From Dehalococcoidia bacterium (GTDB lineage Bacteria; Chloroflexota; Dehalococcoidia; DSTF01; JACRBR01), in assembly GCA_021731085.1 (NCBI GenBank), contig JAKFYB010000039.1:1-64000 (forward strand): a stretch of 64,000 bases of DNA, written 5' to 3'. The position numbers were made by a program, and so were the translations under genes. Below are positions 1 to 64,000 of this stretch, in pieces (the first letter of the stretch is position 1; every line of letters begins with the position of its first letter). The notes under the pieces are model-generated. The model was not told where the DNA came from. It did not search any database and worked only from the letters and a program-made list of their open reading frames with translations.

Positions 1-178
1 CCAGTCCCCAGCCCCTCGCGACCGAGCTACGCTCGAGCTCAGCAGCATGCTGACCGCCGGCCAAATGATGGCCGAAGCCGCCCTCCTCCGAGAAGAATCC
101 CGTGGCGCCCACTACCGCACCGACTTTCCCGATCCTAAAGACGAATGGCGCCGCCACATCGTCTTCCGCCGCGCGTAG
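1..178 (+). CDS. nadB: L-aspartate oxidase, C-terminal end (partial)
   Basis: The frame that opens at base 2 and stops at 176-178 encodes the last 58 residues of a protein that begins before the window. The stretch [16 protein letters not shown] followed by a Trp-Arg-Arg tail is the usual C-terminus of L-aspartate oxidase. That flavoenzyme converts aspartate to iminoaspartate at the start of bacterial NAD synthesis. A nadC gene lies on the same strand about 11 kb downstream, which supports the call although the two are not adjacent. Only the helical C-terminal domain is visible, so the FAD and active-site parts cannot be checked. The closely related SdhA/FrdA flavoproteins have different tails. 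Confidence 0.8.
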
Positions 179-520
179 CCGACCAAGGACGGGCGCCCGC
201 GCCCGCCTCAAGCTCAAGAAGGAGACGAGCGAAGCAAGTCCCGTCATTCTGAGCGAAGTCGAAGAATCTTGTTGCTGATACTTCCGTGCGACCACCGAAG
301 GCCACCGGCTGGCCGACAGAGAGGGGCTCAGTAGCTGCGTAGCTCTGGCTGCGCCAGGTCTCCGCCCAGCAAATTCTGCGATCTCTGTGCCGTTCCATCG
401 CATTGACATAGCTTCCGCAGCGGCGCGTGAGCACATAGAACGAATGTGCTATACCCCTGTCGGCGAACTCAAACAGCCCGCAGGAGGCAACCGTTGCCAG
501 CCAGGAAATCCGTCATCCCG
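179..520. repeat. Spacer with dispersed repeat elements
   Basis: No convincing gene lies here. At 187-207 there is a GGGCGCCCGCGCCC-type palindromic GC block. At 241-271 there is a copy of the dispersed element GTCATTCTGAGCGAAG...GAAGAATCT, which recurs in variant form at 12345-12375, 13012-13041 and, reversed, 13128-13154. The end of the spacer carries GGAGG at 483-487, somewhat far from the start codon at 521. Confidence 0.6.
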
Positions 521-1069
521 ATGGAACGAATCGACCACGCGATCTACCTCATCCGTGGCCAGAAGGTCATGCTCGATGCCGACCTCGCCCTCTTGTATGG
601 GGTCCCAACTAAGTCCCTGAACCTCGCCGTCAAGAGGAATCTGGAGCGGTTTCCTGATGATTTCATGTTCCGTCTCACGGCCGAGGAGTTCGGGCGTTTG
701 AGGTTTCAAAATGAAACCTCAAACCAGGATTCAGATTCAGATGATGCTTCTTTGCGGTACCAATCTGGGACCTCAAACACCCGAGGCGGCCGCCGTACCC
801 CGCCGTACGCATTCACCGAGCAGGGCGTCGCCATGCTTTCCGGTCTCCTGAACAGCCCGCGCGCCATCGCCGTAAACATCGAGATCATGCGCGCCTTCGT
901 TCGCCTCAGAAGATTGCTGGCCGAAAACGCCGACCTGTCGCGCAAGCTGGCCGCGCTTGAACGCAAGAACGACCAGCAGTTCAAGGTCGTGTTCGACGCC
1001 ATCCGACAGCTCATGGCCCCACCGGCAACGCCGGCAAGAAAGATCGGCTTCCGGCCAGCGAAGCAGTAA
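521..1069 (+). CDS. ORF6N domain-containing DNA-binding protein
   Basis: This is a protein of about 182 residues starting [28 protein letters not shown], the typical opening of the ORF6N domain (roughly residues 5-90). Family members occur in phages and as solitary chromosomal genes and are thought to bind DNA. The C-terminal half has the family signature [13 protein letters not shown], then MRAFVRLR and a short coiled coil (about residues 125-160). The ATG at 521 is preferred to an in-frame ATG at 446, because homology begins at MERIDHAI. The linker holds two similar short blocks, RFQNETSN and RYQSGTSN, which look like an internal duplication. It could be a phage relic, but no other phage gene is adjacent. 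Confidence 0.8.
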
Positions 1070-1251
1070 GGTGCCGTCGCCGCAGGAGGACGGACGCCCT
1101 CGCCCGTCGTAGGGGCGCCGCCTGGCGCGCCCGCCGTCGCACAAGAAAAGGCGAGGACCCGAACCGAATCTCGATTCGCATCCCCGCCCAAGATGCTGAC
1201 CGCTGAAAGCTGAGTGCTGAGAGCGACCGCAGTCGCCCGACCGCGGTTGCC
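1070..1251. repeat. GC-rich dispersed repeat spacer
   Basis: This short noncoding stretch holds GGACGGACGCCCTCGCCCGTCGTAGGGGCGCC-like sequence at about 1089-1120. The same family of palindromic GC blocks recurs at 187-207, near 1880-1900, at 12297-12318 and inside the tandem array near 32.5-33 kb. No gene was seen. Confidence 0.5.
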
Positions 1252-1326
1252 CTACGCCAACCGCAGGATCAAGATCACCAGCAAGATGATCAACAGCAAC
1301 CCAACAATCCCACCACCGTAATACAT
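1252..1326 (-). CDS. 24-residue single-span membrane peptide
   Basis: Reading leftward from ATG (1326-1324) gives MYYGGGIVGLLLIILLVILI plus a short RLA end, stopping at 1252. It is one hydrophobic helix with a tiny Gly-rich N-terminus and a basic residue near the C-terminus. A strong Shine-Dalgarno run, GAGGAGGAG, sits just upstream of the start, which is the main reason to believe it. Similar tiny hydrophobic proteins exist in many bacteria, with no firm function. It lies just downstream of the 107-residue membrane protein on the same strand and may be cotranscribed with it. Confidence 0.55.
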   Translation of the reverse strand: MYYGGGIVGLLLIILLVILILRLA

Positions 1327-1377
1327 GATCTCCTCCTCATCTCCATCTGTGATTTCTGTGCCTTCTGCGGATCGCCC

Positions 1378-1701
1378 CTATTGAGCCGGCTGCTCGCCGC
1401 CGTCGCCGCCCTCGGGCGCCGGTACGTCATCGCCGTCCGGAACATCCGGCACGCTCGGCGCGTCAGGCGCGTCCGGGACATCGGGCGCATCAGGCACGCT
1501 GTCCGACGTCCCCGGTGTCGTATCGACGCCGTCGTCGTCGTCCCACGGCTGCGTAAACAACAGCGCCAGCCCGATGATCACCGCCGCCAGGATCGCCAGC
1601 GCCGCCAGCATCATCCCCGCGCCAAATCCCGATCCCGCGCCGCCGCCGTCAACGACGTGCGTCTCGCGGACGACCGGCTCCGTGTGGTGTACGTCTGCCA
1701 T
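1378..1701 (-). CDS. Small membrane-anchored acidic Pro/Asp-rich protein
   Basis: This predicted protein has 107 residues. Residues 1-25 are a soluble, Gly-rich N-terminus. Residues 28-50 form one hydrophobic helix (MMLAALAILAAVIIGLALLF). The remainder is a highly acidic tail built of VPDAPD-like repeats. The start at 1701 is supported by AGGAGG a few bases upstream. The topology suggests a tail exposed outside the membrane, but there is no recognisable domain. It probably forms a short leftward unit with the 24-residue peptide. The opposite strand is also open here because of the repeat composition; that reading was discarded. Confidence 0.6.
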   Translation of the reverse strand: MADVHHTEPVVRETHVVDGGGAGSGFGAGMMLAALAILAAVIIGLALLFTQPWDDDDGVDTTPGTSDSVPDAPDVPDAPDAPSVPDVPDGDDVPAPEGGDGGEQPAQ

Positions 1702-2087
1702 CTCAGTTCCTCCTCTTTCGTATCTGTGCGAGCCATCTGCTCCGTTGTTGATGCGTTGTACCGGCGGCGAAGCGGCGTGGGCGTAACACGCCGACGCGCG
1801 CGTGTAACAATCGCGCAACGGCGACGCGCTCGTGAAGGAACCGCAGATTCCACAGATGGGCACAGATGGAGGTCAGGAGGACGGTCGCCCCCGCCCGTCG
1901 CGAAAGGAGCTGCACGGCGTCTCTCACATGCCACATGAATCACGTGCGCGACTCGCCTCGTCAAAATGGTCGAAGCAACGCTTGGGACGAAACAAAATGA
2001 TGCTGGTGACCGTTTGTCTACAGTAAGGCATCGACCAGCGGTCGCGATGGGGCGCGTCCACAAATACGCAGAAGGAGAACACGCCCC
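1702..2087. other. Intergenic region between divergent small genes
   Basis: About 385 bases lie between the leftward 107-residue protein and the rightward secreted protein. A GC-rich dispersed element is visible near 1875-1905 (GGACGGTCGCCCCCGCCCGTCG). AAGGAGAA at 2070-2077 is the ribosome-binding site for the gene at 2088. No other coding sequence is convincing. Confidence 0.5.
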
Positions 2088-2435
2088 ATGAAGAAGTACC
2101 TCTGGATAGGCCTGACAGTCGTGGGCCTCGGTATCTCTTGCCTGATTGCGACAGAAGCGCTCGCGGATGCAGGTAGCGGACAGAGTGCGGGCAACCGGAG
2201 CGACAACTACGTCGTGATCTGCCACTACGACCGCAACCAGCAGGGCCCTAACGCCGGCCCGCACACGATCACCATCAACGCTAATGCGCTTGACCAGCAC
2301 CTTGTCAACCACGTGAAGAAGGAAGGGTTCGTCGGCGACGACAGCACCGGTCCGTGCCCTGGCGAGACGCCTCAACCAACCCGTACCGCGCCGGCATCCA
2401 CGCGCACAGTGGAACCAACGCAAGGACCTGACTAG
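2088..2435 (+). CDS. Small secreted protein with a Cys pair
   Basis: The 115-residue product begins with a typical signal peptide: Lys-Lys, hydrophobic residues 5-22, and an ALA-DA cleavage site at about 26-27. The mature part contains VVICHYDRN, a central TITINANALDQHL block and a late GPC, so two cysteines could pair. The arrangement (CH near the start, TI-x-V/I-x-A, a His-Leu pair, GPC) resembles small extracellular proteins found in several phyla with no known function. A Thr/Pro-rich tail follows. A good ribosome-binding site and a strong terminator at 2448-2486 make it a self-contained gene. Confidence 0.65.
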   Translation: MKKYLWIGLTVVGLGISCLIATEALADAGSGQSAGNRSDNYVVICHYDRNQQGPNAGPHTITINANALDQHLVNHVKKEGFVGDDSTGPCPGETPQPTRTAPASTRTVEPTQGPD

Positions 2436-2447
2436 GTAGATCGCACA

Positions 2448-2486
2448 GATGGGGTCGGCACTCGGACGAAGTGGGCCGACCCCATC
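2448..2486 (+). terminator. Hairpin terminator
   Basis: A perfect 12-bp stem (GATGGGGTCGGC with GCCGACCCCATC) and a 15-base loop lie 12 bases after the stop codon of the gene ending at 2435. The U-tract is poor (CTCGTTGG), so termination efficiency is uncertain. Confidence 0.65.
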
Positions 2487-2557
2487 TCGTTGGCAAGCCA
2501 GAAAAAAACGTCTAGCTCGCGTGGCCGCTACATCACTGGCAATGCGCCGGTTGGACG

Positions 2558-2959
2558 TTAAGCAACCAGGGAAAGTACAGCGCCGATTACGCCGCTACCG
2601 GTCGCGTACTTCTCAGCGTGCGGAAGCTCCAGCACAGTCCAGATGTGTTTGCCGTTGGTGCGATGGGACAACTCCATACGGAGTCGATCCGCCGCCATGC
2701 TGGCGGCAGCTGCCCCGGTGCCGGGAAGAACGGCCACTATCGCGCGATCTCCGACAAGGCCAACCCTGTCATCGACACGAGTCGCGTTGCTTATGGCGAC
2801 CCTCGCCTGCTGCACGAGCTCGGGTGACAAGCCCATCGGCAGATCTCTTCGCACTACTATGAGTACGGAAAGCGGACGACCTTGTTGGAGAATCTGGTCG
2901 ATCTCTTCGATTGTCAGCTCAACTCGAGCCACGGCGTTCTCGATGATCCCACTAGACAT
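2558..2959 (-). CDS. Degenerate GGDEF-like protein
   Basis: The 133-residue product looks like half a GGDEF (diguanylate cyclase) domain. Residues 28-40 (PLSVLIVVRRDL) match the first strand. Residues 62-84 (DDRVGLVGDRAIVAVLPGT) match the region where the catalytic GG[DE]EF loop should sit, followed by the usual helix with ADRLRMEL. The signature itself reads LVGDR, so cyclase activity is not expected. A role in binding a nucleotide or a partner is possible but unproven. It stands just downstream of the sigma/anti-sigma pair on the same strand and could be cotranscribed, with a spacer of about 50 bases. Confidence 0.5.
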   Translation of the reverse strand: MSSGIIENAVARVELTIEEIDQILQQGRPLSVLIVVRRDLPMGLSPELVQQARVAISNATRVDDRVGLVGDRAIVAVLPGTGAAAASMAADRLRMELSHRTNGKHIWTVLELPHAEKYATGSGVIGAVLSLVA

Positions 2960-3009
2960 TCGACGACTCCAACGGTCGATTCCAATAAGCGTGTCGTTCG
3001 ACCACGACC

Positions 3010-4137
3010 CTAATTGTTGTTGCCGCTATTCCCATTCCCATTCCCATTCCCGTTGCCATTTCCGTTTCCGCTGCCGGTGCCACCACCTTGCCCCGGGGGA
3101 GTTGCCGGCGGGCCGGGAGTTTTCGTTCTGTCAGCCTGACCCGGTGGGGTCTTCGTGCTCTCCGTCTGGCCCGGAGGCGTCTTCGTCTTCTCAGCCTGAC
3201 CAGGTGGCGTCTTCGTGTTCTGTCCCTGGCCGGGCGGTGTTTCGGGCGGCCCAGATGGTGCCGTCGCGGGTGGCTGCGATGGCGATTGCGGTGGTTCGGA
3301 CTCCGGAGGAGCCCACACTACGGTTACGGCAACAGCGTGAACGCTTCCATTGCCTCCGCTCGTTCCCGAAACGTCGGCCGTTGCACCAGCCATGAGTTCT
3401 CCGATGATCGTCGTTTTCACATCGGTCTGCACCTTGAACACCTGTCCACCAACCACCAGCTCAAACGTGTTGCCTCGAATGTTGGAAACAACGCCCGACA
3501 AGGTAATCGGCTGCGTCCCACCGGGCGCTGGCACCGATGTCGCATCCGGCTGCGCAGTGCTCTCTCCTACCCGTTGGCCGGCTGCTGTGGGAGTAGCGTT
3601 CAGTCCTACGGCGGCGGTCGGCGAAGTGTCGGCCTCGTCCGCAACGTCCTTGGTCCCGACGGAGGAATCGTCGTCGCCGGGAACCAGCGGCTGGGCCCAC
3701 GAGGGCACCACGCGCGTGACTGCGCTCCCGATCTCCTCGTCGATGCCGGTTGTAAGGGCGACGGTCGTGGCCGCAGCAGCTCCGCCCGCGCCGAGCAACG
3801 CGAACGCGAACACACCCGCTGGCAGTGACATAGATGCGAAGATGAGCCTCTTGTTCCACCACCCGGCGCGGATGCGTGGTGCCGGTTGTGCCTCACGCAC
3901 GATTGCCATCTGAGAGCGACGCAGTGCGGACTGGACGACGTTGAAGTTGTCGTGCAGGCGATCCGTCGGCTGCTCGTAGACAAGCGATGGATTGGCGAGC
4001 GCCGCCGTCTCAAGGAGTGGTCGCAGTTCGTCAGCATGGTGCGGGTAGCGCGCGAGTATCTCCTCGATCTGTTGGCCCTGACGGAGTGCATCGATCGAAG
4101 CGTCCAGCGCATCGTTGAAGGCGTTCTGACCCATCAT
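3010..4137 (-). CDS. Anti-sigma-factor-like membrane protein with DUF5666-like domain
   Basis: The 375-residue product starts with a soluble helical segment (FNDALDASIDALRQGQQIEEILARYP, HADELRPLLE) typical of proteins encoded next to ECF sigma factors. One membrane helix follows at about residues 98-125. The outer part has a beta-rich DUF5666-like stretch at about 215-275 (ITLSGVVSNIRGNTFELVV). It then has TPPGQ repeats and a final (GN)n run encoded by a CATTCC-type microsatellite at about 3014-3060. It overlaps the sigma gene by 4 bases (ATGA), so translation is coupled. By position it should bind and restrain that sigma factor from the membrane. The external repeats could sense or bind the cell surface. 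No zinc-binding anti-sigma motif was seen. Confidence 0.65.
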   Translation of the reverse strand: MMGQNAFNDALDASIDALRQGQQIEEILARYPHHADELRPLLETAALANPSLVYEQPTDRLHDNFNVVQSALRRSQMAIVREAQPAPRIRAGWWNKRLIFASMSLPAGVFAFALLGAGGAAAATTVALTTGIDEEIGSAVTRVVPSWAQPLVPGDDDSSVGTKDVADEADTSPTAAVGLNATPTAAGQRVGESTAQPDATSVPAPGGTQPITLSGVVSNIRGNTFELVVGGQVFKVQTDVKTTIIGELMAGATADVSGTSGGNGSVHAVAVTVVWAPPESEPPQSPSQPPATAPSGPPETPPGQGQNTKTPPGQAEKTKTPPGQTESTKTPPGQADRTKTPGPPATPPGQGGGTGSGNGNGNGNGNGNGNSGNNN

Positions 4138-4760
4138 GCCGTCCGCCGTTCCGGCTCACTCAGGAGGCGCTTCAGCGATCGAAGGCCGCGCGCCTGGAGT
4201 GCCTTGACTGCTGTCTCGGGCTTGTTCACGACCTGCGCGACTTGCGCGTTGCTCATGCCGCCATAGAAGCGCAAGATAATCACCTGCTGCTGGTCGTCCG
4301 TGAGCGAGCGGATCGCCTGCATCATGTCGTTGCGCTCATCAAGCATGCCGATCGCATCGACACTGTGCTCGATCTCCTCTGGCAGTTCCGCAGTCTCCTG
4401 CGTAGCGCGTTTCGCGGCCGACTTGCGGTAGTCAGCCGTGACGTTGTGGGCAATGCGATAGAGCCAGGCCAGTAGGGGCATGCCACGATACTCGTACTTA
4501 GAGATGCCCGCGATCGCGCGAACGAACACATCTGCGGCGAGGTCTTCGGCGGTCGAGCGGTCGCCAACACGGAAGTAGATGTAGGAGTAGATCTTCTCGA
4601 CATGGCGGCTGTAAATCTCGGACCAGGCTTGTTCGTCGTGCACCTTCGCGGCCGCGACGAGTTCCTCCTCGCCCTGGTCGTCCGTCGGTACGGACGCCGG
4701 CGAGGCCGACCCTTCACTGTGTATATCCCTGTCGAACAGCAAACCGAGACGCCCTGACAA
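4134..4760 (-). CDS. ECF-family RNA polymerase sigma factor
   Basis: The 208-residue product has an N-terminal variable part of about 30 residues. Region 2 follows at about 45-118 (IYSRHVEKIYSYIYFRVGD, AEDLAADVFVRAI, LAWLYRIAHNVTADY). Region 4 lies at about 146-200 (SLTDDQQQVIILRFYGGMS, then a helix-turn-helix with AQVAQVVNKPETAVKALQARGLRSLKRLL). This is the two-domain layout of ECF sigma factors, which direct RNA polymerase to a small regulon. The downstream overlapping gene is the likely anti-sigma factor. Its regulon is unknown. The Tad-like genes directly upstream on the same strand are possible targets. Confidence 0.9.
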   Translation of the reverse strand: MSGRLGLLFDRDIHSEGSASPASVPTDDQGEEELVAAAKVHDEQAWSEIYSRHVEKIYSYIYFRVGDRSTAEDLAADVFVRAIAGISKYEYRGMPLLAWLYRIAHNVTADYRKSAAKRATQETAELPEEIEHSVDAIGMLDERNDMMQAIRSLTDDQQQVIILRFYGGMSNAQVAQVVNKPETAVKALQARGLRSLKRLLSEPERRTA

Positions 4761-4935
4761 GCAGATTCAAACAATGGCCGTGCGAGCGGCACCCTTAGTG
4801 ATTCTCGGCAGATTGGCGGAGCCGAACGATGGACGGGAAGGCGATCCCAGCTTGCAATTGCGGGCACCACGAAGGGCCAGATATCCAGTATCTGGTCCTT
4901 CATGCCGTATTCAGGCCGTGGGGGTGGCCGCCGGC
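4761..4935. other. Intergenic region between sigma factor and TadG-like gene
   Basis: This stretch of 175 bases presumably holds the promoter for the sigma/anti-sigma pair. No clear -35/-10 pair or hairpin was recognised. Confidence 0.3.
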
Positions 4936-6060
4936 CTACTCGGTGAGTTTGGAAAAGTGGACCAACGCGAGCGGATCATAGGTTCCCGCGAGCGCTCGAG
5001 CGTTGATGTCCGCTTTCACAAATCGGCCCTTGATTTCGCAGTTGTTCCCCTGACATTTGCCGCTGTCGTAGCCCTCAAGAAACAGCAGCGCGAAACGCTG
5101 GATCGTGGCCGGGTTCGACGCTCCGTTTCCGAAGTCATCAACGACGGGGATGATGATGACGCGGCGGCTGCAGATGTCAGTGTCTGACGTGCACTTACCG
5201 GGACCGTCTGTCCACGGGTTGCAGTCTGGATCGATGTTGCTGATGCCTGTCACGGGATCAGGGGCGCTGAACGTCTCAGCGAATGAATCGCAGTCCGTGG
5301 ACGTATTGTTCATGCGGAAGTCGACCCCGGTGCGTGTAGGGCCGATGAGGTTACCCGTTTGTGGTGTGCAATCCGGCCCGTCGCAGGTCGGCGAGTTCTC
5401 CGAGCAGGTGGAGGGATATACCCCAGGACATGCTCCGGTCGTGCAGTTCGGTGCTGAGACCGCACACGCAAATGAATCGCTCCCATACATGACCGACTCG
5501 TTGTAGACGTTCGCCCCGGGCCCGTCGATGCGTATCGCGCCGAAGTTGCCCGTGTTGCCGCCGGTCGCGTCGTACTTCATGACGACCACCGTACCGAGCG
5601 TCGATGCGTCCTGGGTTGCCTGGGTGATAGTCCACGGAACTATGCCCGCACCGCCACCGAATGAAACCTTCACCGCCGCAGCTCCAGCGCCGACATAGCG
5701 CGAGTCGACACCAAGGACCTTCATAAATGCGAACTTGTGGTTGCGGGTTATGGATGCGCGAACAATCGGTGGGTCCGCAGCCGCATTGATCGTGAGCGTG
5801 ACGTCCGAAACAGCGACGCCGTTCTCCAGCGCAAACTCCTCACCGGCGACGCGAGCGGCGTTGGTGTCCGGCAGCTTTTGTGCCGCCGCAAGCGCGATAC
5901 TATCGGCTGCGTTCTGAAGGTTGCGCCGTTCGCTGTAGAACGTACCAACATCAAGGGCCATTCCCGTCATGCCGAGGAGAACCGGGAACGTCGCCACGGC
6001 GAGCATGATCACCTGGCCGCGCTCAGAGGAAAATCGCTTCAGAAACTCGCGCATCTTCAC
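4936..6060 (-). CDS. TadG-like pilus-associated protein
   Basis: The 374-residue protein begins with the Tad signature: a basic start, then RGQVIMLAVATFPVLLGMTGMALDVG, a single membrane helix at about residues 14-38. FYSERRNLQNAADSIALAAAQ follows, the conserved segment of TadE/TadG-like Flp pilus assembly proteins. The remainder is a large extracytoplasmic region. Residues ~205-300 carry many cysteines (NCTTGACPGVYPSTCSENSP and others) and may be disulphide-linked. It lies 8 bases after the TadE-like gene, so the two are an operon. The core Tad machinery (TadA, B, C, Flp pilin) is absent from the window. Confidence 0.75.
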   Translation of the reverse strand: MKMREFLKRFSSERGQVIMLAVATFPVLLGMTGMALDVGTFYSERRNLQNAADSIALAAAQKLPDTNAARVAGEEFALENGVAVSDVTLTINAAADPPIVRASITRNHKFAFMKVLGVDSRYVGAGAAAVKVSFGGGAGIVPWTITQATQDASTLGTVVVMKYDATGGNTGNFGAIRIDGPGANVYNESVMYGSDSFACAVSAPNCTTGACPGVYPSTCSENSPTCDGPDCTPQTGNLIGPTRTGVDFRMNNTSTDCDSFAETFSAPDPVTGISNIDPDCNPWTDGPGKCTSDTDICSRRVIIIPVVDDFGNGASNPATIQRFALLFLEGYDSGKCQGNNCEIKGRFVKADINARALAGTYDPLALVHFSKLTE

Positions 6061-6068
6061 AATCTCCC

Positions 6069-6548
6069 CTACTCCAACCGCATGCTCGTCGAGGAGCTCA
6101 CTGTGATGCTGTCGTCCAATGCGCCGTTCGAGAAGAAGTTGACGACGCGGTCAACCGGCGTGATGAAGTGGTACTCATAGTCGATCGCCACTTCAACGGG
6201 CTCGCCCGGGGCGGTCCCTGACGGATACGTCACGTCAACATCGAGCACGTTGTCGAGATTGAGGCCGTTCAGCGACTTACACGCGCGGCCGACGGTGTTC
6301 GTCGTGACGCTCCCATTGCAGTCGCCGGTGCCGCCGGAAGTGAATGTGCCCGGCGGGTTGCCGACCGACGCGTAGCGCGCCGCTTCCCGGCTTGCCTGTG
6401 CAACGCCGATGTAGGCCCGCAGGCCCATGCCGAAGTCGATGATGCCGAAAGCGAGAATGATGAAGATCGGCATGACCATCGCGAACTCGGCGAGGCTTTG
6501 TCCGCCTTCCCGAAATGATGACGTTGCTCTGCGTCTCGGCATGCACAC
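6069..6548 (-). CDS. TadE-like pilus assembly protein
   Basis: The 159-residue product has GQSLAEFAMVMPIFIILAFGIIDFG at about residues 15-40, the classic TadE start with a Glu at the position used in pilin-like subunits. AQASREAARYAS follows. One N-terminal membrane helix is followed by a small beta-rich outer domain. TadE-family proteins are pseudopilin-like parts of Flp/Tad secretion systems, processed by a prepilin peptidase. It is the first gene of a two-gene unit with the TadG-like protein. Confidence 0.8.
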   Translation of the reverse strand: MCMPRRRATSSFREGGQSLAEFAMVMPIFIILAFGIIDFGMGLRAYIGVAQASREAARYASVGNPPGTFTSGGTGDCNGSVTTNTVGRACKSLNGLNLDNVLDVDVTYPSGTAPGEPVEVAIDYEYHFITPVDRVVNFFSNGALDDSITVSSSTSMRLE

Positions 6549-7036
6549 CCCCGTCTACCGCTTCGCGAACCGCAGGCGCGTGCAGGCGCCATGTGGGCTT
6601 GTTAGTGGCTATAACCGGGGACTACAGCAAATCGAGACGGCCCTACGCGGAAATGCCAGCACAAACTGATTCGTCGGTCTTCAGACCCTGGGTCGTGTCA
6701 AGAAGGGATTTTGCGCGAGGGCGTCTCCTTTCGCTTGAGACGTCTGTTATTCACAACGGACAACGGTTTCGGACCGCCCCCATCGGCCGACCTTCATGTC
6801 CACAGCCCCATTCAAGAACGCGCCGGTCCAGGTGCCCCATCGCTCGGACCGGCGCGTTCTTCATCTCCGACCAAGCACCGTACCCAGGGCGATTCCTTGT
6901 TTCCTCGATCAGCGGACCTGCGGGCGACGGATGGTCAGTGCCTGTGGCTAGCCTGATTCAACATGGGTCCCGCCAACACCAGGATCAGAAAAGCCCCGGG
7001 CAGTCGGGGCTTTCTGAACGGCTTCATTGTTGCTTG
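6549..7036. other. Long intergenic region with a 16-bp perfect inverted repeat
   Basis: Nearly 490 bases separate the TadE-like gene from the next leftward gene. At 6814-6861 there is a perfect 16-bp inverted repeat (AAGAACGCGCCGGTCC with GGACCGGCGCGTTCTT) around a 16-base loop. It could be a terminator or a structured RNA element. It has no flanking gene in the correct position except the upstream leftward one, so its role is unclear. No coding sequence was seen. The hairpin at 6990-7013 is listed separately. Confidence 0.5.
6990..7013 (-). terminator. Rho-independent terminator for the leftward gene at 7037-7639
   Basis: A 9-bp stem (AAAGCCCCG with CGGGGCTTT) and 6-base loop start 23 bases past the stop codon at 7037. 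Read leftward, the stem ends in TTTT. The near symmetry would also allow some rightward termination. Confidence 0.8.
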
Positions 7037-7639
7037 TCAAGGAGGGTTAGCGGTTCTTTCCCTTGCCTCGGCGTTCCGAGACTTCGCCCTCGCCCTCGTT
7101 TCCTCTTCGTCGTCATCGCCGCCTACGTGGCAGGGAACCGTCACCTGCTTGCCGCTCGGCGTCGTCTTGACGATGGTCTCGCCCTTCTCGCAGACGCCAT
7201 CGCCGTCCTCTGGGTGCTTCGAGGGGTTCGAGTCCGGGATGCCGCTCACGTCGTCGTCAGCGACCGGCGTTGCGGACACCTCGGCCGTTGGCGTGGCGTC
7301 CGCGGGCGTCGCCGTCGGCTCCAGCGTCGGCGTGCCGTCTGTCGGCGTGCCCGTGGCCTCTGGCGTCGGCGTTTCCGTCGCATCATCCGGGGTGCCCGTT
7401 GGATCGTCCGGCGTCTCGGTTGCGACCGGTTCCTCCGTCTCGGTGCCGTCCGGCGTTGCGGTCTCAGTAGGGTCGGTTGGCGTTTCCGTAGAGTCCGACG
7501 GCGTTTCTGTCGCTGCGATTTCTGTTGGCGTTTCTGTCGGGTCTTCGAGCAGACTCATGTCCTGCGATGCGAACGTTCCGGCGACGGCGAGCGACGCGAG
7601 GGTGATCCCCGCCACAGCGGCAATGACTTGCTGTTTCAT
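7037..7639 (-). CDS. Secreted Thr/Pro/Glu-rich repeat protein
   Basis: The 200-residue product starts MKQQVIAAVAGITLASLAVA, a signal peptide probably cut near residue 24. Residues ~30-140 are low-complexity repeats of ETPT, ATPD and similar units. The C-terminal third contains a short conserved-looking block (DGDGVCEKGETIVKTTPSGK, then a VPCHVGGDDDEEE end) with two cysteines. The start at 7639 is supported by AGGAG upstream; an open extension to 7786 is rejected. Comparable proteins of unknown function occur in Chloroflexota and decorate or cross the cell wall. Its own terminator follows. Confidence 0.65.
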   Translation of the reverse strand: MKQQVIAAVAGITLASLAVAGTFASQDMSLLEDPTETPTEIAATETPSDSTETPTDPTETATPDGTETEEPVATETPDDPTGTPDDATETPTPEATGTPTDGTPTLEPTATPADATPTAEVSATPVADDDVSGIPDSNPSKHPEDGDGVCEKGETIVKTTPSGKQVTVPCHVGGDDDEEETRARAKSRNAEARERTANPP

Positions 7640-8006
7640 CCGTACTCCTGACCTATTACTTCCTGATTCCCACGGCCTGCTTAACTGTGCCGGTGGCGCG
7701 CTGGTAACGCCCGAAGGCGGCGAATATTGCACGATCGCCTGCGAAAATTGAAAGACCGCGCCGTCGGTTAGGGCGTTCCCCTGCAACGGTTGTCCGGGCC
7801 GCCGTCGCTTCCCGACGAGTCTCTCCCAAGCATGACGACGCGAAACGCGGATGATGTTTCAGACGCCGTTCAGATGCCATGCCGCCAGGGCCCGGGTGAA
7901 ATGAAGTCGAGCCCTGATTGTTCTTAGTATTGAACCGTCCAGAAACGATGTGGGGCATCGGGGCGGCCGCGCACCGTAAAGCAATCGATGGGGAAGGAGT
8001 CTCATC
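7640..8006. other. Divergent intergenic region
   Basis: About 370 bases separate two divergent genes for Thr/Pro-rich exported proteins, so both promoters should be here. AAGGAG at 7994-7999 serves the gene at 8007. No other gene or clear palindrome was recognised. Confidence 0.4.
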
Positions 8007-9677
8007 GTGTTGCGTCCCCGTTCCGCCACATCAAACACATCGCACAACCGCTCCGAATCCGGACTCAGCCGCCCGGGACTCGTTCTGTCCCTCGCGCTAC
8101 TGGTCGGCGCAGCCTTCCTCGCCTACGCGCCGTTCGCCCGCGGCGACAAAGGATCGACAGCGTACGCCGAGGGAGGCGACTTCTCGCTCGACTTCATCGG
8201 TGCTGCGCCCGACGACTACAACCACCTGACTTCGCCTGCCGTGGAACTGGCAGCCGGCGGCCTGCAGTTCGACAGCCGCGCGATCAACGATCACGTCGTC
8301 GAGCAGCTTGAGGCCGAGGACTTCATGTGTGGCGACACGATCGTCTTCTTCACCGAGGTGACGGTCGATGATGGCGCCGACGGCACGCAGTCCATCGACA
8401 TCAGCTACGACTTCGACGCGCAGAACAACGGCCAGCAGGGCGTCGGCTATCGCGAGATCGTCGCCGTCGGCATAAGCAACGTCGACTTCGCCGGCCAGGC
8501 GCAGGAAAGCGGCAACATCCTGAGCGGCAACGAAACTGTCACCAAGGTCGCTGGGACTGAGCTCTATGCCCCGGGCGGCGCGACGCCTCCGACCGATTTC
8601 GGCACGGACGACGCGGACAACCTGTTGTTCACGGTCCGCGTTACCGGTCTTGAGGCCGATGAGGTGCTCATCGTGCGCATCGACGCTCGCTTCGCCTGCT
8701 TCGCGAACGGCGCGACGGGCAACCTCCACGCCGCGATCGACTCGGCTGAAGTGACCGGAGGTGGCGCGAAGAGCTCCATCTCCGTCGGCCAGCAGGACAT
8801 CCCGATGCTCGGCATTGGCGAACTGCCGACGGCGACGCCCACGAACTCTCCCACGAGCACTCCAACCAGTTCGCCGACAAACACCCCCACCAACACCGCG
8901 ACAGCGACGCCGACGAATACGCCGACCAACACGGCCACGAACACCCCAACGAGCACCGCCACCAATACGCCCACGAACACCGCGACCAGCACGCCGACGA
9001 ACACGGCAACGAGCACGCCGTCGCCAACGGACACGCCGACGGCCACCGCGACGAACACGCCGGTGCCAACGTCGACCGACACACCAACGTATACGCCGAC
9101 CAACACGCCAACGAACACCGCGACCAACACGCCGACGCCAACGGACACACCAACACCGACGCCGACGAACACGCCGGTGCCGACGTCGACGAACACACCG
9201 ACGAACACGGCGACGGCCACCAACACGCCAACGGAAACGCCGACGAACACGCCAACGGCTACCAACACTCCGACCGAAACGCCGACGAACACGCCAACAG
9301 CTACGAACACTCCGACGGAGACGCCGACAAACACGCCGACAGCTACGAACACGCCAGCGGAAACGCCGACGAACACGCCAACGGCTACCAGCACGGCCAC
9401 GGCGACCGCCACGAACACTGCGACCAACACGCCGGAGAACACCCCGACGCGCACGAACACGCCGGAGCCGAGCTCGACCGCGGTGCCGCCGACGGCAACG
9501 GCCACCCTCGTGAATGAGGTGCTGCCTGTCGTTCAGCCGCCTGTGGTCGTTATCCTGCCAAGCACGGGGACTGGTGAGTCAGGTGGTCGCGAGTCCGGCG
9601 CCGTGCTCGCAACGCTGGCGACCGCCGCCCTGGGGCTGCTCGTCATCGGCTTCTGGGCAAGGCGGCACGCTAGCTAG
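8007..9677 (+). CDS. Large surface protein with Thr-Pro repeats and LPXTG-like sorting end
   Basis: The GTG at 8007, with AAGGAG upstream, opens a 556-residue protein. Residues 24-45 are a signal-peptide-like helix. Residues ~55-270 form an extracellular domain of beta character with two cysteines (FMCGD, FACFANG). Residues ~272-505 are a stalk of NTPTNTAT-type repeats. Residues 517-521 read LPSTG, followed by a hydrophobic helix (~533-550) and ARRH at the end. That is the layout of a sortase substrate or, if no sortase exists, a simple membrane-anchored stalk. The repeat DNA opens long false frames on both strands. The N-terminal domain was not recognised. No sortase is encoded in the window. 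Confidence 0.75.
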
Positions 9678-9715
9678 CGCATAACTAGGAACAGGCATCG
9701 GAACACCGTTGAAAG

Positions 9716-9735
9716 GGGCCTCGCTTTGGAGGCCC
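9716..9735 (+). terminator. Hairpin terminator after surface protein
   Basis: A 7-bp GC-rich stem (GGGCCTC with GAGGCCC) and 6-base loop are followed by ATTCATT, 39 bases past the stop codon at 9677. Confidence 0.65.
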
Positions 9736-9939
9736 ATTCATTGCGTGATGCGTGCGGCGTCATCACGAAAGTAGCCGCGTAGCTTCAGCCTGGGCCCAGT
9801 CGCCGCACAAAAGCACGGCACGGGTCCCAAACAGAATCCCCGCCGCGTCTGCCACGGGAGTTGCCCCAGAGCTTCAGCCGCGCATCGTCGCCGGGCGAAG
9901 CCCGGACGATCGACGGCCTCGTCGCCTCCTCACTGTTAC

Positions 9940-9967
9940 TTGACAACTCGGATCATACGCCTATACC
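9940..9967 (+). promoter_or_regulatory. Candidate sigma-70-type promoter
   Basis: TTGACA at 9940-9945 and TATACC at 9962-9967, with a 16-base spacer, precede the gene at 10048. A second TTGACA at 10005-10010 in a similar context (TACTTGACA) may be part of a repeated site. The rest of 9678-10047 holds no gene that can be supported. Confidence 0.45.
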
Positions 9968-10047
9968 GTTTCCTCAACACATCTGTGCTGATCCGAGTCT
10001 GTACTTGACAGACTATCGGTGAACTCCACATAAGGAGGGACGGCGTT

Positions 10048-11055
10048 ATGGATGACGAACCAACCGCTGGCACGTCGGACAGTCCTCAGCAGGCCGTCCT
10101 CGATGCCATGCGCGAGATACTCACGCCGCTCGTCGAGCAGCCCCCGAAGCGCAAGCGGGGTCGGCCCCGCAAGGACAGGGCTGCATCCGGTGCCGTGCCC
10201 GCGCACCTCAGCCGGGACAAGGGGAGCGCTCCCGATTCGGCGGTCACGCCCGACGCCATCACGCCTCGGTCGGTGCCGCCGAACGCGCTCACGCACGGCC
10301 TCTCCTCCAACGCCGTCGTGATCCCCGGCGTCGAGTCCCAGGAGGAGTGGCAGGCCTTCCGCGACGGCATCATCGCCGATCTCAATCCGGAGGGTGCCGT
10401 CCAGCATGCGCTCTCCGTCCGCATCGCCAGCCTCTTCTGGCGTCTCGACCGCGTCTCACGCTTCGAGTCGGATACCATCGCCGCCAACATCGACGCCGTC
10501 GAGGTCGACTACAACAAGGGCTGGGGCTTCTACCGCGGCTCGCTCAAGGAGGCCGTGAGCGCGCGAGACGCGGCTGAGCGCCACCTCGACATCCTGCGTG
10601 GGTTGCCTGGCATGCCTCTCGGTACGCAGATCGATGGCGAGGACGCGGATGCCGTCCTCGAGCTGCTCGGCGACGACGACGATATCGAGCTTCCGCCGCA
10701 ACTCGTCGACTACGTCGAGGGCAGGGTCCACGCGAACGGCACACTGCTGATGATCGCCGCGAAGACCATCGCCGAAGGGCGCGGCCGTCCGCTCGAGGAC
10801 CTCTTCGAGAGCGCTATCAGCGCCGCCGAGAAGGCGCTCGACAAGGCCGCCGAGAACGTCGACTACGCCACGACCACTCACGACCGCATGCGCCGCGAGC
10901 GCCACGCCCCGCCCGAATCCTTCATCCGCACCGCCGGCCGCTACGAAGCCCAGCTCGACCGCGCCCTCCACCGCGCCATGACCCAGCTCGAAACCCTCAA
11001 AGCCGCCCGCGAGGGCCGCCCCATCTCCCTAACCCGCATCCACGTCGAGCATTGA
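10048..11055 (+). CDS. Hypothetical protein with AT-hook-like motif and NALTHGLSS block
   Basis: The 335-residue protein has good ribosome-binding context (AAGGAGGG, 14 bases before ATG). Residues ~35-43 (KRKRGRPRKD) form an AT-hook-like DNA-binding motif. NALTHGLSS at about 79-87, then a P-G-E-like turn and VRIASLFWRLDR, define a family common in Planctomycetes and Chloroflexota and usually left unnamed. The C-terminus is helical and ends with RYEAQLDRALHRAMTQLETL, also typical of that family. Some members lie near transposon or phage terminase-like genes, but nothing mobile adjoins it here. It is probably nucleic-acid-associated; I cannot assign a function. Confidence 0.6.
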   Translation: MDDEPTAGTSDSPQQAVLDAMREILTPLVEQPPKRKRGRPRKDRAASGAVPAHLSRDKGSAPDSAVTPDAITPRSVPPNALTHGLSSNAVVIPGVESQEEWQAFRDGIIADLNPEGAVQHALSVRIASLFWRLDRVSRFESDTIAANIDAVEVDYNKGWGFYRGSLKEAVSARDAAERHLDILRGLPGMPLGTQIDGEDADAVLELLGDDDDIELPPQLVDYVEGRVHANGTLLMIAAKTIAEGRGRPLEDLFESAISAAEKALDKAAENVDYATTTHDRMRRERHAPPESFIRTAGRYEAQLDRALHRAMTQLETLKAAREGRPISLTRIHVEH

Positions 11056-11062
11056 AGTGATT

Positions 11063-11339
11063 CTCCCCTCTCCAGTTCCTGGAGAGGGGGCCGGGGGGTG
11101 AGGTGGGGTGAGGTAAGAACAATGAAAAATTTCAAATCAAAAATTCCACACAGATTCAAAAACCCGAATAAACCCGCGCCCATCGCCGAAAAGTCACTCG
11201 TTCGTTCTCCCCTCTCCCGTCCTGGGAGAGGGGCCGGGGGTGAGGGACCTCCCCGTCTCCAGCGTCATGGAGAGGGGGCCGAAGGGGTGAGGTTCGTTCT
11301 CCCCTCTCCCGTTCTGGGAGAGGGACCGGGGGTGAGGGA
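11063..11339. repeat. Cluster of four palindromic CTCCCCTCTCC...GGAGAGGGG repeats
   Basis: Copies at about 11063-11105, 11207-11247, 11248-11294 and 11299-11339 share an inverted CTCTCCC/GGGAGAG core followed by CCGGGGGTGAGG. Related copies appear at about 12418-12444 and 14376-14424. A short A/T-rich gap (11121-11165) separates the first from the rest. These fold as hairpins at the DNA or RNA level. They are a dispersed family, not a CRISPR array, because spacing is irregular and units are imperfect. Confidence 0.75.
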
Positions 11340-11403
11340 AGTGAGGTCGTACAATGGCCCAAAACCTGAATCCCTCACCAACTGACACACTGAGGTACGA
11401 ACA

Positions 11404-12276
11404 ATGGCCGAAGGCCTAACCCTCCCCGCCGCCCACATCATCGACGACCTCGTCCTCTCCGCCCTCGACGAGGACGGCGCCTACGACGACGTCACCACCC
11501 GCGCCCTCGTCACACCCGGCCAGTGGGGCCGCGGCGTCTTCATCGCCAAGGACGCCGGCGTCCTCTCCGGCCTCCCCGTCGCCGCCGCCGCCATGACCTC
11601 CTATAACGAGGAGATCGCCTTCGACGCCCTCATCGAGGACGGCGAGCGCGTCTCCGCCGGCACCGAGCTCGCCGAGGTCGAAGGCCCTCTCGCCGCCATC
11701 CTCTCGTCGGAGCGCGTCGCCCTCAACTTCGTCCAGCGCATGTCCGGCGTCGCCACCCTCACCCGCCAGTTCTGCGACTCCATCGTCGGCACGAAGGCCC
11801 GCATCCTCGACACCCGCAAGACCACTCCCGGCCTCCGCGACCTCGAGCGCTACGCCGTCCGCTGCGGAGGCGGCTTCAACCACCGCTACAACCTCGCGAA
11901 CGGCGTCCTCATCAAGGACAACCACATCGCCGCCGCCGCCCAGCGCGAACTCACCGACATCGCCGACGTCGTCGTCCTCGCCCGCAACTCCGTCCCCCAC
12001 ACCATGAAGATCGAGATCGAAGTCACGAACATCACCCAGCTCGTCGAAGCCATCCAGGGCGGCGCCGACATCATCCTCCTCGACAACATGACCCCAGCGC
12101 AGATCCGCGAAGCCGTCGAGAAAGTCCAGGGCCGCGCCCTCATAGAAGCCAGCGGCGGCATAACCATGGACGTGGTCCGCGAGATCGCCGAAACCGGCGT
12201 CGACTTCATAAGCATCGGCGCCCTAACCCACAGCGCCCCCAGCCTCGACATCAGCCTGGAGGTCGGCAGTGTATGA
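11404..12276 (+). CDS. nadC: Nicotinate-nucleotide pyrophosphorylase (carboxylating)
   Basis: The 290-residue product is full length for quinolinate phosphoribosyltransferase. This enzyme converts quinolinate and PRPP to nicotinate mononucleotide in de novo NAD synthesis. Visible signatures are DDVTTRAL near the N-terminus, ERVALNFVQRMSGVAT, and the substrate-binding ILDTRKTTPGLRDLERYAVRCGGG with HRYNL after it. LIKDNHI, IEIEVTN and the C-terminal EASGGITMDVVREIAETGVDFISIGALTHS complete the barrel. nadB ends about 11 kb upstream on the same strand, and no nadA lies between them. The start at 11404 follows a weak GAGGTACGAACA site just after the palindromic repeat cluster. Confidence 0.95.
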   Translation: MAEGLTLPAAHIIDDLVLSALDEDGAYDDVTTRALVTPGQWGRGVFIAKDAGVLSGLPVAAAAMTSYNEEIAFDALIEDGERVSAGTELAEVEGPLAAILSSERVALNFVQRMSGVATLTRQFCDSIVGTKARILDTRKTTPGLRDLERYAVRCGGGFNHRYNLANGVLIKDNHIAAAAQRELTDIADVVVLARNSVPHTMKIEIEVTNITQLVEAIQGGADIILLDNMTPAQIREAVEKVQGRALIEASGGITMDVVREIAETGVDFISIGALTHSAPSLDISLEVGSV

Positions 12277-12444
12277 AGCGATCGGTGCCAGAACGACGGG
12301 CGCCCCCGCCCGTGGTAGAGCCATCGAGCGCGCGATCCGCAGCGCTGTCATCCTGAGCGCAGCGAAGGATCTTGCCGCTGACAGCGCCGAGCAGGCTTCG
12401 AAGGCCAGCGATGTCCGAACAGGGCCGGGGGGTGAGGTGCCCCG
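12277..12444. repeat. Dispersed repeats upstream of the kinase gene
   Basis: This spacer is almost entirely repeat DNA. It holds a GGGCGCCCCCGCCCG block (about 12299-12313), a GTCATCCTGAGCGCAGCGAAGGATCTT element (12345-12373) and a GGGCCGGGGGGTGAGGTGCCCCG end (about 12422-12444) that abuts the ATG at 12445. The GGTGAGG inside it may serve as the ribosome-binding site. Confidence 0.6.
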
Positions 12445-12984
12445 ATGACCCAGATCGTAATCATCAGCGGCCCCCCCGGCGCAGGAAAAAGTACAACCGC
12501 CGACGCCCTCTGCGAACGCTACGACCGCACCGTCCACCTCCAGATGGACGAAGTCCAGAACAGCATCCGCATGGGTTACATCCCCCCGTACAAGCCGGAG
12601 TCCTACAACCAGACGCTCATGATCGCCCGCGCGACAGCCCGCGCCGCAACCGCCTTCGCCGCCGAACTCTACGGCGTCTTCATCGAAGGCGTGGTCGGCC
12701 CCGACAGCCTCACGGCCATGCTCGAAGAGCTAAAGCCCGCCGGCATCCCCATCCACTTCGCCCACCTCCTCCCGACGGCCGACGCCCTCATCCAGCGCTC
12801 CCACGCCCGCACCCAGATCAACGCCGGCGTCACCGACGACATGCTCCGCCAGGTCCACGCCATGTTCGCCGGCTGGAACATGCCCGGCGTCACCATCGAC
12901 AACACCAACATGACCGCAAACCAGACCGCCGACGCCGTGATGGACGCCTGCGGCACCGGCGAAGCACTAGTGTGGTCCCCATGA
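12445..12984 (+). CDS. P-loop kinase-like ATPase
   Basis: The 179-residue product begins MTQIVIISGPPGAGKSTTAD; the Walker A motif GPPGAGKS lies at residues 9-16. A central VFIEGVVGP block and a possible lid region with two Arg (~HARTQ) fit small nucleoside/antibiotic kinase folds (shikimate kinase- or chloramphenicol-phosphotransferase-like). The substrate cannot be deduced. It follows nadC on the same strand, separated by 168 bases of repeats, so a shared transcript is possible but not shown. Confidence 0.7.
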   Translation: MTQIVIISGPPGAGKSTTADALCERYDRTVHLQMDEVQNSIRMGYIPPYKPESYNQTLMIARATARAATAFAAELYGVFIEGVVGPDSLTAMLEELKPAGIPIHFAHLLPTADALIQRSHARTQINAGVTDDMLRQVHAMFAGWNMPGVTIDNTNMTANQTADAVMDACGTGEALVWSP

Positions 12985-13275
12985 TCCCTCGATCGGGTGG
13001 CCATGGAGGTGCTGTCATTCAGAGCGAAGCGAAGAATCTAGCCGCTAACACCACCGTTCGGCCACCGCAGGCCACCCACATCCCGCACAGAGTTGCCGAT
13101 TCCGTGCTGTCGTCGATAGTTCAACCAAGATCCTTCGCGTGCGCTCAGGATGACGTGCTCCGACCGTCCTTGGACCTTCGATTCCTTCGTGGCCCTTCGT
13201 GCGGATCCACGTCTGTGCAATCGGTGGAGTCTGTGGATAGACTGGCGCTGAACGGCAACGCTGGAGGCGACTGAC
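12985..13275. repeat. Spacer of dispersed ATTCTGAGCGAAGCGAAGAATC repeats
   Basis: There is one forward copy at about 13012-13041 and one inverted copy at 13128-13154 (AGATCCTTCGCGTGCGCTCAGGATGAC). Short CTTCGTGGCCCTTCGTG-type sequence follows. The inverted pair could fold into a long hairpin. No gene was seen. GGAGGCGACTGAC just before 13276 serves the PhaC gene. Confidence 0.6.
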
Positions 13276-14361
13276 ATGACAGCTCAGACCGCACCCGAAA
13301 ACCCGAACATCGGCGCCATCGTCACGCAGGAGGTCGAGCGCACCATCACGCGCGCCCAGCGTGGCATCGACGTCCTCCTCAACCGCGAGGAACCCGAGAC
13401 CGGGAAGACGCCGCGCGACGTCATCTACAAGCGCGGCACGATGCAGCTCTACCACTATCACGCGACCACCGACGAGGTCTACCGCGTCCCCGTCGTGCTC
13501 GTCATGTCGCTGATCTCGAAGGCCTACATCCTCGACCTGACGCCCGGCTTCTCGTTCGTCGAGTTCCTCGTGAACAACGGCTTCGACGTCTACATGATCG
13601 ACTGGGGCATCCCGCGCCCTGAAGACAAGAACCTCAAGCTCGAGGACTACACGCAGGACTTCATCCCCGCCTGCATAGAAGAAGTGAAGAAGGAGAGCGG
13701 CGAGCCCGACGTGTCCGTCATCGGCTACTGCATGGGCGGCCTGCTCGCCATCCTCTACGGCGGCGTCCACGAGACAACGCCGATGAAGAACCTCGTCACG
13801 ATCGCCTGCCCGGTCGACTTCGACGGCATGGGGCTGTTCAAGCAGTGGACGGACAAGCGCTGGTTCGACGTCGACCGTGTCGTCGACTCCCTCGGCAACA
13901 TCCCGTCGGAGATGATGTACCGCTCGTTCGAAATGCTGCGCCCCGCCGACCGCCTCGTGTCGTACGTGAGGCTCTGGGACAACCTGTGGAACGACCTCTA
14001 TGTGAAGCAGTACCGCCTGATGAACAAGTGGACGAGCGATCAGATCCCCTTCCCCGGTGAAGCCTTCCGCCAGACGACGAAGGAGCTGAGCTGGGAGAAC
14101 AAGCTCATCAAGGGCGAACTCGAGCTGGGCGGCAAGAAGGTCGACCCGAAGCACATCACCTGCCCCATCCTCAACCTCAGCGCCCAGCACGATCACATCG
14201 CCCCGCGCGACGCGACGAAGGACGTCATCAACATCGTCGGCAGCGAGGACAAGGAAGACGTCATGCTCAAGGGCGGCCACGTCAGCCTGGTCGCCGGCCC
14301 CAACGCCGTCCTCCGCCTCTGGCCCAAAGTAAACGAATGGCTCTCGGAGAGATCCGTCTGA
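13276..14361 (+). CDS. phaC: Poly(3-hydroxyalkanoate) synthase, class III PhaC-like
   Basis: The 361-residue product has the length and features of class III PHA synthase catalytic subunits, alpha/beta hydrolases that polymerise hydroxyacyl-CoA into storage polyester. The lipase-like box GYCMGG places the nucleophile at Cys152. The acid is Asp306 (SAQHDHIAP) and the base His335 (KGGHVS). IDWGIPRPEDKNL, CPVDFDGMG and the Trp-rich SYVRLWDNLWNDLYVKQYR segment are typical. No phaE, phaB or phasin gene was seen nearby, so either the partner is elsewhere or the enzyme belongs to a subgroup acting alone. Confidence 0.88.
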   Translation: MTAQTAPENPNIGAIVTQEVERTITRAQRGIDVLLNREEPETGKTPRDVIYKRGTMQLYHYHATTDEVYRVPVVLVMSLISKAYILDLTPGFSFVEFLVNNGFDVYMIDWGIPRPEDKNLKLEDYTQDFIPACIEEVKKESGEPDVSVIGYCMGGLLAILYGGVHETTPMKNLVTIACPVDFDGMGLFKQWTDKRWFDVDRVVDSLGNIPSEMMYRSFEMLRPADRLVSYVRLWDNLWNDLYVKQYRLMNKWTSDQIPFPGEAFRQTTKELSWENKLIKGELELGGKKVDPKHITCPILNLSAQHDHIAPRDATKDVINIVGSEDKEDVMLKGGHVSLVAGPNAVLRLWPKVNEWLSERSV

Positions 14362-14375
14362 CAACGACATCGACT

Positions 14376-14424
14376 CCCCCTCGCCACTTCGTGGAGAGGG
14401 GGTTGGGGGGTGAGGTGCCCCGAA
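14376..14424. repeat. CTCCCC...GGAGAGGGGG palindromic repeat
   Basis: A single copy of the family seen at 11063-11339 lies between phaC and the acetyltransferase. Its right end (GGGGGGTGAGGTGCCCCG) lies immediately before the ATG at 14426, exactly as another copy does before the gene at 12445. Confidence 0.7.
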
Positions 14425-14425
14425 C

Positions 14426-15040
14426 ATGAGCATGAACGGAACATCAGGATCGCTGACGCTGCCGCGCCAGGTGAAGCTCGACGACGAGAGCTACATCACC
14501 CTGCGCGCTCTCGGCCGCAACGACATCGCCGAGTTCCTGCAGTTCACGACGTCGCTGCCGGATCACGACCTGCTGTTCCTCCGCACCGACATCACGGACG
14601 CGGGCGTCGTCGCGGACTGGCTCGACAACATAGAATCCGGCCAGATCGTCACGATTATCGCCGAGCGCGACGGTGACATCTGGGGCTATGGCAGCCTCCA
14701 CCTCAGCAACACGCCTTGGTCGAAGCACGTCGGCGAACTGCGCGTGCTGATCAACAGCCAGCAGCGCGGCAAAGGCCTCGGCCGCGCGTTGACGGACGCC
14801 ATCTTCGCCCAGGCCCTGGACCGCGGCATCGAAAAGATGGTCGCCCAGATGACCATCGACCAGAAGGGCGCGATCTCCACCTTCGAACAGCTCGGCTTCA
14901 AGGCCGAAGCCCTCCTCCGCGACCACGTGAAGGACCGCACCGGCCAGAAGCACGACCTCCTCGTCTACAGCCACGACGTAGCGGAGTTCGCGGGCCAGAT
15001 GGACGCCTGGGGCATCTCGGAAGCGGCGTCGGGACTGTGA
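14426..15040 (+). CDS. GNAT-family N-acetyltransferase
   Basis: The 204-residue product has an N-terminal GNAT layout: VKLDDESYITLRALGRNDIAEF, then the central strand and the acetyl-CoA-binding loop LRVLINSQQRGKGLGRALTDAIF (Q/R-x-x-G-x-G/A at about 112-117). The late FEQLGFKAEALLRDHVKDRTG segment is typical of RimI/RimJ-like acetyltransferases. The substrate is unknown. An apparent dispersed repeat lies directly upstream and may supply its translation-initiation region. Confidence 0.85.
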   Translation: MSMNGTSGSLTLPRQVKLDDESYITLRALGRNDIAEFLQFTTSLPDHDLLFLRTDITDAGVVADWLDNIESGQIVTIIAERDGDIWGYGSLHLSNTPWSKHVGELRVLINSQQRGKGLGRALTDAIFAQALDRGIEKMVAQMTIDQKGAISTFEQLGFKAEALLRDHVKDRTGQKHDLLVYSHDVAEFAGQMDAWGISEAASGL

Positions 15041-15184
15041 TGACGCGCAGGACGGCTGGACGACGGCAGCAATCTAGGGGAATGGTTCGCGTTTCGTAGG
15101 GAAGTCGACGCGCATCGTTCGTTGCTGAGCAGGTGAAGCCTCGGGTAAGGTGCTGCAAACGTGAATCGAAAGGATTCGACCACC

Positions 15185-16057
15185 GTGAATTCCCCACACT
15201 CGACCGGCAACATGTTCCGCCTCGGCTTTGCCGCAATGGCGATGGCGCTGACCCTGGTCGGTGCAGCTCTCATGAGCGACAGCACGCCAGCGCAAGCAGC
15301 CGTGGTGAGCAACGCTGCGGCGATCACCATTCCAGCTGCAGGCACGGCGGGACCTGCATCGCCGTATCCGTCGCAGATCACGTATCCGGGATCCGGCGAG
15401 ACGATCGTCTCGATGACCGTCACGCTGAATGGGTTCACGCACGCGTTCCCGGATGATGTGGATGTGCTCCTCGTCGGGCCGACGGGTACGAGCCTGATCA
15501 TCATGTCGGACGTCGGTGGTTCGACGGACATCTCAGCCAACGTCACGATCGACGATGCTGCGGCAGGACAACTGCCCGATGGAAATGTTCTGATTCCGAC
15601 CGGGTCGTATCAGGTCACGAACATCGGCGCTGGAGACCCCTTTGCGGCCCCCGCGCCTGCACCCGGTGCGGGCACGGCGCTCTCGGTGTTCAACGGAACT
15701 GATCCTGCCGGAACATGGAGCCTCTACGTCGTCGACGACCTCGCTGGCGATATCGGAGCCTTATCGGGTGGGTGGAGCATCGACGTGACGGTTGCCGCCG
15801 CCGCGACGGCCACGCCGACGCACACTGCCACGGCGACCAGCACGGGCACGGTCGTTGTGGCGACGGGCACAGCGACGGAAGAAACGGCGCCGAAGACGCA
15901 CACGCCGACCCCCGAAGTGAGCTCGACGCCCGAAGCAGCGACCGAAGTGCCGAGCGCTGTGCCGACATCTCCGCCAGTGCAGCCGTCACCGACGGTCGCG
16001 GGTGGCGGCGTCTCGCCGATTGCACCGCCGGACACAGGATCGGGTGGGTACCGCTAG
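15185..16057 (+). CDS. Secreted protein with a P/Homo B-like (proprotein convertase) domain
   Basis: The product has a signal peptide (VGAALMSDSTPAQA cleavage region). A beta-sandwich of about 150 residues follows, with the marks of the P/Homo B domain: Ser/Pro-rich entry, IVSMTVTLNGFTHAFPDDVDVLLVGPTG, a VNVTIDD-like strand and NGTDPAGTWSLYVVDDLAGDIGALSGGWSIDV. Such domains normally follow subtilisin-like proteases. Here no protease is present. The C-terminus is a Thr/Pro-rich tail ending near a GSGGYR sequence. GTG at 15185 is preferred because AAAGGA precedes it; GTG at 15161 and ATG at 15212 are alternatives. It is probably an adhesive or structural surface protein. Confidence 0.75.
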   Translation: MNSPHSTGNMFRLGFAAMAMALTLVGAALMSDSTPAQAAVVSNAAAITIPAAGTAGPASPYPSQITYPGSGETIVSMTVTLNGFTHAFPDDVDVLLVGPTGTSLIIMSDVGGSTDISANVTIDDAAAGQLPDGNVLIPTGSYQVTNIGAGDPFAAPAPAPGAGTALSVFNGTDPAGTWSLYVVDDLAGDIGALSGGWSIDVTVAAAATATPTHTATATSTGTVVVATGTATEETAPKTHTPTPEVSSTPEAATEVPSAVPTSPPVQPSPTVAGGGVSPIAPPDTGSGGYR

Positions 16058-16063
16058 CGGCGG

Positions 16064-16612
16064 TCAGATCTGGTTCTGTGCGTCGTGCCGTGATGCTATC
16101 GCGGCGGCGTTGAGGTCCGCGAGCGCGGCCTCGAGTCGTTCGAGCTTCTCGGCGTCGAGCCGCTTGAGGATGTTGAGCAGAAAGACGCCGGCGACATGAC
16201 GCTGCGCAGCAACCGTCTCCTGGCCATTTGCGGTGAGGAAGTTGCGCACGATGCGGCGGTCGGCCGGCTCCTCTTCGCGTCGCACGAGCCCCTGCCGCAC
16301 CAGCCGGTCAATATGCCCCGTGATCGTCGATGGGTTGACGCCCAGATGCTCCGCCAGCGATCCGACAGGCAGCCCATCGTCGTCGCGCAGCACCCACAGC
16401 AAGCGGATCTGCGGCATCGTCAGCCCATCCTCGGACCAGCCCTGAATCCGCAGCGCATCAATGATGCCGAGCGCATCGCCGTACGCGTACGCCACCCGCA
16501 CCATCGCATCAAACCGCTCCGGCTCCACACCGAGCATGCGGGCGGCGTCGGCCGGATCCTCGGGCAGGTCGTCCGCGCTGTGGACTGCCGCTAGAGTGCT
16601 TGCCTGACCCAA
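16064..16612 (-). CDS. MarR-family transcriptional regulator
   Basis: The 182-residue product carries a winged helix-turn-helix at about residues 60-125. The landmarks are LTMPQIRLLWVLRDDDGLPVGSLAEHLGVNPSTITGHIDRLVRQGLVRREE, PADRRIVRNFLT and a dimerising helix at the end. The family usually represses divergent genes and responds to small phenolic or oxidant ligands. The start appears to be TTG at 16612 with AAAGGG upstream. It diverges from the diiron/ferredoxin operon, and a palindrome overlaps that operon's promoter, so it is the obvious candidate regulator. Confidence 0.88.
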   Translation of the reverse strand: MGQASTLAAVHSADDLPEDPADAARMLGVEPERFDAMVRVAYAYGDALGIIDALRIQGWSEDGLTMPQIRLLWVLRDDDGLPVGSLAEHLGVNPSTITGHIDRLVRQGLVRREEEPADRRIVRNFLTANGQETVAAQRHVAGVFLLNILKRLDAEKLERLEAALADLNAAAIASRHDAQNQI

Positions 16613-16623
16613 AACATTTGCCC

Positions 16624-16653
16624 TTTACAAAACTAATACTGCGGGAGTATAGT
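16624..16653 (+). promoter_or_regulatory. Promoter and MarR-type operator of the diiron operon
   Basis: TTTACA (16624-16629) and TATAGT (16648-16653), 18 bases apart, form a good sigma-70-type promoter for the gene at 16697. The perfect palindrome ATACT-N5-AGTAT (16636-16650) covers the spacer and the edge of the -10 box. A dimer bound there would block RNA polymerase. The divergent MarR-family gene makes that the likely mechanism. Confidence 0.65.
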
Positions 16654-16696
16654 CGAACGTCAGCCGAGAATACAACTGGCTCCAGGAGGTTCCGCT

Positions 16697-17524
16697 ATGA
16701 CCACGACCTACAGCACGTTTGCCAAGAAGGTCCAGGACACGCCGTCAGTGCGTGAACCCGCCTACCGCCCCGCGATGTGGCTCTCCGAAAAGGAGAAGGC
16801 CGATCTCGCGACGAAGATCGGCGACGCCGACCTCTACCAGGATCTCTTCACGATGCGCGAGATGGTGCGGGAAGCGCCGGACAACATCGAACTCAAGAAG
16901 GCGCTGGTCAGCGGCATCGCCAGTGCGGAATTTGCCGGCATCGACGCATTCAGCCGCAAAGTCGTCGAGTGGCAGGACTGGCCGGTGCCCAACACGCTGA
17001 TCATGGCGATGGCGCGCCAGACGTGGGACGAAGTGCGGCACGCATGGCTTGCGAAAGGCCTCGTCGAGTCGTACGGCGGTGAGATCGGCGACTATCCGGA
17101 CACGCTCGCTGGTGGCGGACCGCCTCCCGGCGTCGCGCCGCAAGGGCCGTTGCAGCAGGGGTTTGGTGCGCAGGCAGAAGAACTTCTGCGTGAGCCCGTC
17201 GTCTCGCTCTCGATGACCAACGTTTCCCTTGAGGGCGGCGCGCTGATCCTGTTTCAAGAAACATCGGCCGTGGCGGAGAAGATCGGCGACAAGCTGATGG
17301 CGCACTGCTACGACTACAACTGGGCCGACGAAGTGACGCACACCGCAATCGGCGACTACTTCGTGAAAGCGCTGACCGAAGACAACCCGATGGAAGAAAA
17401 GAAGGCGCTGCGTGTACACGCGCTCGCCGAGTCGTTTCGGACGAGGCTGTCCGGCCAACAGAGCGACGAACTCAAGGAGTTCTTTGCGGAAGAGATGAGC
17501 CGCGCGACGGATGCTCTCGGCTGA
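16697..17524 (+). CDS. Ferritin-like (diiron) protein A
   Basis: The 275-residue, largely helical product contains two carboxylate/His sets expected for a diiron four-helix bundle. They are SAEFAG with DEVRHA in the first half, and SLEGGA with WADEVTH in the second. This is the E...EXXH arrangement of ferritin-like oxygenases/oxidases. The length fits substrate-oxidising members rather than iron-storage ferritins (~170 residues). AGGAGG lies 9 bases upstream. It is the first gene of a rightward cluster, followed by a ferredoxin and a second diiron protein, suggesting an oxygenase fed by low-potential electrons. The substrate is unknown; ferredoxin supply is inferred from position only. Confidence 0.7.
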   Translation: MTTTYSTFAKKVQDTPSVREPAYRPAMWLSEKEKADLATKIGDADLYQDLFTMREMVREAPDNIELKKALVSGIASAEFAGIDAFSRKVVEWQDWPVPNTLIMAMARQTWDEVRHAWLAKGLVESYGGEIGDYPDTLAGGGPPPGVAPQGPLQQGFGAQAEELLREPVVSLSMTNVSLEGGALILFQETSAVAEKIGDKLMAHCYDYNWADEVTHTAIGDYFVKALTEDNPMEEKKALRVHALAESFRTRLSGQQSDELKEFFAEEMSRATDALG

Positions 17525-17673
17525 GCAAGAAACGACACGAAACACAGAGACACAGAGGATCGGCTGGAACTAGGTGAGGTCTCTGTGACGCTACCACATC
17601 GAAGACTGACCTAGACAACGACGCGCGCTGAAAGCCCGCGCTCCGGAACTGAACGCTAGAACGGATGTGATGC
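17525..17673. other. Spacer with a GCGCGCTGAAAGCCCGCGCTCCGG element
   Basis: A copy (reversed) of the dispersed CCGGAGCGCGGGCTTTCAGC palindrome lies at about 17622-17646, between the first diiron gene and the ferredoxin. It may attenuate transcription or stabilise the mRNA end. No gene was seen. Confidence 0.5.
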
Positions 17674-18003
17674 ATGGCGGTTGTGGCTATTGATCTTGCG
17701 GCATGCATCAACTGTGGTTGGTGTCGGCGCGTCTGTCCTACAGAGACGATCAAGTACTTCTCGACGGGGCATCGCACGCACGTCGTGGAGCCGGACGGCT
17801 GCATCGACTGTGGAATCTGCGTGCCAGTTTGTCCTGTAGATTGCATTTCCGTGGTCGACTACGAAGTCCCCGTGATCGCGCTGACTGAAGCAAAGACCAA
17901 GGCGAAGGCGTTTGCTGCGAACCAGCGGCGGATGAAGCAGGATCGTGACGCAATCGTCGCACGAACCATCGCGAAGATACCGAAAGTGAGCACCCATGCC
18001 TGA
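17674..18003 (+). CDS. 2[4Fe-4S] ferredoxin
   Basis: The 109-residue product has two bacterial ferredoxin motifs: CINCGWCRRVCP at about residues 11-22 and CIDCGICVPVCP at about 47-58, each with the CxxCxxCxxxCP spacing that binds a [4Fe-4S] cluster. A Lys-rich C-terminal helix of about 45 residues extends beyond the usual core and may dock to a partner. It overlaps the next gene by 8 bases, so the two are translationally coupled. It probably delivers electrons to the diiron proteins on either side. Confidence 0.93.
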   Translation: MAVVAIDLAACINCGWCRRVCPTETIKYFSTGHRTHVVEPDGCIDCGICVPVCPVDCISVVDYEVPVIALTEAKTKAKAFAANQRRMKQDRDAIVARTIAKIPKVSTHA

Positions 18004-18613
18004 ACTGGCGGTCGATACACGGAATGTTGGAGGCGCGTTCTCGGTGGACGAGATCGCGCGGCGGCTGATTAACTACAAGTACGCCGAGAACGCATGCATG
18101 ACGGCGGCCGGCGGCTGGGCGTCGTCCATGCCGCTGATTAAGGTGAAGTTCGCGCTTGGCGAGCACTGCTACGAAGACTCGATTCATTCGTTTTGGCTGG
18201 GACAGCGGTTGCCGGAAGTGCGGGTCACTGAGGAACAAGAGCTGGATGTGCCGCCGACGCTGCGCTGGTCGAACAAGGCTGAGCCGCCGAACGAGCAGTT
18301 CCAGAAGTTCATCGAGACGATGCAGCTTCAGGGCGACCAACTCCTGCGGCTCGTCGGGCTCTACCGCGTGCTCAAGACGCACCTCTGCGTGTACTACCGC
18401 CACGACGCACTGCTCACGGACCAGGTGTGCGACGCGCCGACGGTGCGCATCCTCAATCACATCTTGCTCGAAGAAGAGAAGCATGTGCGCTGGGGCCAGG
18501 CGATTTATGAAGAGCTTGCGGACACGCCGGAGAAGCGCCGCGCCGCGCTCGAATGGCAGATGGAGCTCGAGGACCTGCTTGTGAAGTCCGGTGGAGTGAC
18601 GGGAGGCAGATAG
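17996..18613 (+). CDS. Ferritin-like (diiron) protein B
   Basis: The 205-residue helical product has a potential diiron site. An early Glu (KYAENACM) and FALGEHCYEDSIHSF form the first EXXH-like set, and ILLEEEKHVRWGQ near residue 160 the second. It is shorter than the first diiron protein of the cluster and not obviously a duplicate of it. Its N-terminus contains conserved-looking Gly-Gly-Trp and Met-Pro segments. It is coupled to the ferredoxin by an 8-base overlap, with the cupin gene starting 3 bases later. I do not recognise a named subfamily. The alternative, a non-catalytic ferritin-like fold, cannot be excluded. Confidence 0.65.
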   Translation: MPELAVDTRNVGGAFSVDEIARRLINYKYAENACMTAAGGWASSMPLIKVKFALGEHCYEDSIHSFWLGQRLPEVRVTEEQELDVPPTLRWSNKAEPPNEQFQKFIETMQLQGDQLLRLVGLYRVLKTHLCVYYRHDALLTDQVCDAPTVRILNHILLEEEKHVRWGQAIYEELADTPEKRRAALEWQMELEDLLVKSGGVTGGR

Positions 18614-18615
18614 CC

Positions 18616-19023
18616 ATGGCGTCTGGTGCGGCAGTCATTCTGCCGAAAGGAGCCGGCGAAGTTGCTCCAGATCCTCTCGGTCGTGCGAGACACATCAAGG
18701 CATCGCCGGACGCTACGCACGATGCGTACACTCTCACGGAAGCGACGCTGCCGCCGGGTCTCGGCGCACCTCCCCACATCCACCACGAACATGAGGAAGC
18801 CTTCTACGTGCTTGATGGCGAGGTGACCTTCGTCGTTGAAGGAGAAGGCCTCGTGGCCACCGCCGGAGACTTCGTGCTTGTCCCGCGAGGAACGACGCAC
18901 GCCTTCGATATCTCCGGGGATGGAGACGCTACTTATCTCTGTATCTTCTCTCCACCAATTACGGACAAGGAACGGAAGTCGCTCGCGCAGCAGATAGAAG
19001 CAATGGATAGGAGTCAGGCGTGA
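18616..19023 (+). CDS. Cupin-domain protein
   Basis: The 135-residue product is one cupin barrel. The metal-binding first motif reads PPHIHHEHEEAFYVLDGE (about residues 54-71). The second is the weaker GDFVLVPRGTTHAF (about 84-97) with a His at the usual place. Such small cupins can be isomerases, dioxygenases or ligand-binding proteins. The start follows the previous stop by 2 bases and its end overlaps the next start (GTGA), so it sits firmly within the operon. Confidence 0.85.
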   Translation: MASGAAVILPKGAGEVAPDPLGRARHIKASPDATHDAYTLTEATLPPGLGAPPHIHHEHEEAFYVLDGEVTFVVEGEGLVATAGDFVLVPRGTTHAFDISGDGDATYLCIFSPPITDKERKSLAQQIEAMDRSQA

Positions 19024-20339
19024 AGTTTGGGATTTTCTACGAGCACCAGCTGCCGAAGCCCTGGGACGAAGGCAAAGAGCTGAAGCTCTTTCAGGACGCG
19101 CTCGACCAGGTTGAGCTGGCGGATGAGCTCGGCATCGACCACGCGTGGGAGGTGGAGCACCACTTTCTCGAAGAGTACTCGCACTCGTCGGCGCCGGAGG
19201 TGTTTCTTGCCGCCGCGTCGCAGCGGACGAAGAACATCCGCCTCGGCCACGGCATCACGCTGATGCCGCCGGGCTACAACCAGCCTGCGCGCATCGCCGA
19301 GCGCATCGCCACGCTCGACCTCGTGTCGAACGGCCGCGTCGAGTTCGGCACGGGTGAGTCGGCGAGCCGCTCGGAGCTTGAGGGCTTCGGAATCAATCCT
19401 ATGGAGCGCCGCGCGATGTGGCGCGAGACGGTCGAGCAGGTCGCCAACATGCTGGCGATGGATCCCTACCCAGGCTTCAAGGGCAAGTACTTCCAGATGC
19501 CGACGCGCAACGTGGTGCCGAAGCCGGTGCAGAAGCCGCACCCGCCGATGTGGGTCGCTTGCAGCAATCGCGACACGATCCACCTCGCGGCGCAGCTCGG
19601 GCTCGGAGCGCTGACGTTCGCCTTCGTCGACCCGACGGAGGCGCAGCACTGGGTGAAGGACTACTACGAGACCTTCAAGAACGAGTGCGTGCCGATTGGC
19701 CACACCGTGAACCCGAACATCGCAATGGTGTCGAGCTTCTCGTGCCACCCGGACGAAGGTGAGGCGCTGCGCCGTGGTACTGACGGCTTCCGCTTCTTCC
19801 AGTTCGCGCTCGGCCACTTCTACGGCTTCGGCAAGCACAAGCCCGGTCGCACGAACATCTGGGAGCGGTACGAGGCCGTGAAGAACGAAATGGGCTTCGA
19901 GGCGCTGGGCGGGGGCGCGGGTGGCATCGGCACGCCGAAGCAACTGCGCGAGCACCTACGCAAGTTCGCTGACGCGGGCGTCGACCAGGCGGTGTTCATC
20001 CAGCAGGGTGGCAACAACCTGCACGAGAACATCTGCGAAGACCTGGAGCTGTTCGCGAAGGACGTGATGCCGGAGTTCAAGGCGGAGGAAGAGGCTCGCC
20101 AGCGGAAGAAGAACGAGGAACTCGCGCCCTACATCGAGAAGGCGATGGCGCGAAAGGTCGCGATGAAGCCGCTGAGCGACGACGAGATTCCGGCGTTCGA
20201 GTCATACGGCTACAACATCGCCGAGATCGATACATCGAAGCTGCCGGCGGGCGAGAAAGCGCGCTTCGAGAACATGAAGAAGATGCGCGAGATCGTCGCG
20301 CGGTTCGATGCGGAGCGCGAGAAGGCCGCCGCACGCTAG
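19020..20339 (+). CDS. LLM-class flavin-dependent monooxygenase
   Basis: The 439-residue product is a bacterial luciferase-like (TIM-barrel) monooxygenase. Typical features are MKFGIFYEHQLP, WEVEHHFLEEYSHSSAPEVFLAAAS, RLGHGITLMPPGYNQPARIAERIATLDLVSNGRVEFGTG and a PPMWVACSN strand. These enzymes use reduced FMN or F420 and oxygen. The C-terminal ~85 residues (a charged helical extension after VMPEFKAEEE) go beyond the usual length and are characteristic of a subgroup seen in Chloroflexota and Actinobacteria. The GTG start overlaps the cupin stop. AGGAG lies 8 bases upstream. A terminator follows, marking the end of this transcriptional unit. Confidence 0.88.
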   Translation: MKFGIFYEHQLPKPWDEGKELKLFQDALDQVELADELGIDHAWEVEHHFLEEYSHSSAPEVFLAAASQRTKNIRLGHGITLMPPGYNQPARIAERIATLDLVSNGRVEFGTGESASRSELEGFGINPMERRAMWRETVEQVANMLAMDPYPGFKGKYFQMPTRNVVPKPVQKPHPPMWVACSNRDTIHLAAQLGLGALTFAFVDPTEAQHWVKDYYETFKNECVPIGHTVNPNIAMVSSFSCHPDEGEALRRGTDGFRFFQFALGHFYGFGKHKPGRTNIWERYEAVKNEMGFEALGGGAGGIGTPKQLREHLRKFADAGVDQAVFIQQGGNNLHENICEDLELFAKDVMPEFKAEEEARQRKKNEELAPYIEKAMARKVAMKPLSDDEIPAFESYGYNIAEIDTSKLPAGEKARFENMKKMREIVARFDAEREKAAAR

Positions 20340-20365
20340 TTCGCGCCTATACGCCCGCACTGCAG

Positions 20366-20393
20366 ACGGCCCCGTGCGTGAGTACGGGGCCGT
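20366..20393 (+). terminator. Hairpin terminator
   Basis: ACGGCCCCGT and ACGGGGCCGT form a perfect 10-bp stem with an 8-base loop, 26 bases after the monooxygenase stop. The tail is weak (TCGTAC). Confidence 0.7.
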
Positions 20394-20432
20394 TCGTACA
20401 ATCAGCGACGAGCTTGACGAAAGGCATGAGCG

Positions 20433-21239
20433 ATGGATTTGAACGGCAAAGTGGCAGTGATCTCCGGCGCGGGGTCGGGGATTGGGCGGGCGGCGGCGCT
20501 ACGGCTCGCGCGTGAAGGTGCGAGTATTGTCGTCGCGGACTGGAATGAGGACGGCGCACGGGAGACGGTCTCCCTTGTCGAGGCGGCAGGTGGGAAGGCG
20601 GCGGCGATTAAGGTCGATGTTACGAAGTCCGCCGAGATCACGGCGATGCTGGACTTCGCTGATGCGACGTATGGTGGGTTCGATGTTCTCTATAACAACG
20701 CGGGTGTCGGAACGGGACAGCCGCCGTTTCCGGAGAGTCCGGAGGCGAACTGGCGGCGCACGGTCGAGATCGATCTGCTGGCGGTGATCGAGGGCACGCG
20801 GCAGGCGATCCCAAGACTGCAGGCGCGTGGTGGCGGCGTCATCATCGCGACGGCGTCGCTCGCCGGGTTATTCGGATTCCAGGCGGATCCGGTGTATGCG
20901 GCCGCGAAGCACGGCGTCGTCGGACTGACCCGCGCGCTCATCGGGCTGCACGCTTCGATGAACATCCGTGTGAACTGCGTCTGTCCTGCCGTCGTACGGA
21001 CGCCGCTTGTGACGGCGTTCGCGGACCGGCTGACGGGCGCCGAGCGCGAGGCCGCCGACAAGCGCCTGTCGGCCATGCCCATGCTGCCGCCGGAGGAGAT
21101 CGCTGAGGCGGTGTACGATCTCATCCGCGACGACAGCGCTGCCGGCGTCGTGATGGGTGTCTCGCTCGGCGACACGCGTCGCGTCGTGGACCCGCCGATC
21201 ACGCTGCCCGTGACATCTGGCTCACTGGATCGGCGGTAG
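20433..21239 (+). CDS. Short-chain dehydrogenase/reductase
   Basis: The 268-residue product is a classical SDR. The cofactor motif is GAGSGIG at residues 12-18, and an acidic residue at the end of strand 2 (VVADWNED) favours NAD over NADP. NNAG lies at about 90, the catalytic Ser at about 144 (ATASLAG) and Tyr-x-x-x-Lys as YAAAKHG at about 156-160. The substrate is not evident. It lies 93 bases after the monooxygenase and may act in the same pathway, though the terminator between suggests partly independent expression. Confidence 0.92.
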   Translation: MDLNGKVAVISGAGSGIGRAAALRLAREGASIVVADWNEDGARETVSLVEAAGGKAAAIKVDVTKSAEITAMLDFADATYGGFDVLYNNAGVGTGQPPFPESPEANWRRTVEIDLLAVIEGTRQAIPRLQARGGGVIIATASLAGLFGFQADPVYAAAKHGVVGLTRALIGLHASMNIRVNCVCPAVVRTPLVTAFADRLTGAEREAADKRLSAMPMLPPEEIAEAVYDLIRDDSAAGVVMGVSLGDTRRVVDPPITLPVTSGSLDRR

Positions 21240-21292
21240 ATCTCCACGAAGGGCCACGAAGGGCCACGAAGTTCGCAAAGGACGGATGCCAT

Positions 21293-22057
21293 ATGGAGTA
21301 CGTGACGTCGGCGGATGGTACGCAGATCTCGTACGAGCGCACTGGTTCGGGGCCGCTGCTCTTGCTCGTGCACGGTTCGCTTTCCGATCGGAGTGCATGG
21401 GCGTTCGTGCGCCCGGCGTTCCAACAGCACTACACCGTGTTGGCGATGGACCGCCGCGGTCGCGGCGAGAGCGGTCCGTCGACGCCGCATGCACTGGAGC
21501 GCGAGTTTGAGGATGTTGTCGCCGTAATCGAGGCTGCGGGTGAGCCGGTTGATCTCGTTGGGCACTCGTTCGGGGCGCACTGCGCGCTCGGCGCCGCGGT
21601 GCTGGTTCCGGAGAGGGTCAAGCATCTCGTGCTGTACGAACCACCGCCAGGCGATCTTGCGCAGGCAGAACTCACGCCATTGATGGAAGTCACAGATCCG
21701 TCTGAAGGCGTCGAGCGGTTCATGCTGCACGGCATCGGCATGCCGCCGAATCAGGTCGCTGCACTGAAGGCCACGCCGTACTGGGCGTTCGCGACGGGGT
21801 TATGGCCAACGATGGCAGCGGAAGGCGCGGCGCTGATGGAGCATCGATTCGATGCACAACGCTTCTCGTCGCTGGAGATGCCTGCGCTGTTCCTGGTCGG
21901 CAGCCAGTCCGAGGAGTTGCTAGGCGGAGTGTTGCGCGACTTGCGCCCCGCGATGCCGCACGCAGAGTCCGTTACGTTCGAGGGGCACGGGCACGCCGCA
22001 AACCTTACGGCGTCGAAGCTGTTCGCGGAGACGGTACGGGAGTTCCTGTCGCGCTAG
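21293..22057 (+). CDS. Alpha/beta hydrolase
   Basis: The 254-residue product has the oxyanion-hole motif LVHGSLSD (about 26-33), MDRRGRGESG after strand 4, and the nucleophile elbow VGHSFGAH with Ser92. A late His in GHGHAANLT closes the catalytic set. It resembles haloperoxidase/esterase-type hydrolases; the substrate is unknown. It follows the SDR gene after 53 bases that contain GGGCCACGAA direct repeats, and a strong terminator closes the unit. Confidence 0.88.
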   Translation: MEYVTSADGTQISYERTGSGPLLLLVHGSLSDRSAWAFVRPAFQQHYTVLAMDRRGRGESGPSTPHALEREFEDVVAVIEAAGEPVDLVGHSFGAHCALGAAVLVPERVKHLVLYEPPPGDLAQAELTPLMEVTDPSEGVERFMLHGIGMPPNQVAALKATPYWAFATGLWPTMAAEGAALMEHRFDAQRFSSLEMPALFLVGSQSEELLGGVLRDLRPAMPHAESVTFEGHGHAANLTASKLFAETVREFLSR

Positions 22058-22078
22058 GCCATGAAGCATGAGACAAGG

Positions 22079-22108
22079 GAGAGGGACGGGTTCAATCCCG
22101 TCCCTCTC
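22079..22108. terminator. Bidirectional hairpin terminator
   Basis: GAGAGGGACGGG and CCCGTCCCTCTC make a 12-bp perfect stem with a 6-base loop between the converging hydrolase and acyl-CoA dehydrogenase genes. TCTTCGCG follows. Confidence 0.8.
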
Positions 22109-22134
22109 TTCGCGTTCTGGTTCGGCGTTCGCGA

Positions 22135-23364
<1,230 letters not shown>

Positions 23365-23476
23365 GCTTGCGTCCTCCGGCCCATGTGTTTGTGTTCAGGC
23401 GAAATAATTGTAGGTCACGCAGTAGCTAGATCCAAGAATCAACAACCTGAGGCTGGCGCCGAGCTTTCCGTTCCCG

Positions 23477-25612
23477 TCAATCGGCTGCGGTCCAGCGACC
23501 GTATGGCAGTTCGCCGCCTCCGCCAACATCGAAGATGGCATCTGCCACCTCTTCCGTTGTCGGAAGGTGACTGCCGAATTCAAGGTTATGGCAGGCCGGA
23601 CTCTTGAGTCCCGTGCGGGTGCCAGATGCCCAGAACTGGTCGGTGCATGCCTGAACCACAGCGATGCTCTTGGTGATGTCTGATGAGGCCGACGACGGCC
23701 CATGACGAAGCCGGTAGATGAGAATCACCGTTTGGTCGGGCATGCGGGCGTACTCGACGGCGTTGGGGCCAAAGGCTTTGAGAATGTCGACTTTCGTACG
23801 GTCCGGCCGCGGCCTGCCGGATGCCGCCTCCAGCCAGCGCTCGTAGCGTCCCCACATCGACCAGGCGTTGCGGGCCGATCGTCCCTTGTCGGTGAGCGCA
23901 TCGAAGAACACTTGCGCGGCGTGGCTTGCGAAGTACATGTCTGGCGGCCTCTCCCAGCCGAAAAAGGCGCGCGCGTCGAACGCGGAGACCAGTCCGCTAT
24001 TCGCGGCGGATGAGCAAGCGTTGACGAAGATAAGCGTGTTACTGAAGTCGAGCCCCTTCTTCTCGCGGAGCAATCGGAAAAAGTCGGAGGATACCCACAG
24101 CTCGAGTCGTCCGTTCACCTCAACGTTGGCGCGGATCGTTTTCTTTAGGTCGTCGTCGAGTGGAAGGCCTGCGCGGGACAGGATCTCTTCTCGGATCGCG
24201 TCCTCGAGTGTGACCATCTCTTCGTGGCGAATCTTCTTGTTGCCAAGTATCTTTTCGCGCTCGGCCTCACCGAGCGTTCCCATCTGCAGCTTGATGATGT
24301 TGTTGTCGAACGCGGAGCCGTGCGTGAGGATGTAGATGACGCCGTACTTCTTGGTCGTGAGCTTCTGTGTTAGTTCAACCAGCGCATCGATGCCAGTCTG
24401 AACAGGCTTCCTCTTCTCGATCCGCCCGAGGATCGTGTCCGCGCGATAGCCCGCGCGCTCAAGCGCCGCCTTGTTGCAGGCGATATCGTCGCCATCCGAC
24501 GGCTCACGGAAGCCGGACCAAGTGCCGACAATTGGTTTCCCGGCCTTGTCGTAACGTGGCCCCGGGTGGGGAACGTCATAGAGCGGGGCAAAGAGAAGAG
24601 CGTTCCGCTCTGCGGGTGGAGGAGAATCGTCGCTGGTGATCGGTTTGGGTTGCGATGCCGCGCTGTAGACGCTAACGCCGTAGCCGCCCTTAGGCTGCAG
24701 GCCTTCGCGGCCGGGTTCGGCAACATTGCTACCGCGGACTTTTGCGATGCCCGCGGGCGAGGCAGGCAGAGCAGGGCACGTCGCGGTGACTGCTGCCGCA
24801 GAAACAAGCGGCTCGGATTCGCGAGGCACGCTCGAAACGGCGCCGCCTTCTGTGACGCTGAAGCGCTCGGTGATGAGATCCTCGTCGCGCCCGTCGTTGT
24901 AGGTGATGACGGCGTTGAGGCCGTTCGGCGAGATCGTCACAGACCTCACATCCGGGAACGTCCTTGCCTTGTCGACGGCCGCCTGCAAGGCCGCTTCCCA
25001 GGCGAGGCCCTGATCGTTGACGCCCTCGACGAACGTCTTCATCGCCGCGGCGGTGGCGTACTCGTCGAGATCGTAGATGCTCCAGTCGGCCTCGAACTCG
25101 GATGTGACGCCGATCGTGTCGCCGCCATCGGCCGATGCAGTGCTGTCGCCGTCGCCCGGCGTGGGATCTCCCTCGGCCGAGGAGCTCGTCCGCGTCCATG
25201 TCGACGATCCCTCGCCCTCGCTGAACATCTTGACCGGGATCTCGAGTGTGTCGCCGTCGAGCTTATAGGGCCGGTCGGTCGCCGAGATCTCCTGTCCGAC
25301 AAAGGTGATCGTCATCTTGCCGTCGCTGATGCTGTATGTGCCGTCGTCAACCAGCTCATCATCGAGGCTCTCTGCCCGTACCGAGAGCACTTCGTCGCCG
25401 AGCACCAACGTGACGGTTGTATTGTCCGCGGGCCCCGTGCCGTCGGAGTCGGTCACGAGCATCCACGTGCCGCGTACGTCGTCGCTGCTGGTGACGGCCG
25501 TTGCATCGGGTTCGCCGCTGTCATCGCTGTTACTACTACCGCCACCACACGCAACGACCATGGCGGCCACAACGACGAGCGTTGAAATCAGGAGGCAATG
25601 GCGAATCCGCAT
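23477..25612 (-). CDS. Lipoprotein with lipocalin-like and caspase/CHAT-like peptidase domains
   Basis: Starting at ATG 25612, the 711-residue product has a signal peptide ending in a lipobox (VVAC, Cys22). Residues ~46-140 look like a lipocalin-like domain (RGTWMLVTDSDG, DGTYSISDGKMTITFVG). Residues ~170-260 form a small alpha/beta domain. From about 330 there is a caspase-like fold: YGVIYILTHGSAF gives the catalytic His431 and TLIFVNACSSAANS gives Cys533. These are the His-Gly and Ala-Cys-Ser motifs shared by caspase-like (C14) and CHAT peptidases. The insert between them is large. It should be an exported, membrane-tethered cysteine peptidase or a decayed relative. The open frame above 25612 lacks a signal and is rejected. 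Confidence 0.65.
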   Translation of the reverse strand: MRIRHCLLISTLVVVAAMVVACGGGSSNSDDSGEPDATAVTSSDDVRGTWMLVTDSDGTGPADNTTVTLVLGDEVLSVRAESLDDELVDDGTYSISDGKMTITFVGQEISATDRPYKLDGDTLEIPVKMFSEGEGSSTWTRTSSSAEGDPTPGDGDSTASADGGDTIGVTSEFEADWSIYDLDEYATAAAMKTFVEGVNDQGLAWEAALQAAVDKARTFPDVRSVTISPNGLNAVITYNDGRDEDLITERFSVTEGGAVSSVPRESEPLVSAAAVTATCPALPASPAGIAKVRGSNVAEPGREGLQPKGGYGVSVYSAASQPKPITSDDSPPPAERNALLFAPLYDVPHPGPRYDKAGKPIVGTWSGFREPSDGDDIACNKAALERAGYRADTILGRIEKRKPVQTGIDALVELTQKLTTKKYGVIYILTHGSAFDNNIIKLQMGTLGEAEREKILGNKKIRHEEMVTLEDAIREEILSRAGLPLDDDLKKTIRANVEVNGRLELWVSSDFFRLLREKKGLDFSNTLIFVNACSSAANSGLVSAFDARAFFGWERPPDMYFASHAAQVFFDALTDKGRSARNAWSMWGRYERWLEAASGRPRPDRTKVDILKAFGPNAVEYARMPDQTVILIYRLRHGPSSASSDITKSIAVVQACTDQFWASGTRTGLKSPACHNLEFGSHLPTTEEVADAIFDVGGGGELPYGRWTAAD

Positions 25613-25760
25613 GGTGCTCACGCTTTCCGGGAATGCCCTCGACTTGGTGTCTCTATGTAACTTCGGACAGAGGGCAGTGCAACCGTGCCTTTCCCCTGTT
25701 TCGGGGCGGAAAGACCCGAGGTTGGACGGTGGGCACTGGCTTCCGACAGATTCGAGCGTG

Positions 25761-26453
25761 CTACGCGGAGGGGAATTCGGCATCGATGGCCGCACGGAGC
25801 GCCGTGAGTGTGGCATCTCGGCCTTTGCGCTTGTTGGTCGCGTGAGCGCCGAGGTTGAGCGCCATCAGTTCCGCCGCTTTCATGTGGGCTGTGGCGGCAA
25901 CATCCGCGACGGGCACGACGGCGTCGAGCCAGCCGGCTGCAATCGCGGCATCGCCCGGCTCGTAAATCTCGGCGAGAGCGAGCGCGCGGTGGGCGTGCGT
26001 GGGCGTGAGGCGACTGTTCGTGACGACGTAGGCTGCCGTCGGGAGCGCCATGCCGATCGCTGTTTCGTTCGCCTGGATCTTGAAGGCACCCGCTGCGCCG
26101 ATGCGATAGTCGGCCGACAGCAGGAGGAACGCGCCCATCGCGATCGCATGACCGGTGCAGCCAATCACGACCGGCGTGGGGAACGACAGCAAGCGCGCTG
26201 ACAACGAGAATCCATCGCGAAGCATCCGCACTCCGGCGGCTGCGTCACCGCTGCGAAACACGCTGAGGTCGAACCCGCCCGAGAACCGGCCCTCCCGACC
26301 GAAAATAACGACGGCCGCCTTCGCTGCCTCCGCCTGGTCGAGCGCTGCGTTGATCTCGGCCAGCATTGCCAGCGACAGCGCGTTCACCTTTCCGTCGTCT
26401 AGCGTGATTCTTGCGACGTTGCCGGTGAGTTCGTACGTGACGAGCGTGGCCAA
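25761..26453 (-). CDS. Enoyl-CoA hydratase/isomerase family protein
   Basis: The 230-residue crotonase-fold product shows DDGKVNALSLAMLAEINAAL, FGREGRFSGGFDLSVF (first oxyanion-hole strand) and VVIGCTGHAIAMGAFLLLSADYRIG (second oxyanion region). The usual catalytic Glu pair is not clear: the Met-Gly-Ala turn replaces the A/G-x-G-G motif. It may therefore be a crotonase of different chemistry. The start is TTG at 26453, supported by AGGAGG directly upstream. It may function with the acyl-CoA dehydrogenase downstream. Confidence 0.85.
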   Translation of the reverse strand: MATLVTYELTGNVARITLDDGKVNALSLAMLAEINAALDQAEAAKAAVVIFGREGRFSGGFDLSVFRSGDAAAGVRMLRDGFSLSARLLSFPTPVVIGCTGHAIAMGAFLLLSADYRIGAAGAFKIQANETAIGMALPTAAYVVTNSRLTPTHAHRALALAEIYEPGDAAIAAGWLDAVVPVADVAATAHMKAAELMALNLGAHATNKRKGRDATLTALRAAIDAEFPSA

Positions 26454-26503
26454 TGAGCCCTCCTCTGATGCGGGATGCGATGTGAGATTCTAGACTGCGT
26501 GCG

Positions 26504-27058
26504 ATGTCCGAGAAACCCGATCGCATTCACGTCACAGGCGGGCCCGGGAGCGGGAAGACGCGCCTCGCGAAGCGCCTCGCAGGTGAGCGCTCGATACCCA
26601 TGCATGACCTCGATGGGCTATTGCTCGCCATCGGTGAACACGTCGAGGGCATCAACGCTGACGGCGCCATCTCGAAACTCGCTGAGATGCCGCAGTGGGC
26701 AAGCGAAGGTGTGTATGTCACATGGTCGCAGCCGCTTCTCGAAGCCGCCGCCGTGATCGTGTGGCTCGACCCGCCGTGGCGCGTCGCATCGTACAGGATC
26801 GTCGCGCGCCATGTGCGGCTCGAGCTTGCGCGCCAGAACCGCTTTCCCGGATGGCGACGGTTGTATCGGTTTTGGCGGTGGTCGGCGCATTTCTACGACG
26901 ACAGCAACGAAGCGACCATCAACCGCTACGGGGCGCCCAACACGCGGTCAGCGCTGGAAGCGGGGCTGGCGCCGTATCAAGAGAAGATCGTCGTGTGTCG
27001 GACGAACGACGAGATCGAGGAGTTCGTCCAGCGAACAGCACCTCGAACGGGCGCTTAG
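26504..27058 (+). CDS. Small P-loop NTPase (adenylate-kinase-like)
   Basis: The 184-residue product has a Walker A motif GGPGSGKT (about 12-19) and MHDLDGLLLA soon after. A Trp/Arg-rich region follows (NRFPGWRRLYRFWRWSAHFYDD) where a lid would be. It matches the topology-modulation/adenylate-kinase-like family of uncertain substrate. Its last 4 bases overlap the convergent monooxygenase gene, so their 3' ends interfere. Confidence 0.75.
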   Translation: MSEKPDRIHVTGGPGSGKTRLAKRLAGERSIPMHDLDGLLLAIGEHVEGINADGAISKLAEMPQWASEGVYVTWSQPLLEAAAVIVWLDPPWRVASYRIVARHVRLELARQNRFPGWRRLYRFWRWSAHFYDDSNEATINRYGAPNTRSALEAGLAPYQEKIVVCRTNDEIEEFVQRTAPRTGA

Positions 27059-27963
27059 TCTTCGAACGCGGTGAACAACTCTTCGAACGCCTTCATCTGG
27101 CCGCCGCTGGCGCTTGACGGCACGAGGATCGGTGTTCGGACGCCGGCGGCATACCACTGCTCGACGCCTTCGCGCACTTCGGCGGCGCTACCGTAGAGCG
27201 TGACGTCGGAGAGCCACTTATCGGACATGAGCGACGGGATCTTGTCGATGGCGTTGTCCTGCATCGCGTCCTGGATGGCGCGCATCTCCTCTTCGTAGCC
27301 GGCCTCCACCCAGTAGTTGCGGTAGTTCGGCAGCACGACGTAGCCGGTGAGCGTCTTGCGCATGACCGCGGCCGCAGCCTCGCGGTCGTCGCTCACACAT
27401 GTCGGGATCATGTCACCGATGAAGAAAGCGTCACTGTTGCGCTTGTCGGCGGGCAGTAGCGAAAGCGAGTGCGCCATCCGCGATCGCGAGCCGTTTGCCC
27501 ATACCGCGCCCTCCGCGATCTCGGCCGAAAGCTCAAGCATCTTGTCACGCAGCGTGGCGAGCACGATCGGGGGCAGCTCGCCCGCGCCCTGTTGCGACGC
27601 CGTGCGCACCTGCTCAACAAAGTTCCGGATGTCCGACAGCGGCTTGCCCGGCTTGATGCGCAGGCGCTGGTGTACGGGCCCGTGCGTGACGCCGATGCCG
27701 AACCAGAAGCGCCCGCCGGACAGTTCGTGGATCAGCGACGCTTGCCCCGCGAAGTCGGACGGCTGCCGCAGGTAGATCGGCTGCACCGTCGTCCCGAAGG
27801 AGATGTGATCCGTCTCCAGCGCGAGCGCCACACCCAGCCCCATCGCATCGCCGAATGATGGCATGTAGATGCCCGAGAACCCGCGTTTCTCGATCTCCTT
27901 CGCGAGCTCGATCGTAGCTTTGCGGCGTCCGGGCACGGCGGCGAGTGAGAGCGCTGGTTTCAC
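27055..27963 (-). CDS. LLM-class (F420/flavin) oxidoreductase
   Basis: The ~302-residue product is luciferase-like: KPALSLAAVPGRRKATIELAKEIEKRGFSGIYMP, FGTTVQPIYLRQPSDFAGQASLIHELSGGRFWFGIGVTHG, and the late VREGVEQWYAAGVRTPILVP. It lacks the extension found in the gene at 19020. GTG at 27963, preceded by AGAGAGG, is the best start; an upstream ATG at 28023 has no such site and lacks homology. The cofactor could be F420 or FMN. It is not in an evident operon. Confidence 0.85.
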   Translation of the reverse strand: MKPALSLAAVPGRRKATIELAKEIEKRGFSGIYMPSFGDAMGLGVALALETDHISFGTTVQPIYLRQPSDFAGQASLIHELSGGRFWFGIGVTHGPVHQRLRIKPGKPLSDIRNFVEQVRTASQQGAGELPPIVLATLRDKMLELSAEIAEGAVWANGSRSRMAHSLSLLPADKRNSDAFFIGDMIPTCVSDDREAAAAVMRKTLTGYVVLPNYRNYWVEAGYEEEMRAIQDAMQDNAIDKIPSLMSDKWLSDVTLYGSAAEVREGVEQWYAAGVRTPILVPSSASGGQMKAFEELFTAFED

Positions 27964-28055
27964 GACTGGTGCCTCTCTGTAACGGTGTTGTGATGTCGTC
28001 TGACTTAGGATGCTTGAGTGCAATCGCTAAGTCTAGTGAGGCGGGTGAGGTACGT

Positions 28056-28508
28056 ATGCCCGGCGATACCGATGTTCGCGCGCAGGAGTCTGCGGAAGAG
28101 GATGCGCTGATTGTCGAGTACCGAGATGTGCTCGCGGAATTGACGCTGCTCACAACGGTTTCGGTACTGCTGTTCGGGTTCCTGCTGGCGAATGCCCGTA
28201 GCTTCGAGGATTCACGGCTCGAAGAGTGGGTGTTTGCGGCGGCGGTCGTGCTGGTGGCGAGCGCCACGCTCGTGTTCATTGTTCCGGTGGCGTACCACCA
28301 CTACCAGTTTCCATACCGCAACTTCGCGAAGTTTCAGGCGCGTAGCCACCGCTGGGTACTGATGGGGTTGCCGTTGTTGGCTGCCGGGTTCTACCTGAGC
28401 CTGACCTTGGCGATATGGGCGCTGTTCGATGTGTTTGCTCCGGCTGTTGCGGCGCTGCCTATTGTGGCGGCCGCCATCGGATTTGCCGTCAGAAAGGGTG
28501 AACTGTGA
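28056..28508 (+). CDS. DUF6328-family membrane protein
   Basis: The 150-residue product has four predicted membrane helices (about 35-52, 62-85, 105-130 and 128-147). The cytoplasmic start includes EEDALIVEYRDVLAELTLLTTVSVLLFGFLL, the family signature, and VAYHHYQFPYRN after helix 2. These small proteins are widespread in Actinobacteria and Chloroflexota and have no known function. ATG at 28056 is preferred. GGTGAGG lies upstream. Confidence 0.72.
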   Translation: MPGDTDVRAQESAEEDALIVEYRDVLAELTLLTTVSVLLFGFLLANARSFEDSRLEEWVFAAAVVLVASATLVFIVPVAYHHYQFPYRNFAKFQARSHRWVLMGLPLLAAGFYLSLTLAIWALFDVFAPAVAALPIVAAAIGFAVRKGEL

Positions 28509-28523
28509 CCCGTCGCGCGCACG

Positions 28524-29288
28524 TCAGGCGAGTTTCTTCGCCATCACGACGTACGACCCCGCCTCACCCTCAACCGCAAAGCCCGCGGCTTCGTACATCG
28601 GCACAGTGCCGTGATACGCCCGCGCGGCCGAGGTCGCCTCTCGCGGCGGCAGCGCCCGGGCCCGCGTCATGCCCTGCGAGCGAAGAGCATCACAGGCTGC
28701 GCCCAGGAGGCGCTTGGCGAGCCCTTGCCCGCGGTACGACGGCGCGACGTTGAAGCAAACGATCGCGCCCGTCGTCCCTTCCTCCGGGTCGTTCTTATCT
28801 ACGTACTCGGCAAGCGCCGGCAGCGTCGGCATCGGCGCGGCGTGGCACCAGCCGATCACCTTGCCGTCGAGGTACGCCATCAACCCGTGCGATTCGCCGG
28901 CCTTGATGCTCTGTTCCTTCGCATCTCGGTTTTGCTGTGGCGTACGGGTCTCCCAGTCGGGGCCGTGCTCGGCGTTGTAGAAGAAGCAGTAGCAGCGCGC
29001 CCAGGCCGGGTTGTCGGCGAAGGCGTCGCGGTCGAAGAACGTGAGGAAGTCCTTGGCGCGCTCCGGCGTCAGCGGCTTGATCTCGATCGCGTCGGCGTCG
29101 ATCGCGCTCGTCGAGCCATCCCAGGATGTGACGCGGCTCTGGTGCGCCTCCATCATCGGGCGGAGCATGGCTTCGGTGAACTTCATCTCGGGATGCGCGG
29201 CGTCCGAGTGTGCAAGCATCGCCCTAACGATGTCTTCGCCATCAGCCGCTTGGACACGGGCGCCGCAGATGCAGTTGAGTACACGCAT
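28524..29288 (-). CDS. GNAT acetyltransferase with N-terminal DUF1059-like segment
   Basis: The 254-residue product has two parts. Residues 1-60 (LNCICGARVQAADGEDIVRAMLAHSDAAHPEM) resemble the small Cys/His DUF1059 module: two Cys and two His that could hold a metal. Residues ~68-254 are a GNAT domain with IVCFNVAPSYRGQGLAKRLLGAACDALRS as the acetyl-CoA loop (RGQGLA at about 185-190). The fusion is unusual and could let the enzyme sense or bind metal or a partner. The substrate is unknown. Confidence 0.82.
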   Translation of the reverse strand: MRVLNCICGARVQAADGEDIVRAMLAHSDAAHPEMKFTEAMLRPMMEAHQSRVTSWDGSTSAIDADAIEIKPLTPERAKDFLTFFDRDAFADNPAWARCYCFFYNAEHGPDWETRTPQQNRDAKEQSIKAGESHGLMAYLDGKVIGWCHAAPMPTLPALAEYVDKNDPEEGTTGAIVCFNVAPSYRGQGLAKRLLGAACDALRSQGMTRARALPPREATSAARAYHGTVPMYEAAGFAVEGEAGSYVVMAKKLA

Positions 29289-29369
29289 GGTGTTAGGTTA
29301 TCGCGCCGGTGGGTGCGGCACGCAAGCGTCATCGTGACAACGTTGTGACAGTAGGTGGGGAGACGAACC

Positions 29370-30005
29370 TCAGACTGCCGCAGGACGGCGCGGGTTCAGC
29401 ACAGCGCACACGCGCTTGATCGTTTTCGACACCTTGGGTCGCGAGCGCCACCAGCGGTACATCGTCGAGTGACGGTACCAGTAGTCCGACCACAGGTGCA
29501 TTCCGCCGAGCGTCGAGCGGGCGGCCGTGCGCGGCGTCCAGGCGAGCGTGAGCTTCGGGACGTCTTCGTACAGCGGGCGCGGCGCGAGATCGAGGTTGCC
29601 TTCGACGAGCGCGATCGCGAACTGCGCTACGGCTGCGTCCTCTTCCTTCTCTTCGCGCGAGATCGTCAGGTGCTCGGCCGGGTACTCGATCTTGGCGTCG
29701 ATGGGCTCGTGCATCTGGCCGATGATCAGCCGTGCGACGATGCGCGAGTAGGCGCGGTGCCGCTCTTCGTCGTCGAGGCGTGAGGCGATCAGCGCTTCCA
29801 TTCCGCGGCCGGAGGTTAGCAGAATCGCGTCGGCGTCCTGCAGTTCGGCGGAATCATCGCAAACAACGCCCATCTCCTGCAGGATCGATCGCAGGCGCTT
29901 CACGCCAACGACGTGATCTTGCTCCGACGGCAGGCGTCGCAAGCGCTCGCGCAGTTGGCGGCGGGTGTCGTCGAGAGGCAGCAGCGTCATTGTGTCGCCC
30001 GTCAT
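29370..30005 (-). CDS. Degenerate ImmA/IrrE-like protein
   Basis: The 211-residue product is encoded directly after an XRE regulator and overlaps it by 4 bases (ATGA). That is the layout of ImmA/IrrE-type metallopeptidase regulators. A helix with DDEERHRAYSRIVARLIIGQ stands where the HEXXH helix should be, and SREEKEEDAAVAQFAIALV resembles the later E-x-x-A-(N/D)-x-F-A block. The zinc-binding HEXXH is absent, so it is probably inactive as a protease or binds nothing. A role as a partner or ligand sensor for the regulator is likely. Assignment rests on context and weak motif resemblance. Confidence 0.5.
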   Translation of the reverse strand: MTGDTMTLLPLDDTRRQLRERLRRLPSEQDHVVGVKRLRSILQEMGVVCDDSAELQDADAILLTSGRGMEALIASRLDDEERHRAYSRIVARLIIGQMHEPIDAKIEYPAEHLTISREEKEEDAAVAQFAIALVEGNLDLAPRPLYEDVPKLTLAWTPRTAARSTLGGMHLWSDYWYRHSTMYRWWRSRPKVSKTIKRVCAVLNPRRPAAV

Positions 30006-30451
30006 CGCGTGTGCTCCATGACGGGCGGCGTGGCCAGCGGTTCAGGCGAGACGCCGAGAAGGTGCCAGAGCATCCTTCTCCGAAGGACCATCTGGTCGGG
30101 CGAGGACATCGCGCGGAACTTTCGCAGCAACAGGTCGAACTGCTTCATGTCGCCGGTCGTCCATGGCAGCGAATAGCCACCGAGTTCGAGCATCTCGTGA
30201 AGGTGGCCGGAGCTCAGCGCGTCACAGCACAGCGCCCAGCCGACCATGCGCTCCAGCGACAGCGGCACTTCGCCCTGCCCCTGCTCGTAACGTGAGACCA
30301 TCGACTGGCTGATATGGAAGCCCAGCTCGTCCATCTCGTACGCAAGCTGTGCCTGCGAGCGCTCCCGCCCGCGCATCTGGCGCAGGCCATCACCCACGCG
30401 GCTGCGGATTGCGTCCCAACGGGCGATCTGGACTTCGTCGCGCTCTGGCAT
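30002..30451 (-). CDS. XRE-family helix-turn-helix regulator
   Basis: The 149-residue product has an N-terminal HTH (about residues 15-75). The landmarks are RVGDGLRQMRGRERSQAQLAYEMDELGFHISQSMVSRYEQGQGEVPLSLERMVGWALCCDA. SMVSRYEQG is the recognition helix with its usual Ser/Arg/Tyr-Glu. A C-terminal helical region of about 70 residues may bind the ImmA-like partner. The two are an operon. Such pairs commonly control mobile-element or stress genes, but no mobile element is visible next to them. Confidence 0.85.
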   Translation of the reverse strand: MPERDEVQIARWDAIRSRVGDGLRQMRGRERSQAQLAYEMDELGFHISQSMVSRYEQGQGEVPLSLERMVGWALCCDALSSGHLHEMLELGGYSLPWTTGDMKQFDLLLRKFRAMSSPDQMVLRRRMLWHLLGVSPEPLATPPVMEHTR

Positions 30452-30616
30452 GGGCGTAGTGTACCGCCGGGGCGGTTGCGGGCGCGATATTTCGTGTGCA
30501 TATCAGGGCGTCAGTTGGTGACTGAATGCGAGGCTGGATGCTTGAAATTGGAAGCTGGCATGCCTCGTGCGGCGCCAAGCGTCCAGCGTCCAGTCTCTGA
30601 GCCTCCAGCGTCCAGC
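30452..30616. repeat. Spacer with short direct repeats
   Basis: Repeated GCGTCCAGCGTCCAG-like sequence (about 30580-30617) lies between the XRE gene and the beta-lactamase-fold gene. No gene was seen. Confidence 0.4.
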
Positions 30617-31996
30617 TTACGGATACCCGTAGCGGCCCACGAACCACGCATAGGCGTACGCGGCGATCTCCTGAGCAACAGGGATCGCCGTGTATTTCGC
30701 CGGCAGGTACTGCGAGTAGAAGGAGATGGCGTACCCGTAGCGTTGGCCGCCGCGTTCGAACCAGACGATGCCGATGTCGTTGTCCGCCCAGCCCTGCTCG
30801 TAGAGGAAGCCGTTCTTGTGCGACTGGATCGCGTCGTAGCCGGCGCTGCCGATGATGTATTGCAGCCCTGGCTTCACGAGCGTCATCTTCTGTAGCAGGT
30901 AGTCGCGCCACTGCGGGTTGACGACCTGGCCGTCCCAGAGCGCGCGCAGCCCCCGGTTCGCGTCGAGCGCCGTGATCGAGTTGTTGATCCCGCCTGCGAG
31001 CGACTCGTGCGGGTACGCCGGCGGGTGATCCATAAAGGTGCTGCCCATGCCGAGCGACTGCATCATCGCGTTGACCGCGTTGATGCCGCGAAACAGATCA
31101 CCCGCGCCAACCCACTCCTTCATAAGGCGTCGTGCGGTGATCGGGTCAGAGCGGTTGATCGTCTGGCCGATGAGATCCCCCGGCACGGGCTCTGTGTAGA
31201 GCCCCGCCTGTAGCCCTTGCACGACGGCCATCAGTGCGAACAGATTCAGCGTGCAGCCCGGAAGCCGTCGGTCGTTGCCGTTGACGTCGATCGTCTCGCC
31301 CGTCTGCAGATCCGTGATCGCAACGGCGACGTTCAGACGCGCATTGAGGATCGCGCCTCCGATCTGATCGCGGAGCGCCAGCATGTCGGTTGTCGCAGGC
31401 GGTGTGTATGCGGCGGGATCGCAGATCGGCGTGTAGAAGCTCGAGCCGTAGCTCGGCGCCCAGGCCGAACCCGTCCACGTATTGATACGCGCGGTATGGC
31501 TCGTGCCCTGCCGCACCCCGTCGAGCATAAAGCCCCACGCGTCCTTCCCGACCTGCCCCACGTTCACGTACGTGCCAGGCGCAAAGTTGTTGTTGTAGAT
31601 ACTGAGGTCGACAAACTGCGGCCCCACGCGCGCCGAGTTCCACAGCAAGAACACGCGCACGGAGTTCGCGCCTGTGCCAGTGCACTCCATCGCGTAGATT
31701 TCGGGCGGCGCCGCTGCGGGGTAACTCCACGGAACAGGTGGCGTCGGCGCCGCTTTCGGTGTCGCAGTGACCTGCGGCGTTGCGCTGACCTTCGGTGTCG
31801 CCGTTCTCGTTGCCGTGCGCGTGAACGGATTCGTTCCGCTGTTGCCCGCGCTCGCCGAGTCACCGCTGTTTGCGTAGACGATGCCGAGCGATGCGGCAGC
31901 TGCGGCGATAAGTACAAGACCCGCTATGAGCTTCACTGCGTTGGACCTTCCTGCCCTTGTCGCCGTCTCGCGTCCGGGCGCGAGCATTCTTTCCAT
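30617..31996 (-). CDS. Exported class A beta-lactamase-fold protein without SxxK
   Basis: The 459-residue product has an N-terminal membrane anchor (about 22-43), a Thr/Pro linker and a beta-sandwich-like segment (~98-195). From ~205 it has a serine-beta-lactamase-related domain: AVAITDLQTGETIDVNGNDRRLP then GCTLNLFALMAVVQ. At the place of the Ser-x-x-Lys catalytic pair it reads CTLN (residues 248-251). The SDN-like motif reads SDP (283-285) and the KTG-like motif HKNG (393-396). Catalytic Ser and Lys are therefore lost, so beta-lactam hydrolysis is unlikely. Binding or a different chemistry through Cys248 is possible. The domain end shows the YGYAISFYSQYLP strand. Confidence 0.7.
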   Translation of the reverse strand: MERMLAPGRETATRAGRSNAVKLIAGLVLIAAAAASLGIVYANSGDSASAGNSGTNPFTRTATRTATPKVSATPQVTATPKAAPTPPVPWSYPAAAPPEIYAMECTGTGANSVRVFLLWNSARVGPQFVDLSIYNNNFAPGTYVNVGQVGKDAWGFMLDGVRQGTSHTARINTWTGSAWAPSYGSSFYTPICDPAAYTPPATTDMLALRDQIGGAILNARLNVAVAITDLQTGETIDVNGNDRRLPGCTLNLFALMAVVQGLQAGLYTEPVPGDLIGQTINRSDPITARRLMKEWVGAGDLFRGINAVNAMMQSLGMGSTFMDHPPAYPHESLAGGINNSITALDANRGLRALWDGQVVNPQWRDYLLQKMTLVKPGLQYIIGSAGYDAIQSHKNGFLYEQGWADNDIGIVWFERGGQRYGYAISFYSQYLPAKYTAIPVAQEIAAYAYAWFVGRYGYP

Positions 31997-32032
31997 AGAC
32001 CGACGAGCGCGCCGCTGCTAGGCTGCGCCACC

Positions 32033-32464
32033 ATGAGTATCGAACTGCGCGTCCGCCGCCTGCACCCCAACGCACAGATGCCGGTGCGCGCCACCGAGGC
32101 CGCGACAGGCTTCGACCTGTACGCATGCCTGAGCGAGCCCGTCATTCTCACGCAGACGCCGCAGAAAATACCCTGTGGCCTCGCAATCGAATTCCCCTAC
32201 GGGTACGACGTACAGGTCCGGCCGCGGTCAGGTCTGTCGTCGAAGGGGGTTGGGGTCGCGTTCGGTACGGTGGACGCAGATTACCGCGGCGAGCTCTTAG
32301 TCACCATGTATACCTTCGGAAGTTTGGAGACGTACGAGCTTCAGGACGGCGACAGGATCGCCCAAATGGTTGTCGCGCCCCTCGCGCATGCCGTGACGGT
32401 CGAGGTCGCCGAGCTATCAGACACCGTTCGCGGCACCGGCGGCCACGGCTCCACCGGCCGCTAA
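32033..32464 (+). CDS. dut: dUTP diphosphatase
   Basis: The 143-residue product has the five dUTPase motifs in order. These are ATGFDLYA, RPRSGLSSKGV, GTVDADYRGEL with the catalytic Asp, RIAQMVVAPL, and the C-terminal RGTGGHGSTGR lid. It hydrolyses dUTP to dUMP, keeping uracil out of DNA. Length fits trimeric dUTPases. ATG 32033 is the start chosen by homology; there is no strong Shine-Dalgarno. It diverges from the beta-lactamase-fold gene. Confidence 0.95.
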   Translation: MSIELRVRRLHPNAQMPVRATEAATGFDLYACLSEPVILTQTPQKIPCGLAIEFPYGYDVQVRPRSGLSSKGVGVAFGTVDADYRGELLVTMYTFGSLETYELQDGDRIAQMVVAPLAHAVTVEVAELSDTVRGTGGHGSTGR

Positions 32465-32494
32465 GCAGGGGCCACACTCCGCGCTTCTTCCGAT

Positions 32495-32990
32495 CCGGAG
32501 CGCGGGCTTTCAGCCCGCGTCGTCGCCCAGCGCGATGGCCAGCAGCGACAGCGCCACCGCACATCGAGTAGGGGCGCTGCCCTGCCGCGCCCTCGCCGTC
32601 ACGAAGCAGATGGGAATGCCGGAGCGCGGCTTTCAGGCGGACGTCGTTGCCAGCCACCGAGATCCGGAGCGCGGGCTCAGCCCGCGTCGTCGTGAGCGTA
32701 GGGGCTCGTAGCGACAGCGCCAGCACACACCTCGCAGGGGCGCCGCTCTGCCGCGCCCTCGCCTGTCACGAAGCAGACGGGATTGCCGGAGCGCGGGCTT
32801 TCAGCCCCCGTCGTCGTCCAGCGTAGTGGCCAGCAGCGACAGCGCCAGCACACACCCTCGCAGGGGCGCCGCTCTGCCGCGCCCTTGCCGTCGCGAAGCA
32901 GATGGGATTTTCGGAGCGCGGGCGTTCAGCCCGCGTCGCCGAGGGGCGCCGAAGCGCGCAGCGGCAGTGCTACCGCACATCGCGCTTGTG
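32495..32990. repeat. Tandem array of about 123-bp repeats
   Basis: Units begin with CCGGAGCGCGGGC(TTT)CAGCCCGCG near 32495, 32619, 32664, 32786 and 32911, so spacings are about 124, 45, 122 and 125 bases (the second unit is truncated). Each full unit also has GACAGCGCCAGCACACACC, CGCAGGGGCGCC and GTCACGAAGCAGATGGGA-type segments. The first segment of each unit is a palindrome. The array fills the gap between dut and tRNA-His. No gene is present. Confidence 0.8.
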
Positions 32991-33105
32991 TCCCTCAAAG
33001 CGCCGTTGATACACTAATCGCAGGTTCGGACGGCGACGGCGTTCGGCCCTGCGTGTGGCACCTAAGCGCGCGCAGGGCATTTTTGTCGCCATTCCAGTCT
33101 CGTGT

Positions 33106-33182
33106 GGTGGGCGTAGCTTAGCGGTTAAAGCGCCTGGTTGTGGCCCAGGAGACCGAGGGTTCAAATCCCTTCGCTCACCCCA
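33106..33182 (+). tRNA. tRNA-His (anticodon GTG)
   Basis: The cloverleaf is complete. The acceptor stem GTGGGCG (33107-33113) pairs with CGCTCAC (33172-33178). The anticodon stem CCTGG/CCAGG holds the loop TTGTGGC with GTG at 33140-33142. The T-arm carries GGTTCAAATCC. G at 33106 is the extra 5' G(-1) that pairs with the discriminator C, the identity element of tRNA-His. CCA is encoded. Confidence 0.95.
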
Positions 33183-33219
33183 TTCCTCCCACTCACGACA
33201 TCCTCGAAAGGTAACCCCG

Positions 33220-34356
33220 ATGCCTGATGGCGACGAGCCCGTCGAACCTTCACACGCGCCGGAGCCAACCGCGTCTGAGCAATCAGCTCCGGCGGATGCC
33301 GTCACGCCCGGTGGTTACGCCTACGAAGTGGTCGACGATGACGCAAACCGGGAGGCGTTCGCACCAACGCCACCGGAACATGGTTCACGAGCCGTTCCTG
33401 TATGGGCCCTTTTCAGCGCGATGCTTGTCGTGGCGCTGATCGCCGGACTTGTCGTGTGGTTCCTCCTGCCCGGCACCGAAAGCAAGAGCGATAAGGCGTT
33501 GACGACGACAGGCGCGGGCCTGCTGAACGCGTTCACGGCAGGTGGCGAGACGACCACGACACGCTTCGAGGGTGAGGCACCGCCCGGATATCCGGAAGAT
33601 GTTCCAATGTACGACGTGGATGTCGTGTCCTCCGTCTTGCAGATCTCGGAGGCGAGCGCAGGCTACATCGTCGTCCAGCACTCAGGCGACGACCGCGACA
33701 CGATCTCGGAAGACCTCAACGCGCGCTTTAGTGAGGACTCGTGGCAGATCGACGGCGGTCAGGAGAGCACGGACGCCTCGCTGATCCAGTTCTCGAAGAC
33801 GGATGACGCCAATGTCTCCGGGATCGTGCTCCTCACGCAGTCCAAGGATGGCGAGCGCACGACGATCATCACCAGCCTGCAAGACGCAGGCGGCGCCGAC
33901 GAACCGGACGAAGCATTCGTACTCCCACCACCCCGCAACGTCCCGCCCGGCTTCCCGAGCGAACTCGTGCCCTATCCAGACTCCACACTGATCGAGACCG
34001 CGTTCCAGAAAGAGTCCGGCCGAACTTCCTACGCGCTGTCCTACCTGACCGAGGCGGACGCCGATGCCGTCGTCGAGCACTACCGCAACGCGCTCGAAGA
34101 TGCGGGCCTGACCGTCGAGGATGGCGACGCAACGACATCGCCGCTTGAAGACGCGCAGGTGCTCACGTTCTCGAACGAAGATCTCACGCTGCAGGGTGAA
34201 GTCGCCATTGGCACATTCGCCGAGGACGAGAACTACACCCGCATCGACGTCCAGGCCGGCGACGAGCGCGACGGCGAAGAGCCCGCGGACGACGACGAGG
34301 GCGCTGACGCCACACCAGAGGATGACGAGCCCACATCAGAAGCCGACGGCGAGTAA
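33220..34356 (+). CDS. Membrane-anchored protein with two repeated beta domains
   Basis: The 378-residue product has an acidic cytoplasmic start, a single helix at about 65-88 and an outer region. The outer region holds two related segments. One is around 125-195 (PPGYPEDVPMYDVDVV... SGDDRDTISEDLNARFS). The other is around 258-325 (PPGFPSELVPYPDSTLIE... YLTEADADAVVEHYRNALED). Each starts with P-P-x-[YF]-P and carries a 'y-x-l-x-y' pair of strands. The protein encoded at 42239 shows a similar module. The tail is very acidic. Function is unknown; it may bind the cell wall. The gene lies between tRNA-His and tRNA-Arg. Confidence 0.6.
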   Translation: MPDGDEPVEPSHAPEPTASEQSAPADAVTPGGYAYEVVDDDANREAFAPTPPEHGSRAVPVWALFSAMLVVALIAGLVVWFLLPGTESKSDKALTTTGAGLLNAFTAGGETTTTRFEGEAPPGYPEDVPMYDVDVVSSVLQISEASAGYIVVQHSGDDRDTISEDLNARFSEDSWQIDGGQESTDASLIQFSKTDDANVSGIVLLTQSKDGERTTIITSLQDAGGADEPDEAFVLPPPRNVPPGFPSELVPYPDSTLIETAFQKESGRTSYALSYLTEADADAVVEHYRNALEDAGLTVEDGDATTSPLEDAQVLTFSNEDLTLQGEVAIGTFAEDENYTRIDVQAGDERDGEEPADDDEGADATPEDDEPTSEADGE

Positions 34357-34398
34357 CGGCGCGAACCACCCGCGTGCGATGTTAGAATCCAACCACAA

Positions 34399-34474
34399 GC
34401 GCCCGTAGCTCAGCGGATAGAGCATCGGTCTTCGGAACCGAGGGTCGGGGGTTCGAATCCCTCCGGGCGTGCCA
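34399..34474 (+). tRNA. tRNA-Arg (anticodon TCG)
   Basis: GCGCCCG (34399-34405) pairs with CGGGCGT (34464-34470). The anticodon loop CTTCGGA (34430-34436) puts TCG at 34432-34434, which reads CGA codons. GGTTCGAATCC is the T-loop region. The discriminator is G and the 3' CCA is encoded. Confidence 0.93.
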
Positions 34475-34483
34475 CCTATCCTT

Positions 34484-36082
34484 CTACCCTGGCGCCGCAT
34501 TCCGCCGATCCGGGATCAGCCCCGTAAAGAACAGCGCGAGCAACGCCATCGCTGCGAGAACTCCGAGCGCGGCGCGCAGCCCCTCGATCCGCGCGTCGGC
34601 GTTGGCGTTGATGATCTCTGTCGTCACTTCCTCTGACACGCCGGCGTTGGACAGCGCCTCTTCAAGGTCCGCATCCGACACGAACGGCACACCGGACGAA
34701 AGTTCGACCGACGCTTGCGACTTCACTTCGTTGGGGACGTTCGGGTTCTCCTCGACGTTGTGCAGGAACGCCGTCGTCAGCGAGGCGATCAGGATCGAGC
34801 CCGCCAGCGCAGTGCCGAACGACGCCCCCAGGTTGGTCATTGTGTTCTGTATGCCTCCGACCTCCGAGCTTTGCTCATCTGGCACAGCTGACACCGTGAT
34901 CGCGCCGAGCTGCGAGGCGAGCGCGCCCATCCCCAACCCGATCAGCAGCATCGGCACGAAGACGATCTCGGCGCCCGAGTCCGCTTCCATGGCGCCGAGG
35001 AGGACGAGCGTCCCAGCAAGCAAGAGCAAGATCCCAGCGCGCACGACGAGCCGCGGCGAAACATCTGGCAGCAGCCGCGGAATACCAACCGCCGCTATGA
35101 GGAGCGTCGCGGACAGCGGCAGCAGGCGCACGCCAGTCTCGAGCGCGTTCAGGCCGAGCGCGACGGACAGGAACAGGGGCACGGTGAAGAACACGCCCAT
35201 CTGCACCATGTACTGAAAGAAGAACATCGTCAGGCCGCCAAGGAGCTGGCGATTGCGCAGCATGGAAGGTGCAAGCAGCGGGTCGGCCTTCTTCGCTTCC
35301 AGCCGCGACTCCCATTGGAAGAACAACCAGATGACGAATAGCCCACCAACGATGAGCCAGATCGTCGGCGACAGGTTGAGCCACACCGGAGCACCGGCCT
35401 TTGGCGAAATCCAACCCCATTCGCCCGACTTCAACACACCCAACACGAGAAGTGTCAGGCCACAAGCGGACAGCGCGGAGCCGATGAAGTCGATTCGGGG
35501 CCTTGACTCGGGTTTGGCGTCGGTAATCCGGCGAGCCGAAACGAGGATCGCAAGTACGACCAGCACCTCACCGGCGAACACCCACCGCCACGAAAAATAC
35601 GTTGTCGCAATGCCGCCGATGAGCGGGCCGATAGCGATGGCGATGGCTCCTGCTGCTGCGACGATGCCATAGGCAGCGGGCCGTCGTTCCTCAGCGAAGT
35701 TACTCGCTACCAACGCGACGATCGCGGGCATAATCAGCGCGGCGCCGATGCCCTCCAGCACCGACCAGCCGATGATCAGAACCGTCAGGTTTGGCGCGAG
35801 GGCAGTCGTGAAGGAGCCAGCACCATAGATCACACAGCCAATCGCGAAGACGCGCTTTCTTCCGAAGACCGCACCGATCTTGCCGCCTGTAATCATGCAC
35901 GCGGCCATGACAAGCGTGTACAAGGTGATCGCCGTCTGAATGCCGGTGACGGTGGTACCGAGGTCGTCCGCCACCGTCGCGATCGACACGTTCATGACCG
36001 AACTGTCGAGCGTCATGAGGAACTGGCCGGCTGCGAGCGTCAGAAGCACGATGCTTGCGGCGGCGGCCTTGGGGTTCGTCAT
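34484..36082 (-). CDS. MFS drug exporter (DHA2 family, 14 membrane helices)
   Basis: The 532-residue length and helix count fit DHA2 (EmrB/QacA-like) proton-coupled exporters. LDSSVMNVSIATVADDLGT is motif D1 in helix 1 and GGKIGAVFGRKRVFAIG is motif A between helices 2 and 3. A motif-C-like helix with GPLIGGIATTYFSWRWVF follows. A long extracytoplasmic or terminal segment (NNVEENPNVPNEVKSQ) precedes the last helix. It expels amphipathic compounds; the substrate is unknown. A 50-residue membrane protein gene is just upstream on the same strand. Confidence 0.92.
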   Translation of the reverse strand: MTNPKAAAASIVLLTLAAGQFLMTLDSSVMNVSIATVADDLGTTVTGIQTAITLYTLVMAACMITGGKIGAVFGRKRVFAIGCVIYGAGSFTTALAPNLTVLIIGWSVLEGIGAALIMPAIVALVASNFAEERRPAAYGIVAAAGAIAIAIGPLIGGIATTYFSWRWVFAGEVLVVLAILVSARRITDAKPESRPRIDFIGSALSACGLTLLVLGVLKSGEWGWISPKAGAPVWLNLSPTIWLIVGGLFVIWLFFQWESRLEAKKADPLLAPSMLRNRQLLGGLTMFFFQYMVQMGVFFTVPLFLSVALGLNALETGVRLLPLSATLLIAAVGIPRLLPDVSPRLVVRAGILLLLAGTLVLLGAMEADSGAEIVFVPMLLIGLGMGALASQLGAITVSAVPDEQSSEVGGIQNTMTNLGASFGTALAGSILIASLTTAFLHNVEENPNVPNEVKSQASVELSSGVPFVSDADLEEALSNAGVSEEVTTEIINANADARIEGLRAALGVLAAMALLALFFTGLIPDRRNAAPG

Positions 36083-36094
36083 TAGTCGATCGTC

Positions 36095-36247
36095 TTACTT
36101 TGTGTCGCGGTTGACGAAGAGCAGCGGAATCACGACGAGCCCCACAAGAATCAGGAAGAACCACGGCGCGACGTAGAATCCGAGTATGAGCGCTGGGCCC
36201 ACGAGAGCGACGAGGAGCACTGCGGCCAGCAACTTGTTGTTCTTCAC
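36095..36247 (-). CDS. 50-residue two-helix membrane protein
   Basis: GTG at 36247 opens a 50-residue product. It has a basic start (KNNK), helix 1 at about 5-22 (LLAAVLLVALVGPALILG), a short APW turn and helix 2 (FFLILVGLVVIPLLF) ending NRDTK. It is 12 bases upstream of the MFS gene in the same direction, so the two are probably cotranscribed. A small subunit or assembly factor for the exporter is a reasonable but unproven idea. Confidence 0.55.
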   Translation of the reverse strand: MKNNKLLAAVLLVALVGPALILGFYVAPWFFLILVGLVVIPLLFVNRDTK

Positions 36248-36385
36248 GTAGGTCTCCGTTCCCACTCGTGGCCGCGTTGGCCTGACAGCGTGAGAATACT
36301 CGCCTCCGCTCCGGCGCGCCAACGCGTTGCCCAAGTTAGGCGGCTGTCTCGGGCGGGCCGTGTGGAACGGCCTATACTTTTCGGC

Positions 36386-36997
36386 ATGGAGTTCTACGAC
36401 GTCGTCAGCCGGCGCCACATGGTGCGCTCATTCTTGGATGCTCCCGTCTCGTCCGAATCCATCGAGCGCATCCTCAACGCCGCTCGCCGCGGCCCCAGCG
36501 CCGGCTACAGCCAGGGCGTCGAGTTCGTCGTCATTACAGACCCGGACGTGCGATCGAAGCTGTCGCCGCCGCCCGAGGTGCTTGCCACGAAGGGCGTGCG
36601 GAACTTCATCGAGGAAGCCCCCGTTGTCGTCCTTGTCTGCGTGAGCGCCGAGATATACAAGTCGCGCTACCGCGAAGGCGACAAAGCACGGGCTCGCGAC
36701 GGCGCCGACGACGATGATCTGTGGTTCGTGCCGTACTGGCACACCGACGCCGGCGCCGCGATGATGCTCATTCTGCTCGCCGCCGTGGATGAAGGACTAT
36801 CGGCCGGCGTCGCTGGCGTGATGCGAGCGGATGGTCAGGCCCGCATGCAGCGCGCGCTCGGGATGCCCGACACGCACATCGCGATTGCCCTCATCGCCAT
36901 CGGTCACGCCGCGGCCGATGCAAGGAACGTCCGAAGCAGCGCGAATACACGCAAGCGGCGCCCCCTCGACGAAATTGTGCATCGCAACCGCTGGTGA
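36386..36997 (+). CDS. Nitroreductase family protein
   Basis: The 203-residue product has MEFYDVVSRRHMVRSFLDAPVSSESIERILNAARRGPSAGYSQGVEFVVIT, the FMN-binding Arg-Arg and Ser/Gly-rich loop of the nitroreductase superfamily. The late AGAAMMLILLAAVDEGLSAGVAGVM is the second part of that fold. Such FMN enzymes reduce nitro groups, quinones or enones. ATG at 36386 is chosen; the open extension to 36290 has no homology. Confidence 0.88.
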   Translation: MEFYDVVSRRHMVRSFLDAPVSSESIERILNAARRGPSAGYSQGVEFVVITDPDVRSKLSPPPEVLATKGVRNFIEEAPVVVLVCVSAEIYKSRYREGDKARARDGADDDDLWFVPYWHTDAGAAMMLILLAAVDEGLSAGVAGVMRADGQARMQRALGMPDTHIAIALIAIGHAAADARNVRSSANTRKRRPLDEIVHRNRW

Positions 36998-37021
36998 TGA
37001 CTCGCGCGTCCGGGATGGCAG

Positions 37022-37774
37022 CTAGTCGAACAACTCGTCGAGCACATGACGAGCGAGGAGTGCGCCGCCCTCCGGCGTGAAATGAAGACCGTCGTCCTCG
37101 CGGGCGAGGATTTCTTCGCCGTCGTCATTCGCGAGGAATTGCGCGTACCCTCCCGCGCCGTCGTCTGTCACCGACACGGCATCGACAAAGCGCACCCACG
37201 ACCGCTCGCTGGCCTCGGAACGGAAGATGCCGTTGAGCTCCGCGACTATCGCCGCGCGTCCGGGCTCGGCCATCGTCGGCTGCCCGACCCAAACGACATA
37301 ACGTACATCGGCAAGCGAGTCCATGATGTGCCCGACCTGCGCGGTATACGCATCGAAGTCGATGCCGTCCGTCGCGTCGTTCGCGCCGATCATGAAGAAG
37401 ACGATATCGGGATTCTGCGAGGCCACTTGCTCGCGGATGTGCGTCTCCCAGTCGAAGTAATCCACCGACCTCAGGCCGCTGCCGTTCTCGTACTCTGGTT
37501 CCACCTGCAGGGGGATGGCGCCAAGCTCGACCAGCGCTTCTCTCATCGCGACGGACATGTAGTACGACGTCGAGTCGCCACTCGACCAGAACGTCAGCCC
37601 TTCCGCTTGTGATGGCTGTGCGTCCGCAGCCGCATCGCCGCCAATCGGACTAACGACGAACCCAACGAGCGCCGCCACAACGACGGCTACAGCGGCGAAC
37701 ACAAAGAACAGGCGCTTCGAATCGCGTCTCTTCATGGGCGACGGCGTGAAGATGTTGAGTCGGACGTCTCTCAT
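37022..37774 (-). CDS. Exported SGNH/GDSL hydrolase
   Basis: The ~250-residue product has an N-terminal hydrophobic segment (about 22-42), then SGNH blocks: block I FWSSGDSTSYYM with the catalytic Ser in GDS, block III FFMIGANDATD with the Asn, and the C-terminal DGLHFTPEGGALLARHVL with Asp and His. It resembles DUF459-like or acyl-hydrolase relatives used on cell-wall or lipid acyl groups. The start is uncertain: 37774 has AAGG nearby, and 37735 would give a cleaner signal peptide. Confidence 0.85.
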   Translation of the reverse strand: MRDVRLNIFTPSPMKRRDSKRLFFVFAAVAVVVAALVGFVVSPIGGDAAADAQPSQAEGLTFWSSGDSTSYYMSVAMREALVELGAIPLQVEPEYENGSGLRSVDYFDWETHIREQVASQNPDIVFFMIGANDATDGIDFDAYTAQVGHIMDSLADVRYVVWVGQPTMAEPGRAAIVAELNGIFRSEASERSWVRFVDAVSVTDDGAGGYAQFLANDDGEEILAREDDGLHFTPEGGALLARHVLDELFD

Positions 37775-37851
37775 AAGCCTTGGGCGAAGCGCGACCACGC
37801 TTCGCTCTCAAGCATAGAGGATGCCCAAGCGCATGCTGTTGTGAAAGTGTT

Positions 37852-38481
37852 TCAAGCGGCCCGTTCGCCCGAACCGGCGTGCTCGCCGACCAACCAGCGT
37901 TGCTGCTCGAAGTCGTACCGCCGGATGATGCTCGCGGGATTGCCGGCGACCACGCTGAACGCAGGCACATCGTGCGTTACGACAGCGCCCGCACCCACCA
38001 CAGCGTTTCGACCGATCGTGACGCCCGGCAGCACGATCGCGTTGATGCCGATGAACGCACCATCTTCGACGCGCACAGCCCCGCGCTTCTCCAGCGGCTG
38101 ATCGATGATTGCACGGTCGATTTCGCGATAGCCGTGGATCGTGTCGCCGATGAACGCGTTGCTTGAAATCAGCACGCGATCCCCGATCGTCACTTCATCG
38201 ATGCACCCGACGACGAAGTTCTGCCCGATGCTGCAGTCGTCGCCGATACGCAGAGTCGGGGTGTAGTGTGCACCAAGGTGATCCGTGACGACGGACAGCA
38301 GTGAGTTCGGCCCGATGATCGTGCCAGCGCCGATGAAGATCCTGCGTGCCGAGACGATCGTGTATGGCGGCCGAATGATCGATCCAGCCCCCAGCGCCCC
38401 GAAACGATGGACGCGCCGTTGGGCCGATGACGCAATGCGAAGCGCCATCCCCGCGACGCCACGCTGCGTCGTCTCACGCAT
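37852..38481 (-). CDS. Left-handed beta-helix acetyltransferase
   Basis: The ~209-residue product has hexapeptide repeats (RRIFIGAGTIIGPNSLLSV, LRIGDDCSIGQNFVVG, VRVEDGAFIGINAIVLPGVTIGRNAVVGAGAVVTHDVP, FSVVAGNPASIIRRYDFE). The last parts are the strong LbH signature of NeuD/WbbJ-type O-acetyl or sugar acetyltransferases. It starts 8 bases inside the upstream methyltransferase gene (ATGCGTGA), so translation is coupled. This is the last gene of the leftward glycan cluster. Confidence 0.85.
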   Translation of the reverse strand: MRETTQRGVAGMALRIASSAQRRVHRFGALGAGSIIRPPYTIVSARRIFIGAGTIIGPNSLLSVVTDHLGAHYTPTLRIGDDCSIGQNFVVGCIDEVTIGDRVLISSNAFIGDTIHGYREIDRAIIDQPLEKRGAVRVEDGAFIGINAIVLPGVTIGRNAVVGAGAVVTHDVPAFSVVAGNPASIIRRYDFEQQRWLVGEHAGSGERAA

Positions 38482-39124
38482 GGCTGACGACCTCGAAGCC
38501 CATCGCGTTGTTGCGGCGAATTGCGCCGAGCATGTCGCGCGCGACGTAGTACGGTTGCGCGACACGCCAGTACCATGTCCGGTTCGTGCGCCTGTATGCG
38601 GCTTCAATTGCCGCGAATGCCGCGTCGAACGACGAGGCCGGCTCGCGGACACCGACAGCAAACACGGTGTGCGGCTTCTCAGGATTGCCCTGGTAGCCAA
38701 CCAATGTCTCCGCGAACGGCGTGTAGAGGTACTTGAACGCTGCCGGCGTGAAGCGCCAGTAGTCCGGCTCGCAGTGGATGAACAGGTCCATCACCGACGT
38801 CGCGATGGCGACGCCACCCGGTTTCAGAGCCCGGTAGACCTCGGCCATCGCGCGTGGCGGATCCTGCACATGCTCCAGCGTGTCGAGCAGAATCGCCGTG
38901 CCGATGCTCTGGTCTGCGAACGACAGCGCTTCAAGATTCTCGACGCGGTCGACGCCCGGGCCGGGACGAATGTCTGTGCCGACGAAGTCCTTGCCACGAA
39001 ACACTGGTCGCAGATCCGACATCGCACCGTCCGTCACCTGATACGACCCGAACTCGACGATCGGTTGCGGCAGGTCGATGTGCGTGGCGGCAATCTCGAG
39101 CAGCGCGCGGGTGTTCTTACGCAT
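38474..39124 (-). CDS. Class I SAM-dependent methyltransferase 1
   Basis: The 216-residue product has the Rossmann-like SAM pocket: PIVEFGSYQV replaces the canonical DxGxGxG motif I. FVGTDIRPGPGVDRVENLEALSFADQSIGTAILLDTLEHVQDPPRAM follows, as in Methyltransf_11-type enzymes. The weak motif I suggests sequence drift, but later motifs (ALKPGGV) are normal. It sits between the second methyltransferase and the acetyltransferase, with 8-base overlaps at both ends, so it belongs to one operon modifying sugars or lipids. Confidence 0.8.
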   Translation of the reverse strand: MRKNTRALLEIAATHIDLPQPIVEFGSYQVTDGAMSDLRPVFRGKDFVGTDIRPGPGVDRVENLEALSFADQSIGTAILLDTLEHVQDPPRAMAEVYRALKPGGVAIATSVMDLFIHCEPDYWRFTPAAFKYLYTPFAETLVGYQGNPEKPHTVFAVGVREPASSFDAAFAAIEAAYRRTNRTWYWRVAQPYYVARDMLGAIRRNNAMGFEVVSHA

Positions 39125-39815
39125 GTTGGACTCCGTTTCGGGCCGTTCCCCGCCACAAGAACGGGAACACGCGTGAGGCGACGATGCTCACCGGCCGCTG
39201 CCACGAGCGCAGCGGCGGTGTGTATCCGTCGATCACGATGTCGTCGAACCCTGCGTCCTCAAGCAGACGCTGTAGGCCTACTTTGCTGAACGCGCGGACG
39301 TGCGTGTAGTCATCGTAGAAATTCGCCGGAAACGGATAGAGCTGCGACCACTGCGTCGGCACGTACGAGATGAAGGAGCCACCAACACGCAGCGCCCGCC
39401 GCATCTCGGACGCGAGCGCGAGGGGCTGTTGCACATGCTCCAGCACTTCCTTGAGGCGGATCACGTCGAACGCACCCGTCGGGACGGGCAGATGTTCGCC
39501 CGCGCCCTGAATGACCCTGATGCCTGTGCGTGCCGCAACACCCGCAGACGCATCGAACGCTTCGACGCCGACCGCATCGATGCCCTGCCGCACGCACGCG
39601 CGCACAAAGCCACCGTTCCCGCAGCCGACGTCGAGTACCGGCGCCATTCGCTTAAGCGAGCGAATCATCTCGAGGTCGCGTGCCACAAGCGCATCAGGTT
39701 CGCGCAGCCGCTCCCAGTACGTTGCTCTTGTCGAGGGCTGTGGTGCTTCAGCGCCACGCTCAGTTGGCAGCGGCGCCTTCCGCAAAGGCGGCGGAGCTAT
39801 CGAGACGGTGGTCAT
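39117..39815 (-). CDS. Class I SAM-dependent methyltransferase 2
   Basis: The 232-residue product has clear motifs: VLDVGCGNGGFVRACVRQG (I), AVGVEAFDAS (II), FDVIRLKEVLEHVQQP (IV) and RRALRVGGSFISYVPTQ (V-VI). It resembles enzymes in O-antigen and spore-coat glycan clusters. Coupled by overlap to the next methyltransferase and 40 bases after a GT2 gene, it should act on the same product. Confidence 0.9.
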   Translation of the reverse strand: MTTVSIAPPPLRKAPLPTERGAEAPQPSTRATYWERLREPDALVARDLEMIRSLKRMAPVLDVGCGNGGFVRACVRQGIDAVGVEAFDASAGVAARTGIRVIQGAGEHLPVPTGAFDVIRLKEVLEHVQQPLALASEMRRALRVGGSFISYVPTQWSQLYPFPANFYDDYTHVRAFSKVGLQRLLEDAGFDDIVIDGYTPPLRSWQRPVSIVASRVFPFLWRGTARNGVQHA

Positions 39816-39855
39816 TCAGCGAATCCTTTCGCCAGCTTCGGCCCGCCCGGCCGTG

Positions 39856-40911
39856 CTACCAGTGGACGACGCGGCGCAGTATCTGGTTGTACCCCCGAAA
39901 CAGGAGATTGACTATGCGTGTCAGCCCGTAGTTTTCGCTCAGCCCCGTGTGCAGGTTCGGCTGTAGTGAGTCCAGGAGCACCCGATCAGGCACGCGCCGC
40001 ACCGCCTGCGTCCGTCGCCTGTGCCGAATCATCGCCGGAATTTCGAAGAGAATCGCCGCGTAGGACTTCGCCTTCGCACGCGCCAAACCACGCCCCGTTC
40101 GCAGCGCGAACCACCAGACGCCGAACTCCGCCAGCGCCAGCACAGGTGCCATCGCCAGCAGCGTGCGCCAGCGGAAAATGTTCACGAGCATGAAGATGCG
40201 GTTGCGCTCGAGATAGTAGAACTTGGCCGCCGGAATGTTCAGGGTGTATTCATGCACCACGCGCGATCGCGGCGCAAGTACGATGTCCCACCCGGCCAGC
40301 CGGGCACGCAGTGAAAGCTCCGTGTCCTCCATATACATGAAGAAGCGCTCGTCGAAGCCGCCGATCTCCTCAAGCGCGTCACGCCGCGCGATGAATGCTG
40401 CGCCGGACACGGCTGCCACACTCTCCGCGCGTACGTAGTCGTGCTGGTCGTCCTCGAGCCCGCGGCAGAAAGCGATCCCGGAGAGGTGCACGACGTTGCC
40501 GCACGCATTGACGCGCGTTGGATCCGACGCCAGCAGCACCTTCGACGTCGCCAGTGCAGCATTTGGATGCTGCTCCAGTGAGCGCACGAGCGCGCGCAGC
40601 CAGCCACGCTCAGGCTTCGTGTCTGGATTGACGACAGCGACGTACTTGCTCTGCGACCGCGCGAAGCCTGCATTATTCGCAGCGCCATAGCCGCCATTCG
40701 CGCCGAAACGCACCACGTCCACGTCGGGAAACTCTGCCTCAACATGCTCGACCGTCTCGTCACTCGAGTCGTTGTCCACCACGACGACGCGGTAAGAGTC
40801 ATAGTCCTGGTCGATGAGCGCGGGCAGGCTCGTGCGCAAATGCCCCCACGAGTTCCACGACACGACCGAAACGTCCACCAAGTGTTCGCCGAACGGCGCG
40901 CGGATGACCAC
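39856..40911 (-). CDS. Family 2 glycosyltransferase
   Basis: The 351-residue product is a GT-A enzyme. It has VDVSVVSWNSWGHL, VVVVDNDSSDETVEHV, FGANGGYGAANNAGFARS, the Asp-containing VVNPDTKPERGWL (DxD-like, metal and nucleotide binding), and a late FDERFFMYMEDTELSLRARLAGW with the general base. This resembles rhamnosyltransferases of O-antigen synthesis. A C-terminal amphipathic part (about 265-300) likely docks it to the membrane. The start overlaps the upstream stop (TAGTG). Confidence 0.92.
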   Translation of the reverse strand: MVIRAPFGEHLVDVSVVSWNSWGHLRTSLPALIDQDYDSYRVVVVDNDSSDETVEHVEAEFPDVDVVRFGANGGYGAANNAGFARSQSKYVAVVNPDTKPERGWLRALVRSLEQHPNAALATSKVLLASDPTRVNACGNVVHLSGIAFCRGLEDDQHDYVRAESVAAVSGAAFIARRDALEEIGGFDERFFMYMEDTELSLRARLAGWDIVLAPRSRVVHEYTLNIPAAKFYYLERNRIFMLVNIFRWRTLLAMAPVLALAEFGVWWFALRTGRGLARAKAKSYAAILFEIPAMIRHRRRTQAVRRVPDRVLLDSLQPNLHTGLSENYGLTRIVNLLFRGYNQILRRVVHW

Positions 40912-42113
40912 TACTCACCGCCTTCTGTGACCGTCACGGTCGCAACCGGCGTTGGCGTCGCCGCACGCGTGCTCATCAGCGCCAGAGCGAACGTCGCCGC
41001 TACGAGCACCGGAGTGAGCCAGAAGAAGCCGTTCGTGTGTGCGACGCCAAGAATGTCTGTCGCCGGGAAGTTCACGTTCGCCTGCGTGGCGATCGCGGCG
41101 AGATAGACGACGCCGCAGAATCCAGCCTTCGCCAGCGCCGGAAGATCCGTGCGTAAGATCAGCGCGATGGGCACGAGGATGAGCGCGCCGTCGTAGAACT
41201 GCGCGTACGGCGTCAGCGGCAAGAACATCAGCGCGACGGCAGCGATGCCACGCGACTTGTCCGTGCGCAACCACGCGACCGCTGCGATCGCGAGCGACAG
41301 CAGGATGAGATCGAACGTCAGCAGCGGGTTCGCTTCCCGCCCGAGCGAGATCTGCACGCCCGTCCACGAGATCATCCACGACTGCTGCACGGGCAGAAGG
41401 TTGTCGGAGCTATTCGGCCCCCAGTCGAGGTACAAGGATGTGAACTCGACCACGCCCGCAGGCCCGATGAGCAGAAACCCGAACACCGCCAACGCGCCTG
41501 ACGCACCGACAATGATCGCGATCAGCCGTATTTGCCGCGTGACCGCGAGGTACGCCACCGGTGCGATCAGGTACTGCGGCTTCAACGACAGCATCGCCAG
41601 CAGCAGCGCGCCGCGCACCGGCCGCCGCTGAATCGTGATCAGCGCGGCGAGCGCAACCAGCGCCAGCAACGGCGTCATGTGCCCAAGGCGTAGCGCCCAG
41701 TGCATCTGTGGCAGCGCGAACGCGGCGAGCGCCACGGCCGTCTTCGCCTCGAACGACCGCACCGCCGATTGCCCAATGAGTGCAATCGCGACGACGCACG
41801 CGAGGTTGATCGCGAAGAACGTCTGGTACGCCTGCATCTCTGGCAGTTGCGCGATCGGATACAACAGCGCGACGAGGAAGGGGCTGTATAGGCCAGGCAC
41901 GTCGCGGTTTCGTGCTACTTCATAGAGGTTGTGGAAGTCGGAGGTCGGGCCATGAAGAAAACGATCCAACGTGTCGGGCAGGAACGCCGTCAGCAGCGCC
42001 AACTCGATCCCAATCACGACCAGAAGTGCGTAAGGCGACGTAGCGCGCACGACAGCAGCGAGCTGGGCGCGCGGTGCCGCCGCGACGGAGGGCCAGGTTG
42101 GGGCCGCATTCAT
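40911..42113 (-). CDS. Multi-spanning glycosyltransferase (GT87/DUF2029-like)
   Basis: The ~400-residue product has around ten hydrophobic helices, the first (SPYALLVVIGIELALLTAFL) near residues 26-45. SDFHNLYEVARNRDVPGLYSPFL is the outer-loop pattern of polyprenyl-phosphate-sugar mannosyltransferases (DUF2029/GT87), with an Asp near the end of helix 1. ALRLGHMTPLLALVALAAL and SLKPQYLIAPVAYLAV are typical as well. It transfers a sugar from a lipid-linked donor outside the membrane. ATG 42113 has AGAGGA upstream. ATG 42200 would add 29 soluble residues. Confidence 0.75.
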   Translation of the reverse strand: MNAAPTWPSVAAAPRAQLAAVVRATSPYALLVVIGIELALLTAFLPDTLDRFLHGPTSDFHNLYEVARNRDVPGLYSPFLVALLYPIAQLPEMQAYQTFFAINLACVVAIALIGQSAVRSFEAKTAVALAAFALPQMHWALRLGHMTPLLALVALAALITIQRRPVRGALLLAMLSLKPQYLIAPVAYLAVTRQIRLIAIIVGASGALAVFGFLLIGPAGVVEFTSLYLDWGPNSSDNLLPVQQSWMISWTGVQISLGREANPLLTFDLILLSLAIAAVAWLRTDKSRGIAAVALMFLPLTPYAQFYDGALILVPIALILRTDLPALAKAGFCGVVYLAAIATQANVNFPATDILGVAHTNGFFWLTPVLVAATFALALMSTRAATPTPVATVTVTEGGE

Positions 42114-42238
42114 GCGAGAAGTCCTCTGCCTTGCGGGAGCCTGCATCCGTGCACGCGCCTGCGCTGCAGGAGCGTCGTCATGTGACGATGCAATGGACAT
42201 CGGGACAGCTTGTAGGGGTCTACGCCAGACGCGCGGAC

Positions 42239-42802
42239 CTATTCGGGCGCCAGGGACGAGGGAATCGGCGTGAAGTTGAACGTCACGACCGTCTGCGTAG
42301 CGTCCCGCGAAATCGTCAGCTTCGCGAAGTGGGTGAGAATCCCGTCCGAGGAACTCCGCGCAAGCGTGACAGCGGAATCGTCCGCTGTCTTTTCCACGAC
42401 CAGTTCGCGCCACCTCGGGCTACCTGCGAGGTGCTCCTCGTACTGCGCGATGAGTTCCTGCGGCGGCGTCTGCGACGTCCACTGCGCGTGGTACGGCAGC
42501 TCGTCACCACGACCGGCTACGGCGAGCGACATATCGTGCGGAAGCGGCACATCGAACGGCAACGCGCGAATCACGCGGTTCTCGCTGTACGGGTCCGCGG
42601 TGTTGCCTTCGAACGGTGGAGTCCCACCGAACCACGCCGCGATCAAAAATGCGCCGCCAACGATCGCAATCGACGCCACACCGCGCCCGACGCGCACAGC
42701 CGTGCGATTGGCGACATGTACACGAACTGCGCGTTCGGTTCGGGTCAGGGGGAGCGTTTGTAGCACGTAGGAGATCTCGGCCGTAGGTCTCGCATGTCCC
42801 AT
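42239..42802 (-). CDS. Membrane-anchored protein with one beta module
   Basis: The 187-residue product has one helix at about 41-60 (GVASIAIVGGAFLIAAWFG), then an outer domain starting LPFDVPLPHDMSL. A Tyr/Gln-rich pair and LIAQYEEHLAGSPRWREL follow. This resembles the repeated modules of the protein at 33220 (P-x-[DY]-P start, strand, 'I-x-x-Y-x-x-x-L'). It leads a leftward gene set with the GT87-like protein. Function is unknown. Confidence 0.6.
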   Translation of the reverse strand: MGHARPTAEISYVLQTLPLTRTERAVRVHVANRTAVRVGRGVASIAIVGGAFLIAAWFGGTPPFEGNTADPYSENRVIRALPFDVPLPHDMSLAVAGRGDELPYHAQWTSQTPPQELIAQYEEHLAGSPRWRELVVEKTADDSAVTLARSSSDGILTHFAKLTISRDATQTVVTFNFTPIPSSLAPE

Positions 42803-42896
42803 CAGGGGATTCCCGCATCTCCTGGCCCTACACCTGCTCGGTAGGTGGAGACACCCTGCATCCCGCAGGGCCAGCCCCGACGATGACTATGAGAAC

Positions 42897-43919
42897 ATGC
42901 AAGGAAAGCAGATCAGTCGATCGCGTGTTGCAGGGCGGGCCATGCTCGTCGTTGCGTTGCTGTGTCTCGGTGTAGCGCTTCGGCCCGCACACTCAGCGCA
43001 CGCCGCGCCGGCCGGCACCGTCACCATGAGTCCGTCCGACGTCTACCTGCAGGTCGGCGAGTCAATCGCCATCACACTCATCGTGTCCGGCGGGCAAGAC
43101 ATCCACGAAGTGCATCTCGCCCTCGCCTACAACTCGGCCGTCGTCCAGGTCATCGACGCCAACGCAGGCCAGCCAGGTGTTCAGATCCTGCCAGGCCCGT
43201 TCCCCGCATCGGACGACCCGGGCGTAGTCCTTCAGAACACCGCGGGAGGCGGCTCGATCACCTACCAGTACTCGTTGCCAGGCAACGAGACCGATTCAGG
43301 CACTGGCACGGTCGCCACTGTGCAATTCCTCGCCCTCGCTGACGGCAACGCCAACTTCACATGGCAGACGGCCCAACTGACCGACGAGGACGGCGTCCCC
43401 GTAAGCGCCGGCGGCAATGTCGCCTCGCTCGTTGTCGGTGGCGTTCCGCCGACGCCAGGCGTGACCGACACACCCACCACGGCGCCGGCCCCCACCGAAA
43501 CCCCTACGGGTGTCCCGACCGAAACGCCGACTGCGATCGCGACCGGCACGACGGCAGCGACGTCCACAGCGACAGCCGCAACGACCGCCACCGTCGCCAC
43601 CACGTCAACGGCAGCGGCGACGCTCACCCCTGTGGCGACCAAGCCGGCCGCCACGCCCACCGTGAAGATCACCGTCATCGAGGATACGAATCAGGGTCCG
43701 CCGCCCCAGTCCGGCGTCGACCCTTCGCAGAGCGAACGCGCGGATGGCCTTCCGAGCGCTGGTAGCGCCACCGGAAGCATTGCTTGGTGGCGATGGGTGT
43801 TCTTCATGGCCGCGCTGATGTTTGGTGTCGCCGGGTGGTTCTTCACACTGGCCGTCTACAACAACAGCAAGGAAGTCGTGCTCGTCGACCGTCACGACAA
43901 GCGCCGGCGCCGAAAGTAG
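42897..43919 (+). CDS. Cohesin-domain surface protein with LPxxG-like end
   Basis: The 340-residue product has a signal peptide (residues ~8-38, ending AHAAPAG). A cohesin-like beta-sandwich follows at about 40-165 (GTVTMSPSDVYLQVGESIAITLIVSG, EVHLALAYNSAVVQVIDAN, GTGTVATVQFLALADGNANFTW). A Thr/Pro/Ala-rich stalk runs to about 265. LPSAG lies at about 285-289, then a membrane helix (about 302-322) and a basic tail ending KRRRRK. Cohesin domains bind dockerin partners in cellulosomes and elsewhere. No dockerin was recognised here. It may form a cell-surface attachment. It lies next to the archaellum locus but in a separate unit. Confidence 0.8.
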   Translation: MQGKQISRSRVAGRAMLVVALLCLGVALRPAHSAHAAPAGTVTMSPSDVYLQVGESIAITLIVSGGQDIHEVHLALAYNSAVVQVIDANAGQPGVQILPGPFPASDDPGVVLQNTAGGGSITYQYSLPGNETDSGTGTVATVQFLALADGNANFTWQTAQLTDEDGVPVSAGGNVASLVVGGVPPTPGVTDTPTTAPAPTETPTGVPTETPTAIATGTTAATSTATAATTATVATTSTAAATLTPVATKPAATPTVKITVIEDTNQGPPPQSGVDPSQSERADGLPSAGSATGSIAWWRWVFFMAALMFGVAGWFFTLAVYNNSKEVVLVDRHDKRRRRK

Positions 43920-43963
43920 GCGGGCGTCGCAACCTTGATCAATGGCCGTGCGTGAAAGCCTTC

Positions 43964-44015
43964 GCGATAGCCCTATGCGATAGCCCTAAGCGATAGCCCT
44001 AAGCGATAGCCCTAT
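43964..44015. repeat. Four 13-bp tandem repeats
   Basis: GCGATAGCCCTA(T/A) is repeated four times (43964-43976, 43977-43989, 43990-44002, 44003-44015), with changes only at the last base. It overlaps the stop codon of the leftward gene ending at 44012. It may be a transcript-end element or a slippage-prone microsatellite. Confidence 0.9.
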
Positions 44016-44353
44016 GCCGCAAGCTGTTCAGCATGATTCTGCGCCATGGCGTCGTGCTCGGCGCGGACGATGCCCATGGCCGCTGCTACAACGTTGAGTT
44101 CGGCAATCAGGTCGACCATGTCGACCTCGCCCGCGAGGCTCGTCAGCATCGAGCGATCGACGGTCTCGATACCGACCTCGGTGAACATGTCGAGCAGTGA
44201 ATTCGTGTCATCCTTAGCAGGCGGCTCAGCGTCGGCACCGGCCGCGGCGAGTGCTGCCATCGTGTCGGCGTCGGCAGCATCATCTTCGAGTGCGGCGCCT
44301 TCGTCGGCCTCATCGATCGCATCTGCCGGCTTCGCTATCTTGATCTCCGCCAT
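44012..44353 (-). CDS. Archaellum-linked acidic hypothetical protein
   Basis: The 113-residue product is rich in Ala, Asp and Glu. Residues 1-45 are low-complexity acidic. Residues ~46-105 (SLLDMFTEVGIETVDRSMLTSLAGEVDMVDLIAELNVVAAAMG) look like paired amphipathic helices. It lies 118 bases after arlI on the same strand. The acidic linker plus short helical block is reminiscent of ArlC/E-type switch-complex proteins of archaella. That is a guess from composition and position, not from a sequence match. GGGAG lies upstream of ATG 44353. Confidence 0.5.
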   Translation of the reverse strand: MAEIKIAKPADAIDEADEGAALEDDAADADTMAALAAAGADAEPPAKDDTNSLLDMFTEVGIETVDRSMLTSLAGEVDMVDLIAELNVVAAAMGIVRAEHDAMAQNHAEQLAA

Positions 44354-44471
44354 GGCGTGTCACTCCCCGCTGGATGAACGTAGGTTCAGAGGGAGTATCG
44401 GCCGGGGACGGGTAATCCCTTAGGTGGCAGCGCCTACAACATGGCGCAGCCTGGGAAGTCGAAGGCAGGCC

Positions 44472-46202
44472 CTAGAATAGGCCCTGGCGCTGCGCCTTCG
44501 ATAGCAGCCGGAACAGCTCGTAGAAGTTGTTCACACCCTGCTCTGCCAGCTTCTCCAGAAGCGCCGCCCGGCGATCGACCTCCTGGTAGATCTGGCGCCG
44601 GTTCTTCTCGCTGATGCCGCGCGAAGGCGCAATCCGCTGCTCGAGCAGGTAGCTATTCATGAAGCCAGTGAACTCAAACACGTCCTCGATCGGGTTCCAC
44701 CGGAAGATCTCGACGAAGGAGAACGAGTTGTTCGTCGGGTCGTACGCGATGATCTCGGAGATGCTCAGGATCCGGCGCCCGTGCTTGCCGTTGGGAAGCC
44801 GCACGGCACTACAGATGACGACGCAGTTCAGGTTGTCGACATACGTCTTCGGCACGCTGATCGGCGGGCCTGTGACACGCTGGATCAGCTTTTCGACCGT
44901 GGACGCGTGGAAGGTCGCGCAGACGGCGTGACCCGTCATCATCGCCTGGAAGGCAATGTTCCCCTCCTCACCACGAATCTCACCGATAATGATTTCATTC
45001 GGGCGCTGACGGAGGGCAGCCTTCAGCAGGCTGAACATGTCGACGCTGCCGCCACCCTGGCTCATGTTTCCGCGGACGACTTCGCGCGTCCAGTTCGGGT
45101 GCGGAACCTGTACTTCCGGCGTGTCCTCAATGCTTACGATCTTCGCGTGCGCGGGGATGAATGTCATCAGCGCGTTCATCAGCGTCGTCTTACCGGACGC
45201 CGTCTCGCCGGACACGAAGAAGTTCAGCTCCGACTCGACGATGAGCGACAGGTAGCCGCACATCTGCCACGTCAGCGCACCTGAGTTCGCGATGTCTATG
45301 ATGCTCAGCGGAATGCCCATGAACTTTCTGATGGTGAAGTTCGAGCCGTTTTTCGAGACGTCGCCGCCGTAGACGATGTTGATACGCGAGCCGTCAGGCA
45401 ACGTCGCGTCCACGATCGGGTTCCGGAACGTCACCGGCTTCTTGATCTTCTCCGCCAGCTTCAGCACGAAGTCGTCGATTTCCTCGTGGTTGTGGAACTC
45501 GATGTTGCTCTTGAGCCCGCCGAAGATCTTGTGCTCGATGTACACAGGGCCGACGCCGCTGCAGCTGATGTCCTCAATCCACGGGTCGGTGATCAGCGGC
45601 TCAAGTACCGCCATCCCGATTTTGTCGCGGATGATGCGGTACTTGAGGCAGTCCACCTCTGCCGCCGTCACCTTCATACTGCTCGTCGTCGGTCCGCTCG
45701 AAAGGAACGGCAGCTTGAGAAAGCCCTCTTCGCCCTTCGCGACCTTCGCCTCCGGCTTTTTGTCGACCTTCTCCGGCACCTTGTCGACGATCACGCACGT
45801 GTCTTCGATCGCTTTCAGCAGGACTTCGGTCTTGTGTTCCGGCGTTTCCGCATCGGCTAGCAGTTCGACAAAGTCGAGCAGCCGTATCTCCATCTCCTCA
45901 AGCAGATCCTCCATGCGGGAGTTCGTCGGCTCGATGGCAATGTAGAAGTTTCGCGCGTCATTCTCGTCCGGGAACGTGTGTACGTAGATGCCGTTCCCCA
46001 CGGGATAGATCAGGTTCGGGTCCTTGATGTCCCCCAGCTTTCGCGACGCCTCTGCATAGAAGTCCGGCACACCGTGCTCCGCGATCGGGGCGTGGTGCAG
46101 GTAGTCCATCAGGTGCGGCGCCGCGTCGGCGTGTTCACGCAGCTCTGGTGAGAGCAAGTTGTGAATAGGGCACTGCGCCTCGTGCGTTTCCGCCGCTGCC
46201 AT
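44472..46202 (-). CDS. arlI: Archaellum ATPase ArlI (FlaI)
   Basis: The 576-residue product is a secretion-superfamily hexameric ATPase of the ArlI type. The N-terminal domain (about 1-175) carries a Lys-rich insert near 140-160. The core has DPWIEDISCSGVGPVYIEH, Walker A GETASGKTT (332-340), the Asp box IEDT (358-361), Walker B IIIGEIRGEE (404-413) and the His box TGHAVCATFHA (423-433). GSNFTIRKF and the PHPNWTREVVR block after the Asp box are features of archaeal ArlI rather than PilB or TadA. It powers assembly and rotation of the filament with ArlJ and ArlH. It starts 3 bases after the arlH stop, so the two are coupled. Confidence 0.93.
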   Translation of the reverse strand: MAAAETHEAQCPIHNLLSPELREHADAAPHLMDYLHHAPIAEHGVPDFYAEASRKLGDIKDPNLIYPVGNGIYVHTFPDENDARNFYIAIEPTNSRMEDLLEEMEIRLLDFVELLADAETPEHKTEVLLKAIEDTCVIVDKVPEKVDKKPEAKVAKGEEGFLKLPFLSSGPTTSSMKVTAAEVDCLKYRIIRDKIGMAVLEPLITDPWIEDISCSGVGPVYIEHKIFGGLKSNIEFHNHEEIDDFVLKLAEKIKKPVTFRNPIVDATLPDGSRINIVYGGDVSKNGSNFTIRKFMGIPLSIIDIANSGALTWQMCGYLSLIVESELNFFVSGETASGKTTLMNALMTFIPAHAKIVSIEDTPEVQVPHPNWTREVVRGNMSQGGGSVDMFSLLKAALRQRPNEIIIGEIRGEEGNIAFQAMMTGHAVCATFHASTVEKLIQRVTGPPISVPKTYVDNLNCVVICSAVRLPNGKHGRRILSISEIIAYDPTNNSFSFVEIFRWNPIEDVFEFTGFMNSYLLEQRIAPSRGISEKNRRQIYQEVDRRAALLEKLAEQGVNNFYELFRLLSKAQRQGLF

Positions 46203-46205
46203 CGC

Positions 46206-46946
46206 TTACGCCCTCGCGCTCGATACGGGAATGATGCGCATGCCAAGCCCAGGCTCGATGTCGAAGTTGATGATGTTACCCGTACTCTTGTCCGCCCCAC
46301 GCACCTTGGCGACTTCGAGCGCCTTCATCAGTTGGTCGCCAACCTCTTGCACACGGAGGCGCAGGTGCGCGTCACAGAGCGAGCGCATGCGGATGAACAT
46401 CGTCTCGTCGAACGCGTAAGAGTGAATGGTCAGGAAGATTGTCATGCGACGGTCGCAGAACTCCTTGACTTTGTTCAGGAACCGCAGCGTCGCCGCCTCC
46501 GGCACCTGTGACACGAACGATGTGATCGAATCCAGAAAGATCACATCGAAGCGACCCTCAAGCTGCGCCAGGTGATCCAGCAGTTCGTCGAAGATGTGCG
46601 CCGCCATGCCTTCGTCGACAGCGGCCGGAGCGCGATACACATTGAGGGCGCCAAGCAAGAAGAAATCCGTGACGTCGAGGTCGAGACTGGCCATCTGACG
46701 GAACAGTGACTGTGGTGTGTTCTCCGTCGTGTACAACACGGCGCGGAAGCCGCTGTTCAGTGCGCCGTTCAGCAGCTGCTGCGTGACGACGCTCTTACCG
46801 GCGTTTGACTGGCCCTCTATCAGGATCAATGACCCTTCCGGAATGCCGCCGCCCATCTTCTTGTCGATCTCGGTGCTGCCCGTCGAGATGATGCGGCGCT
46901 CGTCCGTGCTTGTGAGGAGCGTGAGCTTCTTGGCTCCGACACCCAT
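46206..46946 (-). CDS. arlH: Archaellum KaiC-like ATP-binding protein ArlH (FlaH)
   Basis: The 246-residue RecA/KaiC-like product starts MGVGAKKLTLL; an open frame to 47297 has no homology. IISTGSTEIDKKMGGGIPEGSLILIEGQSNAGKS includes Walker A at 45-52. Walker B VIFLDSITSF lies at 135-143, and the MTIFLTIHSYAF strand follows. The Glu that activates water in KaiC is absent after Walker A, as expected for ArlH, which binds rather than turns over ATP. ArlH forms a ring with ArlI at the motor base. GGAGAT upstream of ATG 46946 supports the start. The gene is first in the leftward unit. Confidence 0.9.
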   Translation of the reverse strand: MGVGAKKLTLLTSTDERRIISTGSTEIDKKMGGGIPEGSLILIEGQSNAGKSVVTQQLLNGALNSGFRAVLYTTENTPQSLFRQMASLDLDVTDFFLLGALNVYRAPAAVDEGMAAHIFDELLDHLAQLEGRFDVIFLDSITSFVSQVPEAATLRFLNKVKEFCDRRMTIFLTIHSYAFDETMFIRMRSLCDAHLRLRVQEVGDQLMKALEVAKVRGADKSTGNIINFDIEPGLGMRIIPVSSARA

Positions 46947-47069
46947 TTGCGGATCTCCGTCTCTAGCGCCCTGGCGCGTCCCTGCATGTCGCGCCACGCT
47001 ATGCGCGCCACGCGACCGGCCGCCATCGATGGCGAGCCTCTCTATGTTGTCGGCCTTCACACGGACACG

Positions 47070-47163
47070 CATAGGGGTGTACACCCTCGTCATTGACCCC
47101 ATTCGGAGTCCCGCGGCACGTCCTCCGCGTCGTTCATGCTGTGTTCGAGGGTGAACCCCTACG
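47070..47163. promoter_or_regulatory. Palindromic motif pair in the divergent archaellum control region
   Basis: The region between arlH and the sensor gene (46947-47247) holds two versions of one motif in opposite orientation. TAGGGGTGTACACCCTCG lies at about 47072-47089. CGAGGGTGAACCCCTA, the reverse of TAGGGGTTCACCCTCG, lies at about 47146-47161. A related TAGGGGCCAGCACCCC lies upstream of the archaellin genes (about 49074-49089). GGGTGTACACCC is a perfect 12-bp palindrome. A LuxR- or other dimer-type regulator site is inferred. Confidence 0.5.
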
Positions 47164-47247
47164 CGTCCATCCTGACCGCGCGCCCACAACGAGGGTTTTT
47201 GCGAGTGACGCAACGGTAGGCCCGCGGGCGACAATTCATCGCTGACT

Positions 47248-49062
47248 ATGGGACTACTGCGCAAGCTCATCCGACTGCGTCCAGGGTTGCCGCGCATCGC
47301 GCTGCCCGCGGGTGCGCGCGCGACGTTCGGTGACGCCGTTCATCGCGCCGTGCCGTTCGCCTTCGTGGCCTGCGCCGTCGTCGCCGTTGCGGCCTTCGTC
47401 GCGTTGGCCGTCAGCTTCGCGGCCGAACGTGCGTACTCCGATGATCGCGACGAACGGGCGAGCGCGGAAGCAACCTCATTCGCGTCTCACAGCAGTTGGC
47501 TCGCCACCGGCGACGCGTTCGGCGGCTACATACAGATGCTCCGCGACGCCGAGGACCCGGCCGTGCGCGACATCGCCGTGCCATCGGACGTACGGTCCGC
47601 CTCACTACGCCGACTCCTCGAGCTGAACACGAACAGGTTCACCGCGCTCGCCGTCGTCGACCTCAACGGCACCCTGATTGCCGCGAGCGATCCATCGCTG
47701 CTCGACGCTGCTTCAAGCCAGGCATATTCCACTGTGCGCGCCAATCGCGGCAACGCGAACTCGGACATCGTGCTTCCTGCAGGAGCTCCCGCGTACGTGG
47801 ATTACGCGACGATTCTCGTAGACCCACTCGCCGGCCCCTGGGCCGTTCTCGTTGCGCGCGCCGACCCGACGCGTCTCTGGCAATCGACGCTCGCCGCCAC
47901 CGTTGATGGCGGGCGCAACGTCATCATCAACCGGGACGGGCAGCTCGCAGCCGGCACATCGCCGGAGTTGCTTGGGACGACTTGGGCGGCTTCCGAGTTC
48001 GCCGGCGATGCCTACCGCTCGACCGTTGTCGGCGTAGATTCCATCTGTAGCCTCGCGCCCATCGCCAACGACACGCAGATCGACCACGAATGGAACGTCG
48101 CCTCGTGCTTGCCTGCCACTACCGTGCTGGCTGCCGGTTCGGCGCCAAACCGCGTCGCGACCGTCGCTGGTGTTGGTGCATTGTGCGCGGCCATCCTGGG
48201 TCTCGGCGCGCTCGCGTTCGTCGCCAGGGAGCGCACGCCCGATGAAGTCGGCGAGTCGGCGCCACCCGTCGACGAACCTGAGGTCGACGAGCCGGCCGCC
48301 GAGATAGCACCAGCTCCCATTCCGCAGATCTTTGTTCTGCCACAGGAAGTAGCCGACGCACGAACCCTAATCGAAGCGTATGAAGCTCGCAGCGCGCGAG
48401 TCGCCGGCCGAATTCGCGATTCAGTACAGGCACGCCTCCTCGTTGCGTCGTCGCGCGTGGAAGAGGCACTCGAACTGATCGAGAGCGATGTCGCGCTCGC
48501 GCGCGTCATGCTGATGCGCGCCGCCCACGAACTCGACGATCTCAACGAGCACGAGCTGCGCTCCATGGGTCAGGAGCTCTATCCCGATCTGGTTCGTCTC
48601 GGCTTGCCAGCGGCGCTGCGTGCCCTCCGTAAGGACATGACGGATCTCATAGAAGTTGACGTAACGGCTGACTCGGATGCCGACAGCCTCGACAATTTGA
48701 ACGACCGCGCCATCGACATGCCACGACGCGTCGCCATGTATCGGCTCGCCCTCGATGCACTGCGTGAGTTCTCGGAGGCAGGCCTTGCGAACTGCACGAT
48801 CGACCTTCAGCGAAGCGAAACGCGTCTCTGGCTCGCAATAAAGGGCCATGGCGACGCAATCGACCTCGACGAAGCATCCCTCGCGGCGGCCCGGATTGCC
48901 GTCCAGGCATATGGCGGCCGCTTCGTGCTCGACAGGGCGCATGACACGACAGAAGTGGCCGTCGAATACGAATCCGCTGCATCAGCAGGCGAGCCTCCAG
49001 CACCGGAGCAAGACCCTAGGGACGAGAACGCTGAGGCCGATGCTGAATCTGAAGCTGCATAG
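47248..49062 (+). CDS. dCache-like membrane sensor with degenerate kinase-like cytoplasmic part
   Basis: The 604-residue product has two membrane helices (about 33-58 and 306-326) flanking an outer domain of about 245 residues. The outer domain resembles a double-Cache sensor (TALAVVDLNGTLIAASDPSLLD, YVDYATILVDPLAGPWAVLVARAD, VIINRDGQLAA). The cytoplasmic half has an acidic linker and a long helix pair. It then has AHELDDLNEHELRSMGQELYPDLVRLGLPAALRALRKDM, which resembles the dimerisation helix of NarL-class kinases. The phospho-acceptor His context and the HATPase N, G1 and G2 boxes are not recognisable. It may be a signal-binding regulator rather than an active kinase. Divergent from arlH, it likely controls the archaellum genes. 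Confidence 0.65.
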   Translation: MGLLRKLIRLRPGLPRIALPAGARATFGDAVHRAVPFAFVACAVVAVAAFVALAVSFAAERAYSDDRDERASAEATSFASHSSWLATGDAFGGYIQMLRDAEDPAVRDIAVPSDVRSASLRRLLELNTNRFTALAVVDLNGTLIAASDPSLLDAASSQAYSTVRANRGNANSDIVLPAGAPAYVDYATILVDPLAGPWAVLVARADPTRLWQSTLAATVDGGRNVIINRDGQLAAGTSPELLGTTWAASEFAGDAYRSTVVGVDSICSLAPIANDTQIDHEWNVASCLPATTVLAAGSAPNRVATVAGVGALCAAILGLGALAFVARERTPDEVGESAPPVDEPEVDEPAAEIAPAPIPQIFVLPQEVADARTLIEAYEARSARVAGRIRDSVQARLLVASSRVEEALELIESDVALARVMLMRAAHELDDLNEHELRSMGQELYPDLVRLGLPAALRALRKDMTDLIEVDVTADSDADSLDNLNDRAIDMPRRVAMYRLALDALREFSEAGLANCTIDLQRSETRLWLAIKGHGDAIDLDEASLAAARIAVQAYGGRFVLDRAHDTTEVAVEYESAASAGEPPAPEQDPRDENAEADAESEAA

Positions 49063-49324
49063 CAGCCCGTGTAGGGGCCAGCACCCCAGCGAAAATCAGC
49101 GTTACCCCCATACATGCGGCACACCGAATTCACGAACCTTTAGGAGAAGCGACCGTTCAGAACGTGGAGGGCGAGTAATGGTCAAGGCCCAAGACGGAGC
49201 GGCAAGAGGCCGGGGCGCCGACTAGGCGTCGAACAAGGAGGTGGCAACGCGGACCAACACTGCTTGGGGGAGAGCTCCCGCATGAGGAGCATTGCCATTT
49301 CTACATTTTCTTGGAGGGTTACGA
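49063..49324. promoter_or_regulatory. Upstream region of archaellin gene 1
   Basis: About 260 bases carry a copy of the TAGGGG...CACCC motif (about 49074-49089) and GCGTTACCCCCATACATG (about 49102-49119). GGAGGG precedes the start at 49325. No gene is convincing here. The segment probably holds the promoter that gives strong archaellin expression. Confidence 0.45.
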
Positions 49325-49903
49325 ATGAATCGAGTTAAGAACTTCATCCGCCGACTCGGCGAACAGAAGGGCATCACGGGCCTTGAGACCGCCATCATTT
49401 TGATCGCGTTCGTCGTGGTCGCCGCTGTCTTCGCGTTCGTCGTGCTAAGCACGGGTCTCTTCAGCTCCGAGCGGAGCAAGGAGACGGTCTACGCCGGTCT
49501 TGAGAAGACACGCGGAACGATGGAACTGACGGGCGCCGTTACGGCCACGTCTGACGGCACCGAGGCCACCGCGCTTCGCTTCGACGTCACGCTGGCTGCC
49601 GGTGGTTCGGCTGTGAACTGGGACGAAGCCGCGACGGTCAACCAGACCATCGTGTCCTACATCGACGACTCGCTGGAGATCGACGCCTTGACGTACGTCT
49701 CGACCGTCATCTCGGGCGACACCGACAACCTGCTTGAGCCAGGTGAGCTGTTCGAGATCGAACTGACGGGCCTCGCCGCCCTCACGCAGATCGAAGCGAA
49801 CGACACGTTCACCATCCAGGTTCAGCCCCCGTCGGGCTCGTACATGGTCATTGAGCGGACGATGCCGGCCTCTATCGAAGAGACCCTCGTCAACCTCAAC
49901 TAG
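49325..49903 (+). CDS. arlB1: Archaellin (filament subunit) 1
   Basis: The 192-residue product has a class III signal peptide. A charged leader of 16 residues ends in Lys-Gly, and ITGLETAIILIAFVVVAAVFAFVVLSTG follows. Cleavage after Gly16 would put Glu at mature position 5, as in type IV pilins and archaellins. The remainder is a beta-rich domain that would form the filament surface, with possible N-glycosylation sequons NQT and NDT. GGAGGG precedes ATG 49325. The prepilin peptidase (ArlK/PibD) is not encoded in the window. The next gene is a close paralogue. Confidence 0.88.
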   Translation: MNRVKNFIRRLGEQKGITGLETAIILIAFVVVAAVFAFVVLSTGLFSSERSKETVYAGLEKTRGTMELTGAVTATSDGTEATALRFDVTLAAGGSAVNWDEAATVNQTIVSYIDDSLEIDALTYVSTVISGDTDNLLEPGELFEIELTGLAALTQIEANDTFTIQVQPPSGSYMVIERTMPASIEETLVNLN

Positions 49904-49940
49904 AACACGCTTGGAGCGATGGCCCTCAACCGTGAGGGTC

Positions 49941-49965
49941 GCCCGGGGCATGGAATGCCCCGGGC
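49941..49965 (+). terminator. Strong hairpin between the two archaellin genes
   Basis: GCCCGGGGCAT and ATGCCCCGGGC form an 11-bp perfect stem with a 3-base loop, in the 89-base gap between archaellin genes. No U-tract follows, so partial termination or mRNA 3'-end protection is more likely than full termination. Confidence 0.75.
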
Positions 49966-49992
49966 TCGCTCCATAAGCCGCAGGGAGGCAGG

Positions 49993-50571
49993 ATGGCACG
50001 GCGCAGGGATGTGCACCGATTCCACAGCGAAGAACACGGCATCACCGGCCTCGAGACCGCCATCATCCTGATTGCGTTCGTGGTGGTCGCCGCCGTCTTC
50101 GCGTTTGTCGTCCTCAGCACTGGTTCGTTTAGCGCCGACCGCAGCAAGGAGACGGTGCTCGCCGGGCTCGCGAAAACGCGCGGCAGTATGGGCCTTTCGG
50201 GAAGCGTCGTGGCGACATCGAACGGAACAGAGATCACGAGCGTCGCGTTCGATGTGACCCTCGCGGCCGGTGGCTCATCGGTGAACTGGGATCCCGCCTC
50301 GACCAACAATCGAACCAACGTCTCCTACATCGACGGGGTCGACGAAATAGACAACCTCACTTACACGACCAGCGTCGTGGCTGGCGATGCCGACAATCTT
50401 CTGGAGCCAGGAGAATTGTTCGAGATTACGGTCACGGGATTGGACGCGTTGGTGCAGCTCGAAGAAGGCGACATCTTCAGATTGCAGGTGCAACCGCCTT
50501 CCGGCGCGACGCTCATCATCGAGCGCACGCTGCCTGGCGGCATCGATGACACGATCATCAACCTGAACTAG
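49993..50571 (+). CDS. arlB2: Archaellin (filament subunit) 2
   Basis: The 192-residue product is a paralogue of the preceding gene, with the same length. A 16-residue charged leader ends EEHG, then the same ITGLETAIILIAFVVVAAVFAF helix and similar strand blocks (VTLAAGGSSVNWD, LLEPGELFEITVTG, LQVQPPSGATLIIERTLPGG). Sequons NRT and NVS are present. AGGGAGGC precedes ATG 49993. Two similar archaellins probably give a major filament and a minor or basal segment, as in several archaea; which is which cannot be told. The hairpin between the genes may lower its expression. Confidence 0.88.
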   Translation: MARRRDVHRFHSEEHGITGLETAIILIAFVVVAAVFAFVVLSTGSFSADRSKETVLAGLAKTRGSMGLSGSVVATSNGTEITSVAFDVTLAAGGSSVNWDPASTNNRTNVSYIDGVDEIDNLTYTTSVVAGDADNLLEPGELFEITVTGLDALVQLEEGDIFRLQVQPPSGATLIIERTLPGGIDDTIINLN

Positions 50572-50643
50572 AAAAGTAAAGAGAGTCGGCGGATGTGTGT
50601 CCGCAGGCAAGAGTGAAGCGCAGGACGGGAAAGGCAGGAAGCC

Positions 50644-51327
50644 GTGGAGAGCACAGCCGCTCTCAGCAGCAAGGTTGCCGCAATCGAAGACGAGATGCGG
50701 ATCATCAAGGGCGAGGTCAAGCAAGTCCTCACCGAGATCCGCAGCGCGATCCTCGTGCAGGACAACCCGTTTGAAGAGGCGACCAACCGACCGCGCGCCG
50801 TTCAGATCGTGCCCGCCGTCGCTGAAGAGCCCGCGCGCGTGGAGATCGTGATGCCGCAGAGCCAGCCGCAGCCCGCCGTCATCGCGACAGCAGTCCCACA
50901 CCCGGATGATGCACGGAAGGCGCAGCCCGAACCGGCCCAAACGCAACAGCCGCCACTGCACCCGTCATATCGGGACGAGCCGCCCGGGCAACAGGCCTCG
51001 CACGAACAGGCGCCAAAGCGACCGCAGCCGCGCCAACAGGCACCGCAGGGCCGCTGGAGTCTCCTGACTGTGGCCAGCCTCGCCGCCTGGGCCGAAGACG
51101 CACTGCAGAAGCTCGGCAGTAAGCGCCTGGCGATGCTCCTCGATCTGTGCGAAGTCTCCGGTTACCTCACGCCTGATGCACGCCAGGCGCTCGCCCGCGT
51201 GTCAGAGCTCGACGCACCCGAGCCGGAGCAGCGCGCATCGGCTATGGACGTGACGGTGCTGCTCCGCCAACTCGACGCGCTGTTGCAGGGAGAGCCATCG
51301 GACCTCGGTCCGCGGTTGATGTACTAG
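50644..51327 (+). CDS. arlDE: ArlD/E-like archaellum protein
   Basis: The 227-residue product has an N-terminal coiled coil (about 8-40: LSSKVAAIEDEMRIIKGEVKQVLTEIRSAI), then a Pro/Gln-rich linker of about 100 residues. The C-terminal helical domain (about 138-190: SLLTVASLAAWAEDALQKLGSKRLAMLLDLCEVSGYLTPDARQAL) matches the Arch_fla_DE domain pattern of archaeal ArlD/E: Leu-rich helix, W-x-E, L-x-x-x-G, 'LL..Y..(I/S)G.(I/L)(S/T)...'. In archaea ArlC/D/E form the cytoplasmic switch linking the motor to chemotaxis. The GTG start at 50644 with AGGAAG is accepted. Confidence 0.7.
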   Translation: MESTAALSSKVAAIEDEMRIIKGEVKQVLTEIRSAILVQDNPFEEATNRPRAVQIVPAVAEEPARVEIVMPQSQPQPAVIATAVPHPDDARKAQPEPAQTQQPPLHPSYRDEPPGQQASHEQAPKRPQPRQQAPQGRWSLLTVASLAAWAEDALQKLGSKRLAMLLDLCEVSGYLTPDARQALARVSELDAPEPEQRASAMDVTVLLRQLDALLQGEPSDLGPRLMY

Positions 51328-51366
51328 GCAAGGAGTGTCCGCGCGGGACGCTGAGGGAGTGGCGTC

Positions 51367-51846
51367 ATCGATAAGGCAATCACGACAGTTCTGCTTACCA
51401 TCGCCGCGATCGTGGCCATTGTGGCCGTGACGAATGCGGTGCTTCCTGCCGTCTCCAAGACGACCGGTTCACTGCTCGCGTCGTCCGAGGTCGTTCAGGA
51501 TCGCATCGCCAGCCAGATTGAGATCGTCCATGCGGCGGGCGTCGATGGCGCGCCCGATGCCCAGATCTGGGTCAAGAACGTCGGCGCCGCCCGCATCGCC
51601 CCGATCGACCGGGTAGACGTGTTCTTCGGGCCGACAGGCGACTTCGCCCGCGTCCCGTACGGCACCGACGCAAGCTGTGTCGCGCCGTGCTGGTACGACA
51701 CGCTCGAGAACGCCACGACCTGGGACCAGACGGCGACACTGCGCGTGACACTGAAGCTGGACGCCAATCTCGCGTCGGGCACCACGTACTACATGAAGGT
51801 CGTGACGCCCAACGGCACGCTCGACTCGAAGTACCTGACGGTCTGA
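51367..51846 (+). CDS. arlG: ArlG-like archaellum stator protein (probable ATC start)
   Basis: The hydrophobic N-terminal helix (IDKAITTVLLTIAAIVAIVA) lies directly after a GAGGGAG site, but the only start-like codon at its head is ATC at 51367. The nearest GTG (51412) would remove the first half of the membrane helix, and a TGA at 51352-51354 blocks any earlier start. With ATC, the product has 159 residues: one N-terminal helix and a beta-sandwich (IASQIEIVHAAGV, QIWVKNVGAARIAPIDRVDVFFG, TLRVTLKLDANLASGTTYYMKVVTPNG). ArlF and ArlG are external proteins of this shape that anchor the motor or cap. Naming as ArlG follows gene order only. Confidence 0.65.
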   Translation: MDKAITTVLLTIAAIVAIVAVTNAVLPAVSKTTGSLLASSEVVQDRIASQIEIVHAAGVDGAPDAQIWVKNVGAARIAPIDRVDVFFGPTGDFARVPYGTDASCVAPCWYDTLENATTWDQTATLRVTLKLDANLASGTTYYMKVVTPNGTLDSKYLTV

Positions 51847-51850
51847 CGCC

Positions 51851-52363
51851 ATGGAAAACAGCATTCCGGCGCTCTTCATCGCTGCCATCTTCATGCTCGC
51901 CACCGTCCTCATCGGCCGCGGCGGCTTCATCGGCATGGACAACGTCGGCCAGTCGCTGCGTGTCTCCGAAGTACGCAACATCGAACGCCGTGGCACAGAG
52001 CTTTCCGTCACGAACACCGCGATCGACCCGACCGGTGCCAACGCGACCATCACACTGCGCAACGACGGCCAGACGTCGCTCCAGGACTACGCGCGCATGG
52101 ACGTCGTCGTCCAATACTTCGATGAGGTCGGCGGTCGCCACGACAAGTGGGTTGCGTACACATCCGGCGGCCTTTCTTCAGACATGTGGACGACGGGCGC
52201 TTTCACAGACGACGTCTTCGAGCCCGGCATCTTCAACCCCGGCGAGCAGATGGAGATCGTCGTCCGACTCAACCCCGTCGTCGGAGCCGGCACGACGAAC
52301 AAGGCCGTCATCGCCTCCGAGCAAGGGATCACACTCCAGACACTCTTCGCGGGGCCACCCTAA
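51851..52363 (+). CDS. arlF: ArlF-like archaellum stator protein
   Basis: The 170-residue product has an N-terminal membrane helix (MENSIPALFIAAIFMLATVLIG) without a Gly cleavage site. A beta-rich outer domain follows (TELSVTNTAIDPTGANATITLRNDGQTSL, MDVVVQYFD, GEQMEIVVRLNPVVGAG). This matches ArlF, the archaeal protein that binds the S-layer in the pseudoperiplasm and holds the motor still. In a bacterium the partner must be some other wall or layer. The stop overlaps the ArlJ start (TAATG), so the two are coupled. ArlF versus ArlG is assigned by gene order. Confidence 0.65.
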   Translation: MENSIPALFIAAIFMLATVLIGRGGFIGMDNVGQSLRVSEVRNIERRGTELSVTNTAIDPTGANATITLRNDGQTSLQDYARMDVVVQYFDEVGGRHDKWVAYTSGGLSSDMWTTGAFTDDVFEPGIFNPGEQMEIVVRLNPVVGAGTTNKAVIASEQGITLQTLFAGPP

Positions 52364-53973
52364 TGTCAGCCTTCGCGACAATTACGCGCGCGTTGCCATT
52401 CGGAGCGAAAGGGCCACGGCGCAGCGACAACATCGAGGAAGCTGCTAACTGGCAGCGATCTTCGTCGCTGTTTCGCCCCGCCGCGACCGAATACGACCTG
52501 ATCACGCAGCTCACGTACATGTCCGCGTTGGCCACCGCCAACGTCGGCCGCGAGCAACTCTTCGAGAAGACGGCGCAACTCGGCTACAGCACTTCGGGCT
52601 ACTTCCACCGCGTCCACCTCGTCGCCCAGAAGCTGAACTACGACTACGCCCGCGCCTGCCAGCTCGTCGCCGACGCCACAGACAACGACATGATCGAGAG
52701 CCTGCTGCTGCGGTTCTCCGCGTCGCTGTCCTCCGGTGAGGCAGAGGAAATCTTCCTTGCTCGCGAGACAGAAGTGCAGCTCGAGACATACGCGCGTAAG
52801 TACGAACGCGACCTTGAGACGTTGCAGAAGTGGACGGACTCCTTCGTCGCGCTGATGGTCTCCGTGACCCTGATCGTCGTCGTGTCGATGGTCTCGATGA
52901 TGATCTACAGCGTCGGTACGCTCTTCATCCTCGGTCTTGCAACCATCATGATCAGCATGGCGTCGCTCGGTGGCTGGATCATCTACCGAACCGCGCCCGT
53001 CGAACCCAAAACACACAAGCTGCAGCTGAAATCCAAGACGCAGGACCAGATGTTCCTGTTGGCGAAGGTTCTCCTGCCGACGGCCGCCCTGCTCGGCGTC
53101 GCAACCGCGCTCGTGTTCAACGCCGGCGCCGGCATGATCGCCGCCGGAATCACTGCGTTGCCCGTCGGCATCATGGCCTTCATCGACGACCGCCGCATCG
53201 ACACGTACGACAAAGATATGTCGACGTTCTTGCGCGCTCTCGGCTCCATCGTCGGCGCCATCGGCACGACCGTCACCGACGGCCTCGGCCGTTTGAATCA
53301 GCGTTCGCTCGGTTCGCTCGAACAGAACGTCCGCCGTCTGCACATCCGCCTGCGCTCTGGCCTCAGGCCAGACCTCTGCTGGACGCGCTTCGTCGGCGAA
53401 ACCGGCAGCGAGTCCATCGACCGCTCCGTCAACGTCTTCTGGGACACCATCAAGCTCGGCGGCGACCCGGACAGCATCGGCTACCTGTCGTCGCTCTTCG
53501 CGCTGAAGATCTCCCTCCTGCGGGAAAACCGGAAGCTTGTCTCGCAGACCTTCATGATGCTGATGGTGCCGATGCATGCCGTCCTGCTCGGCGTGCTGTT
53601 GTTCGTCTCCGAAGTCGTCGTCGTCTTCGCGACGCAACTGAATGACGTGCAGATGCAAGCTGCGAACACGACGGTCGATGCGTCCGTGACTGGTGGCACG
53701 GATGTCACGTCCGTACTCGCGTTTGCGTCACCCAACGTCGGCTTCATCCATGGCTTCGCGCTGGTCGTCACGCTCGTCCTGACGTTCGTGAACACGTGGG
53801 CGCCGCACGCCGCCAGCGGTGGCCACCACCACAAGGTGTGGCTCTACGCCGCCATCATGCTGCTGATCTCTGGCCTGGCGTTGATGATCATTCCGTGGAT
53901 CGTGCAGGGCCTGTTCGAAAGCGTTTCCGCAGACCCGACCGGCACCGGTGGCGCAGGCATTCCAGAAGTCTAG
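52363..53973 (+). CDS. arlJ: Archaellum membrane platform protein ArlJ (FlaJ)
   Basis: The 536-residue product has two T2SSF-like cytoplasmic domains. The first is at about 45-165 (TQLTYMSALATANVGREQLFEKTAQLGYS, IESLLLRFSASLSSGEAEEIFL). The second is at about 285-400 (DKDMSTFLRALGSIVGAIGTTVTDGLG). Between and after them are at least seven to nine membrane helices (about 170-225, 230-280, 390-525). ArlJ is the only integral membrane core of the archaellum and binds the ArlI hexamer. The length (536) is normal for archaeal ArlJ and longer than PilC or TadB/C. Its gene is in the rightward unit, separate from arlHI, unlike the common archaeal order H-I-J. Confidence 0.88.
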   Translation: MSAFATITRALPFGAKGPRRSDNIEEAANWQRSSSLFRPAATEYDLITQLTYMSALATANVGREQLFEKTAQLGYSTSGYFHRVHLVAQKLNYDYARACQLVADATDNDMIESLLLRFSASLSSGEAEEIFLARETEVQLETYARKYERDLETLQKWTDSFVALMVSVTLIVVVSMVSMMIYSVGTLFILGLATIMISMASLGGWIIYRTAPVEPKTHKLQLKSKTQDQMFLLAKVLLPTAALLGVATALVFNAGAGMIAAGITALPVGIMAFIDDRRIDTYDKDMSTFLRALGSIVGAIGTTVTDGLGRLNQRSLGSLEQNVRRLHIRLRSGLRPDLCWTRFVGETGSESIDRSVNVFWDTIKLGGDPDSIGYLSSLFALKISLLRENRKLVSQTFMMLMVPMHAVLLGVLLFVSEVVVVFATQLNDVQMQAANTTVDASVTGGTDVTSVLAFASPNVGFIHGFALVVTLVLTFVNTWAPHAASGGHHHKVWLYAAIMLLISGLALMIIPWIVQGLFESVSADPTGTGGAGIPEV

Positions 53974-53981
53974 GAGGAACC

Positions 53982-54383
53982 ATGACGGTAGAACCCGAGA
54001 ACAGAAAGCCCAGCAAGGATGACCCGTGGCTGCGTGTGCCCGCCTCGGCTCGACCAGCAGAACGCCATCGCTTCAACGGTTCCGAAGCGGACGAAGCCTC
54101 CGGCGAGGTCGACGAAAACGACGAAGACGTCGAGTTCCTGAGGACGCTCGCCGAGCAAGCTGCTCTTGAGGCCAAGCCTAAGCAAGTGGCTGTGCCACGC
54201 GTGCCCGCGCGCCGCTTCAATGTCCCCGCCGATATCAACCTGGAAGTGTTCCGCACGACCGAGGTCGAGCGCACGCGCCCCCGCGTCCTCAACCAGATGG
54301 AAGTCGATCTCGTCGAGATGGATGACCTGCTAGAGCAGCTGTCGACGACGGCCGCTGCCTTGCGCCGCAGGAAGGCTGCCTGA
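53982..54383 (+). CDS. Archaellum-operon hypothetical protein
   Basis: The 133-residue product has no recognised domain. Residues 1-60 are charged and likely disordered. Residues ~75-133 hold conserved-looking blocks (ARRFNVPADINLEVFRTTEVERTRPRVLNQMEVDLVEMDDLLEQLSTTAAALRRR) with a helical C-terminal part. AGGAGG directly precedes the ATG, and it starts 8 bases after arlJ, so it is made with the motor. It is soluble, cytoplasmic and without a counterpart I know in archaeal operons. It could be a switch or assembly factor. Confidence 0.6.
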   Translation: MTVEPENRKPSKDDPWLRVPASARPAERHRFNGSEADEASGEVDENDEDVEFLRTLAEQAALEAKPKQVAVPRVPARRFNVPADINLEVFRTTEVERTRPRVLNQMEVDLVEMDDLLEQLSTTAAALRRRKAA

Positions 54384-54388
54384 CCGCC

Positions 54389-55681
54389 ATGCTTACGCGT
54401 GTGCCGCCCGCCTTCTTGTTTGGGCTCGCCATCTGGACCTGCATAACCGCCGGCATGGGCTGGTACGCGCTCCAGGGCACATCCCGCGCGAGCGGCCAGC
54501 TCGAAGGCGCAGACTTGCGTACGCCTACGGTTGTCGCCGCCCTTGGATCCTCTACAACCACAGCCGTCCCAACATCTGACGGCAGCACTCGCACCGTGAC
54601 GTCGCGAACGTCCACGCCAAGGGCGACCACGCCGCAAGCGACAACGACGCGGTCGTCCACGCGAACAGCAGTCGCGACGCAGCGCGCGGGCACACGTACG
54701 CCCGCCGCGTCCCGCACCGCCGTGTCGACGGCAGAGCCGGGCGCGCACACCGCTACGCCCACAACAGCCGGCGAACCCACGACCGAACGGTCGCCCGAAC
54801 CCTCGGCCACCGCCAGCCCTACGGCGGTACCGACGTTCACCCCCACGCCCCACGACGGTATCTATCCGTCAGCAACGCCCACCACGCGACCACCCACCGC
54901 AACGCCCGCAGCGACAACAACGCCCGCGCCGTACCCTGTCCCGCGATACGCGCAGTCCGCCGGTGTTGAGGGAGGCGTTGCTGGTGCAGGCGCTGGCTCC
55001 TCGGCCACCATCCGCGACGCGGCGCACGCACCGAACAAGGGCGTGGTCGTGCTCGACCCTGGCCACGGTCGCGGCGATCCCGGCGCCGTCCACCACCTGC
55101 CTGACGGAACCCCAAACGTCCTCGAGTCGGAGATGAACCTTCGCAACGCGCAGCTCATCCGCACGCAGCTCCTCGCGCTGGGTTACGACGTCTACCTCAC
55201 GCGCGATACGCCCGGCCGCGGCCCAGATGGTCCGCTCGTCCAGCAGTTCATCGTCTCGGACCTCATCTGGCGCACGCAGCTTGCGACCGCCGTGGATGCG
55301 GATCTCTTTCTCGCGCTGCACGGAAACGGCGCCTCCGTGAAGTCCATCGCTGGCCCGGAGACGTGGTACTGCGGCCTGCATGAGCAAGGGAACGCCAATG
55401 CGAAGTTCGCCGCGATGATCCAGCAGGCGATGATGGACGCTCTCCACGAGTACGGGTACTTCCCGCCGAACCGCGGCATCATGGAAGACGCCGAGCGCCA
55501 CCACGGCGACTTCTGCCAGTTCGTCGTGACCCGCGAGACAAGCATGCCGTCCGCGTTGCTCGAGTTTCTCTTCCTCTCGAACGATGACGACGCCCGCGTG
55601 CTCGCCGATGTCCGTTCGCAGGAGGTCCTCGCCGGCCACATAGCGGCCGCCATCGATCGCTTCCTCAGCGAACGGCCGTAG
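54389..55681 (+). CDS. N-acetylmuramoyl-L-alanine amidase in the archaellum operon
   Basis: The 430-residue product has a membrane helix at about 10-28, a Thr/Pro/Ala-rich stalk (30-190) and a C-terminal Amidase_3 domain (about 217-430). VVVLDPGHGRGDPG gives the zinc His226, ESEMN the zinc Glu (246 or 248), ALHGNG the second His311 and ALLEFLFLSN the catalytic Glu392. It cuts the amide bond between muramic acid and the stem peptide. The stalk would let it reach the wall from the membrane. Starting 5 bases after the previous gene, it is in the arlJ unit. Archaeal operons need no such enzyme. Cutting a path for the filament is the natural explanation. Confidence 0.88.
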   Translation: MLTRVPPAFLFGLAIWTCITAGMGWYALQGTSRASGQLEGADLRTPTVVAALGSSTTTAVPTSDGSTRTVTSRTSTPRATTPQATTTRSSTRTAVATQRAGTRTPAASRTAVSTAEPGAHTATPTTAGEPTTERSPEPSATASPTAVPTFTPTPHDGIYPSATPTTRPPTATPAATTTPAPYPVPRYAQSAGVEGGVAGAGAGSSATIRDAAHAPNKGVVVLDPGHGRGDPGAVHHLPDGTPNVLESEMNLRNAQLIRTQLLALGYDVYLTRDTPGRGPDGPLVQQFIVSDLIWRTQLATAVDADLFLALHGNGASVKSIAGPETWYCGLHEQGNANAKFAAMIQQAMMDALHEYGYFPPNRGIMEDAERHHGDFCQFVVTRETSMPSALLEFLFLSNDDDARVLADVRSQEVLAGHIAAAIDRFLSERP

Positions 55682-55784
55682 TCACCAGCGCCTCCGCGCC
55701 TTCCTTTCGGAGGGGCTCTCTACCCGCCCACGCCGTCGGGCGCCTCACGGAAGTGCAGGGAAGTGCAGGGAAGTGCGCTGAGCG

Positions 55785-56660
55785 CTACGGCAGCCCAGCG
55801 TGCGCCACGTCGGCCTCGACGACTTCGATCCAGCCGGTGCTAATGCCCTGCGCCAGCTCGGGTCCGGTGGTGGTCGCCGAGCAGAGGTACAGCGTGCGGC
55901 CATCGTCGCCGCCGAGCATGCAGGCATAGACGCCCTTAGCGTGCGCCTTCACCCTGTGCGTGACTTCGCCACCTTCTTTCACGCGCAGGCACTCGCCAGA
56001 CGTCGGACTGGCGACCCAGATCGCGTTCTCGGCGTCGAGGCAGATGCCGTCCGGGAACACAGTGAGCGCCGCCCACTCGCGGCGGTTCGACAGCGTGCCA
56101 TTGTCGGCGATGTCGAATGCGGTGAGGCAGCGGCCGACGGTTTCGGCCGCGATGAGAGTCTTGCCGTCGGGCGTGATCACCATGCCGTTGGGAAAGCGCA
56201 TGTTGTCGGCCGCGATGACCGCCTGACTGACAGTCGGGGACGGCTGTGCCACATCGCTGTGGTCCACCATCATGATGCTCGACATCGCGAATGGGTCGCC
56301 CTTGTTGATGTCAAAGCCGAAGCCGCCGATGTAGGCGCGTCCTTGGCCGGAGACGGTCATGTCGTTGATCTGCACTCCCTCGAAGGGCGAGAGGTCAGCA
56401 ACGATCGTCTCGATCCCGGCCTCAGAACGTCGCACGAGCGTACGGTCGACCATGCGGACGTAGAGCAGGTCGCCGTTTGGCAGCCAGCCGAGCCCGGCGG
56501 GTTGGTGGGCGTTCTCGATGACGGCTTCGGCGCGGCCGTCCGGCGTCATGCGCATGACCTTGTGCGCGTGAACGTCCGAGAACCAGAGTGCGCCGTCGTG
56601 CCAGCGTGGACACTCGGGGAACGTCAGGCCGTCAAGCAGGATCGTTGTCGTCAGCTGCAT
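55785..56660 (-). CDS. SMP-30/gluconolactonase family protein
   Basis: The 291-residue six-bladed beta-propeller product shows FPECPRWHDGALWFSDVHAHKVMRM with the metal-binding Glu. Also present are PAGLGWLPNGDLLYVRM, VQINDMTVSGQGRAYIGGFG with the conserved Asn/Asp, and FPDGICLDAENAIWVASP with the catalytic Asp. Such enzymes hydrolyse sugar lactones or related esters with a divalent metal. It is convergent with the archaellum operon and unrelated to it. Confidence 0.9.
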   Translation of the reverse strand: MQLTTTILLDGLTFPECPRWHDGALWFSDVHAHKVMRMTPDGRAEAVIENAHQPAGLGWLPNGDLLYVRMVDRTLVRRSEAGIETIVADLSPFEGVQINDMTVSGQGRAYIGGFGFDINKGDPFAMSSIMMVDHSDVAQPSPTVSQAVIAADNMRFPNGMVITPDGKTLIAAETVGRCLTAFDIADNGTLSNRREWAALTVFPDGICLDAENAIWVASPTSGECLRVKEGGEVTHRVKAHAKGVYACMLGGDDGRTLYLCSATTTGPELAQGISTGWIEVVEADVAHAGLP

Positions 56661-56802
56661 AGGGCGATCGTAGGCCAGTCGATGAACGGGGACAATAGGC
56701 TGTGATTCGCCCCGACTGCGAAAATCTCAATCATTTGGGGGTTACGCCGCGCCTGGGGATAACCGTATCCTCCCTCATCTGAGTTCGTAGGAGGCCGAGA
56801 CC

Positions 56803-57900
56803 ATGTACGACGTAATCATCGTGGGGGCGCGCTGCGCCGGATCACCGCTGGCGATGCTGCTAGCAAAGCGCGGCCAGAGTGTCTTGGTCGTCGACCGCGC
56901 GACCTTCCCGAGCGACATCATGTCCACGCACTTCATTCAGCCCGAGGGCGTCAAGCGCTTGCAAGAGTGGGGACTATATGACGAGGTCATGGCCTCGAAC
57001 TGCCCGGAGATCCCTCAAATGCAATTCACACTGCAGGGCGTCCTCGTGAGCGCACCGCGTGATCCTTCCATGCCGATCCCGATCTGTCCGCGCCGTACCG
57101 TGCTCGACAACATCCTCGTCGCCGCCGCGCGTGATGCCGGTGCGGAAGTTCGCGAAGCCTTCTCGGCGCAAGAGATCATCATCGAGGACGGTGTCGTGAC
57201 GGGCATCCGTGGACGCAACGCTGATGGCGCATCGGTTGAAGCGCGCGCGCGTGTCACCGTCGGCGCCGACGGCCACCACTCCCTCGTCGCGCGCACAGTC
57301 GCGGCCGAGGAGTACGACACACACCCGCCCTTTACCTGTGGCTACTACTCGTACTTCAGCGGCGTCCCCCTGCCGACCGGCGGCGAAGCCTTCGTCGGCC
57401 CCGAAGCAGGTGTGCTTGCATTTGCGACGAACGATGGCCTCACATGCATCGGCGCCGGCACTGACCGTCAGTTCTTCCACGACTACCGTGCCGACATCGA
57501 GGGCAACTTCTATCGCATTCTCGAACAGGCATCGCCTGCTTTCGCCGCACGCGTGCGAGCGGGCAAGCGCGAAGAAAAGTGGATCGGGACGGCAGACACC
57601 GAGAACTTCTTCCGCCAGCCATACGGCCCGGGTTGGGCGCTCTGCGGCGACGCCGGTTATCACAAGGACTTCGTGACGGGCTTGGGCATCGCGGATGCGT
57701 TTCGTGATGCGGAATTCCTGTCCGAAGCCCTCGACGCAGGCTTGTCCGGACGCGATCCCCTGGACGGCGCGCTCGCCGCCTACAAGGAACGCCGCGATAC
57801 CGCAGCGAAACCGATGTACGACATGACGATCCTGTTCGCCCAGGGTCCCACGCTCGAGGAAATGGCCAAGAACATGCCGGCCGCGCAGGCAAGCGCGTAA
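56803..57900 (+). CDS. FAD-dependent oxidoreductase (geranylgeranyl reductase/UbiH-like)
   Basis: The 365-residue product starts with the dinucleotide-binding motif DVIIVGARCAGSPLAMLLAKRG. It has VVDRATFPSD after strand 2, VGADGHHSLVAR (DG motif) near the middle, and WALCGDAGYHKDFVTGLGIADAF as the second FAD contact (GD motif). It belongs to the group that includes phenol/ubiquinone hydroxylases and prenyl reductases. The direct substrate is unknown. ATG 56803 follows AGGAGGCCGAGACC. Confidence 0.9.
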   Translation: MYDVIIVGARCAGSPLAMLLAKRGQSVLVVDRATFPSDIMSTHFIQPEGVKRLQEWGLYDEVMASNCPEIPQMQFTLQGVLVSAPRDPSMPIPICPRRTVLDNILVAAARDAGAEVREAFSAQEIIIEDGVVTGIRGRNADGASVEARARVTVGADGHHSLVARTVAAEEYDTHPPFTCGYYSYFSGVPLPTGGEAFVGPEAGVLAFATNDGLTCIGAGTDRQFFHDYRADIEGNFYRILEQASPAFAARVRAGKREEKWIGTADTENFFRQPYGPGWALCGDAGYHKDFVTGLGIADAFRDAEFLSEALDAGLSGRDPLDGALAAYKERRDTAAKPMYDMTILFAQGPTLEEMAKNMPAAQASA

Positions 57901-58095
57901 CCCAATGCCGGAGCGCAGGCTTTAATCCAGGCACCATGGTAGAGCGGGCTTTTCAGCCCGCGCGGTCGCCGGGAAGGCGCACGGGTGACGCACAGTGGAG
58001 AACGATCGGTCGTGCGATGTCTACTTCGTGTCGGACAGAGTCCGTGAACCGGAGCGCGGGCTTTCCAGCCCGCGCGTTTGCGACGAGACGCACGC
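57901..58095. repeat. Palindromic GCGGGCTTTTCAGCCCGC repeats between convergent genes
   Basis: Three related copies lie near 57909-57936, 57943-57965 and 58049-58075 (CCGGAGCGCGGGCTTTCCAGCCCGCGCG). They match the core found in the array at 32495-32990 and at 17622-17646. Each is a hairpin of 8-10 bp. They may serve as transcription terminators for the two converging genes. Confidence 0.7.
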
Positions 58096-58956
58096 CTAAT
58101 CGAACACCACAGTCTTATTCCCGTACACAAGCACGCGATGCCGCAGATGCAAATCCACCGCCCGAGCCAGCACGACCTTCTCGAGATCGCGCCCCTTGCG
58201 AATCAGATCATCGACTGAATCACGGTGACTCACCGGTGCCACACCCTGCTCAATGATCGGCCCCTGATCCAGCTCCTGCGTCGCGTAGTGCCCTGTCGCC
58301 CCGATGATCTTCACCCCGCGCTCGTGCGCCTGGTGATACGGCTTTGCTCCGGCGAACGCGGGCAAAAACGAGTGGTGGATGTTGATGATGCGGTTCGGAT
58401 AGCGTGTCACGAAGCCATCGCTCAACACCTGCATGTAGCGCGCCAGTACCACAACGTCGACACCCGCACCGTCGAGCAGCCGCACCATGTGCGCTTCCTG
58501 ATCGTCTTTCGTAGCCGCCGTCACCGGCAGGTGATGAAACTCGATACCGAAATCGGCGGCGATCGGCTCGGCGTCCTGGTGATTGCTGATGATCAGCGGA
58601 ATATCGCACTGCAATTCGCCCAGGCGCCAGCGCGCCAGCAGGTCGTACAGGCAGTGGTGCATCTTCGACACAAAGATCGCCATCCGCGGCGTCTCGTCGC
58701 TGAATTGCAGCGACCACGTCATCCCGAACCGCTCGGCGATCGGACGAAACGCCTCGTGCATCCCGGCACGGTCGACGGCAAAGCCAGCGATGTCCCACTC
58801 GACGCGCTGGAGAAATACGCCTTCCTCGTGGTCGGTGTGCTGGTCGGCGTGGATGATATTCCCGCCGTTCCGATAGAGGAAGTCGGAGACGGTTGCGACC
58901 AATCCCGTCTGGTCGGCGCAGGAGATGAGCAGAACGGCGGTTACTGGCGTTTTCAT
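58096..58956 (-). CDS. purU: Formyltetrahydrofolate deformylase
   Basis: The 286-residue product has an N-terminal ACT-like regulatory domain (about 5-85: LISCADQTGLVATVSDFLYRNGGNI, EEGVFLQRVEW). A C-terminal formyltransferase domain follows, with ISNHQDAEPIAADFGI, VVLARYMQVLSDGF, INIHHSFLPAFAGAKPYHQAHERGVKIIGATGHYAT and LDQGPIIEQ. The Asn/His/Asp catalytic set is present. It hydrolyses 10-formyl-tetrahydrofolate to formate and tetrahydrofolate, balancing one-carbon and purine pools. Confidence 0.95.
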   Translation of the reverse strand: MKTPVTAVLLISCADQTGLVATVSDFLYRNGGNIIHADQHTDHEEGVFLQRVEWDIAGFAVDRAGMHEAFRPIAERFGMTWSLQFSDETPRMAIFVSKMHHCLYDLLARWRLGELQCDIPLIISNHQDAEPIAADFGIEFHHLPVTAATKDDQEAHMVRLLDGAGVDVVVLARYMQVLSDGFVTRYPNRIINIHHSFLPAFAGAKPYHQAHERGVKIIGATGHYATQELDQGPIIEQGVAPVSHRDSVDDLIRKGRDLEKVVLARAVDLHLRHRVLVYGNKTVVFD

Positions 58957-59097
58957 CCCACGAAGCTAGCACACCGCGGCTGTTACGTGATCGTAAGGGA
59001 AAACCCTGATCTGTATCCGCCGTACACCTTTGGGTTCACCGATAGTGGCGTCATCCCGGCTGACGACGCCGGCAACACTTCAACGGAGGTATCAGTC

Positions 59098-59382
59098 ATG
59101 GGAATCATTGCATGGATTGTCGTGGGTCTCATCGGCGGTGTGATCGCGAAGATGATCGTGCCAGGCGACGACCCGGGTGGCGCCGGCCCAATCGGCATCG
59201 TCATTACTATCGTTCTGGGAATCGTCGGCGCCCTGCTCGGTGGTTTTCTCGCCGTCGCGATGGGCATTAGCAACGGGGTGGACGATTTCGATATCGGCAG
59301 CATCCTGCTGTCAATCGTCGGCGCCGTCATCATTCTCGTGGCGTACAAGGCGATCGCCGGTCGCGGTGGCCTCAACGCCTAG
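59098..59382 (+). CDS. GlsB/YeaQ/YmgE family membrane protein
   Basis: The 94-residue product has three membrane helices. WIVVGLIGGVIAKMIVPGDDPGGAGPIGIVITIVLGIVGALLGG contains the family's G-x-x-A-K-x-(I/L)-x-P-G and Gly-rich helix pattern, and a third helix lies at about 68-86. Family members are general stress-induced small membrane proteins of unknown biochemistry. GGAGG lies 10 bases upstream. A long hairpin follows. Confidence 0.85.
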   Translation: MGIIAWIVVGLIGGVIAKMIVPGDDPGGAGPIGIVITIVLGIVGALLGGFLAVAMGISNGVDDFDIGSILLSIVGAVIILVAYKAIAGRGGLNA

Positions 59383-59398
59383 CTAACAACCGAAGAGC

Positions 59399-59435
59399 AG
59401 CCGTGAACTCCGCCTACCAGGCGGAGTTCACGGCT
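59399..59435 (+). terminator. 16-bp perfect hairpin after glsB-like gene
   Basis: AGCCGTGAACTCCGCC and GGCGGAGTTCACGGCT form a perfect 16-bp stem with a 5-base loop (TACCA), 16 bases past the stop codon. No U-tract follows. Confidence 0.8.
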
Positions 59436-59489
59436 CTCGCTGGATGCATGGAGTTGAGCGCAGGACGCGCTCTTAGCGGAGGGAGCACG

Positions 59490-59945
59490 ATGCCCGCCAC
59501 CATCGCAGTTATCGACGACGACGCGCCGTTCATTCGTTTCATGGAGCGCGCACTGGCAACTATCGGCTACGATTGCCAGCCGATAACAACCTTCGACATC
59601 GATGATGCTGTACGCATCGTCGAGCAGGGCAATTTTGAAGCAGCCATCGTCGATGTGTTCATGTACAACCGCGCGTCGGGCTTCGCTTGTGTCGATGCGA
59701 TCCGCTCGCGATCTGCATGCGCCGACCTACCGCTCATCGTGGCGAGCGGCGCGCAGAACAAGATCGCCAGCCAGATGTCGCTTCTTCGCGATGCCGGGTG
59801 CGCCGCCCTCGCCAAGCCATTCGGACTGGACGACCTGGTGCGTGCTCTCGCCTCCGCGAAGGAACTGGCGCCAGTACGGACCGTCGTGGACGTGCCGCCA
59901 GCCGCGTTCCCGATATCGATCGCGCCGCGCGTACTCATCCAGTAA
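59490..59945 (+). CDS. Stand-alone response-regulator receiver protein
   Basis: The ~151-residue product is a single receiver domain: IAVIDDDAPFIRFMERAL with the acidic pair, phospho-acceptor Asp55 in AAIVDVFMYN, a Ser at LPLIVASGA and Lys in AALAKPFGLDDL. A short C-terminal tail (about 30 residues) lacks an output domain. ATG 59490 with CGGAGGGAG is preferred to the upstream start at 59403, which lies inside the hairpin. It is a single-domain regulator of CheY type and could be a signalling partner of the motility system, but no gene of that kind adjoins it. Confidence 0.85.
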   Translation: MPATIAVIDDDAPFIRFMERALATIGYDCQPITTFDIDDAVRIVEQGNFEAAIVDVFMYNRASGFACVDAIRSRSACADLPLIVASGAQNKIASQMSLLRDAGCAALAKPFGLDDLVRALASAKELAPVRTVVDVPPAAFPISIAPRVLIQ

Positions 59946-59998
59946 CGGCGGTGCGCGTAATTCTGGTAGCTGCGTAGCTTCAGCTCGCCAATAAAGAA

Positions 59999-60030
59999 AA
60001 GAGCCGCCATCGAAGTGATGGCGGCTCTTA
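59999..60030. terminator. Bidirectional rho-independent terminator
   Basis: AAGAGCCGCCATC and GATGGCGGCTCTT form a 13-bp stem with a 5-base loop between convergent genes. The right flank AGTTTT and the left flank with A-rich AATAAAGAAAA serve both directions. Confidence 0.88.
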
Positions 60031-60060
60031 GTTTTCGTGCATCGAGTCAGGCCAACGGCG

Positions 60061-61146
60061 TTACGGGAACGTGAGCACCGTACGCGCGACCTCGCCAGCC
60101 TTCATCGCCCGGAAGGCGTCGTTCACGTCCTCCAGCTTGCCCGTGCGACTGACCATCTTGTCGAGGTCGAGCCGCCCCTGAAGGTAGAGGTCGAGGTAGC
60201 GCGGCATGTCGAGTCGGAAGCGGTTCGAGCCCATCAGGCTGCCCTGCAACTTCTTCGCCCGAAGGAACTCGTAGCCATCGACCTCGACCTTCTGCCCGAC
60301 GGGGATCATGCCGATGACCGTCGCCGTGCCGCCGGCCGCGAGCGAGCGGAACGCCTGCTCCGCCGTCTGCTTCAGCCCGATCGCCTCGAACGCATACTCG
60401 ACGCCGCCGCCCGTGATGTCGATGATCGATGCCGCCGCATCCTTCGACGACGCGTCGATGACATGCGTGGCGCCCATCTCGCGCGCCATCGCGAGCTTGT
60501 TCTCCATCGTATCCACGGCGATGATCTGCCGCGCGCCCGCGAGCCGCGCGCCCTGGATCGCCGCGAGACCAACTCCGCCGCAGCCGAACACCGCGACCGA
60601 CGCGCCCGCGGGCACTTGCGCCGTGTTCAGTACCGCGCCGACCCCCGTCATCACGCCGCAGCCGACAAGCGCCGCCTTGTCGAACGGAATGTCCGGCCGG
60701 ATCTTCACGACGGCGTTTTCGTGCAACAGCATCTGTTCAGCGTAAGCGGCAAGATTCAACCCCTGGTGGATGGGCTCGCCGTTCTGCGAGATGCGAGGCT
60801 TGTCGTTTGGAGCCCGCCGCGTTGCCTCGCCGGAGCACAGGTACGGCCGGCCCGACGTACAGACTTCGCAGACGCCGCAGAACACGGACAGACACGCGAT
60901 GACGTGGTCGCCCGGCTGCACGTACGTCACCTGATCGCCGACCGCCTCAACGACGCCCGCAGGCTCGTGCCCGAGAATCGCCGGGTTGGCCATCGGGTAC
61001 AGGCCGTCCACGAAGTGCAGGTCGCTGTGGCAAACACCGACCGCCTTCGTGTTGACCAGGATCTCCCGCGGACCCGGCGCGTCGAGCTGCACGTCTTCGA
61101 TGTGGAGGGGCTGCTGCGGCCCCCGAAACACTGCTGCTTTCACCAT
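60061..61146 (-). CDS. Zinc-dependent alcohol dehydrogenase
   Basis: The ~361-residue product is a medium-chain dehydrogenase. Catalytic zinc ligands are Cys39 in GVCHSD, His60-Glu61 in LGHEPAG and a later Cys (VGCGVMTG). Structural zinc ligands are Cys90, 93, 96 and 104. The NAD-binding motif is VFGCGGVGLAAI, followed by IAVDTMENK with Asp for NAD. The GVEYAFEAIGLKQT block and the Ser/Thr-rich middle resemble formaldehyde/S-hydroxymethyl-mycothiol or aryl-alcohol dehydrogenases. The start at 61146 (MVKAAVF) is preferred; an open extension to 61185 lacks homology. Confidence 0.93.
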   Translation of the reverse strand: MVKAAVFRGPQQPLHIEDVQLDAPGPREILVNTKAVGVCHSDLHFVDGLYPMANPAILGHEPAGVVEAVGDQVTYVQPGDHVIACLSVFCGVCEVCTSGRPYLCSGEATRRAPNDKPRISQNGEPIHQGLNLAAYAEQMLLHENAVVKIRPDIPFDKAALVGCGVMTGVGAVLNTAQVPAGASVAVFGCGGVGLAAIQGARLAGARQIIAVDTMENKLAMAREMGATHVIDASSKDAAASIIDITGGGVEYAFEAIGLKQTAEQAFRSLAAGGTATVIGMIPVGQKVEVDGYEFLRAKKLQGSLMGSNRFRLDMPRYLDLYLQGRLDLDKMVSRTGKLEDVNDAFRAMKAGEVARTVLTFP

Positions 61147-61250
61147 GACAACACCTCTCAGTGGACGAGCTAAATGACGCCACATCGTACGTCTGCGCGC
61201 GGCCAGAGGATAGTGCCATTGGGAGTGACGAAATCGCAGCGCGGGCGACC

Positions 61251-61814
61251 TCAGCCGCCGCCTTCAGCAACATCGACGGCCTTCGCCAGTTCCTCGACCT
61301 TGACCGGCTGTTTCAGCTCTTCGTCGATGTCTTCTCTGTTCTCAATGCCGAGCTTCTCGTGGATGTCAGCGACCATCGCGATCAGGCGCGTGACCTCCTG
61401 CTCAGCGAGCATGTTCAGCTGGAGGTCGATGTGGCTGCGGCGGTCGGACTGCCGGGCTGCGCGATTCTGGCTTATCAGCACGAACGTCGACAGGAAGATC
61501 GCCTCCAGCGACACGATAATCGTTAGCAGACCGAATGGCGGTTCGTCGAAAGCCGGCAGCCCCAGCCATCCGGCGTTCCAGACGATCCAGCCGCCGAACC
61601 AGGCGACGTGCAGGAACACGAACAGCATGCTGCCGGCGAGCGCCGTGATCCCGTCCGCAGTGTGATCGCTCCAGCCCATACCGCCGCGATCCGCGTTCTC
61701 GATGCGGATGATGTCCTCGACGTTCTTCGAGACAACCTTCCCCGCATCGTGCGACGTAGCGCCGTTCGTAGATGCGGTAGACGCGCGCCGGGTCGTGCTG
61801 CCATGGAATCGCAT
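61251..61814 (-). CDS. DUF1003 membrane protein
   Basis: The ~187-residue product has the DUF1003 core at about 60-150: ADGITALAGSMLFVFLHVAWFGGWIVWN, then FDEPPFGLLTIIVSLEAIFLSTFVLISQNR. DRRSHIDLQLNMLAEQEVTRL follows, the family's membrane helix pair and signature. Function is unknown. The start at 61814 is supported by AGGAG upstream. The C-terminus is charged. Confidence 0.85.
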   Translation of the reverse strand: MRFHGSTTRRASTASTNGATSHDAGKVVSKNVEDIIRIENADRGGMGWSDHTADGITALAGSMLFVFLHVAWFGGWIVWNAGWLGLPAFDEPPFGLLTIIVSLEAIFLSTFVLISQNRAARQSDRRSHIDLQLNMLAEQEVTRLIAMVADIHEKLGIENREDIDEELKQPVKVEELAKAVDVAEGGG

Positions 61815-62010
61815 GTTGATCTCCTGCGAGCAATGTCGCATTCGGAAGACGCACGGATGTCATCGTCGACTCACCGCGTGTGACAGGTTTCTCGCAGTCT
61901 GGTACGCAGCGCCACCGCCAACCCTGCCAGGCGCGAGCGTACGATCTGGCACAGCCGTCCCCGGCTGTGAGTCGTCGGAGGCACCGAAGCGCGAAGGGAG
62001 GAGCGAACCA

Positions 62011-62484
62011 GTGTCCGATGCAGAACACAACTGCGACACTGCTCATATGCCAAACCCATCGCGCCCGTCAGCTTGGACCTGCCCCGCCTGTGGCCGCGAG
62101 TTCCGCCGCCAGAACCAGGGCCACAGCTGCGACCCCGCCATGTCCCTCGACGATCGCCTCGACACCCTCACACCCCTCCAGCGCGAGATCTGCGAAGCCA
62201 TCCTCGCCCGCCTGCCCGAAGTCGGCGATGTGCTGGTCGAGCCGGTGCGCGTCGGCTTCTTCCTCAAGCACGGCCGCACCTTTTCGTCCTTGCGCCTCCG
62301 CAAGTCCGGCATCCGCCTCCTCATCATGCTCCCGCGCACTCTCGACCACCCCCGCCTGACCTACTCCCGCTCGAGCCAGTCACCGACCCGCATCGCCCAC
62401 AGCACCACCCTCAAGTCCGCTACCGAGGTCGACGACGACGTCATGCGCTGGCTCGCGGAGTCCTACGCTTCGTCGGAGATGTAG
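62011..62484 (+). CDS. DUF5655-like protein with N-terminal zinc-ribbon motif
   Basis: The product is about 157 residues from GTG 62011 (GGGAGGAG upstream), or 145 from ATG 62047. WTCPACGREFRRQNQGHSC is a small zinc-ribbon segment (two Cys pairs or Cys/His). The DUF5655 core follows (VEPVRVGFFLKHGRTFSSLRLRKSGIRLLIMLPRTLDHPRL, then VDDDVMRWLAESYASSEM). These proteins are common and unassigned; the zinc segment suggests nucleic-acid or protein binding. Confidence 0.75.
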   Translation: MSDAEHNCDTAHMPNPSRPSAWTCPACGREFRRQNQGHSCDPAMSLDDRLDTLTPLQREICEAILARLPEVGDVLVEPVRVGFFLKHGRTFSSLRLRKSGIRLLIMLPRTLDHPRLTYSRSSQSPTRIAHSTTLKSATEVDDDVMRWLAESYASSEM

Positions 62485-62514
62485 CTACGGCGTTTGCCGC
62501 GTACAATGCCGCCA

Positions 62515-63339
62515 ATGTCAGACACTGAGCAGATCAAGCACGGCAACGCCTACAACATCTTCATCCTCGTCCTCACCGTGATGTCGCTCATCATCATGGT
62601 GCTGCTCCTGCTCCCCATCAACTCCGCGACAATCGATCTGCTGACGTTCTACGACAACTTCATTTGCGCGATCTTCCTGTTCGACTTCGCGACCAACCTG
62701 CTGAAGGCGCGGTCGAAGCGCGACTACTTCTTCCGGCAGGGAGGCTGGCTCGATCTGCTCGGATCGATCCCCTCCTTCCCGAACCCGATCCTCAAGTGGG
62801 CCGGCCTCCTCCGCATCGCGCGCCTCAGCCGGCTCGCTCGCATCTCGAAGCTCCTTCGCGGCCAACAGAAGAAAGAACTCATCGACGACGTCGTACAAAA
62901 TCGCGCGCAGTACGCTGGCTTCATTACCGTCCTGCTGACGATTCTCGTACTTGTCACGGCGAGCGTCCTCGTGCTGAACGCAGAGGCGCGATCCGAAAAT
63001 TCCAACATTCGCACCGGTTGGGACGCCTTCTGGTGGGCCTTTGTCACGATCACCACTGTCGGCTATGGCGATCGATTCCCCGTCACAGTGGTCGGCCGCA
63101 TCGGAGCGATGTTCGTAATGGTGATGGGCATCGGTATCATCGGCGCCCTCGCCAGCATCATGGCCAGCATCCTCGTCGGAGGCGTAGAGTCCGAGGAGGC
63201 ACCGGATGCTAGCCCGGACCTCGCTGCTGAACTCGCAGCCGTAAAGAGCGAATTGGCAGCGCTTCGAGCAGTGGTCGAGAGCATCGACAGCAAGCTGGCA
63301 GCCAGTGCGGGATCGGCAAAGGGCCCTCCAATCACGTAG
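62515..63339 (+). CDS. Voltage-gated-like potassium channel protein
   Basis: The 274-residue product has six predicted helices. Helix 4 is Arg-rich (LLRIARLSRLARISKLLRG, about 98-116) like a voltage sensor. TTVGYGD (180-186) is the K+ selectivity filter between helices 5 and 6. A C-terminal coiled coil (about 235-265: AAELAAVKSELAALRAVVESIDSKL) should hold the tetramer. Similar KvAP-like proteins are found in many bacteria. It starts 28 bases after the DUF5655-like gene on the same strand. Confidence 0.93.
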   Translation: MSDTEQIKHGNAYNIFILVLTVMSLIIMVLLLLPINSATIDLLTFYDNFICAIFLFDFATNLLKARSKRDYFFRQGGWLDLLGSIPSFPNPILKWAGLLRIARLSRLARISKLLRGQQKKELIDDVVQNRAQYAGFITVLLTILVLVTASVLVLNAEARSENSNIRTGWDAFWWAFVTITTVGYGDRFPVTVVGRIGAMFVMVMGIGIIGALASIMASILVGGVESEEAPDASPDLAAELAAVKSELAALRAVVESIDSKLAASAGSAKGPPIT

Positions 63340-63352
63340 CTATACTCGTTCT

Positions 63353-63850
63353 ATGAACGCCCCGCTCGCACAGGTATTCCGCTACAACAAGTGGGCGAAC
63401 GAACGCATCATCGACGCGTGTCGTTCTCTGCGCGACGACCAACTCGATGAAGTTGTATTCAGAGGCCCCGGCAGATCGATTCGTGAAACGCTGTTCCATG
63501 TCGTCACCGGCCAGTCCGACTTCCTCGCGCGACTCAAAGGAGAGGCGCAGGACCGAACAAAGCCGCAGGCATGGACCGGCTTCACAGCGCTCGAAGACCT
63601 CGCTGGAAACTCCAATGACGCGTTGATCGCCGCCGCCGAATCACTCACCGAAGACGCTGAAGTCATCGTCCCGTTCGCGGGCAAGCAGCCCGTATTCCCG
63701 ATCAGCTTCTTCCTCACGCACGCCTTCGCGCACGGTGCCCAACATCGCACCGAGATCGTGCTGATGCTCGAGAAACTCGAACTACCAGGCCCGAACCTCG
63801 ATGCGTGGGAATACGCCGCCGCCGCTGGTATGGGAGCCGAACAACAATGA
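63353..63850 (+). CDS. DinB-family protein
   Basis: The 165-residue four-helix product has the DinB metal-site pattern: an early His in SIRETLFHVVTGQSDFL, and a later His pair in HAFAHGAQHRTEIVLML. These proteins act as nickel/zinc-dependent thiol-transferases or have unknown functions. The last bases overlap the next start (ATGA), so the following monooxygenase is coupled to it. Confidence 0.88.
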   Translation: MNAPLAQVFRYNKWANERIIDACRSLRDDQLDEVVFRGPGRSIRETLFHVVTGQSDFLARLKGEAQDRTKPQAWTGFTALEDLAGNSNDALIAAAESLTEDAEVIVPFAGKQPVFPISFFLTHAFAHGAQHRTEIVLMLEKLELPGPNLDAWEYAAAAGMGAEQQ

Positions 63851-64000
63851 AGTACGGCTTCGTCCTCCCATCCGGCGATGCGCGCACAGCCGCAAACCTC
63901 ACCGTCGAACTCGAGAGAGCAGGCTGGGACGGCATCTTTCTCTGGGAGCCCGTCTGGGGTGTCGATGCTTGGGTCTCCCTCACAGCCTGCGCGATGGTCA
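63847..64000 (+). CDS. LLM-class flavin-dependent oxidoreductase, N-terminal part (partial)
   Basis: The ATG at 63847, which overlaps the DinB stop, opens MKYGFVLPSGDARTAANLTVELERAGWDGIFLWEP before the window ends. The short beta-alpha unit with a Gly-Trp-Asp-Gly turn is the first part of a luciferase-like TIM barrel. Only 51 residues are seen, so cofactor type is not predictable. Confidence 0.75.
   Translation, partial: MKYGFVLPSGDARTAANLTVELERAGWDGIFLWEPVWGVDAWVSLTACAMV

Follow-up and report, generated by a model that had tools for sequence, protein, structure and literature searches.

A predicted murein amidase is the last gene of an archaellum operon in a Dehalococcoidia bacterium

The archaellum of Chloroflexota was borrowed from archaea, and how it passes the wall is stated to be unknown for peptidoglycan-bearing Chloroflexota without PilN/PilO (PMC13319060). 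The same question is raised by a Dehalococcoidia bacterium (assembly GCA_021731085.1) in whose archaellum operon the last gene encodes an amidase predicted to cut the bacterial wall. The stretch of DNA analyzed here, referred to as the window, comprises 64,000 nucleotides (contig JAKFYB010000039.1, positions 1–64,000, forward strand).

The arl operon in the window forms a compact run on the forward strand. It begins with two archaellin genes, arlB copy 1 (49325–49903), which matches the arlB genes of relatives, and arlB copy 2 (49993–50571; Arch_flagellin, E 2e-27), followed by an arlCDE-like gene (50644–51327) that has no family hit and was assigned from its position and sequence, the gene order being kept in the family. 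Two stator genes, arlG-like (51412–51846; NCBIfam ArlG, E 2e-5) and arlF-like (51851–52363; NCBIfam ArlF, E 9e-6), both scoring below the cut-off, precede the membrane platform gene arlJ (52363–53973; NCBIfam ArlJ/FlaJ, E 4e-136). The run ends with a gene for a 133-aa protein (53982–54383), recognized by iterated profile search as a member of a family seen directly after arlJ, and the amidase gene (54389–55681). The spacing between the last two genes is 5 bp in the window and 3–12 bp in five relatives. Scans for promoters and terminators returned nothing above shuffled sequences. The genes for the motor ATPase ArlI (44472–46202; NCBIfam archaellum motor ATPase, E 2e-187, over the cut-off) and for ArlH (46206–47297; NCBIfam FlaH, E 5e-75; true start probably inside the open reading frame) lie on the reverse strand, opposite to arlB–arlJ, whereas arlH, arlI and arlJ are contiguous in other families. 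A dCache/histidine-kinase-like gene (47248–49062) is located between arlI/arlH and arlB–arlJ.

Pfam, alignment, AF2 and Foldseek analyses identify the 430-aa product of the last gene as an archaellum-linked N-acetylmuramoyl-L-alanine amidase. Pfam Amidase_3 (PF01520) matches aa 220–423 over profile positions 1–173 of 174 (E 3e-32), and the score of 112.4 bits against a curated cut-off of 27 meets the criterion for family membership. The catalytic domain (about aa 217–428, codons 55037–55672) is predicted confidently by AF2. In Foldseek it matched CwlD, CwlV, Nostoc AmiC2, LytH and E. coli AmiC, with TMt values of 0.89 for 1jwq, 0.85 for 7rag and 0.90 for 4rn7, which meet the criterion for the amidase fold. 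None of the NCBIfam equivalogs AmiA, AmiB, AmiC and CwlD was matched over its cut-off, the best being CwlD with 87 bits against 221.6. Judged by its sequence, the gene product is a member of the known family Amidase_3, and cleavage between MurNAc and L-Ala is inferred. In an alignment of 26 amidase sequences, H226 (codon at 55064), E246 (55124), H311 (55319) and E392 (55562), which supply the His-Glu-His zinc ligands and the catalytic Glu, are invariant, while position 248 is variable, indicating that the zinc ligand is E246; the original prediction had offered Glu246 or Glu248, and only the former stands.

The catalytic domain is preceded by a membrane helix and a stalk. The N-terminal helix (aa 7–32, codons 54407–54484), a probable signal anchor, is predicted by AF2 at pLDDT 75–95 and overlaps a hydropathy peak at aa 5–23. 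The Thr/Pro/Ala-rich stalk (about aa 43–212, codons 54515–55024) is mostly disordered: threonine, proline and alanine make up 29%, 16% and 16% of aa 43–186, respectively, and pLDDT falls below 50 at aa 74–168 and 192–212, giving a low-confidence or disordered stretch at about aa 74–212. The length of the stalk is not conserved, the window amidase having the longest one and its orthologues comprising 332–361 aa. The amidase identity, five-base spacing, membrane helix, stalk and complete zinc site originally read from the DNA are confirmed.

The genome to which the window belongs carries a murein cluster with a class B PBP, murF, mraY, murD, murC, murB and ddl, with murE located elsewhere. Its 7 Mur_ligase_M genes meet the criterion that the host has murein, and there are 4 matches to M23, 5 to LysM and 1 to SLT. 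At the level of genes, the murein pathway looks complete, so that a wall would be present for the archaellum to cross. Across 294 genomes of the class, the Mur_ligase_M counts split sharply, with 3–9 copies in 134 genomes (hereafter walled) and 0–2, mostly one, in the rest; the lone copy of murein-less genomes is presumably FolC. This split agrees with the report that peptidoglycan synthesis was lost once within Dehalococcoidia (PMC10284905), as well as with the combination of archaellum genes and a missing peptidoglycan pathway in SAR202 strains (PMC10444878). The 47 arlJ-bearing genomes of the class comprise 19 walled and 28 murein-less ones, and M23 and LysM follow the same division in archaellate genomes. 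The presence of at most one Mur ligase in 28 of the 47 sampled archaellate genomes fits poorly with the published figure of 235 out of 244 archaellate Chloroflexota encoding peptidoglycan biosynthesis genes (PMC13319060).

Loci of relatives were obtained by an arlJ alignment scan, adopted after a single-protein scan of genome contigs had found no relative; the phylum-wide arlJ scan gave only two weak matches outside the class. In the window's family, the amidase occupies the same operon slot, after arlJ and the 133-aa gene, in all six genomes with arlJ, and two fragmentary genomes of the family lack both arlJ and the amidase. The sister family f2 has the amidase in the slot in both of its genomes with arlJ, bringing the linkage to 8/8 over the two families, which meets the criterion that a machine-dedicated hydrolase be encoded with its machine and conserved there. 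When 40 Amidase_3 domains of the class were placed in a tree, the eight arl-linked copies formed one clade (100/100) on a long stem, with none of the sampled unlinked Amidase_3 domains falling inside it. The linkage to arlJ that the original prediction called for is therefore found, together with a clade of its own. Three further genomes with arlJ (G016, G076 and G130) contain a full Amidase_3 domain, located elsewhere and falling on other branches; the amidases of these genomes and of G017 and G011 lie outside the arl-linked clade and were not counted as arl-linked.

The mere presence of Amidase_3 shows no association with arlJ among walled genomes (11/19 with arlJ versus 51/115 without, p 0.33), and the arlJ signal of Amidase_3 resides in position and clade. 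Such frequencies would suit a general division or cell-separation amidase that entered the arl operon by an accident of gene order, passage of the archaellum then using other hydrolases; E. coli-type Amidase_3 enzymes split septa, and the protein encoded at 54389–55681 is the single Amidase_3 of its genome. However, 72 of the 134 walled genomes of the class are without any Amidase_3, indicating that it is unneeded for division there, and the linked copies constitute their own clade, kept in the slot across two families. The placement of the amidase in the slot in 6/6 and 2/2 genomes is not a matter of chance, and an accident would leave unexplained the other murein proteins that occupy the same slot elsewhere. 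We consider a division role unlikely.

These other slot proteins differ between lineages. In f3, the gene after arlJ and the 133-like gene encodes a 282-aa SLT transglycosylase (G010) or a 381-aa protein with an M23 and a weak SLT match (G013). The slot contains one LysM and one M23 protein in f36 (G264), and PilN and PilO-LysM in two Anaerolineae genomes with 4 and 5 Mur ligases; the Anaerolineae loci were inspected after the domain set had been chosen, and the result agreed. In f70 (G162), it encodes a membrane protein (TM-LysM) with two LysM repeats and the 133-like motif at its N-terminus, a fusion that connects wall binding with the archaellum genes. Including the amidase lineage, a murein protein is thus present in the slot in five of seven informative walled lineages. 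The chance of this is about 7e-9 under a rough model in which 12 of 2,800 genes are murein genes and three gene positions are available, or 9e-8 if 20 murein genes are assumed; the model takes the lineages as independent, and the domain list was fixed after the first cases had been seen. Genome-wide lists of M23, LysM, SLT and Amidase_3 in walled genomes of the class revealed no such domain near arlJ outside the slot.

Two walled arlJ lineages, f37 (four genomes) and f4 (one genome, G016), are without a murein enzyme in the slot, and the slot enzyme is therefore lineage-specific and not a universal requirement. The contigs of G191 and G283 end before the slot can be judged. No such gene occupies the slot in about 36 archaellate genomes that have neither murein nor Mur ligases, although some of the contigs end shortly afterwards. 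These empty slots serve only as a weak control, because murein was probably lost in a single event (PMC10284905) and genes with such murein domains are almost absent from these genomes as a whole. With moderate confidence, we interpret the 3' end of the Chloroflexota arl operon, after arlJ and the 133-like gene, as a wall-passage slot independently filled by different murein hydrolases or binders, the archaeal motor having been adapted to the bacterial wall several times.

The LysM binding domains in three of the five slot solutions, together with the proposal that PilO-LysM serves as an anchor in Litorilinea aerophila (PMC13319060), leave room for an amidase that holds the rotating filament in the wall as an anchor or bearing, its domain mainly binding or trimming murein at the base as LysM and PilO-LysM would elsewhere. 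Such a role appears improbable, as all four catalytic residues are invariant, a long disordered stalk is ill-suited to torque, and the replacements in f3 are enzymes rather than binders.

The 133-aa gene belongs to a family whose members, as detected by iterated profile search, immediately follow arlJ at about 50 Chloroflexota loci. Its members share a conserved acidic C-terminal helix motif and, at many loci, an N-terminal membrane helix. The 133-aa protein of the window has no Pfam match over the cut-off and no NCBIfam match; a DprA_WH match below the cut-off (E 0.0027) was rejected as chance. The family looks like an undescribed archaellum component of Chloroflexota. In the G162 fusion (L080, 10395–11561 in reverse-complement coordinates), one protein combines the 133-like motif, a membrane helix and a pair of LysM repeats. 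In f37 (L076–L079), the slot contains a membrane protein fused to a 133-like C-terminus and, on visual inspection, similar to S26 signal peptidases; the one tested gave no Pfam or family match. In addition, an A24 prepilin peptidase gene is found inside the archaellum locus, immediately or almost immediately behind the 133-like gene, at L087, L092, L119 and L122 (confirmed by Pfam for L087, L092 and L122); a previous study placed the A24 prepilin peptidase outside the archaellum locus (PMC12488501).

We favor, as the probable explanation, a murein amidase dedicated to the archaellum and serving to open the wall for its passage; the activity of the enzyme, its recruitment to the archaellum and the need for it in export are inferred, without experiment. 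This reading is based on the family, catalytic site, predicted topology, host murein pathway, operon position, clade and replacement in the slot by other murein proteins. The amidase may be co-transcribed with arlJ, as inferred from the 3–12 bp spacing in the family, and would be inserted in the cytoplasmic membrane through its N-terminal helix. The flexible Thr/Pro-rich stalk would carry the zinc amidase domain outward to the wall. At the assembly site, the domain is predicted to cleave murein between N-acetylmuramic acid and L-alanine, and the loosened murein would let the ArlF/G stator and the filament pass. In walled relatives, the wall layer measures about 20–30 nm within a periplasm of 40 nm (PMC10284905), and by inference a disordered stalk of 140–170 residues could in principle span such a distance.

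Operon linkage alone suggests nothing beyond co-expression, and the enzyme might then serve filament release, wall turnover in the motile stage or attack on neighbors while merely being expressed with motility. We regard these roles as very unlikely, given that the N-terminal membrane helix and the bounded tether fit action on the cell's own wall and not release, and that endogenous wall proteins reuse the same slot. The idea put forward in the original prediction, a bacterial adaptation of an archaeal machine, gains support from the linkage, the clade, the other murein proteins in the slot and the host murein pathway, as a lineage-specific adaptation in which the opening of a passage remains inferred.

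Murein hydrolases dedicated to a machine include FlgJ of the flagellum, VirB1 of type IV secretion, EtgA of type III and TagX of type VI (PMC5061870). As proposed for the window amidase, each is devoted to one machine and clears murein, and TagX is also encoded in the cluster of its machine. By comparison, these enzymes are a glucosaminidase, transglycosylases and an endopeptidase and serve bacterial-type machines, whereas the archaellum in the window derives from archaea. AmiC2 of Nostoc punctiforme (5emi; PMC5591844) shares the Amidase_3 family and fold (Foldseek E 2e-14) and perforates murein to form nanopores, but it acts at cell septa rather than with a motility operon, and no arl linkage is known for it. 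CwlD, CwlV, LytH and AmiC share the catalytic domain fold and zinc residues, but only 20–28% identity to the window amidase in structural alignments, and no stalked archaellum-linked form has been described among them. LytH and CwlD were crystallized with their partners ActH and GerS, respectively, whereas the window amidase has no known partner. The PilN/PilO-LysM genes of L. aerophila (PMC12488501, PMC13319060) are likewise murein-related, lie near a Chloroflexota archaellum locus and were proposed to act in wall passage or anchoring; they differ in encoding binding and scaffold proteins, not hydrolases, and were reported with LysM in only 3 genomes.

A literature search combining archaellum and amidase yielded no account of an archaellum-linked amidase, and the main texts of two published papers on Chloroflexota archaella, supplements excluded, make no mention of an amidase or hydrolase. 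The enzyme family is already known; what appears to be new is a murein hydrolase belonging to an archaellum operon. The amidase provides a concrete candidate for how the archaellum crosses murein in Chloroflexota without PilN/PilO, and the walled and wall-less archaellate relatives offer a natural comparison. The different slot proteins of the lineages hint at the way in which a machine from archaea was adapted to cells with a wall, and the amidase illustrates what the transfer of a machine between domains may need in a new envelope.
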